In this document: piece after piece, positions 1 through 64,000 of the stretch | How positions within the stretch are numbered: the first letter of the stretch is position 1 | How the letters are laid out: each line of letters starts with the position of its first letter | Assembly (NCBI RefSeq): GCF_040499845.1 | Contig: NZ_CP159342.1 | Coordinates: 1,302,001 to 1,366,000 of the forward strand | DNA length: 64,000 bases | DNA from: Micromonospora sp. CCTCC AA 2012012 | Lineage (GTDB): Bacteria > Actinomycetota > Actinomycetes > Mycobacteriales > Micromonosporaceae | Reading direction: 5' to 3' | The notes under the pieces: model-generated | What the model was told of the DNA's origin: nothing | Database searches by the model: none | What the model saw: the letters and a program-made list of their open reading frames with translations, nothing else | Translations under genes and position numbers: made by a program

Positions 1-43
1 CGCGCTGACGTCGTCGGGTGACGACGGCTGACCGCCGCCTGCT

Positions 44-49
44 TATACT
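44..49 (+). promoter_or_regulatory. Candidate -10 box (TATACT) of the STAS gene
   Basis: TATACT stands out in a very GC-rich context about 48 nt before the GTG start at 97. It would give a short leader carrying the G-rich ribosome binding site at about 83-96. No convincing -35 was identified. Confidence 0.4.
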
Positions 50-96
50 TGCTCCGCTGCAAGCATCCGCCTGCGGTCCGGAGCGAGGGGGGCAGG

Positions 97-444
97 GTGA
101 CCTTCACCGTCGCGTACGCCGGACAGGACGGCGCATCGGCGCACCTGCGTCTCACCGGAGAGCTGGACATGAGCACCGCGCCGGAGCTGAACGCCGCGAT
201 CGACCGCCTGGCGGCCGACGGTGTCCGCGAGTTCCTGGTCGACCTCACCGAGCTCATCTTCTGCGACTCGACCGGCATCGCGGCCTTCGTCCGCGGGGAC
301 AATCACGCGGCCGCCGCGGGCGGCTGGTTGCGGGTCACCGGCGCGACCGGCCGGGTGGCCCGGGTGCTCCGGGTGACCGGGCTCGCCGAGGTGCTCGAGT
401 ACGACCCACAGGTGGCCGACCCGAGGTCGCAGTCGGCCTCGTGA
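97..444 (+). CDS. STAS-domain anti-sigma factor antagonist
   Basis: A single STAS domain of 115 aa fills the protein, the usual size for SpoIIAA/RsbV-type antagonists. These cytoplasmic proteins bind an anti-sigma kinase and release a SigB/F-type sigma factor. The family core is visible (LRLTGELDMSTAPEL, then LVDLTEL) with an intact phosphorylation loop D57-S58-T59-G60. Regulation by Ser/Thr phosphorylation is therefore plausible. I chose GTG 97 because a purine-rich GAGGGGGGCAG lies just before it. The frame can be extended to a TTG at 49, but that would start inside the presumed leader. Two other STAS domains in this window (37760-38896 and 41035-41766) have lost the phosphoacceptor, so this is the only one that looks switchable. 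Its cognate kinase is not obvious. Confidence 0.85.
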   Translation: MTFTVAYAGQDGASAHLRLTGELDMSTAPELNAAIDRLAADGVREFLVDLTELIFCDSTGIAAFVRGDNHAAAAGGWLRVTGATGRVARVLRVTGLAEVLEYDPQVADPRSQSAS

Positions 445-517
445 TGGGCTAGATTTCGCCCCGCTGACAGGTGACCGAGTGGTCCCGTTCCGCCTTCGAG
501 ACGAAGCAGGTAGATCC

Positions 518-964
518 ATGGGTCCAGGCACTCCCAGCCCCGTTCGCATCCTGGTGGTGGACGACGACCCGGGTGACGTCCTGATGATCGAGGAGGCCCT
601 CGCGGACTCCGACGTGGAGAAGGTCATCGACGTGGTCAACGACGGCCAGGAGGCGATGGAGTTCCTCCGCCGGGAGGGTCGGCACACCGATGCGCGCCGC
701 CCGGACGTGATCCTGCTCGACCTGAACATGCCGCGGATGGACGGCCGGCAGGTGCTCGGCGAGGTGAAGCAGGACGAGGACCTGCGGACCATCCCGATCG
801 TCGTGTTGACCACCTCGAACGCGGACACCGACATCGTCGGCAGCTACACCCTCCAGGCGAACGCATACGTGACGAAGCCGATCGACCTGGACGACTTCAA
901 CGACGTGGTGCGTCGGATCGACGAGTTCTTCGGCCGCGTGGTGGTGCTGCCCAAGCGGGGTTGA
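518..964 (+). CDS. Single-domain response regulator (Rcp1/CheY-like)
   Basis: A 148-aa receiver domain with no output domain. The acidic pocket is present (VVDDDPGD), with the phosphoacceptor D68 in LLDLNMP, the switch Thr in VVLTT (98) and Lys120 in VTKPI. The sequence style, with a long insert around EFLRREGRHTDARRPD, resembles the Rcp1-type regulators that pair with phytochrome-like or hybrid kinases, so it probably passes phosphoryl groups to a protein partner rather than binding DNA. ATG 518 is preferred over GTG 479 because GAAGCAGG precedes it. No kinase gene is adjacent. It follows the STAS gene by 73 nt and could share its transcript. Confidence 0.85.
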   Translation: MGPGTPSPVRILVVDDDPGDVLMIEEALADSDVEKVIDVVNDGQEAMEFLRREGRHTDARRPDVILLDLNMPRMDGRQVLGEVKQDEDLRTIPIVVLTTSNADTDIVGSYTLQANAYVTKPIDLDDFNDVVRRIDEFFGRVVVLPKRG

Positions 965-1077
965 CCCGCGCGACCTCCGGATGCTGAACATTTTTCCCGA
1001 ACCGCCTCGGTCCGCGCCGGCAGCGCCCAGGATCGTCAGGTGGGGAAGGAAACATCAGCTGCCTGGGGGGCGACAGT

Positions 1078-1596
1078 ATGAGGTTCTCCGTCGTTGGGAC
1101 CGGTTACGACCAGCGGCAGGTCGACTCCTGCCTCGACGAGCTGGGGGTCCGGTTGAGCCGGCTCGCGGCGCGCGCGGAGAGCGCCGCCGGGGCGGGCCGC
1201 GAGTGGGACCGGATCCGGCACGAGGCGACCCTCCTGCGCGACCTGCTGGCCGGGCCGGCGGACGGCGACGTCGTGGCGGTGCGGTCGGGCGCGGCGGACG
1301 TCGAGCGGGAGGCGGCCGACCTGCTGGCCCGGGCCCGCGGCGAGCTGGACGCCGCCCGCGAGGAGGCCCGTCAGGTCCGGGAGCGGGCGTACGAGGAGGC
1401 GGTGCGGGCCCGCCGGGACCTGGAGGCGGCGCTGTTGGCCCGTCGGCGGCGCGCGGCCCGGGTCGACGAACTCCTCTGTGGCGCGGCTGTCGAGGCGGTG
1501 CCGGCCGACACCCCGACCGCTGCGGCCGGCGTGCCGGCGACCCGGCTGGCGGCGGGTACGGCGACCGACGCGCCGGGGGAGCGCAGCGCGGCCTGA
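1078..1596 (+). CDS. DivIVA-like coiled-coil protein
   Basis: A 172-aa protein. Its first ~30 residues (MRFSVVGTGYDQRQVDSCLD) match the DivIVA N-terminal signature, a phenylalanine followed by GYD..QVD. A charged Ala/Glu/Arg-rich helix that should form a coiled coil covers about residues 30-145, and the tail is low-complexity Ala/Thr. DivIVA proteins sense membrane curvature and recruit growth or division machinery at poles and septa. This one is much shorter than the main DivIVA/Wag31 and lacks its long second coiled coil, so it is probably an accessory paralogue. It may serve as a scaffold for the convergent cell-wall gene at 1604-2437; that link is inference. Confidence 0.65.
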   Translation: MRFSVVGTGYDQRQVDSCLDELGVRLSRLAARAESAAGAGREWDRIRHEATLLRDLLAGPADGDVVAVRSGAADVEREAADLLARARGELDAAREEARQVRERAYEEAVRARRDLEAALLARRRRAARVDELLCGAAVEAVPADTPTAAAGVPATRLAAGTATDAPGERSAA

Positions 1597-1603
1597 GCGG
1601 GGC

Positions 1604-2437
1604 TCAGACCAGCGCGTCGACCACCGTGGTGGCCCGCTTCTCGTGCTTGGCGTACGCGTCGGGGAACGCGGAGACCTGGACGGCCTGGGCGGCGTCGGTG
1701 ACGCTGAGTTCCTGCCAGTCGGGCACCTCGTCGAGCGCCGCGTAGAACGCCCGGGCCGCGTACGCGGGACGCATCAGCTCGGCGACGCTGCCCCAGCCGC
1801 TGCTCGGGCGCTGCTGGAACAGCCCGAGCGAGTCGTGGTCGGCGCCGCTGCCCTGGTGCGGATAGTCGTACGACTCGGGCAGCACCTCGCTGGCCAGGTT
1901 GTGCAGGTCGCTCTCCTGCATGGCGGTGGCGAGCGCCACGACCAGCGCCCGGCGCGGCATCCGCATGCCCCGTCCGACGTCCACGATGACCTTGGCGTTG
2001 TCCATCTGGAGCTGGTCGAGTCCGGCGACCGGGCGGGGCCGCTTCGGCGCGACGGGCCTGCGTGGCGCCGGGGCGGTGGCGCCGGGCCGGGGGACGGCCG
2101 CCAGCGCCGGGGCGGCGGGCGGGGCGCTGCGGGTGAAGTCGCGGGAGGCGCGCTGGTCGGCCTCGGCGGCGGCCGCGGCCCGGTCGGCCAGCACCTCGCG
2201 GACGGGTTCGTGGCGTTGCCCGGTGTCCCGGGCGCCGACGACGGCGACGAGGCCGAGGCAGCAGCTCACCCCGGTGGCCACGGCGACCCGGGCCGGGGTG
2301 GAGGCGAGGGCCCGGCGGCGGGGCGGCTCCGGGGTGCGGTGGCGTCCGATGGTCCGTTCGGCTGATGCGACCTCGGTGGAGCGTCCAGCGGGTCGCGTCT
2401 CGGTCGTCTGCTGCGCGGGGGAGTCGTCGGGATGCAC
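1604..2437 (-). CDS. Membrane-anchored lytic-transglycosylase-like protein
   Basis: A 277-aa protein with a basic N-terminus, one membrane helix at about residues 50-69, a Pro/Ala-rich linker to about 140 and an extracellular C-terminal domain. That domain carries a lysozyme-fold pattern: the candidate catalytic Glu175 in ATAMQESDLHNLAS, followed by SLGLFQQRPSSGWG near 203-216. This arrangement is common in actinobacterial proteins often annotated only as hypothetical. The likely role is peptidoglycan cleavage or binding at the cell surface. The start is GTG 2437, set by a TAGCCT box 6 nt upstream (leaderless). The gene converges on the DivIVA-like gene with 7 nt between stops. Confidence 0.65.
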   Translation of the reverse strand: MHPDDSPAQQTTETRPAGRSTEVASAERTIGRHRTPEPPRRRALASTPARVAVATGVSCCLGLVAVVGARDTGQRHEPVREVLADRAAAAAEADQRASRDFTRSAPPAAPALAAVPRPGATAPAPRRPVAPKRPRPVAGLDQLQMDNAKVIVDVGRGMRMPRRALVVALATAMQESDLHNLASEVLPESYDYPHQGSGADHDSLGLFQQRPSSGWGSVAELMRPAYAARAFYAALDEVPDWQELSVTDAAQAVQVSAFPDAYAKHEKRATTVVDALV

Positions 2438-2443
2438 CCGCCG

Positions 2444-2449
2444 AGGCTA
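2444..2449 (-). promoter_or_regulatory. -10 box of leaderless gene 1604-2437
   Basis: On the minus strand TAGCCT is followed by CGGCGG and then the GTG start at 2437. The 6-nt spacing puts transcription start at or next to the start codon. Confidence 0.6.
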
Positions 2450-2746
2450 GAGAGCTTCGGGGCCGTTGCCATCGGGGTACTTGGTGGCTTGAGTCACAAT
2501 TTGCCGTTATCCGCCCGTTCATTTCCCCCGGCACGCCAGCAAGCCGGCGCAATCCGCTCTTCCGAAATAGCCGGAATCTAATAACAAAGACTGTCAAAGC
2601 AGGCACAAGATCACGTCTGGGAGGCGGCGACCCGGGATCCACCGTCCGGTCAGGGCGGCACTCGTCCTAACCGGTGACCACCCCTCCACCCCGAAGCGGA
2701 GGTGCGCGGGCCCGGCGATCGGCACCGCCGACCCGCCACCCCTCGG
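2450..2746. other. Divergent intergenic region, AT-richer core, no gene seen
   Basis: About 300 bp separate two divergent leaderless promoters. The part from about 2490 to 2620 is unusually AT-rich for this genome and contains TTGACA on the minus strand (2592-2597) and a short hairpin CGCCAGC/GCCGGCG near 2534-2549. I found no ORF with coding character, no tRNA and no riboswitch I could support. It most likely holds regulator sites for one or both genes. Confidence 0.4.
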
Positions 2747-2752
2747 TACGAT
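2747..2752 (+). promoter_or_regulatory. -10 box of leaderless gene 2760-3710
   Basis: TACGAT lies 7 nt before the GTG at 2760. The ATG at 2751 overlaps this box and is therefore an unlikely start. Confidence 0.6.
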
Positions 2753-2759
2753 GCGGACG

Positions 2760-3710
2760 GTGACGGAACGCGTGATCGACGAGCCGACGGCCGACGAGCC
2801 GAGCCCGCCCCGAGGCCGACGTGGACTCGGCGTCGGCCTGCTCGCCGTCCTGCTCGCCGCGGTGCTCGCCGGGCACCGGGCCGTCCCCAACGTGCACGGC
2901 TTCGGCAGCCTCCTCGACAGCGCCACCCCGCTGCTCGGTCTCGGCGTACCCCTGCTGGCCCTCGCGGCGCTGCTGCGCCGGTCGCGGTGGGCGCTGGCGG
3001 CCGTGCTGGTGCCGGCGGTGGTCTGGGCGGCCCTGTACGGCGGCGACTGGATTCCCCCGGCCGCCGGGGCCGGCCCCGCCGCCGTCCGGGTCGCCAGCCA
3101 GAACCTCCGCTCCGGCAATCCCGACCCGGCCGCCACCGTCGACGCGCTCGCCGGCTCCGGGGCCGACCTCATCGCCCTCCAGGAGGTCGACGACGACGGG
3201 CGGATCGACGCCGCCCTCGGCGCGCGCTATCCGCATCGGGCCACCGTCTCCACGGTCGCCCTCTGGAGCCGCTGGCCGATCCGCGACTCCACCGGCGTCG
3301 ACACCGGCCTCGGCTGGACCCGGGCGCTGCGCGCCGTCGTCGCCGCCCCCGACGGTGACCTGGTGGTCTACGTGGTCCACCTCGGCTCCGCCCGCGCCGG
3401 GCACACCGCCACCCGGGACGAGACCCTCGCCGCGCTGGCGGCGACCGTCCGGGACGACCACGCGCCCCGGCTGGTGGTGCTCGGTGACCTGAACACCGCC
3501 ACCACCGACCGGGTCTTCGTGCCGCTCACCCGGCTGCTGCACGACGCCCAGACCGACGCCGGGCAGGGCTTCGGCTTCACCTGGCCGTCGACCGTGCCGG
3601 TGACCCGACCGGACCACGTCCTCTACCGGGGGCTGACCCCCACCTCGGCCGGGGTGCTGCGCACCCCGGAGAGCGACCACCGGGCGGTCACCGCCGGATT
3701 CCGCTGGTGA
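2760..3710 (+). CDS. Membrane-anchored endonuclease/exonuclease/phosphatase-family hydrolase
   Basis: A 316-aa protein. About three hydrophobic helices occupy residues 18-95 (LGVGLLAVLLAAVLAG and two more), then comes an EEP domain. Its motifs appear in order: SQNLRSGN (Asn), LIALQEVD (metal Glu), LVVLGDLNTATTDR (Asp/Asn), and SDHRAV near the C-terminus (catalytic Asp-His). The family cleaves phosphodiester bonds in nucleic acids, phosphoinositides or sphingomyelin. The extracytoplasmic catalytic domain points to secreted nucleic acids or lipids as substrate, but the specificity cannot be read. The leaderless promoter sets the GTG start. It is convergent with the OsmC gene, 1 nt apart. Confidence 0.75.
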   Translation: MTERVIDEPTADEPSPPRGRRGLGVGLLAVLLAAVLAGHRAVPNVHGFGSLLDSATPLLGLGVPLLALAALLRRSRWALAAVLVPAVVWAALYGGDWIPPAAGAGPAAVRVASQNLRSGNPDPAATVDALAGSGADLIALQEVDDDGRIDAALGARYPHRATVSTVALWSRWPIRDSTGVDTGLGWTRALRAVVAAPDGDLVVYVVHLGSARAGHTATRDETLAALAATVRDDHAPRLVVLGDLNTATTDRVFVPLTRLLHDAQTDAGQGFGFTWPSTVPVTRPDHVLYRGLTPTSAGVLRTPESDHRAVTAGFRW

Positions 3711-3711
3711 G

Positions 3712-4137
3712 TCAGTGCCGGCCGTTCTCGGCCGGGGTGACGGTCAGCCGGTGCCGCGAGTTGTCGCCGCTGGAGAAGGGCCAGAGCCGGTCGGCGTACT
3801 CGACCAGCTCGGCCAGCTGCTGCCGGCTCAACCCGGCCGACGAGATCTGCGCCCGCACGTCCGCCCGGTAGCGCCCGTCGTCGTCGCGGCCCAGCTTCGC
3901 CTCCGCGGTCACCTGCACCGTGTGCGCCTCGTCGGTGATCTCGCCGGCCGCCTCCACCGCCGCGTGGTGCAGGCACGAGGCGAACGCCGCCGCCAGCAGC
4001 TGCTCGGGGGTCAGGCCGGTGCAGTGCGGCGCCAGCGGCGACGCCAGCGCCGAGGAGAGCCCACCGTCGTCGGTACGTACGTGGCCGCCCGCCGCGGTCG
4101 CGGTGGCCTCATGCAGCCAGGAACTCGGATCCGGCAT
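3712..4137 (-). CDS. OsmC/Ohr-family peroxidase-like protein with one cysteine missing
   Basis: A 141-aa protein of the OsmC/Ohr fold. The signature LTPEQLLAAAFASCLHHA (about 42-59) carries the peroxidatic Cys55. Ohr enzymes reduce organic hydroperoxides with two cysteines, the second usually in a CPYS motif before an Asn near the C-terminus. Here that place reads LWPFSSGDN, so the resolving Cys is Trp119. Cys39 exists but is not in the known resolving position. The protein may use another reductant, a one-Cys mechanism, or have a non-peroxidase role. ATG 4137 is preceded by GGGAGGAACGC, a good binding site. It lies downstream of the kinase gene on the same strand, 80 nt away. Confidence 0.8.
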   Translation of the reverse strand: MPDPSSWLHEATATAAGGHVRTDDGGLSSALASPLAPHCTGLTPEQLLAAAFASCLHHAAVEAAGEITDEAHTVQVTAEAKLGRDDDGRYRADVRAQISSAGLSRQQLAELVEYADRLWPFSSGDNSRHRLTVTPAENGRH

Positions 4138-4217
4138 CGCGTTCCTCCCGTCACTCACCGGCCGGGGTTCCCGACCCCCGTCGGGTGAAACGCCCGGCGG
4201 CCACGCGCGCGGGTGCC

Positions 4218-5165
4218 TCAGCCGCCCCAGGCGGTCGGCGGCCCGTCCAGCGCCACCGCCTCGGTCGCCTCGGTCGCGGCCCGGTCGGTCCACGGGGACA
4301 CCACCCCGCCGCGCTGCCGGGGCGGGGCCGCGAGCATCGGCACGTACACCCGGGCGTCCACCACCTCGGCCAGCACCAGGGCGGCCATCAGGCTGCTCGG
4401 CCGGACCAGCGGGTCGTCGGCGAGGCAGCGCCGGCACAGGTCGGCCACCTCGGCCGGCAGCCCGTCGATCTCCGGCAACGGCTCCGGCGCCTGCCGTTGC
4501 CGTTCGCCCAGCAGCTGGGTGGTGCTGCTGGCCGCGTACGGCAGCCGGCCGGTGAGGCAGTAGTAGAGCAGCACGCCGAGGGCGTACATGTCGGCGGCGG
4601 GGGTGGCCGGCTGCCGGTCCAGCTGCTCCGGGGCCAGATAGGCCGGGGTGCCCACCACGATCCCGTCCGGCGTCCGGTCCGGGGCGCCGGCCGGGGTGGC
4701 GATGCCGAAGTCGAGGACCTTCACCCCGGACGGGGTCAGCATCACGTTGGCCGGCTTCACGTCGCGGTGCACGATGCCGTGCGCGTGCGCGGCGGCCAGC
4801 GCGGCGCTCACCTCGGCGCAGACCCGTACGGCGATCCGCCAGTCCAGCGCGCCGTCACGCAGGTGGGCGGCGAGCGTCTCGCCCTCGGCCAGCTCCATCA
4901 CGATGTACGGCACCTCGCACCCCGGCATCGGCGTGGCGGTGCCGAAGTCGTGCACGCTGGCCACGTTGGGGTGCACCAGGCGGGCGGCCGAGCGGGCCTC
5001 GTCCCGGATCCGCTCCACCGACGTCGCGCCCTCGTCCTGCCCCGGCGAGATCAGCTTCACCGCGACCGGCCGGTCCAGCACGAGATCGTGACTGCGCCAC
5101 ACCTCGGACATGCCACCGATGCCGATGCGCTGTTCGAGCCGGTACCGCCCGCCCAGCGTCCTCAT
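4218..5165 (-). CDS. Soluble serine/threonine protein kinase
   Basis: A 315-aa Hanks-type kinase. Visible motifs are the Gly loop IGIGGMSEV (14-22), the ATP-binding Lys37 in VAVKL, the catalytic loop HRDVKPANV (133-141), DFG at 152-154 and the APEQ of the activation segment. Only about 40 residues follow the kinase fold, with no membrane helix and no PASTA or other sensor domain. It is therefore a cytoplasmic kinase, unlike PknB. ATG 5165 follows GAGGAGCGATCG. The substrate is not evident. The OsmC gene downstream may share its transcript. Confidence 0.9.
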   Translation of the reverse strand: MRTLGGRYRLEQRIGIGGMSEVWRSHDLVLDRPVAVKLISPGQDEGATSVERIRDEARSAARLVHPNVASVHDFGTATPMPGCEVPYIVMELAEGETLAAHLRDGALDWRIAVRVCAEVSAALAAAHAHGIVHRDVKPANVMLTPSGVKVLDFGIATPAGAPDRTPDGIVVGTPAYLAPEQLDRQPATPAADMYALGVLLYYCLTGRLPYAASSTTQLLGERQRQAPEPLPEIDGLPAEVADLCRRCLADDPLVRPSSLMAALVLAEVVDARVYVPMLAAPPRQRGGVVSPWTDRAATEATEAVALDGPPTAWGG

Positions 5166-5341
5166 CGATCGCTCCTCGTCCTCGGTCCGCCGTTCTCCCA
5201 CGGCCGTCACGGCCTTCGGGTCGCGGTACCCCGGGTCCGAGCTGGGCAAACCGCCGGGAACGCGATCGCGCGCGGGGTAGCTTGCCCAGCAGGAGCGTCG
5301 TGCGCGAAGCGTGACACTTCGACTGCGGAAGGTGGTGCCGG

Positions 5342-5575
5342 GTGGGTGTGGTGCGCGTACGGTTCGTCGGTGGACCCGCCGACGAGCTGGTCCGGGAACT
5401 GCCCGCCGACCCCGACGGCCGACCGCCGGAGCGGTGGATCGTGCGCCACCCCGGTCGGCAGCCCTCCCCGGCCGGCGACGAGGCGGACCACCTGTACGAA
5501 CGGGACCGGCGCGACGGCTACGGCGGCTGGACGATGCGCTTCGTCCGCACCGATCCGTTCGGCGCCACCGAGTGA
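5342..5575 (+). CDS. Small hypothetical protein
   Basis: A 77-aa charged protein (RVRFVGGPADELVRELP, then YERDRRDGYGGWTMRFVRTDPF) with no signal peptide or membrane segment. The alternating pattern suggests a small beta-rich domain, and similar short proteins are common in actinobacteria, but I do not recognise a named family. GTG 5342 is preceded by AAGGTGGTGCCGG; GTG codons at 5348 and 5351 are alternatives. It is divergent from the kinase and convergent with the hydrolase at 5591. Confidence 0.55.
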   Translation: MGVVRVRFVGGPADELVRELPADPDGRPPERWIVRHPGRQPSPAGDEADHLYERDRRDGYGGWTMRFVRTDPFGATE

Positions 5576-5590
5576 CCGCCGGGGTGCCGC

Positions 5591-6388
5591 TCAGCCGGCG
5601 ACCGCGCCGGTGGTGCCGAGGATGACCGAGGCGACCAGCTCCGGGTCGTCGTGCATCGGCACGTGACCGCAGCCGGTGAGGTCCAGGTGACGGGCGGCCG
5701 GCAGCCGGGACCGGGCCAGCGCCGCCTGCCGGTACGGCAGGATCCGGTCCCGGGTGCCCCAGGCGACGGTGACCGGCACGGTCGGCGCGCCGACGAAGGC
5801 GTACCCCCGGCCGGCGCGGGCCACCGCGCGGAAGGCGGGCGCGTCGCGCAGCGCCCGGGCGTCGGCGAGCGCCGCCTCGACGGTCAGCCGGTCGGGACGG
5901 GCCAGGATCATGCCGAGCGCCAGGGTGCGGCCGGGCGCCGACGCGAGGAGCGCCCGCAGCACCGGCGCGGGCAGTCGGGTCGCGCTGCGGTGCAGGCTCA
6001 GCACGGTCACCGCCCGGCGCAGCTCGACGGCGGTGCAGAAGCCGGCGGGGGAGAGGGCGGTGGCCGAGGCGACCAGGTCGGCGGCGGCGAGTTCCAGGGC
6101 GATCGCGCCGCCGAGGCTGTTGCCCGCGACGTGCGGACGGTCCAGGCCGAGCGCGGTCAACAGCTCGGCGACCCCACGGACCACTGCGGGCATGTCCGCC
6201 GGCAGGCCGGCCGCCGGCAGCGGTGAGCGGCCGAACCCGGGCAGGTCCACGGCCAGCACGTCGTGCGCCTCGGCGAGCCGGTCCAGCACCGGCGACCAGG
6301 CCGCCCAGTGGTGTCCGATGCCGTGCAGCAGCACCAGCGGCGGGCCGGAGCCGCGCCGCTCGAAGGCCACCCGTACCGGCCCGCTCAC
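5591..6388 (-). CDS. Alpha/beta hydrolase
   Basis: A 265-aa alpha/beta-hydrolase fold. Seen in order: the oxyanion region LVLLHGIGHHWAAW, DLPGFGRSP, the nucleophile elbow GNSLGG, the acid Asp in WGTRDRILP and the base His in CGHVPMHDD. The lid sequence fits the broad MhpC/haloperoxidase-like group, so it could be an esterase, lipase or C-C hydrolase; the substrate cannot be told. Length is normal. GTG 6388 is chosen because the family fold begins a few residues later and GGGGCGG lies upstream, but the exact start is uncertain. It is 65 nt downstream of the ApbE-like gene on the same strand. Confidence 0.8.
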   Translation of the reverse strand: MSGPVRVAFERRGSGPPLVLLHGIGHHWAAWSPVLDRLAEAHDVLAVDLPGFGRSPLPAAGLPADMPAVVRGVAELLTALGLDRPHVAGNSLGGAIALELAAADLVASATALSPAGFCTAVELRRAVTVLSLHRSATRLPAPVLRALLASAPGRTLALGMILARPDRLTVEAALADARALRDAPAFRAVARAGRGYAFVGAPTVPVTVAWGTRDRILPYRQAALARSRLPAARHLDLTGCGHVPMHDDPELVASVILGTTGAVAG

Positions 6389-6453
6389 CGGTCGACCCGC
6401 CCCGGGCGGAGGTCTGCCGGCGGTGGACGGCCGTCGATGGACATGCCGGCAAG

Positions 6454-7287
6454 TTACCACCGGGTAGCAGTCGGCGGAAGAGGCGCGCGTCGGGCCACCG
6501 GCCAGGCCGGGACCCCCTGGGCGGCCAGCCAGGCCGGCCCCTCCGGCCCGCGTGCCAGGGCGGCGACGGCGACCATCGCGGCCCGCGCCGCGTCCGGCGC
6601 GGCGACCGTCACCGCCGCCCAGGGTGAGGCCACCGCCCCTCCGGTACGCGGGTCGCGTACCCCGCCACCGTCCGGCCGGTGCCCGTCGGCGGTGACCAGC
6701 GCGCCGTCGACCAGGGTGGTCGGTCCGCCGTCGACCGCGACCGGCCACCCGCCGTCCGGCGCCGGGCCGGCGGCGGCGACCCGGGAGCCGACCGCGACCA
6801 GCACGCCGGTCCGCTGCCGGACCGCCGCGCGTTCCGCGCAGCGCTGCACCAGGTACGCCGTGGCCGTCCCACCCAGGTCCAGCCAGCGCGGCGGCGGCAC
6901 CGCCAGCAACTCCCCGCGCAGCGTCACCGCCCGCCAGTCCGCCGGCACCCCCACCGGCCCGATCCCCGAGCCGCAGACCGGCAGGCCGCCCCGACCGGCG
7001 GTACGCCGCAGCCGGGCCGCCCCGATGGTCGGGTCCACCGCCCCACCACTGGCCTCCGCGGCGCCCAGCGCCACCGCGACCAGGTCCCGCAGCAGTGGGC
7101 CGACCGGCGCGGGGCGACCCGCGGCCCGGTGCGCCCGCCCCAGCTCCGCCTCGGCGGTCCGCAACGCGGCCAGCCCGCGCGCCACCACCCGGCGGACCGC
7201 CGGCAACGCCGTACGCTCGGTCACCGCCACCCGTACCGGCCGCTCGCGCCACCACCAGCGGACCTCGAAGGTCCCGTCCATGCTCAT
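6454..7287 (-). CDS. ApbE-family FAD:protein FMN transferase-like protein
   Basis: A 277-aa protein showing two ApbE landmarks: VDPTIGAARLRR (the DPT.G motif) and WLDLGGTATAYLVQRCAE (the DLGG.A.G motif). ApbE enzymes attach FMN to Thr of target flavoproteins. No lipobox or signal peptide is visible, unlike classical periplasmic ApbE, and the C-terminal metal-binding region is divergent (ASPWAAVTVAAPDAA). It may act in the cytoplasm or be specialised. No obvious flavinylation target lies nearby. Start ATG 7287 is used, with ATG 7281 two codons on as an equal alternative. It is divergent from the response regulator at 7446. Confidence 0.75.
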   Translation of the reverse strand: MSMDGTFEVRWWWRERPVRVAVTERTALPAVRRVVARGLAALRTAEAELGRAHRAAGRPAPVGPLLRDLVAVALGAAEASGGAVDPTIGAARLRRTAGRGGLPVCGSGIGPVGVPADWRAVTLRGELLAVPPPRWLDLGGTATAYLVQRCAERAAVRQRTGVLVAVGSRVAAAGPAPDGGWPVAVDGGPTTLVDGALVTADGHRPDGGGVRDPRTGGAVASPWAAVTVAAPDAARAAMVAVAALARGPEGPAWLAAQGVPAWPVARRAPLPPTATRW

Positions 7288-7432
7288 CCGGGCAGCCTGC
7301 CCGCCCCGCCTGGAGGGCAGGTGGGTCGGACCTGTGGTCCGGCTGTGCGGGCCCGTACCGGGTCGACCGGGGGTGGACCGCCCGCACAGCTGGTACACAG
7401 GATCGGGACAGGGTCGCTACAGCCGCCGCGCC

Positions 7433-7438
7433 CACGAT
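7433..7438 (+). promoter_or_regulatory. -10 box of leaderless two-component operon
   Basis: CACGAT lies 7 nt before ATG 7446. An ATG at 7437 overlaps the box and is disfavoured. Confidence 0.45.
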
Positions 7439-7445
7439 GGGGGAC

Positions 7446-8192
7446 ATGGTCATGGAGGGGCAGGCCGCGCAGGGCCGGATCGAGCTGCGCCGACCGGACG
7501 GCGAGCCGGTCCGGGTGCTGGTGGTGGACGACGAGCCGACGCTGACCGACCTGCTCTCGATGGCCCTGCGCTACGAGGGCTGGCAGGTGCGCAGCGCCGG
7601 CAACGGGATGGCGGCGCTGAGCACCGCCCGCCAGTTCCAGCCGGACGCCGTGGTGCTCGACGTGATGCTGCCCGACCTCGACGGCTTCCAGGTGCTGCGC
7701 CGGCTGCGCGAGCAGACCCCCACGGTGCCGGTGCTCTTCCTCACCGCCCGGGACGCGGTGGAGGAGCGGATCGCCGGGCTCACCGTCGGCGGCGACGACT
7801 ACGTCACCAAGCCGTTCAGCCTGGAGGAGGTGATCGCCCGGCTGCGCGCCCTGCTGCGCCGCTCCGGGTTCGCCGTCGCCGCCCGGGAGGACGCCGTGCT
7901 CACCGTCGGCGACCTCAGCCTGGACGAGGACAGCCACGAGGTACGCCGTGGGCGCGACATGATCACCCTCACCGCCACCGAGTTCGAGCTGCTGCGCTAC
8001 CTGATGCGCAACCCGCGCCGGGTGCTCAGCAAGGCGCAGATCCTCGACCGGGTCTGGAACTACGACTTCGGCGGCCAGGCCAACGTCGTCGAGCTCTACA
8101 TCTCGTACCTGCGGAAGAAGATCGACGCCGGCCGGGAGCCGATGATCCACACGCTGCGCGGCGCGGGGTATGTCCTCAAGCCCGCCGAGTGA
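7446..8192 (+). CDS. OmpR/PhoP-type response regulator
   Basis: A 248-aa regulator with a receiver domain (RVLVVDDEPT, phosphoacceptor Asp72 in VLDVMLPD, Thr100, Lys122 in VTKPF) and a C-terminal winged helix (ITLTATEFELLRYLM, ending HTLRGAGYVLKP). It should bind DNA when phosphorylated by the kinase encoded next, whose start overlaps this gene by 23 nt. The sequence is close in style to MprA/TcrA regulators of actinobacteria. The membrane glycosyltransferase genes at 9724-13145 lie directly downstream on the same strand and are reasonable targets or operon partners, which suggests an envelope role by inference. Confidence 0.9.
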   Translation: MVMEGQAAQGRIELRRPDGEPVRVLVVDDEPTLTDLLSMALRYEGWQVRSAGNGMAALSTARQFQPDAVVLDVMLPDLDGFQVLRRLREQTPTVPVLFLTARDAVEERIAGLTVGGDDYVTKPFSLEEVIARLRALLRRSGFAVAAREDAVLTVGDLSLDEDSHEVRRGRDMITLTATEFELLRYLMRNPRRVLSKAQILDRVWNYDFGGQANVVELYISYLRKKIDAGREPMIHTLRGAGYVLKPAE

Positions 8193-9678
8193 CCGGGCCG
8201 GGCGGCTGCGGGGCTGGCTGGCCGGCTGGACCCTGCGCCGCCGGCTGGTGGTCTCCGTGGTGGCGCTGCTCGCCCTGGTCAGCGTCGGCATCGGCGGCCT
8301 GACCACGGTCGCGCTGCGGCACTTCCTGGTCACCCAGGTCGACAGCCAGCTCACCGCCGGCGACCGACGTCGCGACGACGTGCCCCCGTTCTTCCGCGAC
8401 CCGGCGTCCTTCCCCCGCCCGAGCAACACCCTGTCGTGCGGGCCGGAGCCGCCGGCGGGCTTCCCGTCCAGCTCGGTGGCGGTCAAGGTGGCGGACGGTC
8501 GGGTGACGTGCAGCCGGATCCGGACCACGGCCGGGACGGCCGAGCCGCTGCCGGCGGACGAGGTGACCCCGCTGACCCGGCTGCCCACCGACGGGAAGCC
8601 CCGCACCGTGGAACTCGACGACCACGGCGACTACCGGGCCGTCGCGCGGCAGGTGCCCGACGGTGACGTCCTGGTCTTCGCCTACCCGCTGAGCCGGGTG
8701 CAGGAGATCGTCATGTGGATGGTCCTCGCCCAGGCCGGCGTGGTGACCGCCGGGCTGCTGGTCGCGGGTGCCCTCGGCGCGCTCATCGTCCGGGCCGCGC
8801 TGCGCCCGCTGAACCGGGTCGCCGCCACCGCCGGGCGGGTCGCCGAGCTGCCCCTGGACCGGGGCGAGGTGGCGCTGTCGGTGCGGGTGCCGGAGAGCGA
8901 CACCGACCCGCGTACCGAGGTGGGCCGGGTGGGCGGCGCGCTGAACCGCATGCTGGGCCACGTCGCCGCCGCGCTCGCCGCCCGGCAGGCCAGCGAGACC
9001 CGGGTACGCCAGTTCGTCGCGGACGCCAGCCACGAGCTGCGTACCCCCCTGGCGGCCATCCGGGGCTATGCCGAGGTGGCCCGGCGCGGCCGGGACCGGG
9101 TGCCCCCGGACGTGGCCCACGCGCTGCGCCGGGTCGAGTCGGAGAGCACCCGGATGACCAGCCTCGTCGACGACCTGCTGCTGCTCGCCCGACTGGACTC
9201 CGGCCGGCCGCTGGTCGCCGAGCCGGTGGACCTGACCGCGCTCGTGGTCGACGCGGTCAGCGACGCGCACGTGGCCGGCCCGGAGCACCGCTGGCAGCTC
9301 GACCTGCCCGACGAGCCGGTGGGCGTGAGCGGCGACGCGGCCCGACTGCACCAGGTGGTGGCGAACCTGCTCGCCAACGCCCGGGTGCACACCCCACCCG
9401 GCACCACGGTGACCACCCGGCTCGCCCCGGTCGCCGGCGGGGTCGAGCTGAGCGTCGCCGACGACGGTCCGGGCATCCCGGCCGACCTCCAGGCGGAGGT
9501 CTTCGAGCGGTTCGCCCGCGGGGACAGTTCCCGGTCCCGGGCGCACGGCAGCACCGGTCTCGGCCTGGCCATCGTGGCCGCCGTGGTGGACGCCCACCAC
9601 GGCCGGGTCGAGGTGGCCAGCCGCCCCGGCCGCACCGTCTTCACCGTCCGGCTGCCCGATTCCACAGCGGACGCATAG
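8170..9678 (+). CDS. Sensor histidine kinase
   Basis: A 502-aa membrane kinase. TM1 is near residues 22-45, an extracytoplasmic sensor spans about 46-175, TM2 is near 178-205, and HAMP follows (LRPLNRVAATAGRVAEL). The HisKA box FVADASHELRTPLAAIRGYA has His288 as phosphoacceptor. The ATPase domain shows VVANLLANARVHT (N box), VADDGPGIP (G1) and GSTGLGLAIV (G2). It pairs with the regulator whose 3' end it overlaps. The sensor domain is about 130 aa with no fold I can name; it is Asp/Pro-rich with two Cys (about 93 and 116) that could pair outside the cell. Confidence 0.92.
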   Translation: MSSSPPSDRAGRLRGWLAGWTLRRRLVVSVVALLALVSVGIGGLTTVALRHFLVTQVDSQLTAGDRRRDDVPPFFRDPASFPRPSNTLSCGPEPPAGFPSSSVAVKVADGRVTCSRIRTTAGTAEPLPADEVTPLTRLPTDGKPRTVELDDHGDYRAVARQVPDGDVLVFAYPLSRVQEIVMWMVLAQAGVVTAGLLVAGALGALIVRAALRPLNRVAATAGRVAELPLDRGEVALSVRVPESDTDPRTEVGRVGGALNRMLGHVAAALAARQASETRVRQFVADASHELRTPLAAIRGYAEVARRGRDRVPPDVAHALRRVESESTRMTSLVDDLLLLARLDSGRPLVAEPVDLTALVVDAVSDAHVAGPEHRWQLDLPDEPVGVSGDAARLHQVVANLLANARVHTPPGTTVTTRLAPVAGGVELSVADDGPGIPADLQAEVFERFARGDSSRSRAHGSTGLGLAIVAAVVDAHHGRVEVASRPGRTVFTVRLPDSTADA

Positions 9679-9723
9679 GTCGCTCACGGGACCGGGCCAG
9701 CGGGCCGCCGGAGGCTTCCCGGC

Positions 9724-11913
9724 ATGGACAGAACAGAACGCCTGCTGACCGCGCCCGGCTCGCCGACGGCCGTACCCGAGGCTCCCGCGCCGCCCACGCC
9801 GGGTCCCGAACCGGCCCGCCGCGACGGTGACCGGCCGCCGCCGGCCGACCCCCGGTGGACCCGGCCGGCCCTGGTGGCGCTGCTGCTGACCACCGGGCTG
9901 CTCTACCTGTGGGGGCTGGGCGCGTCCGGCTGGGCCAACGCGTTCTATTCGGCCGCCGTGCAGGCCGGTGCCGAGAGCTGGCGGGCGTTCTTCTACGGCG
10001 CGTCCGACGCGGCCGGCGCGATCACCGTCGACAAGACCCCGGCCTCGCTCTGGCTGATGGCCCTGTCGGTACGGATCTTCGGGTTGAGCAGCTGGTCGAT
10101 CCTGGTGCCGCAGGCGCTGCTCGGCGTCGCCTCGGTCGGCGTCCTCTTCGCCACCGTCCGCCGCTGGTACGGCGGGGTCGCCGGACTCGTCGCGGGCGCG
10201 GTGCTCGCCACCACCCCCGTCGCCACGCTGATGTTCCGCTTCAACAACCCGGACGCCCTGCTCGTCCTCCTCCTGGTCGCCGCCGCGTACGCCACGGTCC
10301 GTGCGGTGGAGACCGCGAGCACCCGCTGGCTCGCGCTGGTCGGCGTGCTGGTCGGCCTCGGCTTCCTCACCAAGATGCTCCAGGCGTTCCTGGTGGTCCC
10401 GGTCCTCGCCGGGGTGTACCTGCTGGCCGCGCCGACCGGGCTGTGGCGTCGCGTGCGGCAGTTGCTGCTGTCCGGGCTGGCCCTGCTGGTCAGCGCCGGC
10501 TGGTGGGTGGCGATCGTCGAACTCGTGCCGGCGAGCGCCCGCCCCTTCATCGGCGGGTCGCAGCACAACAGCGTCCTGGAGCTGGCCCTCGGCTACAACG
10601 GCCTCGGCCGGCTCACCGGCGACGAGGTGGGCAGCGTGGGCGGCGGCGGCCGGCCGGGTGGTGGCGGTCCGTTCTCCGGTCAGACCGGGTGGCTGCGGAT
10701 GTTCGACACCGAGGTCGGCGGGCAGATCTCCTGGCTGCTGCCGGCCGCGCTGATCCTGCTGGTCGCCGGACTGGTGCTGGTGGGCCGGGCGCCGAGGACG
10801 GACCGGCGGCGGGCGGGTCTGCTGCTCTGGGGCGGCTGGCTGCTGGTCACCGGGCTGATCTTCAGCTTCATGTCCGGCATCTTCCACGCGTACTACACGG
10901 TGGCCCTCGCCCCGGCCGTCGGCGCGCTGGTGGGCATCGGGGTCACCCTGCTCTGGCGCGAACGCCGCAGCGCCGGGCCGGTGGAACGGGTCCACGCCTG
11001 GCGCGCCCCGGCCGCGACCGCCGTCCTCGCCCTCACGCTGGTGGCCACCGCCTGGTGGTCGTGGCGGCTGCTCGCACGCGGCGCCGACTGGCAGCCGTGG
11101 CTGCGCAGCGGCGTGATCGTCGTCGGGCTCGCCGCCGCGGTGCTGCTCGTCCTCGTCGACCGGCTGCCCCGCCGGGTCCGCCCGGTGGTGCTGGCGCTCG
11201 GCGTCTGCGCCGCGCTGGCCGGCCCGGTCGCCTACTCGCTCCAGACGGCCGCGACCCCGCACACCGGCTCGATCCCGACGGCCGGTCCGTTCGTGCAGGG
11301 CGCCGTCGGTCCCGGCCGGGGCGGCTTCCCCGGCGGTCGGCCACCCGGCGGCCAGTTCCCGGACTTCCCCGGCTTCCCCGGCGCTCCGGGCCAGAACGGC
11401 GGCACGGGCCAGGACGGCGGCACCGGGCAGAACGGGCAGCTGCCGGGGCTGCCGGGCGGACCGGGCAGCACCGGCGGGCAGACCGGATGGTTCCCGGGCT
11501 TCCCGGGCGGCGCCGGGCCGGACGGCCGCGGTACCCGGGGCGGCGGCATGGGTGGGCTGCTCGACGCCCGTGCGCCGAGCGCCGAGATGACCGCGCTGCT
11601 GACGGCGGACGCCGACGCGTACACCTGGGTGGCCGCGACGATCGGGTCGAACAACGCCTCCGGCTACCAGCTCGCGACCCGGCGGCCGGTGATGGCGATC
11701 GGCGGCTTCAACGGCAGCGATCCGTCCCCGACCCTCGCGCAGTTCCAGCGGTACGTCGCCGACGGGAAGATCCACTACTTCCTCGGCGGCGGCGGGTTCC
11801 GCGCCGACGGCGGCAGCAGCGCCTCCCGGGAGATCGCCGCCTGGGTCGCCGAGCACTACTCCGCGACGACCGTCGACGGCGTCACCGTCTATGACCTGAC
11901 CAGTGGAAAGTGA
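9724..11913 (+). CDS. GT39-family polytopic mannosyl/glycosyltransferase with collagen-like insert
   Basis: A 729-aa membrane protein of the ArnT/PMT (GT39) type. The first luminal loop holds the expected acidic pair region (NAFYSAAVQAGAESWRAF, then ITVDKTPASLWLMAL), followed by about 11 helices. These enzymes move a sugar from a polyprenyl phosphate carrier to lipid or protein outside the cell. Residues about 525-612 are a striking Gly/Pro/Gln-rich stretch (GGFPGGRPPGG, FPDFPGFPGAPGQNGG and similar) between the last helix and a soluble C-terminal domain (612-729). ATG 9724 has GGAGG upstream. The next gene overlaps by 4 nt and encodes a GT2-GtrA protein that could supply the lipid-linked sugar. 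Confidence 0.85.
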   Translation: MDRTERLLTAPGSPTAVPEAPAPPTPGPEPARRDGDRPPPADPRWTRPALVALLLTTGLLYLWGLGASGWANAFYSAAVQAGAESWRAFFYGASDAAGAITVDKTPASLWLMALSVRIFGLSSWSILVPQALLGVASVGVLFATVRRWYGGVAGLVAGAVLATTPVATLMFRFNNPDALLVLLLVAAAYATVRAVETASTRWLALVGVLVGLGFLTKMLQAFLVVPVLAGVYLLAAPTGLWRRVRQLLLSGLALLVSAGWWVAIVELVPASARPFIGGSQHNSVLELALGYNGLGRLTGDEVGSVGGGGRPGGGGPFSGQTGWLRMFDTEVGGQISWLLPAALILLVAGLVLVGRAPRTDRRRAGLLLWGGWLLVTGLIFSFMSGIFHAYYTVALAPAVGALVGIGVTLLWRERRSAGPVERVHAWRAPAATAVLALTLVATAWWSWRLLARGADWQPWLRSGVIVVGLAAAVLLVLVDRLPRRVRPVVLALGVCAALAGPVAYSLQTAATPHTGSIPTAGPFVQGAVGPGRGGFPGGRPPGGQFPDFPGFPGAPGQNGGTGQDGGTGQNGQLPGLPGGPGSTGGQTGWFPGFPGGAGPDGRGTRGGGMGGLLDARAPSAEMTALLTADADAYTWVAATIGSNNASGYQLATRRPVMAIGGFNGSDPSPTLAQFQRYVADGKIHYFLGGGGFRADGGSSASREIAAWVAEHYSATTVDGVTVYDLTSGK

Positions 11914-13145
11914 GGTCGACCGCGATGACGTCCGCCGTCCGTACCGCCGTCCGGGCCCGGCCGGCCACGCCGACCGCCGTGCTCGACGTGGTGGTGCCGG
12001 TCTTCAACGAGGAGCGGGACCTCGGGCCCTGCGTCCGGCGACTGCACGCCCACCTGACCGCACACTTCCCGTACCCGTTCCGGATCACCGTCGCGGACAA
12101 CGCCAGCGTCGACGGCACCCTCGCGGTGGCCCGTACGCTCGCCGCGGAGCTGCCCGGCGTCGAGGTGCTGCACCTGGCCGCCAAGGGGCGGGGACGCGCC
12201 CTGCGGGCGGCCTGGTCGGCGTCGCCGGCGCCGGTGCTGGCCTATCTGGACGTCGACCTCTCCACCGAGCTGGCGGCCCTGCTGCCGCTGGTCGCGCCGC
12301 TGTTGTCCGGCCACTCCGACCTGGCCGTCGGCACCCGGCTGGCGCGCACCTCCCGGGTCGTCCGGGGCGCCAAGCGGGAGGTGATCTCGCGCGCCTACAA
12401 CCTGCTGCTGCGCGGCACCCTGGCGGTCCGATTCTCCGACGCGCAGTGCGGCTTCAAGGCGATCCGGGCCGACGTGGCCGCCCGCCTGCTGCCGCTGGTG
12501 CAGGACACCGGCTGGTTCTTCGACACCGAGCTGCTGGTCCTGGCCCAGCGGGCCGGGCTGCGGATCCACGAGGTGCCGGTGGACTGGGTCGACGACCCGG
12601 ACAGCCGGGTGGACATCGTGGCCACCGCCCTGGCCGACCTGCGCGGCATCGGCCGGCTGGCCCGGGCCCTGGTGACGGGCGCGCTGCCGCTGGCCGAGTT
12701 GCGCGCGCAGCTCGGCCGCGCCCCGCTCGCGCCGCCCCCGGCGCAGGTGCCGCTGGGGCTGCCCCGGCAGCTCGCCCGGTTCGCCGCCGTCGGGGTGGCC
12801 GGCACGCTGGCGTACCTGGCGTTGTTCGTGGCGGGCCGGGGCGTGCTCGGGGCGCAGGCGGCGAACCTGCTGGCCCTGCTGGTGACGGCGGTGGCGAACA
12901 CCGCCGCGAACCGGCGGGTCACCTTCGGCATCACCGGGCGTCGGCACGCCGCCCGGCACCATCTGCAGGGCCTGCTCGCGCTGGCGACGGGGCTGGCGTT
13001 GACCAGCGGGTCGCTGGCCGCGCTGCACGCCGCCACCGCACCGTCCCGCCCGCTGGAGCTGACGGTCCTGGTCGCCGCCAACCTGGTGGCCACCGCGGTG
13101 CGGTTCGCCCTGCTCCGCCTCGCCCTGCACCACCGCCGCCCCTGA
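11910..13145 (+). CDS. Polyprenyl-phosphate glycosyltransferase fused to GtrA
   Basis: A 411-aa fusion. Residues about 25-255 form a GT2 domain of the dolichol-phosphate-mannose-synthase type (LDVVVPVFNEERDLGP, the DVDL nucleotide/metal motif, DAQCGFKAIRAD). Residues about 285-405 form a four-helix GtrA domain (QLARFAAVGVAGTLAYLALF). GT2 would charge polyprenyl phosphate with a sugar in the cytoplasm, and GtrA proteins are thought to flip such lipids. Next to the GT39 enzyme this gives a charge-flip-transfer set. The GTG start overlaps the GT39 stop as GTGA, and an in-frame ATG lies at 11925. Confidence 0.88.
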   Translation: MRSTAMTSAVRTAVRARPATPTAVLDVVVPVFNEERDLGPCVRRLHAHLTAHFPYPFRITVADNASVDGTLAVARTLAAELPGVEVLHLAAKGRGRALRAAWSASPAPVLAYLDVDLSTELAALLPLVAPLLSGHSDLAVGTRLARTSRVVRGAKREVISRAYNLLLRGTLAVRFSDAQCGFKAIRADVAARLLPLVQDTGWFFDTELLVLAQRAGLRIHEVPVDWVDDPDSRVDIVATALADLRGIGRLARALVTGALPLAELRAQLGRAPLAPPPAQVPLGLPRQLARFAAVGVAGTLAYLALFVAGRGVLGAQAANLLALLVTAVANTAANRRVTFGITGRRHAARHHLQGLLALATGLALTSGSLAALHAATAPSRPLELTVLVAANLVATAVRFALLRLALHHRRP

Positions 13146-13155
13146 CGCCGTCGCC

Positions 13156-13193
13156 GCCACCCCGGTCCGACCGGCGGGTCGGACCGGGGTGGC
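13156..13193 (+). terminator. Strong hairpin after the GT39/GT2-GtrA operon
   Basis: A perfect 17-bp inverted repeat (13156-13172 with 13177-13193) encloses a 4-nt loop 10 nt after the GT2-GtrA stop. There is no T run, as is common for actinobacterial terminators. It sits immediately before the AraC-type gene and would insulate it. Confidence 0.7.
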
Positions 13194-13225
13194 GTCGACG
13201 TGGGGCCGTGCGCAAGGGTGGGGCC

Positions 13226-13909
13226 GTGTACCGGGAACGGGCGGCGGTGGGGATCCCCGGGGCGGTCGTCTGGCGCAGCGACGCCGGGGCGGGCGGCCGG
13301 GTGACCCGGGTGCTGCCGGACGGCTGTCTGGACCTGTTGTGGTCCAGCCGGGCGGGGCTGCTGGTCGCCGGGCCGGACCGGACCGCCCACGTCTCCACCA
13401 GCGTCCCGGGGGAGCGGTGGGTGGGGCTGCGGCTGCCGCCCGGCACCGGGCCGGCCGTCCTCGGGGTGCCCGCCCACGACCTGCGGGACCAGCGGGTTCC
13501 CCTGATCGACCTGCTGGGCGCCGCGGCCCACCCGGTGGCCGAGCTGCCCGTCGGGGCGGTCGCCGCGGCGCTGGAGGGGATCGCGGTGGCCCGGCTGCGG
13601 GCGGCCGGCGGCCCCGACCCGCTCGGTGCGCGGGTCGCCGCCCGGCTGGCCGCCGGCGCCACCGTGGCCGCGACCGCCGCCGAGGTCGGCCTCGGCCCGC
13701 GCGCCCTGCACCGTCGCAGCCTGGCCCTCTTCGGGTACGGCCCGAAGACCCTCGCCCGGATCCTGCGGATGCGCCGGGCGCTCGCCCTGGCCCGCGCGGG
13801 TGCCCCGTGGGCCGAGGTGGCCGCCCGGGCCGGGTACGCCGACCAGGCCCACCTCACCCGGGACGTGCGCGACCTGGCCGGGGTGCCGCCCACCGCCCTG
13901 ACCGGCTGA
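13226..13909 (+). CDS. AraC-family transcriptional regulator
   Basis: A 227-aa protein. The N-terminal ~130 residues form a sensor-like domain (RVTRVLPDGCLDLLWSS, HVSTSVPGERWVGLRLPPG) of the DUF6597-like type often paired with AraC regulators. The C-terminus has two helix-turn-helix units (VAATAAEVGLGPRALHRR, then WAEVAARAGYADQAHLTRD). It should bind DNA in response to a small molecule. The partner genes are not clear; the convergent VOC gene 11 nt away is a possible neighbour in function. GTG 13226 follows CAAGGGTGGGG; GTG 13208 is an alternative. Confidence 0.8.
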   Translation: MYRERAAVGIPGAVVWRSDAGAGGRVTRVLPDGCLDLLWSSRAGLLVAGPDRTAHVSTSVPGERWVGLRLPPGTGPAVLGVPAHDLRDQRVPLIDLLGAAAHPVAELPVGAVAAALEGIAVARLRAAGGPDPLGARVAARLAAGATVAATAAEVGLGPRALHRRSLALFGYGPKTLARILRMRRALALARAGAPWAEVAARAGYADQAHLTRDVRDLAGVPPTALTG

Positions 13910-13920
13910 CGACCGGCCGC

Positions 13921-14319
13921 TCAGCCGGCGGACAGCGGGGCGTACAGGTCGACACCGTTGCCGTCGGGGTCGTGCAGGGTGGCGTAGCGCTGCCCCCAGA
14001 AGGCGTCCCAGGGCGCCAGTTCGCCGTGGAATCCGGCCCCGGTCAGCTCGGTCCAGTACCGGTCCACCTCGGCCGCGTCGGCGCACCGGAAGGCGAGACC
14101 GGCGCGCGGGCTTCCGGTGGGCGGTCGCCACCCGGGGTGGAAGGTCCGGACCATGCCGGCCTCGTCCCAGGCCAGCCGCAGGCCGCCGGGGAGCGTCACC
14201 TCCACGTGGTCCTCGGTGTCGGCGTCGGGTGGGATGTCCAGCCCGAGTCGCCGGTAGAAGTCGAGACTGCGGGCCATGTCGGAGACGACGAGACCGATGA
14301 GGTCGAAGTGGGGTGCCAT
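13921..14319 (-). CDS. VOC (glyoxalase/bleomycin-resistance fold) protein
   Basis: A 132-aa two-module VOC protein: the first beta-alpha-beta unit is LIGLVVSDMARSLDFYRRLG and the second ends in ATLHDPDGNGVDLYAPL. The family includes metal-dependent dioxygenases, isomerases and drug-binding proteins. Candidate ligands include His36 or Glu in DHVEVTL and the late Asp/Glu region, but the metal set is not clear. The substrate is unknown. ATG 14319 is set by a TACCGT box 6 nt upstream. Confidence 0.8.
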   Translation of the reverse strand: MAPHFDLIGLVVSDMARSLDFYRRLGLDIPPDADTEDHVEVTLPGGLRLAWDEAGMVRTFHPGWRPPTGSPRAGLAFRCADAAEVDRYWTELTGAGFHGELAPWDAFWGQRYATLHDPDGNGVDLYAPLSAG

Positions 14320-14325
14320 CCGGCC

Positions 14326-14331
14326 ACGGTA
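14326..14331 (-). promoter_or_regulatory. -10 box of leaderless VOC gene
   Basis: Minus-strand TACCGT, six nt (GGCCGG) before ATG 14319. Confidence 0.6.
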
Positions 14332-14505
14332 GGGCCGTCCCCGGCCCGAGGTCTTGAACGGAACGGACCGGGGCCGAGTGATGCGTGTGCCCCTCATGGC
14401 CCGCCCGGCCGGGCTACTGTCGAGGACGACTCCGGCCAAAAGGTCCAAATGCCGCAACTCGGCGTACCCGGTCGGTTCCACGACGGCGAGGGAAGGAAAC
14501 GGTCG

Positions 14506-14715
14506 ATGATGCACCTGGCCTACCTGGACGCGGGTTCCGGCAGCCTGATCGTGCAGGCGGTGGTCGGCGGGGTGGCGGGCGTGGCGGTCGCGGCCAAGCT
14601 CTACTGGCGCCGGCTGGTGTCCCGGCTCCGTCGCCAGCCGACCGACCCGGCGTCCATCGATCCGCTGCCCGGCGCGCCGGAGGCCGCCCCCCGACGCCAG
14701 TCCGCCGACATCTGA
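14506..14715 (+). CDS. Tiny membrane protein heading an envelope-modification operon
   Basis: A 69-aa protein with one membrane helix (SLIVQAVVGGVAGVAVAAKLYW, about residues 12-34), followed by a basic stretch RRLVSRLRRQ and a Pro/Ala-rich tail. The N-terminus MMHLAYLDAGSGS is short and would face outside by the positive-inside rule. GAGGGAAGGAAAC precedes ATG 14506. The methyltransferase starts 12 nt after the stop, so the two are probably co-transcribed. I do not recognise the family. It may anchor or regulate the enzymes encoded downstream. Confidence 0.65.
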   Translation: MMHLAYLDAGSGSLIVQAVVGGVAGVAVAAKLYWRRLVSRLRRQPTDPASIDPLPGAPEAAPRRQSADI

Positions 14716-14727
14716 CCAGGCCCGACG

Positions 14728-16131
14728 GTGACCAGCCTCGACACCCGGGTGGAACCCGGCTCCTTCCGCGACCCGGGCAACCGGGTTTTCCACCGCGGCA
14801 CCGAGGTGCTGCGCGGCCTCGACGAACGGTCGGCCGGGGACTGGCGGACCCTCGCCGCCAGCGACTTCTTCCGCGCCCTGCTCGCCGACGGCCGGGTCTG
14901 CGCCACCGAGGAGATCGCCGCCACCCCGCCCTGGTCCGCGGTGCTCCGGCACGAGCGCATCCCGTTCGTCTCGCACCCGTACGAGTGGTCGTTCGGGATG
15001 CTGCGCGACGCCGCCCTGCTGCACCTGGAGATCCTGCGCGAGGCGCTGGCCGCCGGCTTCACCACCAAGGACGGCTCGGCGTACAACCTCCAGTGGCGCG
15101 GCGCGTCCCCCGTCTTCATCGACGTCGGCTCGTTCGCGCCGCTGCGCGACGGGGAGCCCTGGGCCGGGTACCGACAGTTCTGCCAGACCCTGCTGTATCC
15201 GCTGCTGCTCCAGGCGCACCTCGGGGTGGACTTCCAGCCCTGGCTGCGGGCCCGGGTCGACGGCATCGAGCCGGACCAGCTGCGCCCGCTCTTCCGTGGC
15301 GGCCGGCGGCTGCTGCCCGGCGTCCTGACCCACGTGCACCTGCACGGGGCGATGCAGCAGCGCAACGCCGGGGCCAGCACCGCCGACGTCCGGGACCAGC
15401 TGCGCGCCGCCGGCTATTCCCGGGAGCTGGCGGTGGCCACCGTACGCGGGTTGGCGAAGCTGGTCCGCCGGCTGGACCGGCGGCCGGGGGAGACCCACTG
15501 GGCCGACTACCAGCGCACCTGCGCCTACTCGGCGGCGGACCGGCTGGCCAAGGAGCGGTTCGTCGAGGGCGCGATGGCCGCCGCCGGATCGCCCGCGCTC
15601 GCCCTCGACCTGGGCGCCAACGACGGCCGGTACGCCCGCGTCGCCGCCCGGCACGCCGACTACGTGGTCGCCGTCGAGCAGGAACCCGCCGTGGTCGACG
15701 CGCTCTGGCGGGCGCTGCGCGCCGAGGGGGAGCGGCGGATCCTGCCGCTGGTGATGGACCTCGCCGACCCGTCGCCCGGTGGCGGTTGGCGCGGCGTCGA
15801 GCGGGCCGGTTTCGCCGCGCGTACCCGGGCCGACGTGGTGCTCGCCCTGGCCGTGGCGCACCACCTGGCGCTCGGCCGGAACGTGCCGCTGGCCGAGGTG
15901 GTCGACCAGTTCGTCGGGTTCGGGGTGCCCGGCGGCCGGCTGGTGGTGGAGTTCGTGCACCCGGAGGACCCGATGGCCCGCCGGCTGCTGGCCAACAAGC
16001 CCGACGGCCTCTTCCCCGACTACCGCCGGGAGGAGTTCGAACGACTCCTCGCCGCGCGCTGCCGGATCGAGCGGCGCTGGGAGCTGCCCTCCGGCACCCG
16101 GACGCTCTACCAGGCGGTCGTGGGTGGCTGA
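14728..16131 (+). CDS. Two-domain SAM-dependent methyltransferase
   Basis: A 467-aa protein. The C-terminal part (about 285-465) is a class I methyltransferase with the SAM motif LALDLGANDGRYARV and the acidic end VVAVEQE, then VVLALAVAHHLAL. The N-terminal ~270 residues contain KDGSAYNLQW and SPVFIDVGSF, spaced like the D...N...D catalytic elements of kinase-fold proteins, and WAGYRQFCQTLLYPLLL. This layout recalls NoeA-like nodulation proteins, but I cannot confirm kinase activity. The substrate is unknown. GTG 14728 lacks a clear binding site, so translational coupling to the small gene upstream is likely. The next gene overlaps by 8 nt. Confidence 0.75.
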   Translation: MTSLDTRVEPGSFRDPGNRVFHRGTEVLRGLDERSAGDWRTLAASDFFRALLADGRVCATEEIAATPPWSAVLRHERIPFVSHPYEWSFGMLRDAALLHLEILREALAAGFTTKDGSAYNLQWRGASPVFIDVGSFAPLRDGEPWAGYRQFCQTLLYPLLLQAHLGVDFQPWLRARVDGIEPDQLRPLFRGGRRLLPGVLTHVHLHGAMQQRNAGASTADVRDQLRAAGYSRELAVATVRGLAKLVRRLDRRPGETHWADYQRTCAYSAADRLAKERFVEGAMAAAGSPALALDLGANDGRYARVAARHADYVVAVEQEPAVVDALWRALRAEGERRILPLVMDLADPSPGGGWRGVERAGFAARTRADVVLALAVAHHLALGRNVPLAEVVDQFVGFGVPGGRLVVEFVHPEDPMARRLLANKPDGLFPDYRREEFERLLAARCRIERRWELPSGTRTLYQAVVGG

Positions 16132-18169
16132 GGACACCCTCGCCCCACCCGAGCTGCGGTCGGCCGGAGCCGACCCGGCGCGGGTCGGCCGACCGTGGCG
16201 GGCGGAGGCGGGCCGGCTGCTGGAGGTGGCCGCCCTGGTCGGGCTGGTGGTCACCCAGCCCCTGCTCGACGTGCTCGGCCGCAGTCCCGACTTCTTCCTG
16301 TTCCACCGGGCCGCCCCGGCCGACATCCTGCTGCTGGTGGCGCTGATCGCCGGGGCGCCGACGGTGGCGGTCGCGCTGGTCGGCGCGCTGAGCCGGGCCG
16401 CCGGTCGGACCGCCCGCGCGGCGGTGCACACGCTGCTCGTCGGGCTGCTGCTGGCCGCCCTCGCCGTGCAGGTGGGGCGGCACCTCACGCCGCTGCGGGG
16501 CGTACCCCTGCTGCTGGTGGCGGGGGTGGCCGGCGCGGCCGGCGCGGCCGCGCACCGGCGCTGGCGGGTGCCCGGCCGGGTGCTGCGGGTCGCCGCGATC
16601 GGTCCGCCGGTCTTCGTCGGGCTCTTCCTCTTCGCCTCGCCCGCCTCGGCGGTGGTGCTGCCCCGCGCGCACACCGGCGCGGCCGGGGTGGCCGGCGCGG
16701 GCGCGCACCCGCCGGTCGTGATGATCGTCCTCGACGAGCTGCCGCTGGTCTCGCTGCTCGGCCCGGACGGGAGGATCGACGCCGCCCGGTATCCACACTT
16801 CGCCGAGCTGGCGGCGGGCTCCACCTGGTACCGGAACGCCACCGGGGTCAGCGGCTGGACCCCCTACGCGCTGCCGGCCATGCTGACCGGCCGCTACCCG
16901 GCCAAGCCCGTCGCGCCGCACTACTCGCAGTACCCGGACAACCTCTTCACCGCCCTCGGCGGCCTCTACGACATCCGCGCGCAGGAGAGCATCACCCGGC
17001 TCTGCCCACCCAGCCGCTGCGAGCAGCCGGCCAGCCCCGAGCAGGGGCTCGGCGTGCTGGTCCGGGAGAGCGGCCGGTTGCTGCGCCAGGTCACCGCGCC
17101 GGTGGACAGCCGGGTCGACCCGGAGGACTCCTACCGCGAGGTGAGCCGCGCCGAGGCGGGCCTGGACGCCGCCGAGCCGGTACCGGCCGACCCGAAGTTC
17201 CGCTGGGACACCCTCGACGACAACCAGCCGGCCCGGTTCACCGAGTTCCTGTCCGGGCTGCGCCCGTCGTCCCGCCCGACCCTGCACTTCCTGCACCTGC
17301 TGATGCCGCACTCGCCGTGGGTCTGGCTGCCGTCGGGGGCGCACTACGCCGCGCCGGAGGACCTGCCCAACGACGGCGCCGGCTGGGTGGACCTGGCCCG
17401 GCAGCGGCACCTGGCCCAGCTCGGCTACACCGACCGGCTGATCGGCGAGACGCTGCGCACGCTGCGCACCACCGGCCTGTACGACAAAGCGCTGATCCTG
17501 GTCACCGCCGACCACGGGGTCAGCTTCACCCGCGACTGGCAGGGGCGCGGGATGGACGCGATCGTGCACGCCGCCGACCAGGTCGCCTGGGTGCCGATGT
17601 TCGTCAAGGCACCCGGCCAGCGCGCCGGCCGGGTCGACGACCGCAACTGGCAGCACGTCGACCTGCTCCCCACCATCGCCGACGAGACCCACGTCCAGGT
17701 CCCGTGGCGGATGGACGGCCGTTCCGCCCGGGAGGCGCCCCGCACCGGCGGCGACAAGCTGTTCTACGACCGTCCCGGCCAGCCGACGACCATCACCGGG
17801 GGCGTGCCGGCCGCCCGCCCGGCCCCGGCACCGGATCCGCTGATCGGCACCCGGCCGGGGGACCGGCCCGCCGGTGGGACCGCCACGGTGGCGAACCTCG
17901 CCGCGTTCCGCGCGGTCGACCCGGCGCACGGCGAGCTGCCGGCCCTGGTCTGGGGCACCCTGCCCGCCTCGGTGCCGGACGGCACGAAGCTGGCCGTCGC
18001 GGTCAACGGCACCATCGGCGCGGTCGTCCCGGTGGTGGCCGCCGACCGGGGCGGGCGCCGCTTCGCCGCCCTGCTCCCCGACGACCGGCTCTTCGCCGCC
18101 GGAGCCAACCGCCTCGATCTCTACCGGGTCGCCGCCGACGGCACCCTGCGCCGCCTCGCCCTCTCCTGA
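16124..18169 (+). CDS. Membrane-bound alkaline-phosphatase-superfamily enzyme (sulfatase/LTA-synthase-like)
   Basis: A 681-aa protein. About five helices occupy residues 28-185, then an extracellular alkaline-phosphatase-superfamily domain follows. Metal-site motifs are VMIVLDELPLVSL and LVTADHGVSF. The nucleophile region reads GVSGWTPYALPAMLTGRYP, with Thr where sulfatases have the Cys/Ser-x-Pro-x-Arg formylglycine site. That favours a phosphoglycerol- or phosphoethanolamine-transferase-like chemistry (as in LTA synthase) over a true sulfatase. Residues about 540-681 form an extra C-terminal domain. GTG 16124 overlaps the methyltransferase by 8 nt. Together with that enzyme it probably modifies a cell-envelope polymer. 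Confidence 0.75.
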   Translation: MAEDTLAPPELRSAGADPARVGRPWRAEAGRLLEVAALVGLVVTQPLLDVLGRSPDFFLFHRAAPADILLLVALIAGAPTVAVALVGALSRAAGRTARAAVHTLLVGLLLAALAVQVGRHLTPLRGVPLLLVAGVAGAAGAAAHRRWRVPGRVLRVAAIGPPVFVGLFLFASPASAVVLPRAHTGAAGVAGAGAHPPVVMIVLDELPLVSLLGPDGRIDAARYPHFAELAAGSTWYRNATGVSGWTPYALPAMLTGRYPAKPVAPHYSQYPDNLFTALGGLYDIRAQESITRLCPPSRCEQPASPEQGLGVLVRESGRLLRQVTAPVDSRVDPEDSYREVSRAEAGLDAAEPVPADPKFRWDTLDDNQPARFTEFLSGLRPSSRPTLHFLHLLMPHSPWVWLPSGAHYAAPEDLPNDGAGWVDLARQRHLAQLGYTDRLIGETLRTLRTTGLYDKALILVTADHGVSFTRDWQGRGMDAIVHAADQVAWVPMFVKAPGQRAGRVDDRNWQHVDLLPTIADETHVQVPWRMDGRSAREAPRTGGDKLFYDRPGQPTTITGGVPAARPAPAPDPLIGTRPGDRPAGGTATVANLAAFRAVDPAHGELPALVWGTLPASVPDGTKLAVAVNGTIGAVVPVVAADRGGRRFAALLPDDRLFAAGANRLDLYRVAADGTLRRLALS

Positions 18170-18354
18170 GCCTCGTCCCGGCCGCGTGCTGGGCACGCTC
18201 CCAGTCCCGTCGGTGGGGTTTCCGCGCCGGTGGGTCGGGAAACGGGTGACGCATACCTCACCGCAGAACCACGGCGAGCGGTGTCCCCGCGACCGTGTTT
18301 ACGGTAAAAGCGAAGGCAATTCAACGAAGATCTTGCCGGCGAAGCGAGGAACAC

Positions 18355-19638
<1,284 letters not shown>

Positions 19639-19655
19639 CCTCCGGACCCACGACG

Positions 19656-19691
19656 AAGGCCGCCGACCCCGCGAGGGGTCGGCGGCCTTTT
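19656..19691 (+). terminator. Rho-independent terminator of gltA
   Basis: AAGGCCGCCGACCCC pairs with GGGGTCGGCGGCCTT around a GCGA loop, followed by TTTT. It lies 18 nt after the citrate synthase stop, between convergent genes, and the A/T ends allow function in both directions. Confidence 0.85.
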
Positions 19692-19704
19692 CGCGTACGC
19701 GCCG

Positions 19705-21108
19705 TCAGCGCAGGCCGGCGGCGGCGAGCAGGTTGCCGTCGGGCAGGACGGGCAGGGCGCTGCCGAGGGTCATCCGGTGCTCGGCCCGCTCGGCGGTGAA
19801 CCGGGCGTCGTGGGCGATCGCGGCGGCGTACGCGGCGGCGGTGCGGGCCGCGATGGCCGACCAGCCGTACTGCTCGTGCACCATGGTGCGGGCCCGCCGG
19901 GCCAGGGCGCGGGCGCGCTCCCGGTCCGACAGCAGCGCGTGCACCGCCTCGCTCAGCCCGTCCGGGTCCTGCGGGGCGAAGGTCATCCCGGTGACCCCGG
20001 TCTCGACGATCTCCGCCAGCCCACCGGTACGCGCCACGGCCAGCGGCGCGCCGGCCGCCGCGCCCTCCAGGGCCACCATGCCGAACGGCTCGTAGATGCT
20101 CGGCACCGCGAAGCAGTCCGAGGCGGCCATCACCGCGGGCAGCTCGGTGCCGCCGAGGAAGCCGGGCATGCTCACCGTGCCGCCCAGCCCCAGCCGGTGC
20201 ACCTCGGCCTCCAGCGCCGGCTTGTACGGCCCGTCGCCGACGATCACCGCGCGCAGCCCGGGGTGCCGCTCGCGCAGCCGCGGCAGCCCGGCGAGCAGGT
20301 GCTGCACGCCCTTCTCATAGACCAGCCGGCCGGCGAAGGTGACCAGCGGGCCGTCCCCGGCGTACCGGGCCCGGGCGGCGGCCACCGCCCGGGCGGGGAC
20401 CTTCCAGCGGTGCGGCTCCACCCCGTTGGGCACCACGTCCACGCGGGCGGTCGGCACCCCGAAGAGCGCGCCCACCTCGTCGCGCATGTACCCGGAGCAG
20501 ACGATCACCCGGCCGGACTCGGCGGCGAGCCACTGCTCGACGCCGTGGATGGTCCGGTTCATCTCCTCCGGCAGCCAGCCCTGGTGCCGGCCCGCCTCGG
20601 TGGCGTGGATGGTGCTCACCAGCGGCACGTCCAGGTGCTCGCGCAGGGTCATCGCGGTGTGCGCGACGAGCCAGTCGTGGGCGTGGATCACGTCGTAGGA
20701 GCCGGACTCGGTGGCGCGCAGGGCGGCCCGGGTGAGCGTGTGGTTGAACGCCATGGTCCAGGCGAGCAGGGAGCCGGTGGCGAGCGGGAAGGTGACCGGG
20801 TCCTCGGCGGCGCGGACGATCCGCACGCCGTCGGCGTACTCCTCCAGCGGGGCGCCCTCGGTGTGCCGGGTGACGACGGTGACCTCGTGCCCGGCGGCGG
20901 CCAGGGCGACGGAGAGGGCGTGCACGTGGCGGCCGAGGCCGCCGACGAGCACGGGCGGGTACTCCCAGGAGAGCATCAGGATGCGCCGCGTGGCCGGCGG
21001 CACGCCGGCGCCGTCCTGCTGGGGCGGCTGCGGCCGGGAGGTGAGGGTGGGCCGGTGGGTCCGGTCCACGGCGGTGGCGGTCTGCGCGCCGACCCGCAGG
21101 GTCGTCAC
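19705..21108 (-). CDS. GT4 alpha-glucosyltransferase (Rv3032-like)
   Basis: A 467-aa GT-B glycosyltransferase. The N-terminal nucleotide-fold loop ILMLSWEYPPVLVGGLGRHV closely resembles mycobacterial Rv3032, an alpha-1,4-glucosyltransferase for glycogen and methylglucose lipopolysaccharide. The C-terminal domain shows VTFAGRLVYEKGVQHLL and the donor-binding EPFGMVALEGAAAG. About 40 extra residues precede the fold. The gene is divergent from glgX-treY-treZ, whose products consume alpha-glucan, so it probably makes their substrate. GTG 21108 follows GGACGGAGATTGAT. Confidence 0.85.
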   Translation of the reverse strand: MTTLRVGAQTATAVDRTHRPTLTSRPQPPQQDGAGVPPATRRILMLSWEYPPVLVGGLGRHVHALSVALAAAGHEVTVVTRHTEGAPLEEYADGVRIVRAAEDPVTFPLATGSLLAWTMAFNHTLTRAALRATESGSYDVIHAHDWLVAHTAMTLREHLDVPLVSTIHATEAGRHQGWLPEEMNRTIHGVEQWLAAESGRVIVCSGYMRDEVGALFGVPTARVDVVPNGVEPHRWKVPARAVAAARARYAGDGPLVTFAGRLVYEKGVQHLLAGLPRLRERHPGLRAVIVGDGPYKPALEAEVHRLGLGGTVSMPGFLGGTELPAVMAASDCFAVPSIYEPFGMVALEGAAAGAPLAVARTGGLAEIVETGVTGMTFAPQDPDGLSEAVHALLSDRERARALARRARTMVHEQYGWSAIAARTAAAYAAAIAHDARFTAERAEHRMTLGSALPVLPDGNLLAAAGLR

Positions 21109-21423
21109 ATCAATCTCCGTCCATACATGCGGATATGCGCCGGCGACACTGGCGGCGTGGGAGCGTGGTGGGGGTGGCCGAGCGGCCGGGCGGACGACGC
21201 GTGCGCGCGCGTCCGGACACCAGCAAAGGGCATTCCGCGCCGAGCCGCATCTTGAGGAGCATGATCGTGACGGACGACACCCGAAGGGCCACCCCGCCTC
21301 AGGTGGGTGGATTTCGGTTACGGTCCGAACGGGTGGATTGGGCGTGGGGGACGCGGGGCATTAGCGGCGTGCGCACTGGCGGGAGCCCCCGGTGCGTTCA
21401 TGATGATGGGCCGAAGGAGCGAC
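21109..21423. other. Divergent regulatory region between the GT4 gene and glgX-treY-treZ
   Basis: About 315 bp with no coding signal that fits either strand. Near the GT4 start it is AT-richer (about 21110-21150) and should hold that promoter. On the plus strand TTTCGGTTACGGT (about 21310-21322) is a possible promoter for glgX, about 100 nt before its start. No clear palindromic operator was found. Confidence 0.35.
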
Positions 21424-23541
<2,118 letters not shown>

Positions 23542-23543
23542 CC

Positions 23544-25868
23544 ATGACCGACACCCCCCGACCCGGCCCGACGACGCGGGTGGGGTCGACCTACCGCGTC
23601 CAGGTGCGGCCCGGGTTCGACCTCGACGCCACCGCCGGCCTGACCGACTACCTCGCCGACCTCGGCGTCACCCACCTCTACAGCGCGCCGCTGCTCACCG
23701 CCACCCCCGGCTCCCAGCACGGCTACGACGTGGTCGACCACCGCGCGGTCAACCCCGAACTCGGCGGCGAGGCCGGCCGGCAGCGGCTGGTCCGGGCGCT
23801 GCGCGCCGCCGGCCTCGGCCTGGTCGTGGACATCGTGCCCAACCACGCCGGGGTGGCCCGACCGGCGGCCAACCCCGCCTGGTGGGACGTGCTGCGCCGG
23901 GGCCGGGAGTCGGCGTACGCGGACTGGTTCGACATCGACTGGGACCGGGGCCGGCTGCTGCTGCCGGTGCTCGCCGACACCCCCGACGCCCTCGACGACC
24001 TCAAGGTCGCCGACGGGGAGTTGCGCTACCACGAGCACCGCTTCCCGATCGCCGACGGCACCGGCGACGGCACCGGCCGCCAGGTGCACGACCGGCAGCA
24101 CTACGAGCTGGTCTCCTGGCGGCGCGGCGACGCCGAGCTGACGTACCGCCGCTTCTTCGCCGTCTCCGACCTGGCCGGCCTGCGGGTGGAGGACCCGGAG
24201 GTCTTCCGGGCCACCCACGCGGAGATCCTCCGCTGGGCCGACGCCGGCGAGCTGGACGGCATCCGGGTGGACCACCCGGACGGGCTGCGCGACCCGGCGG
24301 AGTACCTGGCCCGGCTGCGCGCCGCCGCGCCCGCCGCGTGGCTGGTCGTGGAGAAGATCCTGGAGTACGGCGAGGAGCTGCCCGACTGGCCGGTCGACGG
24401 CACCACCGGGTACGACGCCCTCGCCGCCGTCAGCGGTCTCTTCGTCGACCCGCGCGCCGAGGGCGACTTCACCGCCCTGGACACCCGGCTCACCGGCCAC
24501 CCGACCTCCTGGCCGAACCTGACCCACGACACCAAGCTGGCGGCCGCCACCCGGCTGCTCGCCGCCGAGCTGAGCCGGCTCGCCGCGCTCGTGCCCGAGC
24601 TGGAGCGCGAACAGGTCCGGGCCGCCCTCGCCGAGCTGGCCGCCTGCTTCCCGGTCTATCGCGGCTACCCGCCGGAGGGGGCCCGGCACCTGGCCGCCGC
24701 CCGCGCCGAGGCCGGCCGCCGCCGCCCCGACCTGACCGCCACCCTGGACGCGGTCACCGCCCGGCTCCGCGACCCCGGGCACGAGCTGGCCGCCCGGTTC
24801 CCGCAGCTCACCGGCGCGGTGATGGCCAAGGGGGTGGAGGACACCGCCTACTACCGGTGGAGCCGGTTCGTCGCGCTCAACGAGGTCGGCGGCAGCCCCG
24901 CCCACTTCGGGGTGCCGCCGGCCGAGTTCCACCGCTTCGCCGCCGCCCGGCAGGTGCGCTGGCCGGCGAGCATGACCGCCCTCTCCACCCACGACACCAA
25001 GCGCGGCGAGGACGTCCGGGCCCGGCTCGCCGTCCTGTCCGAGCTGCCCGGCCGCTGGGCCGAGCGGGTCGGTGACTGGATGTCCCGCGCCCCGCTCGCC
25101 GACCCCGCCTTCGCCCACCTGCTCTGGCAGACCGCCGTCGGCGCCTGGCCGATCGAGCGGGAGCGGCTGCACGCGTACGTGGAGAAGGCCGCCCGGGAGG
25201 CGTCGGTCTCGACGAGCTGGGCCGACCCCGACCCGGCCTTCGAGCGTCAGCTGCACGCGCTGGTCGACCGGATGTACGACGACCCGGAGCTGCACGCCGA
25301 GCTGACCGAGTTCGCCGCCGGGATCACCCCGGCCGGCTGGTCCAACTCGCTCGGGCAGAAGCTGGTGCAGCTCACCATGCCCGGGGTGCCGGACACCTAC
25401 CAGGGCACCGAGCTCTGGGAGAACTCGCTGGTCGACCCCGACAACCGCCGCCCGGTCGACTTCGCCGTACGCCGGGAGCTGCTGGCCCGGCTCGACGGCG
25501 GCGACCGGCCGGCGGTGGCCGCCGACGGCGCGGCGAAGCTGCTGGTGGTGTCGCGGACGCTGCGGCTGCGCCGGGACCGCCCGGAGCTGTTCGCCGGCTA
25601 CCGCCCGGTGCCGGTGCGCGGGCGGGCCGCGGCGCACGCGCTCGCCTTCGACCGGGGTGGGGCGATCGCGGTGGCCACCCGGCTGCCGCTCGGCCTGGCC
25701 GGGGCCGGCGGATGGCGGGACACGACTCTGTCACTTCCTGTTCATCCGGTGACCGACCTGTTCACCGGACAGGTCTACAGTGGTTCTGAGCTGCTCCTTG
25801 ATGATCTGTTGAGCACCTATCCCGTCGCCCTCCTGGCTCCCACCGACTCCGTGGAGGCTGCCGCATGA
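23544..25868 (+). CDS. treY: Malto-oligosyltrehalose synthase
   Basis: A 774-aa GH13 enzyme that rearranges the reducing-end alpha-1,4 bond of maltodextrins into alpha,alpha-1,1. The start STYRVQVRPGFDLDATAGL is typical of TreY. Nucleophile Asp243 lies in DGIRVDHPDG, Glu270 in VVEKILEYGE, and the late motif LSTHDTKRGEDVRARL is also family-specific. AGAGGACGGCC lies before ATG 23544, which is 2 nt after the glgX stop. Its stop overlaps the treZ start by 4 nt. Confidence 0.96.
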   Translation: MTDTPRPGPTTRVGSTYRVQVRPGFDLDATAGLTDYLADLGVTHLYSAPLLTATPGSQHGYDVVDHRAVNPELGGEAGRQRLVRALRAAGLGLVVDIVPNHAGVARPAANPAWWDVLRRGRESAYADWFDIDWDRGRLLLPVLADTPDALDDLKVADGELRYHEHRFPIADGTGDGTGRQVHDRQHYELVSWRRGDAELTYRRFFAVSDLAGLRVEDPEVFRATHAEILRWADAGELDGIRVDHPDGLRDPAEYLARLRAAAPAAWLVVEKILEYGEELPDWPVDGTTGYDALAAVSGLFVDPRAEGDFTALDTRLTGHPTSWPNLTHDTKLAAATRLLAAELSRLAALVPELEREQVRAALAELAACFPVYRGYPPEGARHLAAARAEAGRRRPDLTATLDAVTARLRDPGHELAARFPQLTGAVMAKGVEDTAYYRWSRFVALNEVGGSPAHFGVPPAEFHRFAAARQVRWPASMTALSTHDTKRGEDVRARLAVLSELPGRWAERVGDWMSRAPLADPAFAHLLWQTAVGAWPIERERLHAYVEKAAREASVSTSWADPDPAFERQLHALVDRMYDDPELHAELTEFAAGITPAGWSNSLGQKLVQLTMPGVPDTYQGTELWENSLVDPDNRRPVDFAVRRELLARLDGGDRPAVAADGAAKLLVVSRTLRLRRDRPELFAGYRPVPVRGRAAAHALAFDRGGAIAVATRLPLGLAGAGGWRDTTLSLPVHPVTDLFTGQVYSGSELLLDDLLSTYPVALLAPTDSVEAAA

Positions 25869-27595
25869 CCGAGTTCACGGTGTGGGCGCCCGAGGCCGCC
25901 CGGGTCCGACTGCGCCTGCCCGGCGTCGCCGACCACGAGATGCGTTCCGGCCCGGACGGCTGGTGGCGGGTCGAGGTGCCCGACGCCGGCCCGGGCACCG
26001 ACTACGCGTTCGTCCTCGGCGACGACGAGCGGGCGCTGCCCGACCCCCGGTCGGCCTGGCAGCCGGCCGGCGTGCACGGGCCGAGCCGCCGCTACGACCA
26101 CGCCGCGTTCGACTGGACCGACCAGGGCTGGACCGGCCGGCAGCTGCCCGGCAGCATCCTCTACGAGCTGCACGTCGGCACGTTCACCCCGGAGGGCACC
26201 TTCGACGCGGCGATCGGCCGTCTCGACCACCTCGTCGACCTCGGCGTCGACCTGATCGAGCTGCTGCCGGTCAACGCCTTCAACGGCGAGCACAACTGGG
26301 GCTACGACGGGGTCTGCTGGTACGCCCCCCACCAGCCGTACGGGGGACCGGACGGGCTGAAACGACTGGTCGACGCCGCCCACGCCAAGGGGCTGGGGGT
26401 GATCCTCGACGTCGTCTACAACCATTTCGGGCCCTCCGGGGCCTACGCGCCGATGTTCGCGCCGTACCTGACCGAGCAGAGCAACACCTGGGGCCGCACC
26501 GTCAACCTCGACGGGCCGCACTCCGACGGGGTGCGCCGCTACATCATCGACAGCGTGCTGATGTGGCTGCGCGACTACCACGTCGACGGGCTGCGGCTGG
26601 ACGCCGTGCACGCCATGCCCGACTCCCGGGCCACGCACTTCCTGGAGCAGGTCGCGGTGGAGGTGGAGGCGCTCGCCACCCACCTGGGCCGGCCGCTGTC
26701 GCTGATCGCCGAGTCCGACCTCAACGACCCGAGGCTGATCACCCCGCGCGAGGCCGGCGGGTACGGCCTGCACGCCCAGTGGAACGACGACGCCCACCAC
26801 GCGCTGCACACCCTGCTCACCGGCGAGCGGCAGGGCTACTACGGCGACTTCGGCTCCCTCGAGTGCCTGACGGACGTGCTGACCGGTGCGTTCTTCCACG
26901 CCGGCACCTGGTCCAGCTTCCGCAACCGCAGTCACGGGCGGCCGGTGGACCGGCAGCGTACGCCGGGGTACCGGTTCGTGGCGTACCTGCAGAACCACGA
27001 CCAGATCGGCAACCGGGCGACCGGCGACCGGATCTCCGCCACGCTCTCCCCGGCGCTGCTGCGGGTCGGTGCGACGCTGCTGATGACCGCCCCGTTCACG
27101 CCGATGCTCTTCATGGGGGAGGAGTGGGCGGCCAGCACCCCGTGGCAGTTCTTCACCAGCCACCCCGAGCCGGAGCTGGCCACCGCCGTGGCGACCGGTC
27201 GTCGGCGCGAGTTCGCCGCGCACGGCTGGCCGCCCGGCGACGTGCCCGACCCGCAGGACCCGCAGACCTTCGTCCGCTCCCGGCTCGACTGGGCCGAGCT
27301 GGACAAGCCCGAACACCGCGAGATGTACGACTTCCACCGGCGGCTCATCGCGCTGCGCAAGCGGCGCCCCGAGCTGTCCGACCCACGGCTGGACGCCGTC
27401 GACGTGCGGCACGGCGACCAGTTCCTGGTGATGCGCCGGGGCGAGACGCTGGTGGTGGCGAACCTCGCCGGCAAGGCGCAGCGGATCAACCTGCCCGCCC
27501 CGGTACGCAGCGTCCTGCTCACCACCGGCACCGGGGTCACGGTGATGCGGGACGGCCTCCAACTGCCCGCCGAGACGGCCGCCGTCGTCGCCTGA
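25865..27595 (+). CDS. treZ: Malto-oligosyltrehalose trehalohydrolase
   Basis: A 576-aa GH13 enzyme that frees trehalose from the TreY product. An N-terminal domain (MTEFTVWAPEAARVRLRL) is followed by the barrel with nucleophile Asp246 in DGLRLDAVHA, Glu283 in LIAESDLND and QNHDQIGNR for the transition-state Asp. The start forms ATGA with the treY stop. It completes a three-enzyme glycogen-to-trehalose path. Trehalose serves as a stress protectant and as a precursor for glycolipids. Confidence 0.96.
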   Translation: MTEFTVWAPEAARVRLRLPGVADHEMRSGPDGWWRVEVPDAGPGTDYAFVLGDDERALPDPRSAWQPAGVHGPSRRYDHAAFDWTDQGWTGRQLPGSILYELHVGTFTPEGTFDAAIGRLDHLVDLGVDLIELLPVNAFNGEHNWGYDGVCWYAPHQPYGGPDGLKRLVDAAHAKGLGVILDVVYNHFGPSGAYAPMFAPYLTEQSNTWGRTVNLDGPHSDGVRRYIIDSVLMWLRDYHVDGLRLDAVHAMPDSRATHFLEQVAVEVEALATHLGRPLSLIAESDLNDPRLITPREAGGYGLHAQWNDDAHHALHTLLTGERQGYYGDFGSLECLTDVLTGAFFHAGTWSSFRNRSHGRPVDRQRTPGYRFVAYLQNHDQIGNRATGDRISATLSPALLRVGATLLMTAPFTPMLFMGEEWAASTPWQFFTSHPEPELATAVATGRRREFAAHGWPPGDVPDPQDPQTFVRSRLDWAELDKPEHREMYDFHRRLIALRKRRPELSDPRLDAVDVRHGDQFLVMRRGETLVVANLAGKAQRINLPAPVRSVLLTTGTGVTVMRDGLQLPAETAAVVA

Positions 27596-27784
27596 CGCTC
27601 CGGCGGTGGTAGGTACGGACTCGCCCGCCATCGCCCACCCCTGCCCTGAGGCGGCCGGGGCCGGTGTCATCTACCCCGGGTCACCCACCGTCGGTCGGGT
27701 CCGGGTTGCCCACGCGCCCTGGACAGTGTGCCGTGGTCAGCTCCGGCCAGCCCCGCCACCTGCCCCGGGCGGCATTATGGCGAT

Positions 27785-27840
27785 GGCTCTGAGCTGCGGT
27801 TGTGGCAACGGCTCTGAGCTGCGGTTGTGGCAGCGGCTCT
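27785..27840. repeat. 25-bp tandem repeat, two full units and a partial third
   Basis: GGCTCTGAGCTGCGGTTGTG begins at 27785 and again at 27810. The two copies are identical over 23 bases (27785-27807 and 27810-27832), period 25. A third copy starts at 27835 with GGCTCT and then decays. It ends 5 bases before the large palindrome. Confidence 0.85.
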
Positions 27841-27845
27841 GGCCA

Positions 27846-27919
27846 CTACGAACTTGATTACATCAGTGGATCAGGATCACCGGTCAGCGCCTGACCCATT
27901 GATGTAATCAAGTTCGTAG
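27846..27919. repeat. 74-bp near-perfect AT-rich palindrome
   Basis: Arms of 30 nt (27846-27875 and 27890-27919) match at 28 of 30 positions. The outer 20 nt, starting CTACGAACTTGATTACATCA, are perfect. The loop is 14 nt. The outer arms are about 35% GC in a genome near 73%. It could be a bidirectional terminator between convergent genes, a REP-like or MITE-like repeat, or a recombination site. Confidence 0.9.
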
Positions 27920-28039
27920 CGAGCGCACATCCAGTCCCGACCGTCGGTGCGGCGGACGGCCTTCCCCGGACGGATCGGGTGCCTATCCCGACCAGGCGGG
28001 CCGATTGCCGGCAGATCCGCGGCTGATCCGCCGGCCGGA

Positions 28040-28822
28040 TCAGCGCGGTGGGCGACGCCAGAAGTCCGCCGGCAGCGCCTCGACGCCGCGGGCCGCCGCC
28101 TCGTACTCGACGGCGACCGGCAGCAGCGCGGCGTAGGCCGGGTCACCGCCGCTGGCCAGTGGGCGGATCACCTCGGCGTTCATCCGGGCCCGGGCCGCCA
28201 CGGTCTCCCCGAACGCGGCCCGGTCGCCGTCGTGGCCGTACGCGTCGAGCAGCAGGTGCAGCCGTTCCCGGGGATCGTCGTCGGCGGTGAAACCGAGCGC
28301 CGCGGTCGTCTCCGGACCACGCAGCGGCACCCAGCACAGCGCCGCGAAGGCCAGGTCCCACTCCCAGGACGAGGGACCGGCGGTGTCCCAGTCGACGAAG
28401 CCGACGAGCCGGCCGTTGCGCCACACCGCGTTGTGCGGGCCGGCGTCGTGATGGCCGATGACCAGGCCGGGCCGCCAGCCCTTGCCGGCGAACCAGCGCG
28501 CGTCGGGGGACGGGGTGAAGGACGTGGTGGCGTCGTGCAGCCGCCGCAGCCAGCCGCCCACCTGGCGCAGCGTCCCGGCCGAGCGCACCCAGGACGGCCA
28601 CGGCACCCGGTCGCCGACCGTCTCCCCGTCCAGGTGGGTCAGCATTTCCCGGCCCTGCTCGTCCACTCCCAGCACGCGGGGCGCGCCGTCGAAGCCGACC
28701 GAAGCCAGGTGCCGCAGCACCTCGTGTACCGCCGGGGTCCAGGGCTGGGCGGGCCGCCGTACCGTGTCGCCGACCCGTACCGCGCCGAGAAGCCGGCCGC
28801 CGGGCATCCGCTGCTCCGTCAT
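28040..28822 (-). CDS. Aminoglycoside-phosphotransferase-family protein
   Basis: A 260-aa APH/choline-kinase-fold protein. The catalytic loop VIGHHDAGPHNAVW and the metal motif VGFVDWDTAGPS follow the HxDxxxxN...D pattern. The N-terminal lobe is short and lacks a clear glycine loop, as in many APH-like enzymes. Substrates in this group range from antibiotics to sugars and small alcohols, and no resistance role can be inferred. The start ATG 28822 is set by the TAGAAC box 6 nt upstream. It stands alone. Confidence 0.8.
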   Translation of the reverse strand: MTEQRMPGGRLLGAVRVGDTVRRPAQPWTPAVHEVLRHLASVGFDGAPRVLGVDEQGREMLTHLDGETVGDRVPWPSWVRSAGTLRQVGGWLRRLHDATTSFTPSPDARWFAGKGWRPGLVIGHHDAGPHNAVWRNGRLVGFVDWDTAGPSSWEWDLAFAALCWVPLRGPETTAALGFTADDDPRERLHLLLDAYGHDGDRAAFGETVAARARMNAEVIRPLASGGDPAYAALLPVAVEYEAAARGVEALPADFWRRPPR

Positions 28823-28828
28823 GCCCCG

Positions 28829-28834
28829 GTTCTA
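28829..28834 (-). promoter_or_regulatory. -10 box of leaderless phosphotransferase gene
   Basis: Minus-strand TAGAAC, six nt before ATG 28822. Confidence 0.5.
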
Positions 28835-28890
28835 GTCGGTGGCGCCGCCCGCCGCACCGGGTTTTCGGCGCACACCGGACCCGGTCGGCG

Positions 28891-30369
28891 TCAGGGCAGC
28901 GGCCACTCGTGGACCGGTCGGTTGCTGTGCATCAGGTCGACGTAGTGCCGGACCACCTCGCGCAGCGCCTCCGGCCGGTCGAGGTGGTCGGCCGACTCCA
29001 GCCGGTGCAGCGTCTCCACCTGCCAGGTCGCCCCGTTGCGCCCGGTCAGGCAGCGCTGCTCGATGATGCCGAGCAGCCGGTCCCGCTCGCCCGGGTCCAG
29101 CCCCCACCCGTCCAGCCCCTGGTGGGCCAGGGGCAGCAGCCGGCGCAGCACCAGCTCGGTCACCGGCAGATAGCCCAGCCCGGGCCAGAACACCTGGGCG
29201 TCGATGCCGTGCCGGGCACAGTTGGTGAAGTTCTCCTCGGCGGCGCTGAAGGACATCTGCGACCACAGCGGCCGGTCCGACTCCGCGAGGGCCCGGACCA
29301 GTCCGAAGTAGAACGCGCCGTTGGCGACGGTGTCCACCACGGTCGGGCCCGCCGGCAGCACCCGGTTCTCCACCCGCAGGTGCGGCCGTCCCTTGAGCAC
29401 GTCGTAGACGGGGCGGTTCCAGCGGTAGATGGTGCCGTTGTGCAGCCGCAACTCGGCCAGCCTGGGCACGCCGCCGGCCGCGAGCTCCGCCACCGGGTCC
29501 TGCGGGTCGCACACCGGCAGCAGGGCCGGGAAGTAGCGTACGTTCTCCTCGAAGAGGTCGAAGACGCTGGTGATCCACCGTTCGCCGAACCAGACCCGCG
29601 GGCGTACCCCCTGGGCCTTGATCTCCTCGGAGCGGGTGTCGGTGGCCTGCTGGAACAGCGGAACCCGGGTCTCCCGCCACAGCTCCCGCCCGAAGAACAG
29701 CGGCGAGTTCGCGCCCAGCGCGACCTGGATGCCGGCGACGGCCTGGGCGGCGTTCCAGTAGTCGGCGAACTGGGCCGGGCTGACCTGGAGGTGGAACTGC
29801 GTGCTGGTGCAGGCGGCCTCGGGGGTGATGGTGTCGGCGGTGGTGGCGAGACGTTCCACCCCGCCGATGGAGATCGGCAGGTCCTCGCCGCGGGCGGCGA
29901 AGATCTGCTCGTTGAGCAGCGCGTAACGCGGGTTGGCCGACAGCGTCTCGGCGGTCAGGTGCTCCGGCCGCAGGGTCGGCAGGATGCCGATCATGACCAT
30001 GTGCGCGCCGACCGTGCGGGCCTTCTCCTCGGCCGCGTTCAGGCTGGCCCGGACGTGCTCCTCGAACTGCGCGGTGCCGGTGCCGGCCAGCCGGCGTGGC
30101 GCCACGTTGATCTCCACATTGAACTGGCCCAGCTCGGTCTGGAAGTCCGGGTCGGCGATGGCGGCCAGCACGTCGGCGTTCCGCATCGCCGGCAGCGAGT
30201 CGTCGTCGACCAGGTTCAGCTCGATCTCCAGGCCGGTCATCGGCCGCTCCACGTCGAAGCGCGACTCGCGCAGCATCTCGGCGAAGACGTCCAGGCAGCG
30301 CCGGACCTTTTCCCGGTAGCGGGCCCGATCCTCACGACTGAACGTCCGCGCGCCGACATCTTCGCCCAT
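28891..30369 (-). CDS. GCS2-type glutamate-cysteine ligase / carboxylate-amine ligase
   Basis: A 492-aa member of the GCS2 group. Seen: MTGLEIELNLVDD (metal-binding Glu), QFNVEINVAPR, PEAACTSTQFHLQVS and LRLHNGTIYRWNRPVYD. Proteins of this group form gamma-glutamyl amides; some make gamma-glutamylcysteine for ergothioneine or glutathione, others have unknown amine acceptors. At ~490 aa it is longer than YbdK (about 375) and EgtA (about 430), and no egt genes are nearby, so I give no symbol. The start is ATG 30369, with GTG codons just upstream as alternatives. Confidence 0.8.
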   Translation of the reverse strand: MGEDVGARTFSREDRARYREKVRRCLDVFAEMLRESRFDVERPMTGLEIELNLVDDDSLPAMRNADVLAAIADPDFQTELGQFNVEINVAPRRLAGTGTAQFEEHVRASLNAAEEKARTVGAHMVMIGILPTLRPEHLTAETLSANPRYALLNEQIFAARGEDLPISIGGVERLATTADTITPEAACTSTQFHLQVSPAQFADYWNAAQAVAGIQVALGANSPLFFGRELWRETRVPLFQQATDTRSEEIKAQGVRPRVWFGERWITSVFDLFEENVRYFPALLPVCDPQDPVAELAAGGVPRLAELRLHNGTIYRWNRPVYDVLKGRPHLRVENRVLPAGPTVVDTVANGAFYFGLVRALAESDRPLWSQMSFSAAEENFTNCARHGIDAQVFWPGLGYLPVTELVLRRLLPLAHQGLDGWGLDPGERDRLLGIIEQRCLTGRNGATWQVETLHRLESADHLDRPEALREVVRHYVDLMHSNRPVHEWPLP

Positions 30370-30520
30370 GGTCACCACCCTGTCACCGTTGGTTCCCCTA
30401 ACCTTGCACGACACCGTGGGGCGGGGAAGACCCGAAGGTCCCTTTACCTACCCCGTCCGCGCCCGGGTGATCCCGGTCGCGTCCGGCGCGCGGCGGCGCG
30501 GTCCGGCGCGGGCGGCTGGT

Positions 30521-30526
30521 TAGCAT
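30521..30526 (+). promoter_or_regulatory. Candidate -10 box (TAGCAT) for the DUF3817 gene
   Basis: TAGCAT would start transcription near 30533 and give a ~22-nt leader containing GGGGGAG, which supports ATG 30555 over the ATG at 30525 that overlaps the box. Confidence 0.45.
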
Positions 30527-30554
30527 GGCGACGACCGGCGGGTGGGGGAGTGGG

Positions 30555-30893
30555 ATGCGCGACAAGGCGACCAGGTTCTTCGTGTGGGCGGCGATCGCCG
30601 AGGCCTGCTCCTGGGCGGCGCTGCTCGCCGGCATGGCCGTCAAGTACGGCCCGCCCGGCAACGAGATCGGCGTACACGTCTTCGGGCCGATCCACGGCGC
30701 GCTCTTCGTGGTCTACGGGATCCTCGTGCTGGTGGTGGCGCGGCTGCGCCGCTGGTCGGTCGTGACCACGCTGGTGGCGCTGGCCTGCGCGGTGCCGCCG
30801 TTCGCCACGCTGGTCTTCGAACGCCGGGCCCGCCGTCGCGGCCTGCTCGACGACCCCGCCGACACACCCGCCCGGCTGACCCCGGTCGGCTGA
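30555..30893 (+). CDS. DUF3817 integral membrane protein
   Basis: A 112-aa protein with three membrane helices (about 8-28, 44-63, 68-88). The family pattern is visible: AIAEACSWAALLAGMAVKYG, then GPIHGALFVVYGILVL. DUF3817 proteins are small actinobacterial membrane proteins of unknown function. GGGGGAGTGGG precedes ATG 30555. The gene is divergent from the GCS2 ligase and convergent with the next gene. Confidence 0.8.
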   Translation: MRDKATRFFVWAAIAEACSWAALLAGMAVKYGPPGNEIGVHVFGPIHGALFVVYGILVLVVARLRRWSVVTTLVALACAVPPFATLVFERRARRRGLLDDPADTPARLTPVG

Positions 30894-30917
30894 CCGGCGG
30901 CCGTCCCGGCGGCGGCC

Positions 30918-31457
30918 CTAGCCGAGCACCGAGCAGGCGGCGATGCCGAACAGCAGCACCGCGCCGACCGTCGCCTGCAGCAGCAGCGCCGGACCCAGGT
31001 GCGACCAGACGGTGGCCGTACGCGGGGTGAGCAGCTGCCCGGTGGTGAGGTTGACGATCCGCTCGATCTTCGGCGGCAGGTCGGCGTCGGGCTGGGGACG
31101 CAGCGTCACCTGCACGTGGTCACCCGGGTGCAGCGCGCTCTGCGGCAGGTGCCCGTGCAGCTCCACCTCGACCAGCCGCTCCGCGCGGTCGCGCAGCCGT
31201 ACCGGGGTGACCAGGAACTCCGGGCCCTTCTTCAGCTCCTTGAAGCTGCGCCGGGCGCCGCCGCCGACGTTCGCCAGCAGGGAGCGCAGCAGCAGCATCA
31301 GCAGTCCCACCACGCCGGCCGCCGTCAGCACCGCCACCAGCACCGGCTGCCCCACCCGCACCTCGCGCGGGTAGCCCTCCAGCAGCCGGAGCACCCGGCC
31401 GGTGACGATCCGCTCCGTCGGGTGGACGACGCGGGAAGCGTGTAGGTCCGTATCCAT
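30918..31457 (-). CDS. Hypothetical two-helix membrane protein
   Basis: A 179-aa protein with one helix near residues 42-61 (VLVAVLTAAGVVGLLMLLLR) and another at the C-terminus (LLLQATVGAVLLFGIAACSV). Between them lies a ~90-residue soluble segment containing VEVELHGHLPQSALHPGDHVQVTLRPQ, which reads like a small beta-barrel domain. I do not recognise the family. A TACCAT box on the minus strand (about 31489-31494) could give a leader of about 25 nt. Confidence 0.6.
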   Translation of the reverse strand: MDTDLHASRVVHPTERIVTGRVLRLLEGYPREVRVGQPVLVAVLTAAGVVGLLMLLLRSLLANVGGGARRSFKELKKGPEFLVTPVRLRDRAERLVEVELHGHLPQSALHPGDHVQVTLRPQPDADLPPKIERIVNLTTGQLLTPRTATVWSHLGPALLLQATVGAVLLFGIAACSVLG

Positions 31458-31606
31458 GATCACCACCGAGAGTCCCGTTGCGTGTACCGATGGTAGCGGT
31501 CGTCCGGGTTGAACGACGTGAATGAACACCGGTCACGCCGATGACCGGCAGGTGAACTCCGGACCGGCGCGGGTATGCGTGCGGCCGAGCCGGAAAGGGG
31601 TCGAGC

Positions 31607-32731
31607 ATGCAGCTGTCCTTCCTGCGCCCGCTCTATGACCGTCCCGGGCCGTGGTGCTCGGTCTATCTGGACGCCTCCCGGGACACCCACGACGCGCGTC
31701 CCGCGCTGGACCTGCGCTGGCGGGCCCTCAAGGGCCAACTGCTGGAGCAGGGCGCCGACGCGGCGACCATCGACGCGGTGGAACGGGTGGTCCGCGGCCA
31801 CGACCCGATGCCGGGGGACTACGGCATCGCCGTCTTCGCCACCGGCGGACGGGTGGTGCTCACCGAGTACCTCGCCGCACCTCCGCTGCGCGACCTGGCC
31901 ACCTGGTCCGCCCTGCCGCACACCATGCCGCTGGTCGCCCAACGCGGCGAGCAGGTCGCCTGGGTCCGGGTGCTCGCCGACCGGACCGGCGCCGACGCCG
32001 TCGCGGTCAGCGCGGGCGGGGTGCCCCGCCGCGCCCACGTGCAGGGGCGAGAGAGCTTCCAGCTGCGCCGGGTGCAGCCGGGCGGCTGGTCCCAGTCCCG
32101 CTACCAGCGGGCCGCCATGGAGGCGTGGCACCACAACGCCGGTGACGCCGCCGCGGCCACCGCCGACCTGGCCGACAAGGTCGGCGCCGACGTGGTGGTG
32201 GTGGCCGGTGACATCCGTGCCACCGGCATGATCGCCGCCCAGCTCCCCGAGCGCTGGCAGGACGTGCTGGTGCGTACCGACGCGGGAAAGCGGGCCGGCG
32301 GCGCCGACCCGACGGCGATGGACGACCTGACCGTGCAGACCATCGCCGAGGTGGCCGACCAGCGGGTCTCCGCCGCGCTGGACCGGTTCGGTCTCCAGGA
32401 GGACGTCGGGGCCGGCCTGGACGCGGTGGTCCGCGCGCTGCAACGCAACCAGGTCGACACCATGCTGATCGTCGACGACGCCTCCGCCGACGGGGAACTC
32501 TGGGTGGGGCCGGACCCGACCGAGATCGCCACCGACCCGGGTCAGCTCGCGGCCATGTCGGTCGACGACCCGCAGCGGGTCCGCGCCGACGCCGCTCTGC
32601 TCCGGGCACTGGTCGGCACCGACGCCGAGCTGACCGTGCTCGCCCCGGAGGAGGCGCCCGACCTCACCGACGGGGTCGGTGCCGTGCTGCGCTACGTCGA
32701 CGCGAGCACCCCCGGGCGGGGCAATGGCTGA
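31607..32731 (+). CDS. Rv2629-like / bacterial eRF1-family (baeRF) protein
   Basis: A 374-aa protein in three parts as in Rv2629 and other Vms1/eRF1-like bacterial proteins: an N-terminal domain starting FLRPLYDRPGPWCSVYLDAS, a central Rossmann-like region and a C-terminal L7Ae-like domain (VDTMLIVDDASADGELWVG). GGWSQSRYQRAA (159-170) sits where eRF1-type factors carry the catalytic GGQ-type loop. Some relatives are thought to release peptidyl-tRNA or bind stalled ribosomes; this is known for Vms1, not shown here. AAAGGGGTCGAGC precedes ATG 31607. It overlaps the TPP enzyme gene by 8 nt. Confidence 0.75.
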   Translation: MQLSFLRPLYDRPGPWCSVYLDASRDTHDARPALDLRWRALKGQLLEQGADAATIDAVERVVRGHDPMPGDYGIAVFATGGRVVLTEYLAAPPLRDLATWSALPHTMPLVAQRGEQVAWVRVLADRTGADAVAVSAGGVPRRAHVQGRESFQLRRVQPGGWSQSRYQRAAMEAWHHNAGDAAAATADLADKVGADVVVVAGDIRATGMIAAQLPERWQDVLVRTDAGKRAGGADPTAMDDLTVQTIAEVADQRVSAALDRFGLQEDVGAGLDAVVRALQRNQVDTMLIVDDASADGELWVGPDPTEIATDPGQLAAMSVDDPQRVRADAALLRALVGTDAELTVLAPEEAPDLTDGVGAVLRYVDASTPGRGNG

Positions 32732-34484
32732 CCGTACGGGGGCGGACCTGGTCGTGGAGCGGCTGCGCGCCTGGCGGGTCCCGCGTGCCTTCGGCTATCC
32801 CGGGGCGGCGATCGCCCCCGTCGTGGCGGCACTGGACGCCTCGGGCGGGGACCCGGAGTTCGTCCCCGCCCGGCACGAGGAGACCGCGGCCTTCATGGCC
32901 ACCGGTCACGCGAAGTTCACCGGTGAGATCGGGGTGTGCCTGGCCACCCAGGGGCCCAGCGCGGTCCACCTGCTCAACGGCCTCTACGACGCCAAGCTGG
33001 ACAGCAAACCGGTGGTGGCGATCATCGGGGAGGACATCTCCGGGCCGCTGGGCGCGGCGCACGAGGAGATCGGCCTGAGCCGGCTCTTCGGCGACGTCTG
33101 CCAGTTCGTCCGGTACGGGCGGGCGCCCGACCAGGTGCCCGCCGTGCTGGACCAGGCGTTCCGGACCGCCGCGGCGACCCGGAGCCCCACCGCGGTGGTG
33201 CTGCCGCGGGACGTGCAGCTCGCGCGGGTGCCCGACCTGCTGCCGCAGACCGCCGGGATCGTCTCGGCCACGCCGGGCGAGCCGCTGGCCCGGGTGCTGC
33301 CGCACGCCGCCGACCTGGACGCCGCCGCGTCGGTGCTGGGCACCGGCCAGCGGGTGGCGATCCTGGTCGGGCAGGGCGCACACGGCGCGGCGGACGAGAT
33401 CGTCGCGCTGGCCGACCGGCTCGGTGCCGGGGTGGCCTGCTCGCTGCTGGGCAAGCCGGTGCTCGACGAGCGGCTGCCGTTCCACACCGGGGTGCTCGGG
33501 GAGGTCGGCACCACCGCCGCCGCCCGGCTGATGGGGAGCTGCGACACCCTGCTGCTGGTCGGCACGAACGATCCGTGGGTCGACTACTTCCCCGTGCCGG
33601 GGCAGACCCGCACCATCCAGATCGATATCGACGGGCGACGGATCGGCACCCGCTATCCGGTGGACGTCCCGCTGGTGGGCGACGCCGTGGAGACGCTGCG
33701 TGCCCTGCTGACCCGGGTGCCCGGCCGGCGTCACGAGCAGTGGCGCGGCATGGTGGAGAGCTCGGTCGACCGGTGGCGGGCGGAGGCGGCGGAACGGGCC
33801 GCCGTACCGGCCGAGCCGATCAACCCGCAGCTGGTGCTCCAGGAACTGGGCACCCGGGTGCCGCGCAGCGGCGCCCTCGCCGTCGACGTGGGCTCGGTCC
33901 TCTACTGGTACGCCCGACACCTGGAGCTGCCACCGGGCGTCGCCGCGCAGCTCTGCGGCACGCTCGGCTCGATGGGCTGCGCCCTGCCGTACGCGGTGGC
34001 CGCCAAGCTGGCCCGCCCGGACCGGCCGGTGATCGCCCTGCTCGGCGACGGGGCGATGCAGTTCAACGGCCTGGCGGAGCTGATCACCGTGGCGCACCAC
34101 TGGCGGCAGTGGCGCGATCCGCGGCTGGTGGTGCTGGTGCTCAACAACCGGGACCAGTCCGGGATCGGTGGTGGGCGGACGCTGACCGACGAGCTGGCCG
34201 ACCGGCGCCCCGACGTGCCGTACGCCGGGTGGGCCCGGCTGTTGGGTCTGCACGGCGTCCGGGTGGACCGGCCGGAGCTGGTCGGCCCGGCGTGGGACGA
34301 GGTCCTCGCCGCGGACCGGCCCAGCCTGCTGGAGGCGGTCGTCGACCCGGCCGTGCCGCTGAACCCGCCGGAGCCGGCCCTGGCGGACCTGCGCGGCCTC
34401 TTCGCCGACGGGGACGCGGCCCGCCGGGTCCGGGAGCGGATGCTGGCCAACCGGGTGGCCGTGGAGGCCGAGGACCTCGTTTGA
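32724..34484 (+). CDS. Thiamine-pyrophosphate-dependent enzyme (pyruvate oxidase/ALS-like)
   Basis: A 586-aa three-domain TPP enzyme. The catalytic Glu is in VPARHEETAAFMA, the central domain spans about 190-330, and the cofactor motif runs LLGDGAMQFNGLAELIT to VLNNRDQ. The overall layout matches pyruvate oxidase, acetolactate synthase-like and glyoxylate carboligase relatives. Substrate residues cannot be assigned, and no small regulatory subunit is adjacent, so biosynthetic acetolactate synthase is unlikely. ATG 32724 overlaps the eRF1-like gene by 8 nt, so the two are co-translated. Confidence 0.85.
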   Translation: MADRTGADLVVERLRAWRVPRAFGYPGAAIAPVVAALDASGGDPEFVPARHEETAAFMATGHAKFTGEIGVCLATQGPSAVHLLNGLYDAKLDSKPVVAIIGEDISGPLGAAHEEIGLSRLFGDVCQFVRYGRAPDQVPAVLDQAFRTAAATRSPTAVVLPRDVQLARVPDLLPQTAGIVSATPGEPLARVLPHAADLDAAASVLGTGQRVAILVGQGAHGAADEIVALADRLGAGVACSLLGKPVLDERLPFHTGVLGEVGTTAAARLMGSCDTLLLVGTNDPWVDYFPVPGQTRTIQIDIDGRRIGTRYPVDVPLVGDAVETLRALLTRVPGRRHEQWRGMVESSVDRWRAEAAERAAVPAEPINPQLVLQELGTRVPRSGALAVDVGSVLYWYARHLELPPGVAAQLCGTLGSMGCALPYAVAAKLARPDRPVIALLGDGAMQFNGLAELITVAHHWRQWRDPRLVVLVLNNRDQSGIGGGRTLTDELADRRPDVPYAGWARLLGLHGVRVDRPELVGPAWDEVLAADRPSLLEAVVDPAVPLNPPEPALADLRGLFADGDAARRVRERMLANRVAVEAEDLV

Positions 34485-34533
34485 CCGGGTCCTCCCGGGG
34501 CATGTCCAGGTGATCGTCTTCGCTGGAGGTGGC

Positions 34534-35604
34534 ATGCCCGTGCCCGTCGACCGTCGCTACGGTCCCGCGTCGCTGCCGGCGGCGCGCGGCCCGGTCTCCG
34601 CCGCGCTGCTGGTGGCGCTGCGGCAGCCGCCGCACGACCTGCCGGCGGCCCTCGGCGCGGAGGTGCCGGCGGTCGACCCGCTCACCGACGAGGACCTCCA
34701 GCTCAGTCTCTTCCTCTGCTACGAGCTGCACTACCGGGGTTGGCGGGACGTCGACGAGGCGTGGGAGTGGCAGCCCACGCTGCTGGCGCTGCGGGCCCGG
34801 ATCGAGGGCCCGTTCACCGCGGCGCTGCGGCGGCTGGTGGGGCCGCTGCCGGCGGCCCTGCCCGACGGGGTGCCGGAGGCGTTGGGCGCCCTGGTGGCGG
34901 CCGACGACGGCCCCTCGCTGGCCGCCGCGTTGCAGCGCCGGGCCAGCCTGGCGCAGTTCCGGGAGTTCGTCGTCCACCGGTCGCTCTATCACCTGCGGGA
35001 GGCCGATCCGCACAGCTGGGCGCTGCCCCGGCTGGGCGGTCCGGCCAAGGCCGCGCTGGTCGAGATCCAGATGGACGAGTACGGCAACGGTCGGCTGGAC
35101 CGGATGCACGCCGAGCTGTTCCGCCGCACCATGCGACGGCTCGACCTGGACACCGACTACGCCGCCCACCTGGACCGGGTGCCGGCGGTGACCCTGGCGA
35201 CCAACAACCTCATCTCGCTGTTCGGCCTGCACCGGCGGCTGCGCGGCGCGCTCCTCGGTCACCTCGCCGCCTTCGAGATGACCTCCTCGCTGCCCAACCG
35301 CCGGTACGGCAACGGCCTGCGCCGGCTCGGGCTGGACGAGGTGGCCACCCGCTTCTACGACGAGCACGTCGAGGCGGACGCGGTGCACGAGCAGATCGCC
35401 GCGTACGACCTCTGCGGCGGGCTGGTGCGGGCCGAGCCGGCCCTGGCCGGGGACGTGCTCTTCGGCGCGGCCGCGGCGCTGGCCGTGGAGCGGCTCTTCG
35501 CCGCCCACCTGCTCGACGCCTGGGCCGCCGGCCGCTCGTCGCTGCGCAGCGCCCCGGCGGCGGGCACGGGCGAACCGGAGCGCGTGGCCCTCTCCGCCGC
35601 CTGA
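34534..35604 (+). CDS. Haem-oxygenase-like diiron protein (iron-containing redox enzyme family)
   Basis: A 356-aa all-helical protein. Candidate metal ligands lie in LCYELHYRG, the DEYGNG segment following VEIQMDEY, and the later FYDEHVEADAVHEQIAAYD. This pattern is that of haem-oxygenase-like diiron oxidases/oxygenases, which perform N-oxygenation, C-C cleavage or desaturation. Its own substrate is unknown. GGAGGT at 34525-34530 fixes ATG 34534. It lies 49 nt after the TPP enzyme on the same strand and converges on a CDGSH iron-sulfur gene. Confidence 0.75.
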   Translation: MPVPVDRRYGPASLPAARGPVSAALLVALRQPPHDLPAALGAEVPAVDPLTDEDLQLSLFLCYELHYRGWRDVDEAWEWQPTLLALRARIEGPFTAALRRLVGPLPAALPDGVPEALGALVAADDGPSLAAALQRRASLAQFREFVVHRSLYHLREADPHSWALPRLGGPAKAALVEIQMDEYGNGRLDRMHAELFRRTMRRLDLDTDYAAHLDRVPAVTLATNNLISLFGLHRRLRGALLGHLAAFEMTSSLPNRRYGNGLRRLGLDEVATRFYDEHVEADAVHEQIAAYDLCGGLVRAEPALAGDVLFGAAAALAVERLFAAHLLDAWAAGRSSLRSAPAAGTGEPERVALSAA

Positions 35605-35623
35605 GGCGTACCCCCCCCGGGGT

Positions 35624-35854
35624 TCAGTGCTCGCGGTTGGTGCCGGCGCGGAAGTCGACCGCCTTGTGCGTGCCGTCGCAGAACGGCTTCAGAGCCGACC
35701 TGCCGCAGCGGCAGAGCGCGACCGTGCCCCGCCGCGTGTCGATCGGCTGCCCGTCCGGGGTGACCAGGGCGAAGTCGCCGCGCACCAGCAGCGGCCCGTC
35801 CTGGTACGGGGTGATGGTGGCGGCGGCGGGCGCTGCGGTCTCGTCGTCGGGCAT
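35624..35854 (-). CDS. CDGSH iron-sulfur domain protein
   Basis: A 76-aa protein with the complete CDGSH motif: LCRCGRSALKPFCDGTHKAV (47-66), giving the Cys3-His ligands of a 2Fe-2S cluster. The N-terminal half (PLLVRGDFALVTPDGQPID) is the usual beta segment of bacterial family members. Such proteins transfer electrons or clusters. The start is ATG 35854; the frame is open far upstream but that part reads as non-coding. It is convergent with the diiron enzyme, 19 nt between stops. Confidence 0.88.
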   Translation of the reverse strand: MPDDETAAPAAATITPYQDGPLLVRGDFALVTPDGQPIDTRRGTVALCRCGRSALKPFCDGTHKAVDFRAGTNREH

Positions 35855-36047
35855 GGGCGCTGGAGTGCCCGCCCGGGTGCCCGCGAAACCCGGCGCGCCG
35901 GTAAGGTCCCCGGACCGCCGGAGGAGGTGACTCGGCGTCCCTGCGCGGCCTGCGTGGCTACCGGCCGGTCGCCACCGGACCGGGGATTGGTCCGGCGCGT
36001 GGGGGGATGCCCCGTTTAGACCCCATCGGGACGGGAAGCCGGGCCGC

Positions 36048-37490
36048 GTGGTGAGCGAACGAGGCAAGGTGGGCCCGGTGCCGAAGGTGCCCGTGGGGCT
36101 GACGGCGGCGGACGCCGGACTGGCCGGCGACCGGGTCGTCGCCGTCGGCAGCACCGCGCGGGTGCTGGTGGCGGCGACCGCCCGGGCACTGCGCGGCGAC
36201 GACTGCGCCGACCTGGGCCACCCCACGCCGCTGTCCCGCTTCACCGGCGCCCCCGAGCCCGTCCGGCGGGCCGCGGCGGCCCGGGCCGTCGGCCGGGTCG
36301 CGCTCACCCCGGCCCAGACCGCCGAGGTGGACGCCGAGCGGGTGGCCCGCTGGATCGTCGCCCAGTACCCGCACCGGCGCTGGCCCGCCGTGGTGCTCGG
36401 CTCGCCGCACGGTGCCGCCGCGCACCTCGCCGTGGCCCTCGGGACGCCCTGGCTGCCCGCCGGCTTCGAGCTGACGGTGCACTGGAACAGGGGAGCGGTG
36501 GACCGGCCGCAGGCCGCCCTCGACCACGGCGCCGCCCTCGCCACCCGCCTGCTCGCCGGCAATCCCGACGTGCACGTCCGGCAGGTGCACTGCCCGGCCA
36601 GCCGGGGCGCGCTCACCGGCGCCACGGTGGCCCTCGCCGTGCGGTGGCGGACGCTGCCGGCGGCGTACCGGCGGTTCCTGGCCGACCGGCTCGACCCCGG
36701 CGCGCCGGTGCTGCTGCTGCACGACGCCCGTACCTGGCCGCTGCTCGACGACGGGCGGGGACACAGCTTCCAGGTCGGCTGCCCCGCCAGCGGCCTGGAC
36801 CCGGTCGACTTCCACCCGGACGCGCCCGCGCTGCGTCAGGTGCTCCGCGCGGCCGGCGGGGACGGCCGGCACTGGACGCCCCCGCAGGTCACCACCCCGC
36901 AGGGGGACGCCGAGCACGGTGTGGAGTCCGGCTTCGACCAGGCCGCCCAGGAGTGGACCGGCCGCACCGGCCACCCGCTGCACCGGGTGCGGGTGCCGCA
37001 CCCCGACGCGCTCAGCGCCGCCGTCGCCGACCTGTACCGGGGCTGGCTGCGGCGCGGCGGCAAGACCGGGAACCGGCTGGTGGTCGAGTGCGGTCGGCTG
37101 CTCGACCCGTGGCAGGTGCTACGCGCCGGGCTGGTGCCGTACTGGTGCGAGAACGCCACCCGGCGCCGGGTGGAGGCGGTGGAGTGGTGGCTCGCCAGCA
37201 GCGAGCCGTTCAGCTCGGTGGACGTGCTGCCGGAGCCGCCGGGGGTCCGCTCGCCGGCCCTCGCGGGGCTGCCGCAGTGGCTCGCCGTGGCCGGGTTCGG
37301 CCGTCGGCGGCGGGCCCTGGACCGGGGCTGCGCACGCGGCTACCCGGTCTCCTCGGTGCCGACCCGGCGGGCCACCGAGGTGCTCCGCAACCAGCCGTAC
37401 GACCTGCCCGTACCGCCCCGGCTGGGGATGGCCGACGCGCTCGACGCCCTCCGCGCCGGGGGCAGCCACCAGGGGCTGCTGGTCAGCTGA
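36048..37490 (+). CDS. Conserved hypothetical protein, unrecognised
   Basis: A 480-aa soluble protein I cannot place. The first ~110 residues include PRTPLSRF-like GHPTPLSRFTGAPEPV and a run that could be a Rossmann-like half (RWPAVVLGSPHGAAAHLAVALGTPWLPAGFELTV split over two motifs). The middle has LLLHDARTWPLLDD and the C-terminal part GKTGNRLVVECGRLLDPWQV and PYWCENATRRRVEAVEWW. No membrane segment or signal peptide. Codon use is normal, with GC-rich third positions throughout. GTG 36048 is listed; GTG 36078, preceded by AAGGTGGG, is at least as good. Confidence 0.65.
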   Translation: MVSERGKVGPVPKVPVGLTAADAGLAGDRVVAVGSTARVLVAATARALRGDDCADLGHPTPLSRFTGAPEPVRRAAAARAVGRVALTPAQTAEVDAERVARWIVAQYPHRRWPAVVLGSPHGAAAHLAVALGTPWLPAGFELTVHWNRGAVDRPQAALDHGAALATRLLAGNPDVHVRQVHCPASRGALTGATVALAVRWRTLPAAYRRFLADRLDPGAPVLLLHDARTWPLLDDGRGHSFQVGCPASGLDPVDFHPDAPALRQVLRAAGGDGRHWTPPQVTTPQGDAEHGVESGFDQAAQEWTGRTGHPLHRVRVPHPDALSAAVADLYRGWLRRGGKTGNRLVVECGRLLDPWQVLRAGLVPYWCENATRRRVEAVEWWLASSEPFSSVDVLPEPPGVRSPALAGLPQWLAVAGFGRRRRALDRGCARGYPVSSVPTRRATEVLRNQPYDLPVPPRLGMADALDALRAGGSHQGLLVS

Positions 37491-37759
37491 CCGGCGCGTC
37501 CCGGGGGCACGCCGGCCCGGGCCCGCGCCCCGCCCCACCAACCCCGGCGAAACATCCTCGCGATCTCGCGGTCCGTGATTGAGTACCTACGGAGCGGGAA
37601 CACCGCTCGCTGCGACGGCCGATCGGCGCTGCGCGGCGACGTGTCGTCGCTTCCGACGTGCCCGTCACGTAACCCACTTTCCGGCCCGGTGCGTGGCTCG
37701 ACCACGCGCACGACCGGTTTCCCAATCCGGGCGGGGGACCTTCGGCGAGGGAGGCGCGG

Positions 37760-38896
37760 ATGTTCGGACAGACCACCACGACCACACCACCACCACCCAC
37801 CGAGCGGGGCCTGGAGGATCTCGACGCGGCGGCGCTGGCGTACGCGGCGCGGATCGCCGGGCTGCCACCGGAGCGGCGGCAGGAGGCGCGGGACGACCTG
37901 GTCCGGTTCGCGCTGCCCTTCGCCGGCCGGCTCGCCCGCCGCTACCGGGGTCGCGGGGAGCCGCTGGAGGACCTGGAGCAGGTGGCCCGCCTCGGCCTGG
38001 TCAACGCCGTCGACCGGTACGACCCGGAACGGGGCTCGTTCACCGCGTACGCGGCGATCACCATCGTCGGCGAGATCAAACGGCACTTCCGCGACCGCAC
38101 CTGGGGCGTGCACGTGCCCCGCCGGCTGCGCGACCTGATCCTGGAGGTGGGGCAGGCGACGGCGGCGCTGACCAGCGAGCTGTCCCGGGCGCCCACCGTC
38201 GCCGAGCTGTCGGCCCGGCTGGAGACGCCGGAGGAGGAGATCCTCGCCGCGCTGGAGTCCGCCGCCGGCTACAGCCCGGCCTCGCTCAACGCGCCGGTCG
38301 GCGGGGAGAGTTCGGCCGAGTTCGGTGACCTGGTCGGCGAGTCCGACAGCGCGCTGGAGTCGGTCGACGACCGGGTGACGGTCAGCGGCCTGCTGCACCG
38401 GCTGCCCTGGCGCGAGCGGCGCATCCTCGCCATGCGCTTCTACGGCAACCAGACCCAGGCGGAGATCGCCGCCCGGTTCGGCATCTCCCAGATGCACGTC
38501 TCCCGGCTGCTGTCCCGCGCGCTGACCTGGCTGCGTCAGGCCATGCTCGCCGACGCGCCGCCGCCCTGGCAGAACGGAACGGCCGAGGCGGAACCGGCGA
38601 AGACCCGGATCTCGGTGCGCCAGCACGGCGACCAGGTGGTCGTCGAGGTCGGCGGGGAGGTCGACCGGGACGGGGCGGACAAGCTGCGCCGGGCGATGCT
38701 GGAGGCGGTCACCGGGCAGCCCCGCGAGGTGGTGGTCGACCTCGTCGGGGCGGGCACCGTCGACGCCGGCGGCATCGCCGCGCTGATGGCCGGTCGGGAG
38801 GCGGCGGCCCGCACCGGGGTGCCGCTGCGGCTGACCCGGGTCCAGCCGGCCGTACGCCGGTCGCTGGCCGCGGCCGGCCTGCCCGCCGCCGACTGA
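37760..38896 (+). CDS. SigB/SigF-type sigma factor fused to a STAS domain
   Basis: A 378-aa fusion. Residues about 44-115 are sigma region 2 (LEDLEQVARLGLVNAVDRYD), 122-200 region 3 and 205-262 region 4 (RFYGNQTQAEIAARFGISQ). A short linker leads to a STAS domain at about 283-378 (VVVEVGGEVDRDGADKLR, VVVDLVGAG). Free-standing STAS proteins free sigma factors by binding the anti-sigma kinase. Here the two are one chain. The phosphorylation loop that reads D-S-S-G in SpoIIAA is D335-A-G-G here, so it cannot be switched off in the usual way. GGGAGG lies before ATG 37760. A hairpin follows the stop. Confidence 0.9.
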   Translation: MFGQTTTTTPPPPTERGLEDLDAAALAYAARIAGLPPERRQEARDDLVRFALPFAGRLARRYRGRGEPLEDLEQVARLGLVNAVDRYDPERGSFTAYAAITIVGEIKRHFRDRTWGVHVPRRLRDLILEVGQATAALTSELSRAPTVAELSARLETPEEEILAALESAAGYSPASLNAPVGGESSAEFGDLVGESDSALESVDDRVTVSGLLHRLPWRERRILAMRFYGNQTQAEIAARFGISQMHVSRLLSRALTWLRQAMLADAPPPWQNGTAEAEPAKTRISVRQHGDQVVVEVGGEVDRDGADKLRRAMLEAVTGQPREVVVDLVGAGTVDAGGIAALMAGREAAARTGVPLRLTRVQPAVRRSLAAAGLPAAD

Positions 38897-38909
38897 CATC
38901 GCGTACGAC

Positions 38910-38938
38910 GGAGGGGGCCGACGGCGTCGGCCCCCTCC
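38910..38938. terminator. Bidirectional hairpin between sigma-STAS and ctaD
   Basis: A perfect 13-bp inverted repeat (38910-38922 and 38926-38938, GGAGGGGGCCGAC on the left) with a 3-nt loop, placed between convergent stops. No T run is present. Confidence 0.7.
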
Positions 38939-38948
38939 GCGCTGCCCG

Positions 38949-40946
<1,998 letters not shown>

Positions 40947-41034
40947 GGCTTCTCACCCCGTCGTCAAGACAGAAAGGACGGGTGTGGCTACCCGCCCCTC
41001 TATCCATGTAACCAGGCGAGAAGGGTAATTTCGG

Positions 41035-41766
41035 TCAGATCGCCGGGAGCATGGCCCAGACGACCTTCCCGTCGCCGACCGGGGAGCTGCCCCAGCGCTG
41101 CGCCAGCTCACGGACCAGCAGCAGCCCACGCCCGCCCTCGGCGCGCAGGTCCCGGCCCGTGGCGGCCCGCACCGTCGCCGTGCTGCCGTCGGCCACGGCC
41201 ACCCGCAGGTACGGCCGGCGCAGGGTGACCGTCACCTGCATCGGGGTGCCGGCGTGCCGGACCACGTTGCCGACCAGCTCACTCAGCACCAGCGAGGCCG
41301 GCCCGGCCAGCTCCGGCACGTTCCACCGGCCGCAGGCGTCGGTGACCAGCTCCCGGGCCCGCCGACAGGCGCCGGCGACGGGCTCCAGCCGGGCCCGCAG
41401 TCGGGGGGAGGCGGCGGCGTTCGCCACGGCGGTGGCCTCGGCGCAGTCCCGGCGTACCGGCACGACGCGGCAGGCGGTGGTCTCGGAGAGCCAGGTGGCC
41501 GTCTCCTGCGGCGGCGAGCAGAGCACCATCGGCACGGCGGGCCAGTCGGCGGCGCGGCGGGCGGCGGCGGCGAAGACCGAGAGCGCGAGCGGGTCGGTCA
41601 CGGCCAGCCGGGACAGGTCCACCACCAGGGCGTCCGGCTGCGCGGTGAGGCAGTGGTCCAGCGTGGTGTGCACCGAGCGCATCGTCGACAGATCCAGCCG
41701 GCCGGCGAGTCGGACCACGGTGACGGGTGCGTCGTCGCGGACCTCGCAGCTGATCCCGGTGGACAT
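41035..41766 (-). CDS. STAS-HATPase fusion (antagonist plus anti-sigma-type kinase domain)
   Basis: A 243-aa protein. Residues 1-110 form a STAS domain (VTVVRLAGRLDLSTMRSV, LVVDLSRL). Residues about 125-243 form an RsbW/SpoIIAB-like ATPase domain (LVLSELVGNVVRHAG with Glu163/Asn167; GGRGLLLVREL as the G2 lid). The STAS phosphorylation site reads D58-P-L-A, with no Ser/Thr. ATPase domains of this kind phosphorylate STAS partners and bind sigma factors. The fusion may keep the ATPase part occupied or act on other STAS proteins in the cell. GAGGGCCTC precedes ATG 41766. Confidence 0.85.
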   Translation of the reverse strand: MSTGISCEVRDDAPVTVVRLAGRLDLSTMRSVHTTLDHCLTAQPDALVVDLSRLAVTDPLALSVFAAAARRAADWPAVPMVLCSPPQETATWLSETTACRVVPVRRDCAEATAVANAAASPRLRARLEPVAGACRRARELVTDACGRWNVPELAGPASLVLSELVGNVVRHAGTPMQVTVTLRRPYLRVAVADGSTATVRAATGRDLRAEGGRGLLLVRELAQRWGSSPVGDGKVVWAMLPAI

Positions 41767-41854
41767 GAGGCCCTCGTTTCGGTGGCGTCGCGGACCCGTC
41801 AACTACCCGCCCCCCCGCGCGGCGAAACCGGACCTGTCGCCCATCCGGCCCTGG

Positions 41855-42319
41855 TCAACGGCGATATCCGTCACTGCCCGCAAGCAGGCCGGAACCGATC
41901 ATCACGGCCCCCAGCGCCAGGTGCAGCCAGCCGTCCGCGTCGTTGACCGGCAGGAAGTTCGCCGCACTGGGCTGGTCGACGGCGAGACCGAAGAGCCAGA
42001 GCACGAGACAGACCGCGCCGCCGCCGAGCAGCCAGGCGCGTGCCCCCGTCACCGTCCGGGCCAGCGCCAGGCCGACCACCCCGAAGAGCAGGTGTACGCC
42101 GTTGAGCAGCACCGAGACCTGGAAGACGCCGAGCAGCATCGCCCCGGACTGGTGCCCGGCCAGCCGCAGGTCGCCGAAGTCGCTGGTGATCCCGGGCAGG
42201 AAGCCGAGCGCGCCCAGCAGCAGGAAGAGCACGGCCAGCCCGCCGGCCACCCGGCGTACCGGGGGACGGCCGTCGGCCGGATTGCGGCGGGCCCGGGCGT
42301 GGGCCGTCGAGTTCGTCAC
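41855..42319 (-). CDS. DUF4383 membrane protein
   Basis: A 154-aa protein with about four membrane helices (33-52, 73-97, 102-118, 135-152). The stretch LNGVHLLFGVVGLALAR is the DUF4383 hallmark. The family is frequent in actinobacteria and has no assigned function. GTG 42319 is supported by GGGAGGGGG 5-13 nt upstream. It lies 88 nt upstream of the STAS-HATPase gene on the same strand. Confidence 0.82.
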   Translation of the reverse strand: MTNSTAHARARRNPADGRPPVRRVAGGLAVLFLLLGALGFLPGITSDFGDLRLAGHQSGAMLLGVFQVSVLLNGVHLLFGVVGLALARTVTGARAWLLGGGAVCLVLWLFGLAVDQPSAANFLPVNDADGWLHLALGAVMIGSGLLAGSDGYRR

Positions 42320-42380
42320 CGCGGTCCCCCTCCCGGCGTACGGCACCCGCGCTTTCCCGCCCGGCCCGCCGCCAAACGAC

Positions 42381-42425
42381 GCAGGGGCCCCTCGTCGACG
42401 CCGTACGTCGACCAGGGGCCCCTGC
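42381..42425 (-). terminator. Hairpin downstream of the GT4 gene
   Basis: Arms of 20 nt (42381-42400 and 42406-42425; the first begins GCAGGGGCCCCT) match at 19 of 20 positions with a 5-nt loop. It lies 9 nt after the GT4 stop codon on the minus strand. No T run. Confidence 0.7.
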
Positions 42426-42433
42426 CCACACCC

Positions 42434-43579
42434 TCAGGCGGGTTGCAGGGCGAGCTGGCGGACCCGCTCGTAGAGCTCCACGTAGCGCTGCGCCATCACG
42501 GCCGGGGTGAACCGCGCGGCGGCCTCCCGCCGGCACTCGGCCTCGTCCAGCAGGCCGGCGGCGAGGACCAGGTCGCCCAACTCCTCCTCGTCGCCTGCGA
42601 GCAGGCCGGTACGGCCGTGCTCGATCAGCTCCGGCAGGCAGCCGCGGGCGGTGGCGACCACCGGCGTACCCAGGGCCAGGGACTCGACCACGGCGGTGCC
42701 GCCGGGCTCCTCCCAGCGCAGCGGGAAGAGCGAGGCGCGGGCCCCGGCGAGCAGGTCGTCGCGCTCCTGGCCGGCCACCGTGCCGACCCAGCGGACCAGG
42801 TCGCCGTCGACGTGCGGCGCGACGTGGTCGTAGAAGAACCGGACGTCCGGGTTCTGCCGGGCCTCGTCACCGGCGGCGGCCAGGTCCTCCGGCCGGTGGT
42901 ACGGCCCGACGGGGCCGGCCAGCACCAGCGGGAAGCCGACCTGCCGGGCCAGCCGGGCGCCGACGTCCTGCCCCTTGCCCGGGTTGATCCGACCCAGAAT
43001 GATCATGTAGTCGCCCTTGTCGGCGCCGGAGCGCCGGTCCGCGCCGACCGCGAGGGGCGTGGAGAGGTGCACGTGCCCCACCGAGTGCTCCTGGAGGGCG
43101 CGCGGGGCGCGGGCGAGCTGCGAGGCGGAGACCCCGTTGACCCGGACCCGGTCGCCGCCGTCCAGGTTTCCGTACAGCTCCGGGTGCTTCGCCAGGTCCC
43201 AGTGCAGGGTGTGCAGCGCCGGCGGCCCGTCCGGGCCCATCGCCGCCATGGTGGCCAGCCCGACCGCCTCCACGTGGTCGTGCACGAGGTCGATGTCGTC
43301 CCGCGAGTGCAGCGCCCGCACCACCCCGCTCAGGTGCGCCTGCGACACCCCGCAGACCTGGTTGTACGGCCGCTGGAGGGCGTGGAACTGCCCGTCCGGG
43401 AAGACCGAGATCTTCTCGTCGACCGGCAGCGTGCTGCTCTCCACCGAGGCGAGCACCACCCGTACGCCGAGCCGCCGCAGCTCCGGCACCAGGGTCGCCA
43501 CGACGTTCTCGATCCCGCCGTAGCCGGGCGGCGGCACGGACAACCACGGACCGGCATTCATCAGAACGGTCATACTCAT
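42434..43579 (-). CDS. GT4-family glycosyltransferase
   Basis: A 381-aa GT-B enzyme. The N-terminal acceptor domain has the loop PPGYGGIENVVATLVPEL, and the C-terminal donor domain shows YMIILGRINPGKGQD and EEPGGTAVVESLALGTPVV with the nucleotide-sugar-binding Glu pair. It follows the GpgS gene with 46 nt between them on the same strand, so it may add a second sugar to glucosylglycerate or a related acceptor; this is inference from position. Start ATG 43579, with GGGAAGGGACG upstream. Confidence 0.85.
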   Translation of the reverse strand: MSMTVLMNAGPWLSVPPPGYGGIENVVATLVPELRRLGVRVVLASVESSTLPVDEKISVFPDGQFHALQRPYNQVCGVSQAHLSGVVRALHSRDDIDLVHDHVEAVGLATMAAMGPDGPPALHTLHWDLAKHPELYGNLDGGDRVRVNGVSASQLARAPRALQEHSVGHVHLSTPLAVGADRRSGADKGDYMIILGRINPGKGQDVGARLARQVGFPLVLAGPVGPYHRPEDLAAAGDEARQNPDVRFFYDHVAPHVDGDLVRWVGTVAGQERDDLLAGARASLFPLRWEEPGGTAVVESLALGTPVVATARGCLPELIEHGRTGLLAGDEEELGDLVLAAGLLDEAECRREAAARFTPAVMAQRYVELYERVRQLALQPA

Positions 43580-43625
43580 CGGGCGACGTCCCTTCCCTGG
43601 GCGCGGATCGGCCTCTTCCTCGGGT

Positions 43626-44639
43626 TCACGCGGCGACCCGGCGGCGCGGCACCCGGTGCCGCAGCTGCGCCAGCGGCGGGCGCTCCTCGATCGAGACGTC
43701 GTTGACGACGATCTCCCGGTCCAGGTTGGGCAGCGCCTCGGAGCCGCCCCGCCGGAACTGGGTGAGCAGGGCGGCCGGCGCGCTGCCCGGGCTCGCCCAG
43801 CCGCGCCGCTGCAACCGGGACCACGCGGTGAGCATGATCTGCGCGGACATCCGGCCCAGCGCCGCGGTGTCCTGGTGGCGGTGCTTGCGCTCACCGAGGT
43901 CCACCTGGGCCAGCGCGTCGAGACCGACCAGCTCCAGCAGGTCGATCAGCATCGCCGTCTCCACGCCGTAGCCGGAGACGAACGGCACCCGCTCCAGCAC
44001 CTCCCGGCGGCCGGCGTACTCACCGGCCAGCGGCTGGACGAACCCGGCCAGCTCGGGCCAGAACAGATTCAGCAGCGGCCGGGCCATCAGCTCGGTCACC
44101 CGACCTCCGCCGTCGGCCTCCACACCGGACGCCCCCACCAGCGGGCGGTGGTAGAAGCCCTTCACGAAGTCCACCGACGGGTCGGTGAGCAGCGGTCCGA
44201 TCAGGCCGGTGACGAAGTGCGGCCGGAACTCCCGCAGGTCGGCGTCGATGAAGGCGACCACGTCGCCCTCGGCCGCGGCCAGCCCGGCCCAGAGCGCGTC
44301 GCCCTTGCCGGTGAGCCGGGGCAGGCCCCGGGTCATCGCGTCCTGGCTGACCACCTCGGCGCCCGCGGCGCGAGCCACCTGCGCGGTGCGGTCGGTGGAC
44401 CGGGAGTCCACCACGATGAGTTCGTCGACGAGGGGCACCCGGTCCATCAGGTGCTCCCGGATCGTCGACACGATCGCCCCGACGGTGGTCTCCTCGTTAC
44501 GCGCCGGCAGCACCACGCTGACCCGGCTGTCCCCCTTGGCCCGCATCAGCCGCCGGGCCGGCCACTGGCCGGCCGACGTGGTCCGATACGTGGCCCAGGC
44601 CTCCACCACCGGTGAGACGATCGATTCTGTATCCCGCAC
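43626..44639 (-). CDS. gpgS: Glucosyl-3-phosphoglycerate synthase
   Basis: A 337-aa GT81/GT2-fold enzyme close in pattern to mycobacterial Rv1208. Motifs: VSVVLPARNEETTVG, LPRLTGKGDALWAGL, the metal motif FIDADLREFRPHFV, QPLAGEYAGRREVLE and VPFVSGYGVETAMLIDLLE. It transfers glucose from a nucleotide donor to 3-phosphoglycerate, the first step towards glucosylglycerate (a compatible solute) and methylglucose lipopolysaccharides. The phosphatase GpgP is not in view. GTG 44639 follows CAGGGGGTGCCT. It is divergent from the Gfo/Idh/MocA-MDR pair. Confidence 0.9.
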   Translation of the reverse strand: MRDTESIVSPVVEAWATYRTTSAGQWPARRLMRAKGDSRVSVVLPARNEETTVGAIVSTIREHLMDRVPLVDELIVVDSRSTDRTAQVARAAGAEVVSQDAMTRGLPRLTGKGDALWAGLAAAEGDVVAFIDADLREFRPHFVTGLIGPLLTDPSVDFVKGFYHRPLVGASGVEADGGGRVTELMARPLLNLFWPELAGFVQPLAGEYAGRREVLERVPFVSGYGVETAMLIDLLELVGLDALAQVDLGERKHRHQDTAALGRMSAQIMLTAWSRLQRRGWASPGSAPAALLTQFRRGGSEALPNLDREIVVNDVSIEERPPLAQLRHRVPRRRVAA

Positions 44640-44852
44640 AGGCACCCCCTGGTCGTGGCGGAAACGCGGTACTACTTTTCCCAGTTCACGCCCGGCGCTA
44701 ACCGGATCGTGCCTATCAGCTTGATCACGTTCCCGGTGCCGGGAGGTTCCCGGGGGATGAACGTCTCGTTGCGCGCCCCGCCGGGTTTGGTCCGGTGCCG
44801 GCAGGGGGAGAGCTGAACCGTATCCGTGAAATGTGGCGAGAGGGTCGATCGA

Positions 44853-45863
44853 ATGCGCACGTGCCGGGTGGGACTGGTAGGGGCCGGCGGGGTGGCGCAA
44901 CGCCACGCGCGGGTGTTGAGCGGCTTCGAGGACGTCGAACTGCTCGGGGTGACCGACGTCGACCGGACGGCGGCGGAGGCGCTCGCCGGGGCACACGGCG
45001 CCCGCACCTTCGCCGACGTGGACGAACTGCTCGCCGCCGGACCGGACGCCGTGTACGTCTGCGTACCGCCCTTCGCGCACGGGCCCGTCGAGGAGGCGGT
45101 CATCGCCGCCGGGGTGCCGATGTTCGTGGAGAAGCCGGTCGCGGTGGACCTGGAGACCGCCGAGCGGATCGCCGAGCTGGTGCAGCGGCGCGGGCTGCTC
45201 ACCGCGGTCGGCCACCACTGGCGCTATCTGCACGTCGTGGAACAGGCGCGGGAGCTGCTCGCCGACCGTCCGGTCCGGATGGTCAACGGCGCGTGGCTGG
45301 ACAAGGTCCCGCCGGTGGCCTGGTGGGCCCGCCGGGACCGGTCGGGCGGCCCGGTGGTGGAACAGGCCGCGCACGTGCTCGACCTGGTCCGGGCGCTGGT
45401 CGGCGAGGCGACCGAGGTCACCGCGTACGGCGACGGCACCCCGCCGCCGGTCGACGGCGCCGACATCGACTCGGTGACCGCGGCGACGCTGCGTTTCTCC
45501 TCCGGCGCGGTGGGCACCCTCGCCGCCGCCTGCGTGCTGACCTGGAAGCACCGGGCCGGCCTGGAGATCCTCGCCGACGGGCTGGCGCTGTCGCTGGCCG
45601 AGGACGGCCTGACCGTCCGGGACGCCGACGGCGAGCGGCACCTGCCCGCCGACCCGGACGGCGCCCGGGTGGCCGTCGACCGGGCCTTCGTCGACGCCGT
45701 CCGCGGGGTCGGCGACGACGTCCGCGTCCCGTACGCGGAGGCGCTGCGCACCCAGCGCCTCGCCCTCGCCGTCGCCGAGTCCGCCCGGACCGGCCGCAGC
45801 GTGGCGCTGCCCACCGGTCCGGCCGCCACCGCCGTCGGGGCGGGGGTGACCGTCGATGCGTGA
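44853..45863 (+). CDS. Gfo/Idh/MocA-family oxidoreductase
   Basis: A 336-aa NAD(P)-dependent sugar-type oxidoreductase. The nucleotide motif is VGLVGAGGVAQRHARVL, and the catalytic EKP motif lies in MFVEKPVAVDLETAE. The second half is the substrate domain (GGPVVEQAAHVLDLVRALVG holds the catalytic His). It may act on a sugar, inositol or a sugar-nucleotide. ATG 44853 follows GAGAGGGTCGATCGA; an upstream GTG at 44826 is less likely. It overlaps the next gene by 8 nt. Confidence 0.85.
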   Translation: MRTCRVGLVGAGGVAQRHARVLSGFEDVELLGVTDVDRTAAEALAGAHGARTFADVDELLAAGPDAVYVCVPPFAHGPVEEAVIAAGVPMFVEKPVAVDLETAERIAELVQRRGLLTAVGHHWRYLHVVEQARELLADRPVRMVNGAWLDKVPPVAWWARRDRSGGPVVEQAAHVLDLVRALVGEATEVTAYGDGTPPPVDGADIDSVTAATLRFSSGAVGTLAAACVLTWKHRAGLEILADGLALSLAEDGLTVRDADGERHLPADPDGARVAVDRAFVDAVRGVGDDVRVPYAEALRTQRLALAVAESARTGRSVALPTGPAATAVGAGVTVDA

Positions 45864-46944
45864 CAGTGTCGTGGTGGTCAGCGGGCCCGGGCAGGTCGAG
45901 CTGGTCGAGCAGGACGCCGGTGAGCTGCGTGAGGGCACCTTCCGGGTGGAGACCCTCTACAGCGGGGTCTCCGCCGGCACCGAACTCAGCTATGTCAAGG
46001 GCACCAACCCGTACCTGAACGTCACCTGGAACGCCGACCTCGGCCTCTTCCAGCCCGGCGAGGCGAGCACCCCCTACCCGGTGAACCGGCTCGGCTACAT
46101 GCAGGTCGGCCGGGTGGTGGAGAGCCGTACCCCGGCGGTCACCGTCGGCACCGTCGGTGCGATGACCTACGGCCACCGCACCGGCTACGTCGCCGACCCG
46201 GTCGCCGAACGCTTCGTCCCGCTCCCCGAGGACCTCGACCCGCTGCTCGGCGTCTACGTCGCGCACATGGGTCCGATCTGCGCCAACGGGCTGCTGCACG
46301 CCGCCGCCGACCTCTGCGGCACCGACGTGCGGTCGCTCGGCGACGGCGTCCGGGGCCGCCGGGTGGCGGTGGTCGGCAGCGGGGTCGTGGCGCTGCTCAC
46401 CGCGCTCTTCGCCCAGCGCCACGGGGCCGCCTCCGTGGTGGTGCTCGATCCGACCCCGCAGCGTCGTGCGGTCGCCGAGGCGCTCGGTCTGGAGACCCTC
46501 GACCCCGAGGCGGACGACCCGGCGGTGGTGCTGAAGACCCGGTGGAACCACGCCGCCGGGGACCGGGGCGCCGACGTGGTCTTCCAGTGCCGGGGGCAGG
46601 CCTGGGCGTTGCAGCTCGCGTTGCGCCTGCTGCGCCCCCAGGGCACCGTCGTCGACCTGGCCTTCTACCAGGCCGGCGCGGACGAGGTCCGGTTCGGTGA
46701 GGAGTTCCACCACAACGGGCTGTCGCTGCGCTGCGCCCAGATCGGCCGGGTGCCCCGCGGCCTGGCCCCCACCTGGGACCGGGAGCGGCTCTCCCGGGAG
46801 ACCATCGAGCTGCTGCGCCAGTACGGCGACCAGATCCGTAAGCACCTGGTCTCGGCGGTGGTGCCGTTCGAGGAGGCTCCGGCGCTGCTGACCGACCTGG
46901 CGGAGCGTCGCCGGCAGGAACTCCAGGTGGTGCTCACCCGCTGA
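45856..46944 (+). CDS. MDR-family dehydrogenase lacking the catalytic zinc ligand
   Basis: A 362-aa medium-chain dehydrogenase/reductase-fold protein. The place of the catalytic zinc Cys (GxCGTD in alcohol dehydrogenases) reads SGVSAGTELS, and no four-Cys structural-zinc loop is present. The Rossmann motif is RVAVVGSGVVALLTALFA. It thus belongs to the zinc-independent 'SAGTE' type. It follows a Gfo/Idh/MocA enzyme with 8 nt overlap, so the two probably act on the same sugar-like substrate. The pair is divergent from gpgS. Confidence 0.82.
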   Translation: MRDSVVVVSGPGQVELVEQDAGELREGTFRVETLYSGVSAGTELSYVKGTNPYLNVTWNADLGLFQPGEASTPYPVNRLGYMQVGRVVESRTPAVTVGTVGAMTYGHRTGYVADPVAERFVPLPEDLDPLLGVYVAHMGPICANGLLHAAADLCGTDVRSLGDGVRGRRVAVVGSGVVALLTALFAQRHGAASVVVLDPTPQRRAVAEALGLETLDPEADDPAVVLKTRWNHAAGDRGADVVFQCRGQAWALQLALRLLRPQGTVVDLAFYQAGADEVRFGEEFHHNGLSLRCAQIGRVPRGLAPTWDRERLSRETIELLRQYGDQIRKHLVSAVVPFEEAPALLTDLAERRRQELQVVLTR

Positions 46945-46962
46945 CGCCGTGCCGGCGCCGGA

Positions 46963-46968
46963 TACGGT
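46963..46968 (+). promoter_or_regulatory. -10 box of leaderless ABC transporter gene
   Basis: TACGGT, six nt before ATG 46975. Confidence 0.6.
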
Positions 46969-46974
46969 GCTGTC

Positions 46975-48717
46975 ATGACCACCGATGTCGGCCGCCCGCC
47001 CGGGCTGGCCGCCCTGCTGCCCTACCTGCGCGCCCACCGCGGCACCCTCGCCGTGGTGGGCGCGTTGTCGCTGGTCGGCGCGGCGGCGTCCCTCGGGCAG
47101 CCGCTGCTCACCCGCGCCGTGCTGGACCGGATGACCGCGACCCGGCCGATCGGCGCGCTGGTGGTGCTGCTGGTCGCCCTGGTGGTGGCCGCCGCCGTGG
47201 TCGGCGGGCTCCGCGACTACCTGCTGCAACGCACCGCCGAGGGGCTGGTCCTGGGCACCCGGCGGCGGCTCGCCGGGCACCTGCTGCGGCTGCCGATCGC
47301 CGAGTACGACCGTCGCCGCACCGGTGACCTGCTCTCCCGGGTCGGCTCGGACACCACCCTGCTGCGCGCGGTGGTCACCTCCGGGCTCTTCGAGACGGTC
47401 ACCGGCGCGGTCATGGTCCTCGGCGCGGGCACGGCGATGCTGCTGCTCGACCCGCCGCTGTTCGGGGTGACCCTGGCCGCCGTCGGGGTCGGCGTCGGCT
47501 TCGCGCTCACCGTCGCCCGCCGGGTGCGTGGGCTGGCCCGCCGCGCCCAGGAACGGGTCGGCGAGATGACCTCCGCGGTGGAGCGCGCCATCTCCGCCGC
47601 CCGGACCATCCGGGCCAGCCGGGCCGAGGAGCGGGAGGCCACCGCCGTCGCCGGCAGCGCCGAGGCGGCGTACGCGGCGGGGCTGCGGGTCGCCCGGGTG
47701 CAGGCGGTGGTCGGACCGGTCGGCACGGTCACCCTCCAGGGGGCGTTCCTGCTGGTGCTCGCCGTCGGCGGGGCGCGGGTGGCGGCCGGGGCGATCAGCG
47801 TCGGCGACCTGGTCGCCTTCGTCATGTTCCTGTTCTTCCTGGTGCTGCCGCTCGGTCAGGCGGTGCACGCCTACACCCAGCTGCAGACCGGCCTGGGCGC
47901 CCTCGCGCGGATCGAGGAGATCCTCGACGTACCCGTGGAGGGGGCCGACGACCGGCGGGCCCGGCCGCCGGCGCTCCCGGCCGGACCGGTCGCGATCGAG
48001 TTCGACCGGGTCGGGTTCGGCTATCCGGGCGGCCCGCCGGTGCTGCACGAGGTCAGCTTCACCGTGCCGCCCGGCACCCGGACCGCGCTGGTCGGCCCCT
48101 CCGGCGCCGGCAAGTCCACCCTGCTCGCCCTGGTCGAGCGCTTCTACGAGGTCACCGGGGGGACGCTGCGGCTGGCCGGGACCGACGTGCGGGACCTGCC
48201 CCGCGACGTGCTGCGGTCCCGGCTCGGCTACGTCGAGCAGGAGGCGCCGGTGCTGGCCGGCACGCTGCGGGAGAACCTGCTGATCACCGCGCCGGACGCC
48301 ACCGACGACGAGGTGCGTGCCGTGCTCGCCGAGGTGAACCTCGGCCACCTGGCCGACCGCTCCGCCGAGGGGCTGGGCGTGCAGGTGGGGGAGGGTGGGG
48401 TGCTGCTCTCCGGCGGCGAGCGGCAGCGCCTGGCCATCGCCCGGGCGCTGCTCGCCGGGCCGCCGGTGCTGCTGCTCGACGAGCCGACCAGCAACCTCGA
48501 CGCCCGCAACGAGGCGGCGCTGCGCCGGGCCATCGACGCGGTGGCCGTCCGGCGCACCCTGCTGATCGTGGCGCACCGCCTCTCCACGGTCGTCGACGCC
48601 GACCAGATCGTGGTCCTCGACGGCGGTCGGGTGGTCGCCGTCGGCACCCACGACGAGCTGACCGGGACCAGCCCGCTGTACCGCGAACTCGCCACCCACC
48701 AGCTCCTCGTCAGCTGA
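46975..48717 (+). CDS. ABC exporter half-transporter (fused permease-ATPase)
   Basis: A 580-aa protein. Six helices lie within residues 1-320 and an ATPase domain follows from about 345. Walker A is VGPSGAGKSTLL, the signature is LLSGGERQRLAIARAL, Walker B VLLLDEPTSNLD and the switch His is in LLIVAHRLST. It would work as a homodimer exporting a lipid, peptide or drug-like molecule; the substrate cannot be read. The gene is single and leaderless, with no second half-transporter next to it. Confidence 0.93.
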   Translation: MTTDVGRPPGLAALLPYLRAHRGTLAVVGALSLVGAAASLGQPLLTRAVLDRMTATRPIGALVVLLVALVVAAAVVGGLRDYLLQRTAEGLVLGTRRRLAGHLLRLPIAEYDRRRTGDLLSRVGSDTTLLRAVVTSGLFETVTGAVMVLGAGTAMLLLDPPLFGVTLAAVGVGVGFALTVARRVRGLARRAQERVGEMTSAVERAISAARTIRASRAEEREATAVAGSAEAAYAAGLRVARVQAVVGPVGTVTLQGAFLLVLAVGGARVAAGAISVGDLVAFVMFLFFLVLPLGQAVHAYTQLQTGLGALARIEEILDVPVEGADDRRARPPALPAGPVAIEFDRVGFGYPGGPPVLHEVSFTVPPGTRTALVGPSGAGKSTLLALVERFYEVTGGTLRLAGTDVRDLPRDVLRSRLGYVEQEAPVLAGTLRENLLITAPDATDDEVRAVLAEVNLGHLADRSAEGLGVQVGEGGVLLSGGERQRLAIARALLAGPPVLLLDEPTSNLDARNEAALRRAIDAVAVRRTLLIVAHRLSTVVDADQIVVLDGGRVVAVGTHDELTGTSPLYRELATHQLLVS

Positions 48718-48813
48718 CCCGGGACAACCCTCCTGACCTGGGCGGACGGGGCGGATTCCGGACACCCGCCCGACCCCGTGGCGGGCGGGCCGCACAACGC
48801 GCCGCGATTCGCG

Positions 48814-48819
48814 TACCGT
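48814..48819 (+). promoter_or_regulatory. -10 box of leaderless secA2
   Basis: TACCGT, eight nt before ATG 48828; slightly wide spacing, but no ribosome binding site is present between them. Confidence 0.45.
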
Positions 48820-48827
48820 TGCCGCTC

Positions 48828-51122
48828 ATGGGTGTGTCGCAACGTGTGAAGAGCAGGTTCCGGCGGTTCCTCCAGCGCCCGGGGACGACGGTCGACCTGG
48901 CCCCACTGGAGAAGCTGCTCCCCGCCATCGAGGCCCGCGAGGAGGAGCTGCGGCAGCTCGACGACGCCGAGCTGACCGAGGCCGCCGGCTCCGCCACCGG
49001 CTACGAGGAGATCTGCGCGATCGGCCGGGAGGCCGCCCGCCGCGGCCTCGACCAGCGGCCGTACGACGTGCAGCTGCTCGGCGCGATGGCGCTGCTCTCC
49101 GGCAAGGTCGCCGAGATGGCCACCGGTGAGGGCAAGACGCTCACCGCCGCCGTCGCCGCGTACGGGCACGTCCGGCTGGGCAACGGCCCGGTGCACGTGC
49201 TCACCGTCAACGACTACCTGGCCCGCCGGGACGCCGAGTGGATGGCGCCGGTCTACACGCTGCTCGGGCTGACCGTCGGCTGGGTCAACGAGGCCTCCAC
49301 CCCCGAGGAGCGCCGCGCCGCGTACGCCAGCGACGTCACCTACGTCTCGGTCAGCGAGGCCGGCTTCGACTTCCTCCGTGACCAGCTCGTCACCGACCTC
49401 GACGACCGGGTCCAGCCGCCGCTGAAGACCGCCATCGTCGACGAGGCCGACTCCATCCTCATCGACGAGGCCCGGGTGCCGATGGTCCTCGCGGGCGCGG
49501 TCGCCGGCGAGCAGGACCCGGTGCACGCCGCCGCCGCGCTGGTCCGTGGCCTGCGTCGGGGCCGGCACTACACCGTCGCCGAGGACGGCCGCAGCGTCGC
49601 CTTCACCTCCGCCGGCCTGGCCACCGTCGAGGCGAAGCTCGGCGGCATCGACCTGTACGACGAGGAGCACGTCGGCCAGCTCTCCGCGGTCAACGTGGCG
49701 CTGCACGCGTACGCCCTGCTGCACCGCGACGTCGACTACATCGTCCGGGACGGCTCGGTGGAGCTGATCGACGAGATGCGCGGCCGGGTCGCCCAGCGCC
49801 GCCGCTGGCCGGACGGGCTGCAGGCGGCCGTCGAGGCGAAGGAGGGCCTCGATGCCACCGCCGAGGGCGAGGTGCTCGGCACCATCGCCGTGCAGGCGTA
49901 CATCGCGCTCTATCCGACGGTCTGCGGGATGACCGCCACCGCCGTGCTCGTCGGTGACCAGCTCCGCGAGTTCTTCGGCCTCGAGGTGGCGGTGATCCCG
50001 CCGAACACCCCCTGCGTCCGGGAGGACGAGCCGGACCGGATCTATGCCACCCGGGCCGAGAAGGAAGAGGCGCTGATCGACGAGATCAAGCGCAACCACG
50101 AGCGTGGGCGGCCGGTGCTGGTCGGCACCCTCGACGTCAAGGAGTCGGAGGGGCTGGCCGCCGGCCTGCACGCCGCCGGGGTGCCCTGCGTGGTGCTCAA
50201 CGCCAAGAACGACGACGACGAGGCGGCGATCATCGCCGAGGCCGGCGCGTACGGCGCGGTGACCGTCTCCACCCAGATGGCCGGTCGGGGCGTCGACATC
50301 CGGCTCGGCGGCAGCGACCAGGCCGACCGGGACCGGGTCGCCGAGCTGGGCGGGCTCTACGTGATCGGCAGCGGCCGGCACGACAGCCGCCGGGTCGACG
50401 ACCAGCTGCGCGGTCGGGCCGGTCGGCAGGGCGACCCGGGTGGGTCGGTCTTCCTGGTCAGCCTGGAGGACGACCTGGTCGTCCGGCACGCCGGTGACAC
50501 CGTTCCGCCGTCGCCGCGGATGAACGCCGACGGCCTGGTCACCGACCCGCAGGTGGACTACGCCGTGGAGCACGCCCAGCGGGTCGCCGAGGGCGTCAAC
50601 CACGAGATCCACCGCAACACCTGGCGCTACAGCGTGGTGATCGAGCAGCAGCGCAAGGCCCTCGCCGAGCGGCGGGAGCGGCTGCTGACCAGCGACATCG
50701 CCGCGCTGATGCTGCTGGAGCGGGTGCCGGAGAAGGCCGAGGAGATGGACGAGGACCTGCTCGCCCGGGCCGCCCGGTCGATCGCCCTCTATCACCTCGA
50801 CCGGCTCTGGGCCGAGCACCTGGCCGAGCTCTCCGAGGTCCGCGAGGGGGTGCACCTGCGGGCGTTGGGCCGGCTCGACCCGTTGGACGAGTTCCACCGC
50901 AGCGCGGTGCCGGCGTTCACCGCCCTCATCCCCGAGATCGAGACCCGGACCATCGCGACCTTCGAGGAGACCGAGTTCGGCGACGACTGGGAGCCGGACG
51001 CGTCGAAGCTGGTCCGACCGACCGCCACCTGGACGTACCTCGTGCACGACAACCCGTTCGGCTCGGAGCTGGACCGGCTGATCGCCTCGGTGGGGCGGCG
51101 GCTCATCTCCGGTTCCCGCTGA
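48828..51122 (+). CDS. secA2: Accessory preprotein translocase ATPase SecA2
   Basis: A 764-aa SecA-family ATPase. Seen: Walker A MATGEGKTLTAAVAAYG, TVNDYLARRDAEWM, the DEAD-type IVDEADSILIDEARVPM, and the late QMAGRGVDIRLGG and DDQLRGRAGRQGDPG. It lacks the C-terminal zinc-binding SecB/lipid tail and is shorter than SecA1 (about 900 aa), as expected for actinobacterial SecA2, which exports a small set of proteins. No SecY2 or obvious substrate gene is adjacent. It is probably monocistronic: a leaderless promoter in front and a terminator behind. Confidence 0.93.
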   Translation: MGVSQRVKSRFRRFLQRPGTTVDLAPLEKLLPAIEAREEELRQLDDAELTEAAGSATGYEEICAIGREAARRGLDQRPYDVQLLGAMALLSGKVAEMATGEGKTLTAAVAAYGHVRLGNGPVHVLTVNDYLARRDAEWMAPVYTLLGLTVGWVNEASTPEERRAAYASDVTYVSVSEAGFDFLRDQLVTDLDDRVQPPLKTAIVDEADSILIDEARVPMVLAGAVAGEQDPVHAAAALVRGLRRGRHYTVAEDGRSVAFTSAGLATVEAKLGGIDLYDEEHVGQLSAVNVALHAYALLHRDVDYIVRDGSVELIDEMRGRVAQRRRWPDGLQAAVEAKEGLDATAEGEVLGTIAVQAYIALYPTVCGMTATAVLVGDQLREFFGLEVAVIPPNTPCVREDEPDRIYATRAEKEEALIDEIKRNHERGRPVLVGTLDVKESEGLAAGLHAAGVPCVVLNAKNDDDEAAIIAEAGAYGAVTVSTQMAGRGVDIRLGGSDQADRDRVAELGGLYVIGSGRHDSRRVDDQLRGRAGRQGDPGGSVFLVSLEDDLVVRHAGDTVPPSPRMNADGLVTDPQVDYAVEHAQRVAEGVNHEIHRNTWRYSVVIEQQRKALAERRERLLTSDIAALMLLERVPEKAEEMDEDLLARAARSIALYHLDRLWAEHLAELSEVREGVHLRALGRLDPLDEFHRSAVPAFTALIPEIETRTIATFEETEFGDDWEPDASKLVRPTATWTYLVHDNPFGSELDRLIASVGRRLISGSR

Positions 51123-51130
51123 CCCGGCGC

Positions 51131-51173
51131 AGGGGTCCCGTTCGGCGCGGCAGTCGCCGGGCGGGACCCCTTT
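51131..51173 (+). terminator. Terminator of secA2
   Basis: AGGGGTCCCG (51131-51140) pairs with CGGGACCCCT (51162-51171), then TT. The 21-nt loop can fold on itself. It starts 9 nt after the secA2 stop. Confidence 0.75.
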
Positions 51174-51309
51174 GCGGGTTTCGATGCTGGTTTGCGAGGG
51201 TAGTAGGCCGGGGCTCTCGATCAGGAAGAGGCAGCGTGATGACACAGGCAATGGCGCCGTACGGGGACACCGCGTGGTCGTGCGTGGGGGCGGTGGGGAC
51301 CGTGGCCCG

Positions 51310-52050
51310 GTGAACCTGCACACGCGGGAGCCCATGATCGACACGCTGGGAGCACTGGAGACGGCCGCGCTGCTGCGCGAGCTGACCGCCGGCCTGATCG
51401 CGGTCACGAACTTCGACGAGGCGCTGACCGAGCTGGTCCGGATCGCCCGCGACGCCGTGGACGGCGTCACCTGCTGCGGGTTCACGGCGCTGCGCGCCGG
51501 TGAGCCGGCCGGGGTGGCCGCCTCCGACCCGGCCCTGGCCGAGCTGGACGATCTGCGGCACGGCCCGGACTCGCCGGCGATGAGCGCCATCCGCCGCCGC
51601 GAGATGATCACGGCGCAGGATCTGGGCCAGGAGTCGCGCTGGCCGGTCTGGACCGCCCGCGCGCGGGGTCTCGGGGTGGGGGGCGTGATCTCCGCGCCGG
51701 TCGACGTCGACGAGCAGGTGATCGGCGCGATCAACCTGTACGGCGGGGCGGCCGCGCCGCTGACCGCCCGGCACCAGCTCACCGCGATGCTCCTCGCCGA
51801 GCACGCCGGGCTGCTGCTGGCCGCCGTCCGCGACCGGGAACGGCGTACCGCCCAGGCCGGTGAGCTGGACTCCTCGCTGCTCGGCGAGGGCGTCGTCGGC
51901 CAGGCCATCGGGGTGATCATGACGCAGCGCGGCTGCCCGGCGCCCGAGGCGCTCGACGTGCTCCGCAGCGCCGCCTCCTCGTTGGACATTCCGCTGCGCG
52001 AGGTGGCCGAGCGGCTGGTGATCACCGTCTCCCGCCCCCGGGAGAGCTGA
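51310..52050 (+). CDS. GAF-ANTAR transcription antitermination regulator
   Basis: A 246-aa protein with a GAF domain at about 20-165 (LLRELTAGLIAVTNFDEALT, GVISAPVDVDEQVIGAINLYG) and a C-terminal ANTAR domain (VGQAIGVIMTQRGCPAPEAL, then LREVAERLV). ANTAR domains bind paired RNA hairpins and prevent termination when activated; GAF would sense a small molecule or redox signal. CC at 'VTCCGF' gives two adjacent Cys that could be redox-active. Start GTG 51310 is listed; ATG 51334, preceded by GGGAG, is an equal alternative. Confidence 0.85.
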   Translation: MNLHTREPMIDTLGALETAALLRELTAGLIAVTNFDEALTELVRIARDAVDGVTCCGFTALRAGEPAGVAASDPALAELDDLRHGPDSPAMSAIRRREMITAQDLGQESRWPVWTARARGLGVGGVISAPVDVDEQVIGAINLYGGAAAPLTARHQLTAMLLAEHAGLLLAAVRDRERRTAQAGELDSSLLGEGVVGQAIGVIMTQRGCPAPEALDVLRSAASSLDIPLREVAERLVITVSRPRES

Positions 52051-52125
52051 GCGGTTCTCGTTTCGCCCTGGTGGCGCTCGGGTAGCACCCTGGACTGGTG
52101 AGCTGCTCGAACCTGGGAGGAACCG

Positions 52126-52626
52126 ATGGAGAGCCGGCTGAGGGTGCAGGGCAATCCGATTCAACCGATGCTGGTGATGTTCCCGTTCGGGCTCTTCGTC
52201 AGCGCCGCCGTCTTCGACCTGGTCGACGTCGTCGGGGGACCGGCCTTCCTCGGTGAGGTGGGCTACTGGACGGCCGCCGCCGCCCTGACCGCGGCGGCGC
52301 TCACGACCGTCGCCGGAATGGTCGACCTCTGGGACGTCCGGGCCGGCCGGACCCGTCGTACGGCGGTGACCTTCAACCTGGTCAACGCGGTGATGGCCGC
52401 GCTCTTCCTGCTCGCCTGCCTGATCCGGGCCGACTCGCCGCAGCGCGGCGCGACCGGCGCGCTGCTCGCCACCGAGCTGGTCGCCCTCGCCGTCGGCGGT
52501 TTCGGTGTCGCGCTGGGCACCCGACTGATGCGCCAGTTCGACCGCAGCCCCGTCGAGGCCAGCGGCTTCGAGGCCCTGCACGGCGTCGCCGGCTCCACCG
52601 TGGAGATCGTCCGCCCCCGCGCCTGA
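52126..52626 (+). CDS. DUF2231 membrane protein
   Basis: A 166-aa protein with four helices. NPIQPMLVMFPFGLFVSAAV at the N-terminus and GMVDLWDVRAG after the second helix are the DUF2231 pattern; the family is related in outline to haem-binding membrane proteins, with a His usually before the first Pro, which is Gln here. GGGAGGAACC precedes ATG 52126. Function unknown. Confidence 0.78.
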   Translation: MESRLRVQGNPIQPMLVMFPFGLFVSAAVFDLVDVVGGPAFLGEVGYWTAAAALTAAALTTVAGMVDLWDVRAGRTRRTAVTFNLVNAVMAALFLLACLIRADSPQRGATGALLATELVALAVGGFGVALGTRLMRQFDRSPVEASGFEALHGVAGSTVEIVRPRA

Positions 52627-52635
52627 CGCCCCGAG

Positions 52636-52663
52636 CCCCCCCCCCCCCCCCCCCCCCCCCCCC
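52636..52663 (+). repeat. Homopolymer of 28 C
   Basis: An uninterrupted C run just after the DUF2231 stop (52626). It may be a slippage-prone tract; its exact length in any assembly should be treated with care. Confidence 0.85.
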
Positions 52664-52816
52664 GCGCGTGCCTGGCCCCCCACCGTGTGCCGGCCGGGAT
52701 GCCACTCGATCCCGGATGTCGTGGCGATCCCCTCGGCCGGGTGCCACCACATCCATGATCGAGCGTGATCACGAACCCGGAGCGAGCGCGAGCGCGGCGG
52801 GGAGTCCGGATGCGTC

Positions 52817-52871
52817 GATCATGAAGTTTCGGTCACGAGGGTCGGGTCCGCGTGACCGAAACTTCATGATC
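52817..52871. repeat. 55-bp perfect palindrome
   Basis: GATCATGAAGTTTCGGTCAC begins the left arm at 52817. The 21-nt arms (52817-52837 and 52851-52871) are perfectly complementary around a 13-nt loop. Arm GC is about 45%. It lies between convergent genes, like the palindrome at 27846, but the arm sequences differ. Confidence 0.9.
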
Positions 52872-52876
52872 AACCC

Positions 52877-52916
52877 GGGCCGGGAGGGGGCGGGGGACCG
52901 GGGCAGGGGGCAGGGG
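52877..52916 (+). other. G-rich stretch with quadruplex potential
   Basis: Six runs of three to five G separated by one to three bases (such as GGGGGCGGGGG and GGGGCAGGGGGCAGGGG) end directly at the DUF3500 stop codon. Confidence 0.5.
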
Positions 52917-53864
52917 TCAGTGGTGGTGGGTGTGGTGGGTGGCGAGGAGGTCGGCGCCGAAGTCACTGGTGGGGTGGCGGAGCACGGTGTGCGCGTGATT
53001 GCCGTCGTCGGCGGTGTTGTCGTACTCGATCAGCAGGTCGTCGCCCTGCACCCGGTAGTAGTGCCGCGACCCGGACCCGGTCGCGCCGGCCCAGGCGAAG
53101 TGCAGCTCACCCCCGCCGAGCCGGGCCGCCTCCCGGGCTGCCAGCTCGGCCGGCAGCCGGTCGAGGTAGAGCGCGACGAGCCGGTCGAGCAGTGCCCGGC
53201 CGGTCGGCGTGAGCCGGCCCCGGGGCACGCCGAGCGGCTCGATCAGCCCCGGTGCGGTGGCCCGGGTGGCGCTGATGATGTCCTCCGGCGCCGCCCCGGC
53301 GACGATCGCGGCGGCGCGTCCGGCCGGGCCGAGCGCGTCCAGCAGCTCCCGGGCCAGGTCCTCCTCGGGGCCGAGCGGTCGCAGCACCGGTCGCCCGGCG
53401 TGCCGGACGGTGGCCGGGTTGGCGCCGAGGAAGAGCGGGGCGGGGGAGACCTGGTCGTCGACCACGGTCATGCCCACCGACAGGTGGTGCCCCTCGACCC
53501 GCCAGCCCCAGCGGTCGTCCCGGGTGGGGTCGCCGAAGAGCGCCACCCAGTAGTCGCCGCTGTGCCGGCCGCGCCGCCAGCCCTCCGCCCGGTCCAGCAC
53601 CTCCTCCAGCGCGACGACCGCCATCGCCTGGGCGTACGCCGGTGGGCTGAGCGCGGTGGCCAGCAGCCGGTGCGCGGCCTTGCGCGCGGCGGGGTCCAGG
53701 TCGGTGAGGGGGACGCCGGGGCGGGGCCGGGGACGGTACTCCAGCCAGCGCCGGGCGGCGTCGTCGTCGAAGGCGTGCCGGGCGCGCCGGCGGGCCGGTT
53801 CGTCGAGCGCGGCCAGCAGGGCGCCGGCGGCCGTGCGCATCTGTTCGGGTACGGGGTCCTCCAC
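52917..53864 (-). CDS. DUF3500 family protein
   Basis: A 315-aa soluble protein. DRWGWRVEGHHLSVGMTVVD and the C-terminal RHYYRVQGDDLLIEYDNTA with later HAHTVLRHPTSDFG are DUF3500 landmarks. The domain fills the protein. It ends in His-rich THHTHHH, which could bind metal. The function of DUF3500 is not established. GTG 53864 is set by the TATACA box 6 nt upstream. Confidence 0.82.
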   Translation of the reverse strand: MEDPVPEQMRTAAGALLAALDEPARRRARHAFDDDAARRWLEYRPRPRPGVPLTDLDPAARKAAHRLLATALSPPAYAQAMAVVALEEVLDRAEGWRRGRHSGDYWVALFGDPTRDDRWGWRVEGHHLSVGMTVVDDQVSPAPLFLGANPATVRHAGRPVLRPLGPEEDLARELLDALGPAGRAAAIVAGAAPEDIISATRATAPGLIEPLGVPRGRLTPTGRALLDRLVALYLDRLPAELAAREAARLGGGELHFAWAGATGSGSRHYYRVQGDDLLIEYDNTADDGNHAHTVLRHPTSDFGADLLATHHTHHH

Positions 53865-53870
53865 CGCACC

Positions 53871-53876
53871 TGTATA
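53871..53876 (-). promoter_or_regulatory. -10 box of leaderless DUF3500 gene
   Basis: Minus-strand TATACA, six nt before GTG 53864. Confidence 0.55.
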
Positions 53877-53913
53877 CCCGCCCGGCCCGTCGATGTGGGC
53901 CGGCCGGGGTGGG

Positions 53914-54306
53914 TCAGCTCCGGCCGAGTACGGCCAGCATCTCCGGCAGGTCGAAGAAGCGGGCGGTGTCCACGGCGGACGGGCTGCCGTGCTCGGGGTC
54001 CGCGCCGGCGTCGAGCAGGGCCCGGACGGTGCGGGTGTCCTTGCGGAAGACCGCCGCGGCGAGGGCGGTCTGCCCCCGGTCGTTGACCCGCGACGGGTCG
54101 GCGCCCCGCGCGAGCAGCGCCGCCACGGTCTCCGGGTGGGCGTGGTACGCGGCCAGGATCAGCAGCGTGTCGCCCTTGGCGTTGGTCAGGTTGACCGGCA
54201 GTCCGGCGTCGAGCTGCCCGGCGAGTTCCTCGGCGGCGCCCGCCCGCGCCAGGTCGAACATCCGGTGCGCGAAGGCGATGGTCTCGGCGTCGAGCTCGTC
54301 GGTCAT
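53914..54306 (-). CDS. Ankyrin-repeat protein
   Basis: A 130-aa protein made of about three ankyrin repeats: NLTNAKGDTLLILAAYHAHP, NDRGQTALAAAVFRKD and a final degenerate one. Ankyrin repeats bind partner proteins. No signal peptide. ATG 54306 has a TAACCT box 6 nt upstream. The partner is unknown. Confidence 0.85.
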   Translation of the reverse strand: MTDELDAETIAFAHRMFDLARAGAAEELAGQLDAGLPVNLTNAKGDTLLILAAYHAHPETVAALLARGADPSRVNDRGQTALAAAVFRKDTRTVRALLDAGADPEHGSPSAVDTARFFDLPEMLAVLGRS

Positions 54307-54312
54307 CCGTCC

Positions 54313-54318
54313 AGGTTA
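54313..54318 (-). promoter_or_regulatory. -10 box of leaderless ankyrin gene
   Basis: Minus-strand TAACCT, six nt before ATG 54306. Confidence 0.55.
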
Positions 54319-54374
54319 GTGGGACCGACGGGCCCGTCGCCTGGTAGCTTGCCGACCCGGCACGGGAGGGTGCG

Positions 54375-54752
54375 ATGGACGATGCGGTGTACGTCGGCAA
54401 CGCCGGCGTGGACGGGGCGACCGACGCCGGCTGGCTGCTGGGGCACTTCAAGCCGGTGGGGGACGTGCGGCACTCGGACGAGGTGGAGGTGAAGTGGGGC
54501 GTGCACCCGGCGGGGGAGGCCCGCTCGCGGTGGGCCACCGGCGAGCGGCGGACCGCCCTGCTGGTCCTGGTCAGCGGCCGGTTCCGGGTGGAGCTGCCGG
54601 ATCGTACGGTGCTGCTCGGCACCCCCGGTGACTACGTGGTGTGGGGCCGGGGCGTGGACCACTCCTGGTACGCCGAGCGGGAGTCGGTGGTGCTGACGGT
54701 CCGCTGGCCGTCGGTGCCCGGCTACCGGGTGGAGCCGCCGGTCCGGCGCTGA
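54375..54752 (+). CDS. Small cupin-fold protein
   Basis: A 125-aa protein with a single beta-barrel pattern: EVEVKWGVHPAGEARSRWA, LLVLVSGRFRVELPDRTVLL and GDYVVWGRGVDHSWYAE. The last His is a likely metal ligand, but the first cupin motif lacks the full HxH set, so catalysis is doubtful; binding of a small ligand is possible. GGGAGGGTGCG precedes ATG 54375. Confidence 0.65.
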   Translation: MDDAVYVGNAGVDGATDAGWLLGHFKPVGDVRHSDEVEVKWGVHPAGEARSRWATGERRTALLVLVSGRFRVELPDRTVLLGTPGDYVVWGRGVDHSWYAERESVVLTVRWPSVPGYRVEPPVRR

Positions 54753-54831
54753 CCCCGGGCCGCCCGCCGTGCGGGTCGCCGGTGCCGAGGAACGCCGTGC
54801 CCGGGGTGTCCCAGCATCCGGTATTGCCTAC

Positions 54832-54859
54832 TAAACCTATAGGGTTTACATTCTATGCT
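54832..54859 (+). promoter_or_regulatory. Promoter and operator-like palindrome for the cysteine dioxygenase gene
   Basis: TAAACCTATAGGGTTTA (54832-54848) contains the perfect palindrome CCTATAGG and wider symmetric AAA/TTT flanks. A TATGCT -10 candidate follows at 54854-54859, so the palindrome would overlie the -35 region. It stands out as AT-rich in this genome. Confidence 0.5.
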
Positions 54860-54901
54860 CGTGGGGTACGCGCCGCACCGCACTCCCCGAGGACGCCCGC
54901 C

Positions 54902-55354
54902 ATGACCAGCACCGACCAGTCCGAACTGCTCGCCGTCGCCCGGCGTCACGCCGACCCGGTCCGCTGGCCGGTCCCGCTGCGCTTCGACCGGGCGCAGCGC
55001 TGGTACGCCCGCCTCGCCGTCACGCCCGACCACGAGGTCTGGGCGCTGAGCTGGCTGCCCGGACAGGGCACCGACCTGCACGACCACGGCGGCGCGGCCG
55101 GCGCGTTCCTGGTCGTCGCGGGCGCGCTCACCGAGGAGACCGTCACCGCCGGTCGGCTCCGCCCGCACCGGCTCGCCGCCGGCGTCGGTCGTCGCTTCGG
55201 GCCCCGGCACGTGCACGTGGTGACCAACCGGGGCGCGGAACCCGCGGTCAGCGTGCACGTCTACCGCCCGGCACTGCGCCGGATGACCCGCTACCGGCTC
55301 ACCGACGGTCGGCTCCAGGTCGCCGACGTGGCCGAGGCCGGCGTCGCGTGGTGA
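54902..55354 (+). CDS. Cysteine-dioxygenase-like (CDO type I) enzyme
   Basis: A 150-aa cupin of the cysteine dioxygenase family. The metal motif LPGQGTDLHDHGGAAGAF gives two His, and FGPRHVHVVTN gives the third. CDO oxidises cysteine to cysteinesulfinate. Length is shorter than mammalian CDO (200 aa) but normal for bacterial members. It is followed by a rhodanese 44 nt downstream, so the pair may handle cysteine sulfur. An operator-like palindrome lies about 60 nt upstream. Confidence 0.82.
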   Translation: MTSTDQSELLAVARRHADPVRWPVPLRFDRAQRWYARLAVTPDHEVWALSWLPGQGTDLHDHGGAAGAFLVVAGALTEETVTAGRLRPHRLAAGVGRRFGPRHVHVVTNRGAEPAVSVHVYRPALRRMTRYRLTDGRLQVADVAEAGVAW

Positions 55355-55398
55355 CCCGCCGCGCCACCCCCACCCGACCACCTGAGAAAGGACCGACG

Positions 55399-55884
55399 AT
55401 GACCGAGACCCGTACCGAGAGCTGTCCGGTGCCACCACCCGGCTCCCGGGGCATCGACGAGCTTCTCGCCGCCGCCCGCACCCGGCTGCGCCGGCTCGAC
55501 CCGGAACAGGCACACCTCGCGTACCGCCGGGGCGCGCTGCTGGTCGACATCCGTCCGGCGGGCCAGCGGGCGGCGCACGGCACCGTCCCGGGCGCCCTGA
55601 TCGTGGAGCGCAACGTCCTGGAGTGGCGCTTCGACCCGCGCTGTCCGGCCCGGCTGCCGCAGGCCGTCGACTACGACGTGCCGGTGATCGTCCTGTGCCA
55701 GGAGGGCTACACCTCCTCGCTGGCCGCCGCCGCCCTCCAGGAGATCGGCCTGCACCGGGCCACCGACGTGGTCGGCGGCTTCGTCGCCTGGCGCATCGCC
55801 GGCCTGCCCACCCTCGGCCCCACCCCGCCGCACCGACCCACGCCCGCCGCGCCCCCGGTCACCGCCGGTCGGGCGCCCCGCTGA
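55399..55884 (+). CDS. Rhodanese-like protein
   Basis: A 161-aa single-domain rhodanese. LVDIRPAGQRAAHGTVPGAL and the active-site loop VLCQEGYTSSLAAAAL are present, with the sulfur-accepting Cys. Such proteins carry persulfide sulfur. The N-terminal ~35 residues are helical and precede the fold; a Pro-rich tail ends the protein. AAAGGACCGACG precedes ATG 55399. It probably works with the CDO upstream in sulfur or sulfite metabolism. Confidence 0.85.
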   Translation: MTETRTESCPVPPPGSRGIDELLAAARTRLRRLDPEQAHLAYRRGALLVDIRPAGQRAAHGTVPGALIVERNVLEWRFDPRCPARLPQAVDYDVPVIVLCQEGYTSSLAAAALQEIGLHRATDVVGGFVAWRIAGLPTLGPTPPHRPTPAAPPVTAGRAPR

Positions 55885-55936
55885 CCGTCCCGCCGACCCC
55901 GGCGTGGCGCGCGCGACCGCCAGCTCAGGAGGCTCC

Positions 55937-56527
55937 ATGTCCGTCGTCGCCATCTCCCCGCGCGGATACCGCGCCGGCCGCCCCGACCGGGCGGCGGCAC
56001 CCCGACCGCGCACCGCACCGACCCTGACCATCACCCTCGACCTCGGCCCCGGCGGCCTCACCCCCGGCCTGGCCCGGCTGGTCGAGGTGCTCGGCGACCT
56101 CGCCCGGACCGGCGAGATCCGGGCCGGCCACGTGGTCACGCCGGCGGGGCCCACCGGCCCGTGGCCGCGCGCGGCGGAGCAGCCGCCGGGCCCGGCCGAC
56201 CGCGAGTCCCATGGAGAGGACCCCGATCCGGTACGCGTGCTGGCCGCCTCCCGCGTGGTCCACCAGGGGGCGCGGGAGGTCCCGCTGACCCGGATCGAGT
56301 TCAACCTGCTGCACTTCCTCGCCGCGCACCCGCGCCGGGTCTTCACCCGGACGCAACTGCTCTCCCACGTCTGGGGCTACGAGCACGCGGTGGCCCGCAC
56401 GGTCGACGTGCACGTGCGCCGGCTGCGCGCCAAGTTCGGCGTGGACACCCCCCTGGTGACCACCGTGTACGGCGTCGGTTACCGGCTCGCCGACTCCGCC
56501 CGGGTGGTGGTCGACCCGGATCGGTGA
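55937..56527 (+). CDS. Receiver-less OmpR-type winged-helix regulator (copy 1)
   Basis: A 196-aa DNA-binding protein. The C-terminal ~95 residues form an OmpR/PhoB winged helix (VPLTRIEFNLLHFLAAHPRR, TVDVHVRRLRAKFG, TTVYGVGYRLAD). The N-terminus is not a receiver: it has LTITLDLGPGGLTPGLARLV and no phosphoacceptor Asp. The same layout occurs in the next gene. CAGGAGGCTCC is a strong binding site for ATG 55937. Regulation must come through something other than phosphorylation by a histidine kinase. Confidence 0.82.
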   Translation: MSVVAISPRGYRAGRPDRAAAPRPRTAPTLTITLDLGPGGLTPGLARLVEVLGDLARTGEIRAGHVVTPAGPTGPWPRAAEQPPGPADRESHGEDPDPVRVLAASRVVHQGAREVPLTRIEFNLLHFLAAHPRRVFTRTQLLSHVWGYEHAVARTVDVHVRRLRAKFGVDTPLVTTVYGVGYRLADSARVVVDPDR

Positions 56528-56819
56528 ACCGTCCGACACCGCCCCGGTCCGACCATCGGCCCGGGGCGGAGCCGCGCCCGCCGTCGGCCGCCCGGGGGCA
56601 GGGCGGAACCGGGCGGGCACCCCCCGTATCGGGTCAACTCACCGACTCTGCTGTAATCATCAGGCTTCGTACGCAGAGCGAGCGCGCGGCTCCGATGTGT
56701 TCGTCAATTGTCACATTCATGCAACGCGGCCGCCCCTTGACCCTCGCACAGCCGCCGGGAAGCATCGATGAAGCGGCGTCCCGGGCCGTGGGAGACACCC
56801 GGATCAGCCAAGGAGGACC
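56528..56819. other. Intergenic region between paralogous regulators
   Basis: 292 bp with an AT-richer core at about 56638-56725 (GCTGTAATCATCAGGCTTCG and TCGTCAATTGTCACATTCAT), which probably holds the promoter and control sites of the second regulator. No ORF convincing on codon use. Confidence 0.4.
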
Positions 56820-57428
56820 ATGTCGGTCAGCCCCGCCTCGTCGCGCGCCGGATGGCATACGTCCCAACCCGCGGTCCCCGGTCGTCCCCCCGGCGGCCAG
56901 CGTCGTCCCGCGAACACGGCCGCACCCGTGCTCACGGTGACCCTCTCCATCCCGCTCGCCGCGGAGGAGTCGCTGACCCCGGCGGCCCGCCGACTGCTCG
57001 ACGCCGCCCGCGAGATGCTGGAACGCGGCGAAGGGGTGATCTCCAGCGGCCCGGCCCCGGTGGACCGCCGGCCCGACGCGGTGCCGGTCGGCCGCGCCCC
57101 GTCCCGTCCGCTCGCCCCGACCATCCCGGCCCTGCACATCCTGGCCTCCTCCCGGTCGGTGCTGCGTGACGGCGAGCCGGTGCCGCTGACCCGCCTGGAG
57201 TTCGACCTGCTGCTGCACCTGGTCGCCCACCCCCGCCGGGTCTTCACCCGGTTGCAGCTACTCAACGCCGTCTGGGGCTACGAGCACGCCGGTGTCCGCA
57301 CGGTGGACGTGCACGTACGCCGGCTGCGCGGCAAGGTCGGCGTGGACGTCCCCCTGGTCACCACGGTCTACGGGGTGGGCTACCGGCTCGCCGACGACGC
57401 CCGGGTCACCATCGACCGCACCGGCTGA
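56820..57428 (+). CDS. Receiver-less OmpR-type winged-helix regulator (copy 2)
   Basis: A 202-aa paralogue of the protein encoded at 55937. The winged helix is nearly the same (VPLTRLEFDLLLHLVAHPRR, WGYEHAGVRTVDVHVRRLRG, TTVYGVGYRLADDARV). The N-terminal domain shares LTVTLSIPLAAEESLTPAAR with the strand-then-helix layout of copy 1. CAAGGAGGACC precedes ATG 56820. Two such genes in tandem suggest a recent duplication followed by divergence of the N-terminal half. Confidence 0.82.
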   Translation: MSVSPASSRAGWHTSQPAVPGRPPGGQRRPANTAAPVLTVTLSIPLAAEESLTPAARRLLDAAREMLERGEGVISSGPAPVDRRPDAVPVGRAPSRPLAPTIPALHILASSRSVLRDGEPVPLTRLEFDLLLHLVAHPRRVFTRLQLLNAVWGYEHAGVRTVDVHVRRLRGKVGVDVPLVTTVYGVGYRLADDARVTIDRTG

Positions 57429-57471
57429 CCCCGGGCCCACCCCGCCGGGAGCGCCGACCGGGCCGGCCCGG

Positions 57472-57477
57472 CAGGAT
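57472..57477 (+). promoter_or_regulatory. -10 box of leaderless gene 57484-58113
   Basis: CAGGAT, six nt before GTG 57484. Confidence 0.5.
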
Positions 57478-57483
57478 GGTCGG

Positions 57484-58113
57484 GTGCGCGTCCGTCCGAT
57501 CACCCCCGAGCTGCTCGTGGCCGAGCTGGCCGAGCGGTGTGTCGCCACCGACGTGCCGGGCCGGCTGCGGGTCGCCGTCGACGGCCCACCGGCCGCCCGC
57601 CCCGACGAGCTGGCCGCCGCCCTGGTCGACCCGCTGCGCGCCGCCGGCCGCCCGGCGCTGCACGTCCGGGCCGCCGACTTCCTGCGTCCCGCCTCGGTGC
57701 GGCTGGAACACGGCCGCACCAACTCCGACGCCTACTACGAGAGCTGGATCGACGAGCCGGGGCTGCGCCGGGAGGTGCTGGACCCGGCCGGGCCGGACGG
57801 CTCCGGCCGGCTGCTGCCGTCGCTGTGGGACCCGGTCACCGACCGGGCCAGTCGGGCGGAGTACGTGACGCTGCCTCCGGGCGGGGTGGTCCTGGTCAGT
57901 GGGGGCCTGCTGCTCGGCGGTGGGCTCGTCTTCGACCTCGCCGTCCACCTGGTGCTCACCCCGGCCGCCCTGGCCCGGCGTACCGACCCGGCGTCGGCGT
58001 GGACCCTGCCGGCCTTCGCCCGCTATGCCGACGAGGTCGCCCCGGCCTCCTTCGCCGACGTGGTGGTCCGCGCCGACGACCCCCGGCACCCGGCTCTCGT
58101 CGAGCGGGACTGA
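57484..58113 (+). CDS. Uridine-kinase-like protein with degenerate P-loop
   Basis: A 209-aa protein. Its order of motifs follows the uridine kinase / phosphoribulokinase-like NTPases: LRVAVDGPPAARPDELAAAL, then DFLRPASVRLEHGRTNSDAY and VVLVSGGLLL. The P-loop position, normally G-x4-G-K-[ST], reads GPPAARPDE, with no Lys. ATP binding in the usual way looks impossible, so it may be an inactive relative with a binding or regulatory role. Related actinobacterial proteins are often labelled uridine kinase. Confidence 0.7.
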   Translation: MRVRPITPELLVAELAERCVATDVPGRLRVAVDGPPAARPDELAAALVDPLRAAGRPALHVRAADFLRPASVRLEHGRTNSDAYYESWIDEPGLRREVLDPAGPDGSGRLLPSLWDPVTDRASRAEYVTLPPGGVVLVSGGLLLGGGLVFDLAVHLVLTPAALARRTDPASAWTLPAFARYADEVAPASFADVVVRADDPRHPALVERD

Positions 58114-58320
58114 CCCCGCACGTCGACCGGACGAACCCGCCGGGACCGGTCGAAGACGGGCGGTCGGGCGGCCCGTGGGACGCTCGGGACGGCCGGCGCG
58201 ACGCAAGAGCGCACGAATGCGATGGAAGCTCGCGCAAATCACCGGTTTGATCCTCTGGAGCGACGGGTAATCGCCCGGCTCACAGAGCACGGGTGATCTC
58301 ACCCGCGCCACCCGACCGAA

Positions 58321-58348
58321 GGTCCGGGGCGCATCGTCGCCCCGGACC
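58321..58348 (+). other. Leader hairpin before the TraR/DksA gene
   Basis: A perfect 11-bp stem (GGTCCGGGGCG, 58321-58331 with 58338-58348) and 6-nt loop end 30 nt before ATG 58379. It could end upstream transcription or stabilise the leader. Confidence 0.5.
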
Positions 58349-58378
58349 GGTGTGAGGCCCCACGAAAGGCAGGCAGCG

Positions 58379-58777
58379 ATGCTCGTCCACGACACGGTGA
58401 CCACGGGCCGTTCCCAGGCGGACACCGACCAGATCCGGCAGTCCCTGCAGGCGCGCTACGACGAGCTGACCGCCGAGTACGAGCAGGCGGTCCTGCAGAG
58501 CCAGGTGCTGCGGCTGGTCGAGGTCGGCGACACCGCCGGCGACGACCAGGCCGACAGTGGCACCAAGACCGCCGAGCGGGACACCGCGCAGTCCCTGCTG
58601 CGGACCATCCTGGAGCGGCGCAGCCAGTTCGAGCACGCGCTGACCCGGCTGGACGAGGGCACCTACGGCTTCTGCGAGGGCTGCACCGCGCCGATCCCGG
58701 TCGAGCGGCTGGAGATCTTCCCCTCCGCCACCGCCTGCGTGTCCTGCAAGCAGAACCGGGAGCGGCGGGCGGCCTGA
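58379..58777 (+). CDS. TraR/DksA-type C4 zinc-finger protein
   Basis: A 132-aa protein. A coiled-coil N-terminal half (IRQSLQARYDELTAEYEQAV) leads to a C4 zinc finger (GFCEGCTAPIPVERLEIFPS then ACVSC). This is the DksA/TraR pattern. DksA binds the RNA polymerase secondary channel with ppGpp; actinobacterial members also take part in stress control. The acidic coiled-coil tip is not clear, so polymerase binding is not certain. AGGCAGGCAGCG precedes ATG 58379. Confidence 0.85.
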   Translation: MLVHDTVTTGRSQADTDQIRQSLQARYDELTAEYEQAVLQSQVLRLVEVGDTAGDDQADSGTKTAERDTAQSLLRTILERRSQFEHALTRLDEGTYGFCEGCTAPIPVERLEIFPSATACVSCKQNRERRAA

Positions 58778-58817
58778 GTCGCCCACCGGTCGGTCCCGCA
58801 CCCGGTGGACCCCACCC

Positions 58818-59690
58818 ATGGGTGAGATCAAGGTGGGCACCGCCTCGTGGACCGACCGGACGTTGCTGGACTCCGGCTGGTATCCGCAGAGCGCGGACAC
58901 CCCGGAGAAGCGCCTGGCGTACTACGCCCGGCAGTTCCCACTGGTCGAGGTGGACGCCACCTACTATTCGCCGCCCGCCGAGCGGACGGCGAAGCTCTGG
59001 GTGGACCGCACCCCGCCCGGCTTCACCTTCAACATCAAGGCGTTCAGCCTGCTGACCGGGCACCCGACCCGGGTCGGTGCGCTCTACAAGGACCTGCGCC
59101 CCGACACCGGGAAGAAGAACCTCTACCCGGACGACCTGCCGCCGCAGGCGTACGAGGAGGTCTGGACGCGCTTCCTGTCCGCGCTCGACCCGCTGGTCGA
59201 GGCGGACCGGCTCGGCGTGCTGCTGTTCCAGTTCCCGCCCTGGTTCACCATCAAGCGGGACAACAAGCAGTACCTGCTGGAGGTGGCGCGGCGCTGTGCC
59301 CCGCTGCGCCCGGCCTTCGAGTTCCGGCACGCGTCCTGGTTCGACGGGGACAACCGCGACGAGACGCTCGGCTTCCTGCGCGAGCACGACCTGGCGTACG
59401 TCTGCGTCGACATGCCGCAGGGGCACCGGTCGTCCGTACCCCCGGTGCTGGCGGCCACCGCGGAGCTCGCGGTGGTCCGCTTCCACGGGCACAGCGACAA
59501 GTGGACCAGCAAGGACATCCACGAGAAGTTCGGCTACGACTACTCCGACCGGGAGCTGCGCGACTGGGCGCCGAAGCTGCGCGAGCTGGCCGGCCAGGCC
59601 GCGCAGACCCACGTGCTGATGAACAACTGCTACCGCGATTTCGCGCAGCGCAACGGGGCGACCCTGCGCGGACTGCTCGACGCCGACTGA
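58818..59690 (+). CDS. DUF72 family protein (copy 1)
   Basis: A 290-aa TIM-barrel-like protein of the DUF72 (YecE) family. KVGTASWTDRTLLDSGWYP, FPLVEVDATYYSPPAE, LLFQFPPWF, FEFRHASWF and HGHSDKW are typical. The family is widespread with no settled activity. A second, distant DUF72 gene is at 60377-61207 on the other strand. Start ATG 58818. Confidence 0.85.
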   Translation: MGEIKVGTASWTDRTLLDSGWYPQSADTPEKRLAYYARQFPLVEVDATYYSPPAERTAKLWVDRTPPGFTFNIKAFSLLTGHPTRVGALYKDLRPDTGKKNLYPDDLPPQAYEEVWTRFLSALDPLVEADRLGVLLFQFPPWFTIKRDNKQYLLEVARRCAPLRPAFEFRHASWFDGDNRDETLGFLREHDLAYVCVDMPQGHRSSVPPVLAATAELAVVRFHGHSDKWTSKDIHEKFGYDYSDRELRDWAPKLRELAGQAAQTHVLMNNCYRDFAQRNGATLRGLLDAD

Positions 59691-59708
59691 CGCGGGTTCA
59701 CCCGCGTC
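59689..59708 (+). terminator. Hairpin at the end of DUF72 copy 1
   Basis: A perfect 9-bp stem (GACGCGGGT with ACCCGCGTC) and 2-nt loop overlapping the stop codon. Confidence 0.45.
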
Positions 59709-59804
59709 GGGTGAGGCCGGTTCACCTCTTCGCCGCGCAGCCTGGACGGTGTGTGCGGTCGCCTCGACCGACGCGACCGCGAGCGTGAGACGAGGAGGTG
59801 GGCC

Positions 59805-59999
59805 ATGACGGTGCGGGTGGTGGCGGATGCGCGCCGCGGCGGGGTGCTGCACGTGGTCGGCGGGTCCGACCCTCCCCGGCGCGGGGAGCGGCCCGGTCGG
59901 TTCCGGCCGACCCGGCTCTGGCGGGGGCCCAGCGGGCCGCCGTCCCGCGCCGACGACCGACGCTGGGAAACCGACGCACGGGGGTGGGCAGATGGCTGA
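59805..59999 (+). CDS. Small basic protein upstream of DUF2267
   Basis: A 64-aa protein with no family I recognise. VRVVADARRGGVLHVVGGSD is followed by an Arg/Pro-rich segment (GRFRPTRLWRGPSGPPSRAD). It is a credible gene: GAGGAGGTGGGCC is one of the best ribosome binding sites in the window, and its stop overlaps the DUF2267 start by 8 nt, as in other coupled pairs here. It may be a translational leader for DUF2267. Confidence 0.55.
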   Translation: MTVRVVADARRGGVLHVVGGSDPPRRGERPGRFRPTRLWRGPSGPPSRADDRRWETDARGWADG

Positions 60000-60420
60000 G
60001 CAGCTGATTTCCGCGTTCGAGTCCTCGATGGACAAGACGAACGTGATCCTGAAGGAGATCGAGTCGGCGTACGGCTGGCCGAAGGAGCAGCGCAACCAGT
60101 CGTACGCGGCGTTGCGCACGGTGCTGCACCTGCTGCGCGACCGGATGCCGGTGGCGGAGAGCGCCGAGTTCGCCCAGCAGTTGCCGGTGCTGCTGCGGGG
60201 CATCTACTTCGAGGGCTGGCAGCCGGAGAACGTGCCGATCAAGCTGAACCGGGACGACTTCCTCTACGAGGTCCGGCAGGGCTTCCCGTACGACGTGGAG
60301 GGCGGCCCGCAGCGGGTCGTGCAGGTGGTCCTGGACACCCTGCGCCGGCACGTCACCCAGGGCGAGTGGCAGGACGTCAAGTCGCAGATGCCGCGGGACC
60401 TGGCCCAGCTGATCCCGTGA
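59992..60420 (+). CDS. DUF2267 protein
   Basis: A 142-aa helical protein. SYAALRTVLHLLRDRMPVAE, FAQQLPVLLRGIYFEGW and the C-terminal VVLDTLRRHVTQGEWQDVKS are characteristic of DUF2267, whose function is unknown. It is translationally coupled to the 64-aa protein. It converges on DUF72 copy 2 and overlaps its 3' end by 44 nt. Confidence 0.88.
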   Translation: MAEQLISAFESSMDKTNVILKEIESAYGWPKEQRNQSYAALRTVLHLLRDRMPVAESAEFAQQLPVLLRGIYFEGWQPENVPIKLNRDDFLYEVRQGFPYDVEGGPQRVVQVVLDTLRRHVTQGEWQDVKSQMPRDLAQLIP

Positions 60421-61207
60421 CCGGAACCGACCCGGCCCGTCCCGTCATGGGGCGGGCCGTCGGGGTCCGGGTCACCGGGTGCCCCGCGGCCCGGGCCAGG
60501 CCGCCGAAGGCCACCGCGTCGATGATCGCCGCGCCACCCGGGTCGTTGTTGAAGTAGACGTACGCCGGCTCGGTGTCGGCGAAGGCGTCGGCCAGCCGGT
60601 GCACCCAGGAGGCCAGCGCGGTCCGGCCGTAGCGCGGCCAGGGTCGGGCGCGACCCTCGTGCAGTCGCAGGTAGCCGAAGTCGGTGGTGCGCCACAGCGG
60701 TGTCACCGGTCGGCTCAGTCGGTCCGCCCAGACCAGCGCGGCGCGGCGGCGCTCCAGCACCCGCCGGACCTCGTCCGTCCACCAGGAGGGGTGCCGGGGC
60801 TCCACCGCCACCCGCACCTCGGCGGGGAAGAGTCGCAGGGTGGCGTCCAGGGCGGCGGGGTCGGCCCGCAGGTTCGGTGGGAGCTGGACCAGCACCGGAC
60901 CGAGCTTGTCGCCCAACCCGTCGGCCCGGTCGAGGAAGCGCGCCACCGGCTCGGCCGGTTCGCGCAGCCGCTTGATGTGGGTGAGGTAGCGGCTCATCTT
61001 CACCGCCACCCGGAAGTCGTCGGGGGTGCGGTCCCGCCAGGCGACGAAGGTGTCCCGCTCGGGCAGCCGGTAGAAGGCGTTGTTCACCTCCACCGTGGCG
61101 AACCGCTCGGCGAAGTGCTCCAGCCAGCGCCGCTGCGGCAGCTTCGCCGGATAGAAGCGGTCCCGCCAGTCGCGGTACTGCCAGCCGGAGGTGCCGAGCA
61201 GGATCAT
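60377..61207 (-). CDS. DUF72 family protein (copy 2)
   Basis: A 276-aa DUF72 protein: ILLGTSGWQYRDWRDRFYP, FATVEVNNAFYRLPE, LVQLPPNLRAD, VAVEPRHPSWW and YVYFNNDPGGAAIIDA. The start is ATG 61207, set by a TATGAC box 6 nt upstream; longer starts at 61264 or 61288 would run into the CebR-like operator. The C-terminal ~30 residues are a low-complexity tail overlapping the DUF2267 gene on the opposite strand. Confidence 0.85.
   Translation of the reverse strand: MILLGTSGWQYRDWRDRFYPAKLPQRRWLEHFAERFATVEVNNAFYRLPERDTFVAWRDRTPDDFRVAVKMSRYLTHIKRLREPAEPVARFLDRADGLGDKLGPVLVQLPPNLRADPAALDATLRLFPAEVRVAVEPRHPSWWTDEVRRVLERRRAALVWADRLSRPVTPLWRTTDFGYLRLHEGRARPWPRYGRTALASWVHRLADAFADTEPAYVYFNNDPGGAAIIDAVAFGGLARAAGHPVTRTPTARPMTGRAGSVPVTGSAGPGPAASAT
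60434..60458. terminator. Terminator-like hairpin for the convergent DUF2267/DUF72 pair
   Basis: GGCCCGTCCC and GGGGCGGGCC form a 10-bp stem with one wobble pair and a 5-nt loop, 13 nt after the DUF2267 stop. It lies within the DUF72 C-terminal tail. Confidence 0.45.
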
Positions 61208-61213
61208 CCCCAC

Positions 61214-61219
61214 GTCATA
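61214..61219 (-). promoter_or_regulatory. -10 box of leaderless DUF72 copy 2
   Basis: Minus-strand TATGAC, six nt before ATG 61207. Confidence 0.5.
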
Positions 61220-61265
61220 CCCGGCGGGTGGGCGCTTGACGCCGGGACGGCGGGCTGTCAGCATG

Positions 61266-61279
61266 TGGAAGCGCTCCCA
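61266..61279. promoter_or_regulatory. CebR-like operator upstream of the xylanase gene
   Basis: TGGAAGCGCTCCCA differs at one base from the 14-bp CebR/CelR palindrome TGGGAGCGCTCCCA, the LacI-family site that controls cellulose and xylan enzyme genes in Streptomyces and Thermobifida. It lies 59 nt before the xylanase ATG, where a repressor would block transcription. No CebR gene is in this window. Confidence 0.75.
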
Positions 61280-61338
61280 TCGGTCCACGTCACAGTCTCG
61301 TCACCGCCCGCGGTGACCCCGACGAAGGACAGGACCGC

Positions 61339-62811
61339 ATGCCCCACCCCCACCACACCACCGGCCGCCTCCGCACCGGTCTGCTGGCCAGCGCGCTCGC
61401 CGCCACCACCGCCCTCGCCGTCGGTCTCGGCGTCGTCCACTCCGGGCCCGCCGACGCGGCCACCACCTGGCAGAGCCTCGCCGCCGCCAAGGGGCGCGAC
61501 ATCGGCTTCGCGCTCGACCCGAACCGGCTCTCCGAGACCGCGTACAAGCAGATCGGGGACGCCGAGTTCAACCTGGTCGTCCCGGAGAACGCGATGAAGT
61601 GGGACGCCACCGAGCCCAACCGGGGGCAGTTCAGCTTCGCGCCCGGTGACGCCGTGGTCGGCTACGCCGCCACCGGCGGCAAGAAGGTGTACGGCCACAC
61701 CCTCGCCTGGCACAACCAGCTGCCCGGCTGGGTCTCCGCCCTCTCCGGCCCCGACCTGCTCCAGGCGCTGAAGGACCACATCGCCGGGGTCGCCGGCCAC
61801 TACCGCGGCAAGGTCGTCGCCTGGGACGTGGTCAACGAGGCGTTCGCCGACGGCGGCACCGGCGCCCGCCGGGACAGCGTCTTCCAGCAGCGAATCGGCA
61901 ACGGGTGGATCGAGGAGGCGTTCCGCGCCGCCCGCGCCGCCGACGCGGACGCGAAGCTCTGCATCAACGACTACAGCATCGAGGGCGTCAACGCGAAGAG
62001 CACCGCGATCTGGAACCTGGTCAAGGACTTCAAGGCCCGTGGCGTACCGATCGACTGCGTCGGCTTCCAGTCCCACCTGATCGTCGGGCAGGTGCCCGGC
62101 GACTTCCAGGCCAACCTGCAACGCTTCGCCGACCTCGGGGTCGACGTGCGGGTCACCGAACTGGACATCCGGATGCCCACCCCGGCCACCGCCGCCAACC
62201 TGACCGCCCAGGCCGCCGACTACAAGCGGGTCGTCGCGACCTGCCTCGCGGTGAGCCGCTGCGTCGGGGTCACCACCTGGGGCATCACCGACCGGTACTC
62301 GTGGATCCCGGGCGTCTTCCCCGGCCAGGGGGCGGCCCTGGTCTGGGACGACAACTACCGGCCCAAGCCGGCGTACCAGGCGGTGACCGAGGCGCTCGGC
62401 GGCGTCGCCACCCCGCCCAGCACCCCGAACACCTCCCCGTCGCCGACCACGCCCGGACCGGTCCCGACCACGCCCACCCCGCCCCCGCCGACCGGTGGCT
62501 GCACCGTGACGTACGTGCCGAACTCCTGGAACAACGGCTTCACCGCCGACGTGCGGGTCCGCAACGACGCCACGACGGCGGTCGACGGCTGGACCGTCGG
62601 GTTCGCCTTCACCGCCGGCCAGCGGGTGACCAACGGGTGGAATGCCACCGTCACCCAGGCCGGCGCCCAGGTCACCGCCCGCAACGCGAGCTGGAACGCC
62701 GCCGTCCCGGCCGGCGGCACGGTCAGCTTCGGCTTCCAGGGCACCCACACCGGCGCCAACCCGTCCCCGTCCGTCTTCACCCTCAACGGCGTGACCTGCC
62801 GCAACGGCTGA
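61339..62811 (+). CDS. Secreted GH10 endo-xylanase with CBM2
   Basis: A 490-aa secreted enzyme. Residues 1-40 form a signal peptide ([20 protein letters not shown], cleavage after ADA). The GH10 domain (about 41-355) has acid/base Glu167 in WDVVNEAFA and nucleophile Glu274 in VTELDIRM. A Pro/Thr linker (356-387) leads to a CBM2 domain (388-490) with Cys388 and a late Cys forming the usual bridge and WNNGF/WNATV/WNAAV aromatic positions. It cleaves xylan internally; CBM2 binds cellulose or xylan. GAAGGACAGGACC precedes ATG 61339. Confidence 0.96.
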
Positions 62812-62817
62812 CCTCAG

Positions 62818-62855
62818 GCGGGCCCCGGCGAACCGTCCGCGTCGCCGGGGCCCGC
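62818..62855 (+). terminator. Terminator of the xylanase gene
   Basis: A perfect 14-bp stem (GCGGGCCCCGGCGA with TCGCCGGGGCCCGC) and 10-nt loop, 6 nt after the xylanase stop. It separates the xylanase from the repeat-peptide operon. Confidence 0.8.
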
Positions 62856-62859
62856 CGTC

Positions 62860-62875
62860 TACGGTGGGTTAGAAG
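62860..62875 (+). promoter_or_regulatory. Candidate promoter of the repeat-peptide operon
   Basis: TACGGT (62860-62865) or TAGAAG (62870-62875) could serve as -10 box, giving a leader of about 70-80 nt that carries GAGGGAGC before ATG 62952. The placement right after a terminator supports an independent unit. Confidence 0.4.
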
Positions 62876-62951
62876 ATCGCGCGTGGGGTACCACCCGCTG
62901 CACGACGAACCCCGACGCACGGCGGGGCGGCACACCCGAGGGAGCACACCC

Positions 62952-63257
62952 ATGGCACTCAATGACGACGACATGCAGACCACCAGCGGCGGCGGCCTCG
63001 AAGGCCCGGCCGACGGTGGGGCGACCCCGGGCCACCAGGACGGCGGCGCGGACGGTGGCGCCGAGGGCCCGGCCGACGGTGGGGCGACCCCGGGCCACCA
63101 GGACGGCGGCGCGGACGGTGGCGCCGAGGGCCCGGCCGACGGTGGCGCGACGCCCGGTCAGCAGGACGGCGGTGCCGACGGTGGCGCCGAGGGTCCCGCC
63201 GACGGTGGCGCGACCCCGGGCCAGCAGGACGGCGGCGCCGACGGCAGCGCGAGCTGA
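62952..63257 (+). CDS. Repeat peptide, candidate precursor of a modified (RiPP-like) peptide
   Basis: A 101-aa protein. Residues 1-16 (MALNDDDMQTTSGGGL) look like a short leader ending near a Gly triplet. Residues 17-100 are four copies of a 21-aa unit that reads EGPADGGATPGHQDGGADGG plus A. Copies 1-2 have His at position 12, copies 3-4 have Gln. Copy 4 has one Gly-to-Ser change. There is no signal peptide, Cys or membrane segment, and the core is Asp- and Gly-rich. GAGGGAGCACACCC precedes ATG 62952. The hydroxylase gene starts 1 nt after the stop. I know of no named family for it; a structural or metal-binding protein is the alternative to a RiPP precursor. Confidence 0.7.
   Translation: MALNDDDMQTTSGGGLEGPADGGATPGHQDGGADGGAEGPADGGATPGHQDGGADGGAEGPADGGATPGQQDGGADGGAEGPADGGATPGQQDGGADGSAS
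63000..63251 (+). repeat. Four 63-bp coding repeats
   Basis: Units start at 63000, 63063, 63126 and 63189. Units 1 and 2 differ at one base. Units 2 and 3 differ at seven codons, six of them silent. Units 3 and 4 differ at nine codons, eight silent. The amino-acid repeat is therefore better kept than the DNA. Confidence 0.9.
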
Positions 63258-63258
63258 C

Positions 63259-64000
63259 GTGACGTACCTCGACCCGCCGGACGGCCACGGCCGTCCGGCG
63301 GTTCCGTCTCCGGCCGCCGACGCCCTCGCCCGCTGCATCAGCGTCGAGCCGGCCAAGTTCGCCGCCGCGCACTGGGGACGCGCGCCGCTGCTGTCCCGCG
63401 CCGCCGAACTGCCCAACCCGCGGGGCTTCACCGACCTGCTCAGCCCCGCCGACGCCGACGAACTGCTCAGCCGGCGGGGACTGCGTACCCCGTTCCTGCG
63501 GGTGGCGAAGGACGGCCAGCTCGTGCCGGCGGCCCGGTGGACCGGCGGCGGCGGCGCCGGCGCCGAGATCGGCGACCAGGTCCTCGACGAGCGCATCCTG
63601 GCGCAGTACGCCGGCGGCGCGACCCTGGTGCTGCAGGGCCTGCACCGGATCTGGCCGGCCCTGGTCGACTTCGCCCGCGACCTCGGCACCGCGCTGCGCC
63701 AGCCGTTGCAGGTCAACGCCTACCTGACGCCGGCCGGCAGCCAGGGCTTCGCCACCCACTACGACACCCACGACGTCTTCGTGCTCCAGGTCGACGGCCG
63801 CAAGCACTGGCGGATCCACCCGCCGGTGCTGCCCGACCCGCTGGAGAAGCAGCCCTGGGGCGGCCGGGCCGACGAGGTCTCCGCCACCGCCGACGGGTCC
63901 GCCGCGCTCGACGTGGTGCTGGAGCCGGGCGACGCGCTCTATCTGCCCCGCGGCTGGCTGCACAGCGCGCAGGCGCAGGAGTCCGCCTCGCTGCACCTCA
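63259..64000 (+). CDS. JmjC/cupin-4 2-oxoglutarate oxygenase (partial, runs off the window)
   Basis: 247 codons are visible; the gene has no stop before the window edge. The fold is that of ribosomal-oxygenase-like (YcfD/MINA-type) JmjC hydroxylases, which hydroxylate Arg or His side chains. FAAAHWGRAPLLSR is the typical start. The iron motif lies in FATHYDTHDVFVLQVDGRKH (His and Asp of HYD), with the second His in YLPRGWLHSAQ. Such enzymes act on proteins or peptides. GTG 63259 begins 1 nt after the repeat-peptide stop, so the two are coupled, and the repeat peptide is the obvious substrate candidate. Confidence 0.85.
   Translation, partial: MTYLDPPDGHGRPAVPSPAADALARCISVEPAKFAAAHWGRAPLLSRAAELPNPRGFTDLLSPADADELLSRRGLRTPFLRVAKDGQLVPAARWTGGGGAGAEIGDQVLDERILAQYAGGATLVLQGLHRIWPALVDFARDLGTALRQPLQVNAYLTPAGSQGFATHYDTHDVFVLQVDGRKHWRIHPPVLPDPLEKQPWGGRADEVSATADGSAALDVVLEPGDALYLPRGWLHSAQAQESASLHL

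Follow-up and report, generated by a model that had tools for sequence, protein, structure and literature searches.

The solved proteins closest to the oxygenase considered here, the ROX family members NO66 (RIOX1), MINA53 (RIOX2) and YcfD/RoxA, hydroxylate His or Arg of ribosomal proteins and not Asp. FIH, another JmjC hydroxylase, targets folded repeat proteins and not a linked peptide, and the MNIO and HEXXH aspartate hydroxylases have folds unrelated to that of the JmjC oxygenase. In the passages cited here, FIH is described as modifying repeat proteins (ankyrin repeats) at Asn, Asp and His (PMC4543633), MNIO and HEXXH enzymes as hydroxylating Asp in RiPP precursors (PMC12636437, PMC13060819), and BipG and PbsQ of the biphenomycin RiPP clusters as JmjC/cupin hydroxylases acting on Orn (PMC12707348, PMC12257519). 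Part of the study by Bregman et al. (2025) concerns RRE-like folds on PF08007 JmjC proteins of fish and algae, the closest bacterial homologues of which (~30% identity) occur in RiPP-like contexts (PMC12710340). The DNA that we analysed, hereafter the window, is a stretch of 64,000 nucleotides (C1:1302001-1366000) from a one-contig, 6.73-Mb Micromonospora genome. It contains the first part of an oxygenase gene that differs from those of NO66, MINA53 and YcfD/RoxA in lying beside a gene for a repeat peptide, and its product is 27-28% identical to NO66 over the aligned fold. As described in the excerpts cited above, the BipG and PbsQ systems likewise combine a JmjC-type oxygenase with a ribosomal precursor peptide (here the predicted substrate), but their clusters encode many enzymes and the target is Orn, whereas the present locus has an Asp/Gly repeat core and a single modifying enzyme. 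Section 6 of the Bregman et al. paper mentions neither a precursor family or repeat nor an Asp target or Suc_Fer partner (PMC12710340), and no description of the Asp-repeat peptide family or its repeat motifs was found in open PMC full text. On sequence grounds, the peptide and oxygenase are a candidate for a new RiPP-like class, an undescribed peptide-modification system.

The sequence-only reading of the locus had described a 101-aa protein with a short leader and four 21-aa repeat units, with His in copies 1-2, followed after a single nucleotide by the oxygenase gene, and all of this is borne out by the reading frame, the translation and Tandem Repeats Finder (63-bp tandem period, 3.9 copies, 92% matches, 62999-63244). 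The segment before the core units reads MALNDDDMQTTSGGGL; the units have the form EGPADGGATPG(H/Q)QDGGADG(G/S)A, with Gln in place of His in copies 3-4, and a terminal Ser follows (Table 1). The oxygenase start, at 63259, lies 1 nt past the peptide stop. The peptide matched no family of NCBIfam or Pfam at E<=1, and no NCBIfam family was matched at E<=0.01 by the precursors P0236 and L189, by that of L272 or by most of L216, so that no curated family searched covers the peptide of this widespread pair.

Table 1. Features of the peptide-oxygenase locus in window coordinates.
Feature	Position	Strand	Description	Basis
Terminator-like hairpin after xylanase gene	62817..62856	+	perfect 15-bp GC hairpin, no U-tract	fold and sequence
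Promoter-like element	62867..62890	+	GGTTA-N14-GGGTA	pattern recurrence upstream of peptide
Ribosome-binding-site-like element	62938..62944	+	GAGGGAG	presumed from sequence
Precursor-like peptide ORF	62952..63257	+	ATG start, TGA stop, 101 aa, very acidic, repeat-rich	sequence, homologues
Putative leader	62952..62984	+	MALNDDDMQTT, N-terminal end of peptide	
Core unit 1	63000..63062	+	EGPADGGATPGHQDGGADGGA	Tandem Repeats Finder, translation
Core unit 2	63063..63125	+	EGPADGGATPGHQDGGADGGA	Tandem Repeats Finder, translation
Core unit 3	63126..63188	+	EGPADGGATPGQQDGGADGGA	Tandem Repeats Finder, translation
Core unit 4	63189..63251	+	EGPADGGATPGQQDGGADGSA	Tandem Repeats Finder, translation
JmjC/cupin-4 (ROX-fold) Fe(II)/2-oxoglutarate oxygenase	63259..64000, on to 64530 outside window	+	GTG start, 423 aa	
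HYD of HxD iron motif (H167, D169)	63757..63765	+	invariant in 22 orthologues	
Distal iron ligand H235	63961..63963	+	invariant in 22 orthologues	

Upstream of the peptide gene, a hairpin (-40.5 kcal/mol, z -5.3, none of the shuffles equally good) sets the two-gene unit apart from the preceding xylanase gene, which was named by eye. It had been called a strong terminator, and the strength of the fold stands, but the U-tract is absent and a scan for canonical (U-tract) terminators found none. A scan for sigma-70 promoters in the upstream region likewise found none. The element GGTTA-N14-GGGTA, a pattern defined after inspecting the sequences and one that we take to resemble stress-sigma (SigF/SigB-type) promoters, lies upstream of the peptide at 44 of 49 Micromonospora loci and at 20 of 32 loci of other Micromonosporaceae, where single-base shuffling gives expectations of 0.06 and 0.2, respectively; it is rare elsewhere (4/75 loci in other families and 1/18 in groups B and C, which are described below). 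The expectation that genes beyond 64000 might add transport or further enzymes did not hold when the contig was extended: beyond the end of the oxygenase gene at 64530 no gene continues in the same direction, the following ones lying on the minus strand and pointing towards it, so the unit here consists of two genes. Also near the pair, on opposite strands, are two ORFs with similar protein starts (58818-59690 on the plus strand, GTASWTDRTLL; 60377-61288 on the minus strand, GTSGWQYRDW), which we assume may encode DUF72-type proteins.

The oxygenase matches Pfam JmjC_2 (PF08007) with an E value of 4e-30. Its HxD...H iron site, read earlier as intact, is so: H167, D169 and H235 are invariant among 22 aligned orthologues, as is K182, presumably the 2OG-binding Lys of the ROX family, and all four align with the same residues of NO66. 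N153, Y155 and S244 are invariant in the same alignment; the same types of residue are among the contacts of the substrate His in MINA53 and NO66. The predicted model has a full-length NO66/MINA53-type fold, comprising the JmjC domain, dimerisation-type helices and a C-terminal winged helix, and in Foldseek it is closest to NO66, MINA53 and YcfD, with FIH ranking only 41-50. In its domain and active-site features, as judged with the help of this model, the oxygenase belongs with the ROX family.

We then examined how widely the pair recurs (loci are labelled L and genomes G). Of the 60 genomes sampled from Micromonospora, a genus of antibiotic producers, 56 have the oxygenase, whole or in pieces; pieces only were seen in G004, G040 and G054, and of the remaining genomes three gave no oxygenase match and one a paralog only. 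The peptide was recognised by pattern in 52 of the 55 same-genus loci read, the frameshifted L054 among them, and the three non-positives are at contig ends or disrupted: L018 ends before the peptide, L047 has 159 nt of upstream sequence, and L059 has a disrupted reading frame. In loci of the same order outside the genus the peptide is present in 20/20 (L076 by eye), and six paralogous JmjC_2 loci (L080-L085) have no such peptide. Among the best 80 of 563 named relatives the peptide was found at 77, the misses being L099, which ends before the peptide, and L148 and L164, both with disrupted frames (L148 and L059 are one genome from two sources).

A search of the class gave an oxygenase match in 128 of 394 genomes at E<=1e-20, and the best-hit loci of 90 of the 128 were read, the 38 weaker ones being left out. 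An Asp-rich repeat peptide lies directly upstream in 61 of the 63 loci of ortholog grade (373 bits or more; L166-L228), including the marginal L226, scored positive with its Asp-rich peptide 127 nt away; L222 and L223, from one family, have a degenerate peptide only. Seven of these 63 loci, the window's own included, overlap the set of relatives, and five of the seven are in search profile A1. The 27 weaker class loci divide into nine with DGTD-type repeats (group B), nine with a 35-aa single-core peptide ending ...GGDSDGTDSSSDFI (group C) and nine with neither. The phylum search matched 42 of 296 genomes, 29 of them in other classes; from these 29, 19 loci were read and 10 left out, and the Asp-rich peptide is present at 18/18 loci with upstream sequence (L296 ends before the peptide), the repeat unit of L302 being unlike the rest. 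The sequence-only reading had named rarity of such repeats beside homologous oxygenases as counting against its idea; at ortholog grade we found the opposite, but the pairing does not extend to all wider homologues, nine of the 27 more distant relatives having no Asp-rich peptide. The pair is conserved across much of a bacterial phylum, in many actinobacterial families besides that of the window, and is not local to one Micromonospora genome. A gene-encoded precursor adjoining a modifying enzyme, the two conserved together, is an arrangement of RiPP type.

This pairing is far above chance. With the same scan, an upstream peptide was found at 0 of 252 control genes (at least 150 aa, from 30 neighbourhoods), after setting aside four flagged genes of 256 that are group B or C oxygenases themselves (L271, L272, L273, L274); the sensitivity of the scan is not full, and it overlooked the true pairs L146 and L159. 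Searched the other way round against the 394 class genomes, the window peptide matched 47 times at E<=1e-6, in 42 genomes, and all 47 matches adjoin the oxygenase by coordinates; with up to 12 candidates scored per genome this search recovers the closer precursors only, in fewer genomes than the 63 with an ortholog-grade locus, and it could overlook orphan peptides. In a tree of 126 oxygenases, built by a quick method and with some long branches, precursor type can be explained by 6 changes, where shuffling gives a mean of 38.5, in a classification that counts L248 (DGTD-type) as type A and scores as 'none' L088 and L156, both of which have a peptide on upstream reading. The suspicion that the peptide is an artefact of chance or low complexity, a GC-rich repeat whose frame is open by accident, draws on its very biased composition and on the other long frames that are also open across the region. 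However, the leader, start, stop and spacing are conserved across families and the control genes are devoid of such peptides, and this reading, which we now give practically no credence, is refuted by the recurrence of the pair across genus, class and phylum together with the reverse search.

The N-terminal pattern (D/E)(D/E)(I/M/V/L)x(T/S/R/G/A) occurs within the first 24 residues at 174 of 223 precursor loci (groups A, B and C pooled, not made unique) and is absent from 49, which include one whole clade with starts like MSELNPEGPADGG; group C peptides have a different N-terminus. Peptide and oxygenase share a reading frame at 83 loci. Twenty-seven read-through fusions were aligned with 8 oxygenases alone, and the fusion of the L005 ortholog was folded. 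In the resulting model, peptide residues 1-10 have a mean pLDDT of 86 with a strand at 9-12, only the first ~13 peptide residues exceed a pLDDT of 50, residues 14-113 fall below 50, and the enzyme scores high. The L005 core is also repetitive and aligned, and therefore provides a control within the same chain. Ordering of the N-terminal ~13 residues in this one ortholog's model is as expected of a leader. With linkage across class and phylum, in both directions within the sample, the earlier view of a repeat peptide with a short leader dedicated to the JmjC oxygenase is upheld, and the RiPP idea, with a conserved pair and a precursor-like peptide, is well supported.

The composition of the cores bears on which residue would be modified. 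Of 168 distinct type-A cores, a set that includes L248 (DGTD-type) and one or more rows extended at the N-terminus, 162 contain Pro, 139 Thr and 137 His; Asp, which every core contains, is the only plausible target of which this is true. Asp is followed by Gly 1744 times, the next commonest successor being Ser (78 times). The precursor of L206 is essentially (GADG)n, with P and V only before the core, and in the cores of L290 and L291, from other classes, Asp is accompanied by almost nothing but A, S, T or G. A side-chain hydroxylase able to use every one of these cores would have to target Asp, unless different lineages are modified at different sites. His, one of the sites that the sequence-only reading had offered, is ruled out as a universal site by the 31 distinct cores that lack it.

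Building on the gene pairing and its conservation, the intact catalytic residues, the fold and the ordering of the leader in a model, we consider it likely that the two genes form a modification unit in which a Fe(II)/2-oxoglutarate oxygenase, guided by the leader, beta-hydroxylates Asp residues of a multi-core peptide. The N-terminal leader (DDD(I/M)xT) would bind the oxygenase, perhaps docking through its C-terminal winged-helix-like domain, and the Fe(II)/2-oxoglutarate JmjC centre would hydroxylate side chains of the disordered repeat core. The likeliest site would be the Asp C-beta within the recurrent D-G motif, at several positions per chain, which would yield an array of beta-hydroxy-aspartates. 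Such docking would be consistent with the RRE-like domains that the part of the literature cited above places on PF08007 proteins (PMC12710340). Were Asp hydroxylation correct, the pair would add a RiPP class whose modification is the work of a ROX-fold enzyme, and orphan 'NO66-like' bacterial genes would gain a substrate.

The same enzyme could instead modify the peptide at His, as NO66 and MINA53 do, or at Pro or Thr. The invariance of N153, Y155 and S244 points towards His, as do the 281 of 702 DGGADG motifs that are preceded by His, and all three residues are frequent in the cores; the human relatives of the oxygenase are, in the source cited for FIH, His hydroxylases (PMC4543633). We nevertheless regard this as improbable in view of the His-free cores, the (GADG)n core of L206 and the restricted composition of those of L290 and L291, and these natural precursors make the target residue directly testable. 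A different reading keeps the oxygenase as a ribosomal-protein hydroxylase and makes the peptide a partner that is co-transcribed but unmodified, such as an acidic chaperone or a pseudo-substrate inhibitor. The predicted full-length ROX fold and the ribosomal substrates of the closest solved relatives are consistent with it, but an inhibitor would need no repeats, the multi-copy cores vary in number and in type with lineage, linkage runs both ways, and more distant relatives stand in RiPP-like contexts (a prolyl oligopeptidase with the 35-aa peptide at all nine group C loci). The gene linkage argues for the peptide and not a ribosomal protein as the substrate, and we hold this second reading to be unlikely.

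What the product of Asp hydroxylation might do is a separate matter. beta-Hydroxy-Asp is a siderophore ligand, and the array could bind iron or another metal, to be reduced or released by a neighbouring protein of [2Fe-2S] type (a Suc_Fer-like one or, in group C, one resembling FhuF); this is compatible with the hydroxylation of Asp proposed above, since it concerns the function of the product, and we entertain it as a tentative possibility. Outside the Micromonosporaceae a Suc_Fer-like gene usually follows the oxygenase: it is directly downstream at 22 of 30 class loci (3 of the 8 misses being Micromonospora), at 15 of 20 loci read over 15 kb, or 15/16 when group C or peptide-less loci are excluded, and, in the phylum set, at 17 of the 19 loci (including L299, which is of the class). 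Three representatives exceed the cut-off for PF06999 (E 4e-15 to 9e-20). All three large loci of group C have an FhuF-like gene no more than about 6.5 kb away. Against this, no Suc_Fer-like gene was found beside the pair at 61 named Micromonosporaceae loci with enough sequence (L086-L152) or at 28 Micromonospora loci, and the window's own genome gave no Suc_Fer match at E<=0.001. Many genomes also have Suc_Fer but no oxygenase: Suc_Fer is present in 213/394 genomes in all, and an oxygenase match in 128/394. The two FhuF-like proteins scanned pass FhuF_C but fall below the cut-offs of the main FhuF models, Pfam PF06276 (both) and TIGR03951 (one protein). A candidate iron (IdeR) box upstream was rejected, its best-mismatch counts resembling those of shuffled sequence, and no uptake genes were seen. 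No protease or exporter was found in the Micromonosporaceae unit, and a secreted, cleaved product is therefore not supported there. The broadest form of the proposal, in which a phylum-wide family of ribosomal peptides would be converted to poly-(beta-hydroxyaspartate) by a leader-guided relative of NO66 and MINA53 and, with a Suc_Fer-like or in one branch an FhuF-like protein, would serve as a metal (iron) buffer or carrier, is more doubtful still. If the poly-(beta-hydroxyaspartate) reading were true, modifying precursor peptides would be a natural role of the NO66-type ROX fold, whose C-terminal winged helix would serve as the leader-binding element.

Several further observations concern the relatives of the pair. 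Group C (L271, L272, L273; L234-L254) forms a separate branch in which a prolyl oligopeptidase gene, a 35-aa peptide such as MDPIEVEVEDLAEVTSRDITAGGDSDGTDSSSDFI and the JmjC oxygenase occur together, an arrangement that resembles a compact RiPP cluster with a single core and a protease of its own. In genome G447 (L231/L275), a relative of the oxygenase adjoins a different small peptide, MDEIQVETAPAADPQFLICDPDPSDDCWIVCNPNYCY, in a RiPP-like context that by eye also includes an S9-type peptidase, an ABC exporter and a membrane protein that is thioredoxin-like in part. JmjC oxygenase paralogs in genome G068 (L081) lie near an 84-aa peptide ending ...ISASTGCISNPSGPSC, which is unlike the Asp-repeat precursors. 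Core number and spacer differ among Micromonospora precursors, and an extra degenerate stretch (such as GADRGAERGADRGAD) follows core unit 1 in L005-L010, L017, L022, L031, L040, L043 and L046. At L054 (genome G050), the peptide frame exits and then re-enters the normal frame within the repeats, and the oxygenase match is split too, through either sequencing error or decay. The peptides P0140 and P0142 are labelled 'BatC protein' in some public records (Leifsonia, Amycolatopsis), a name for which we saw no basis.
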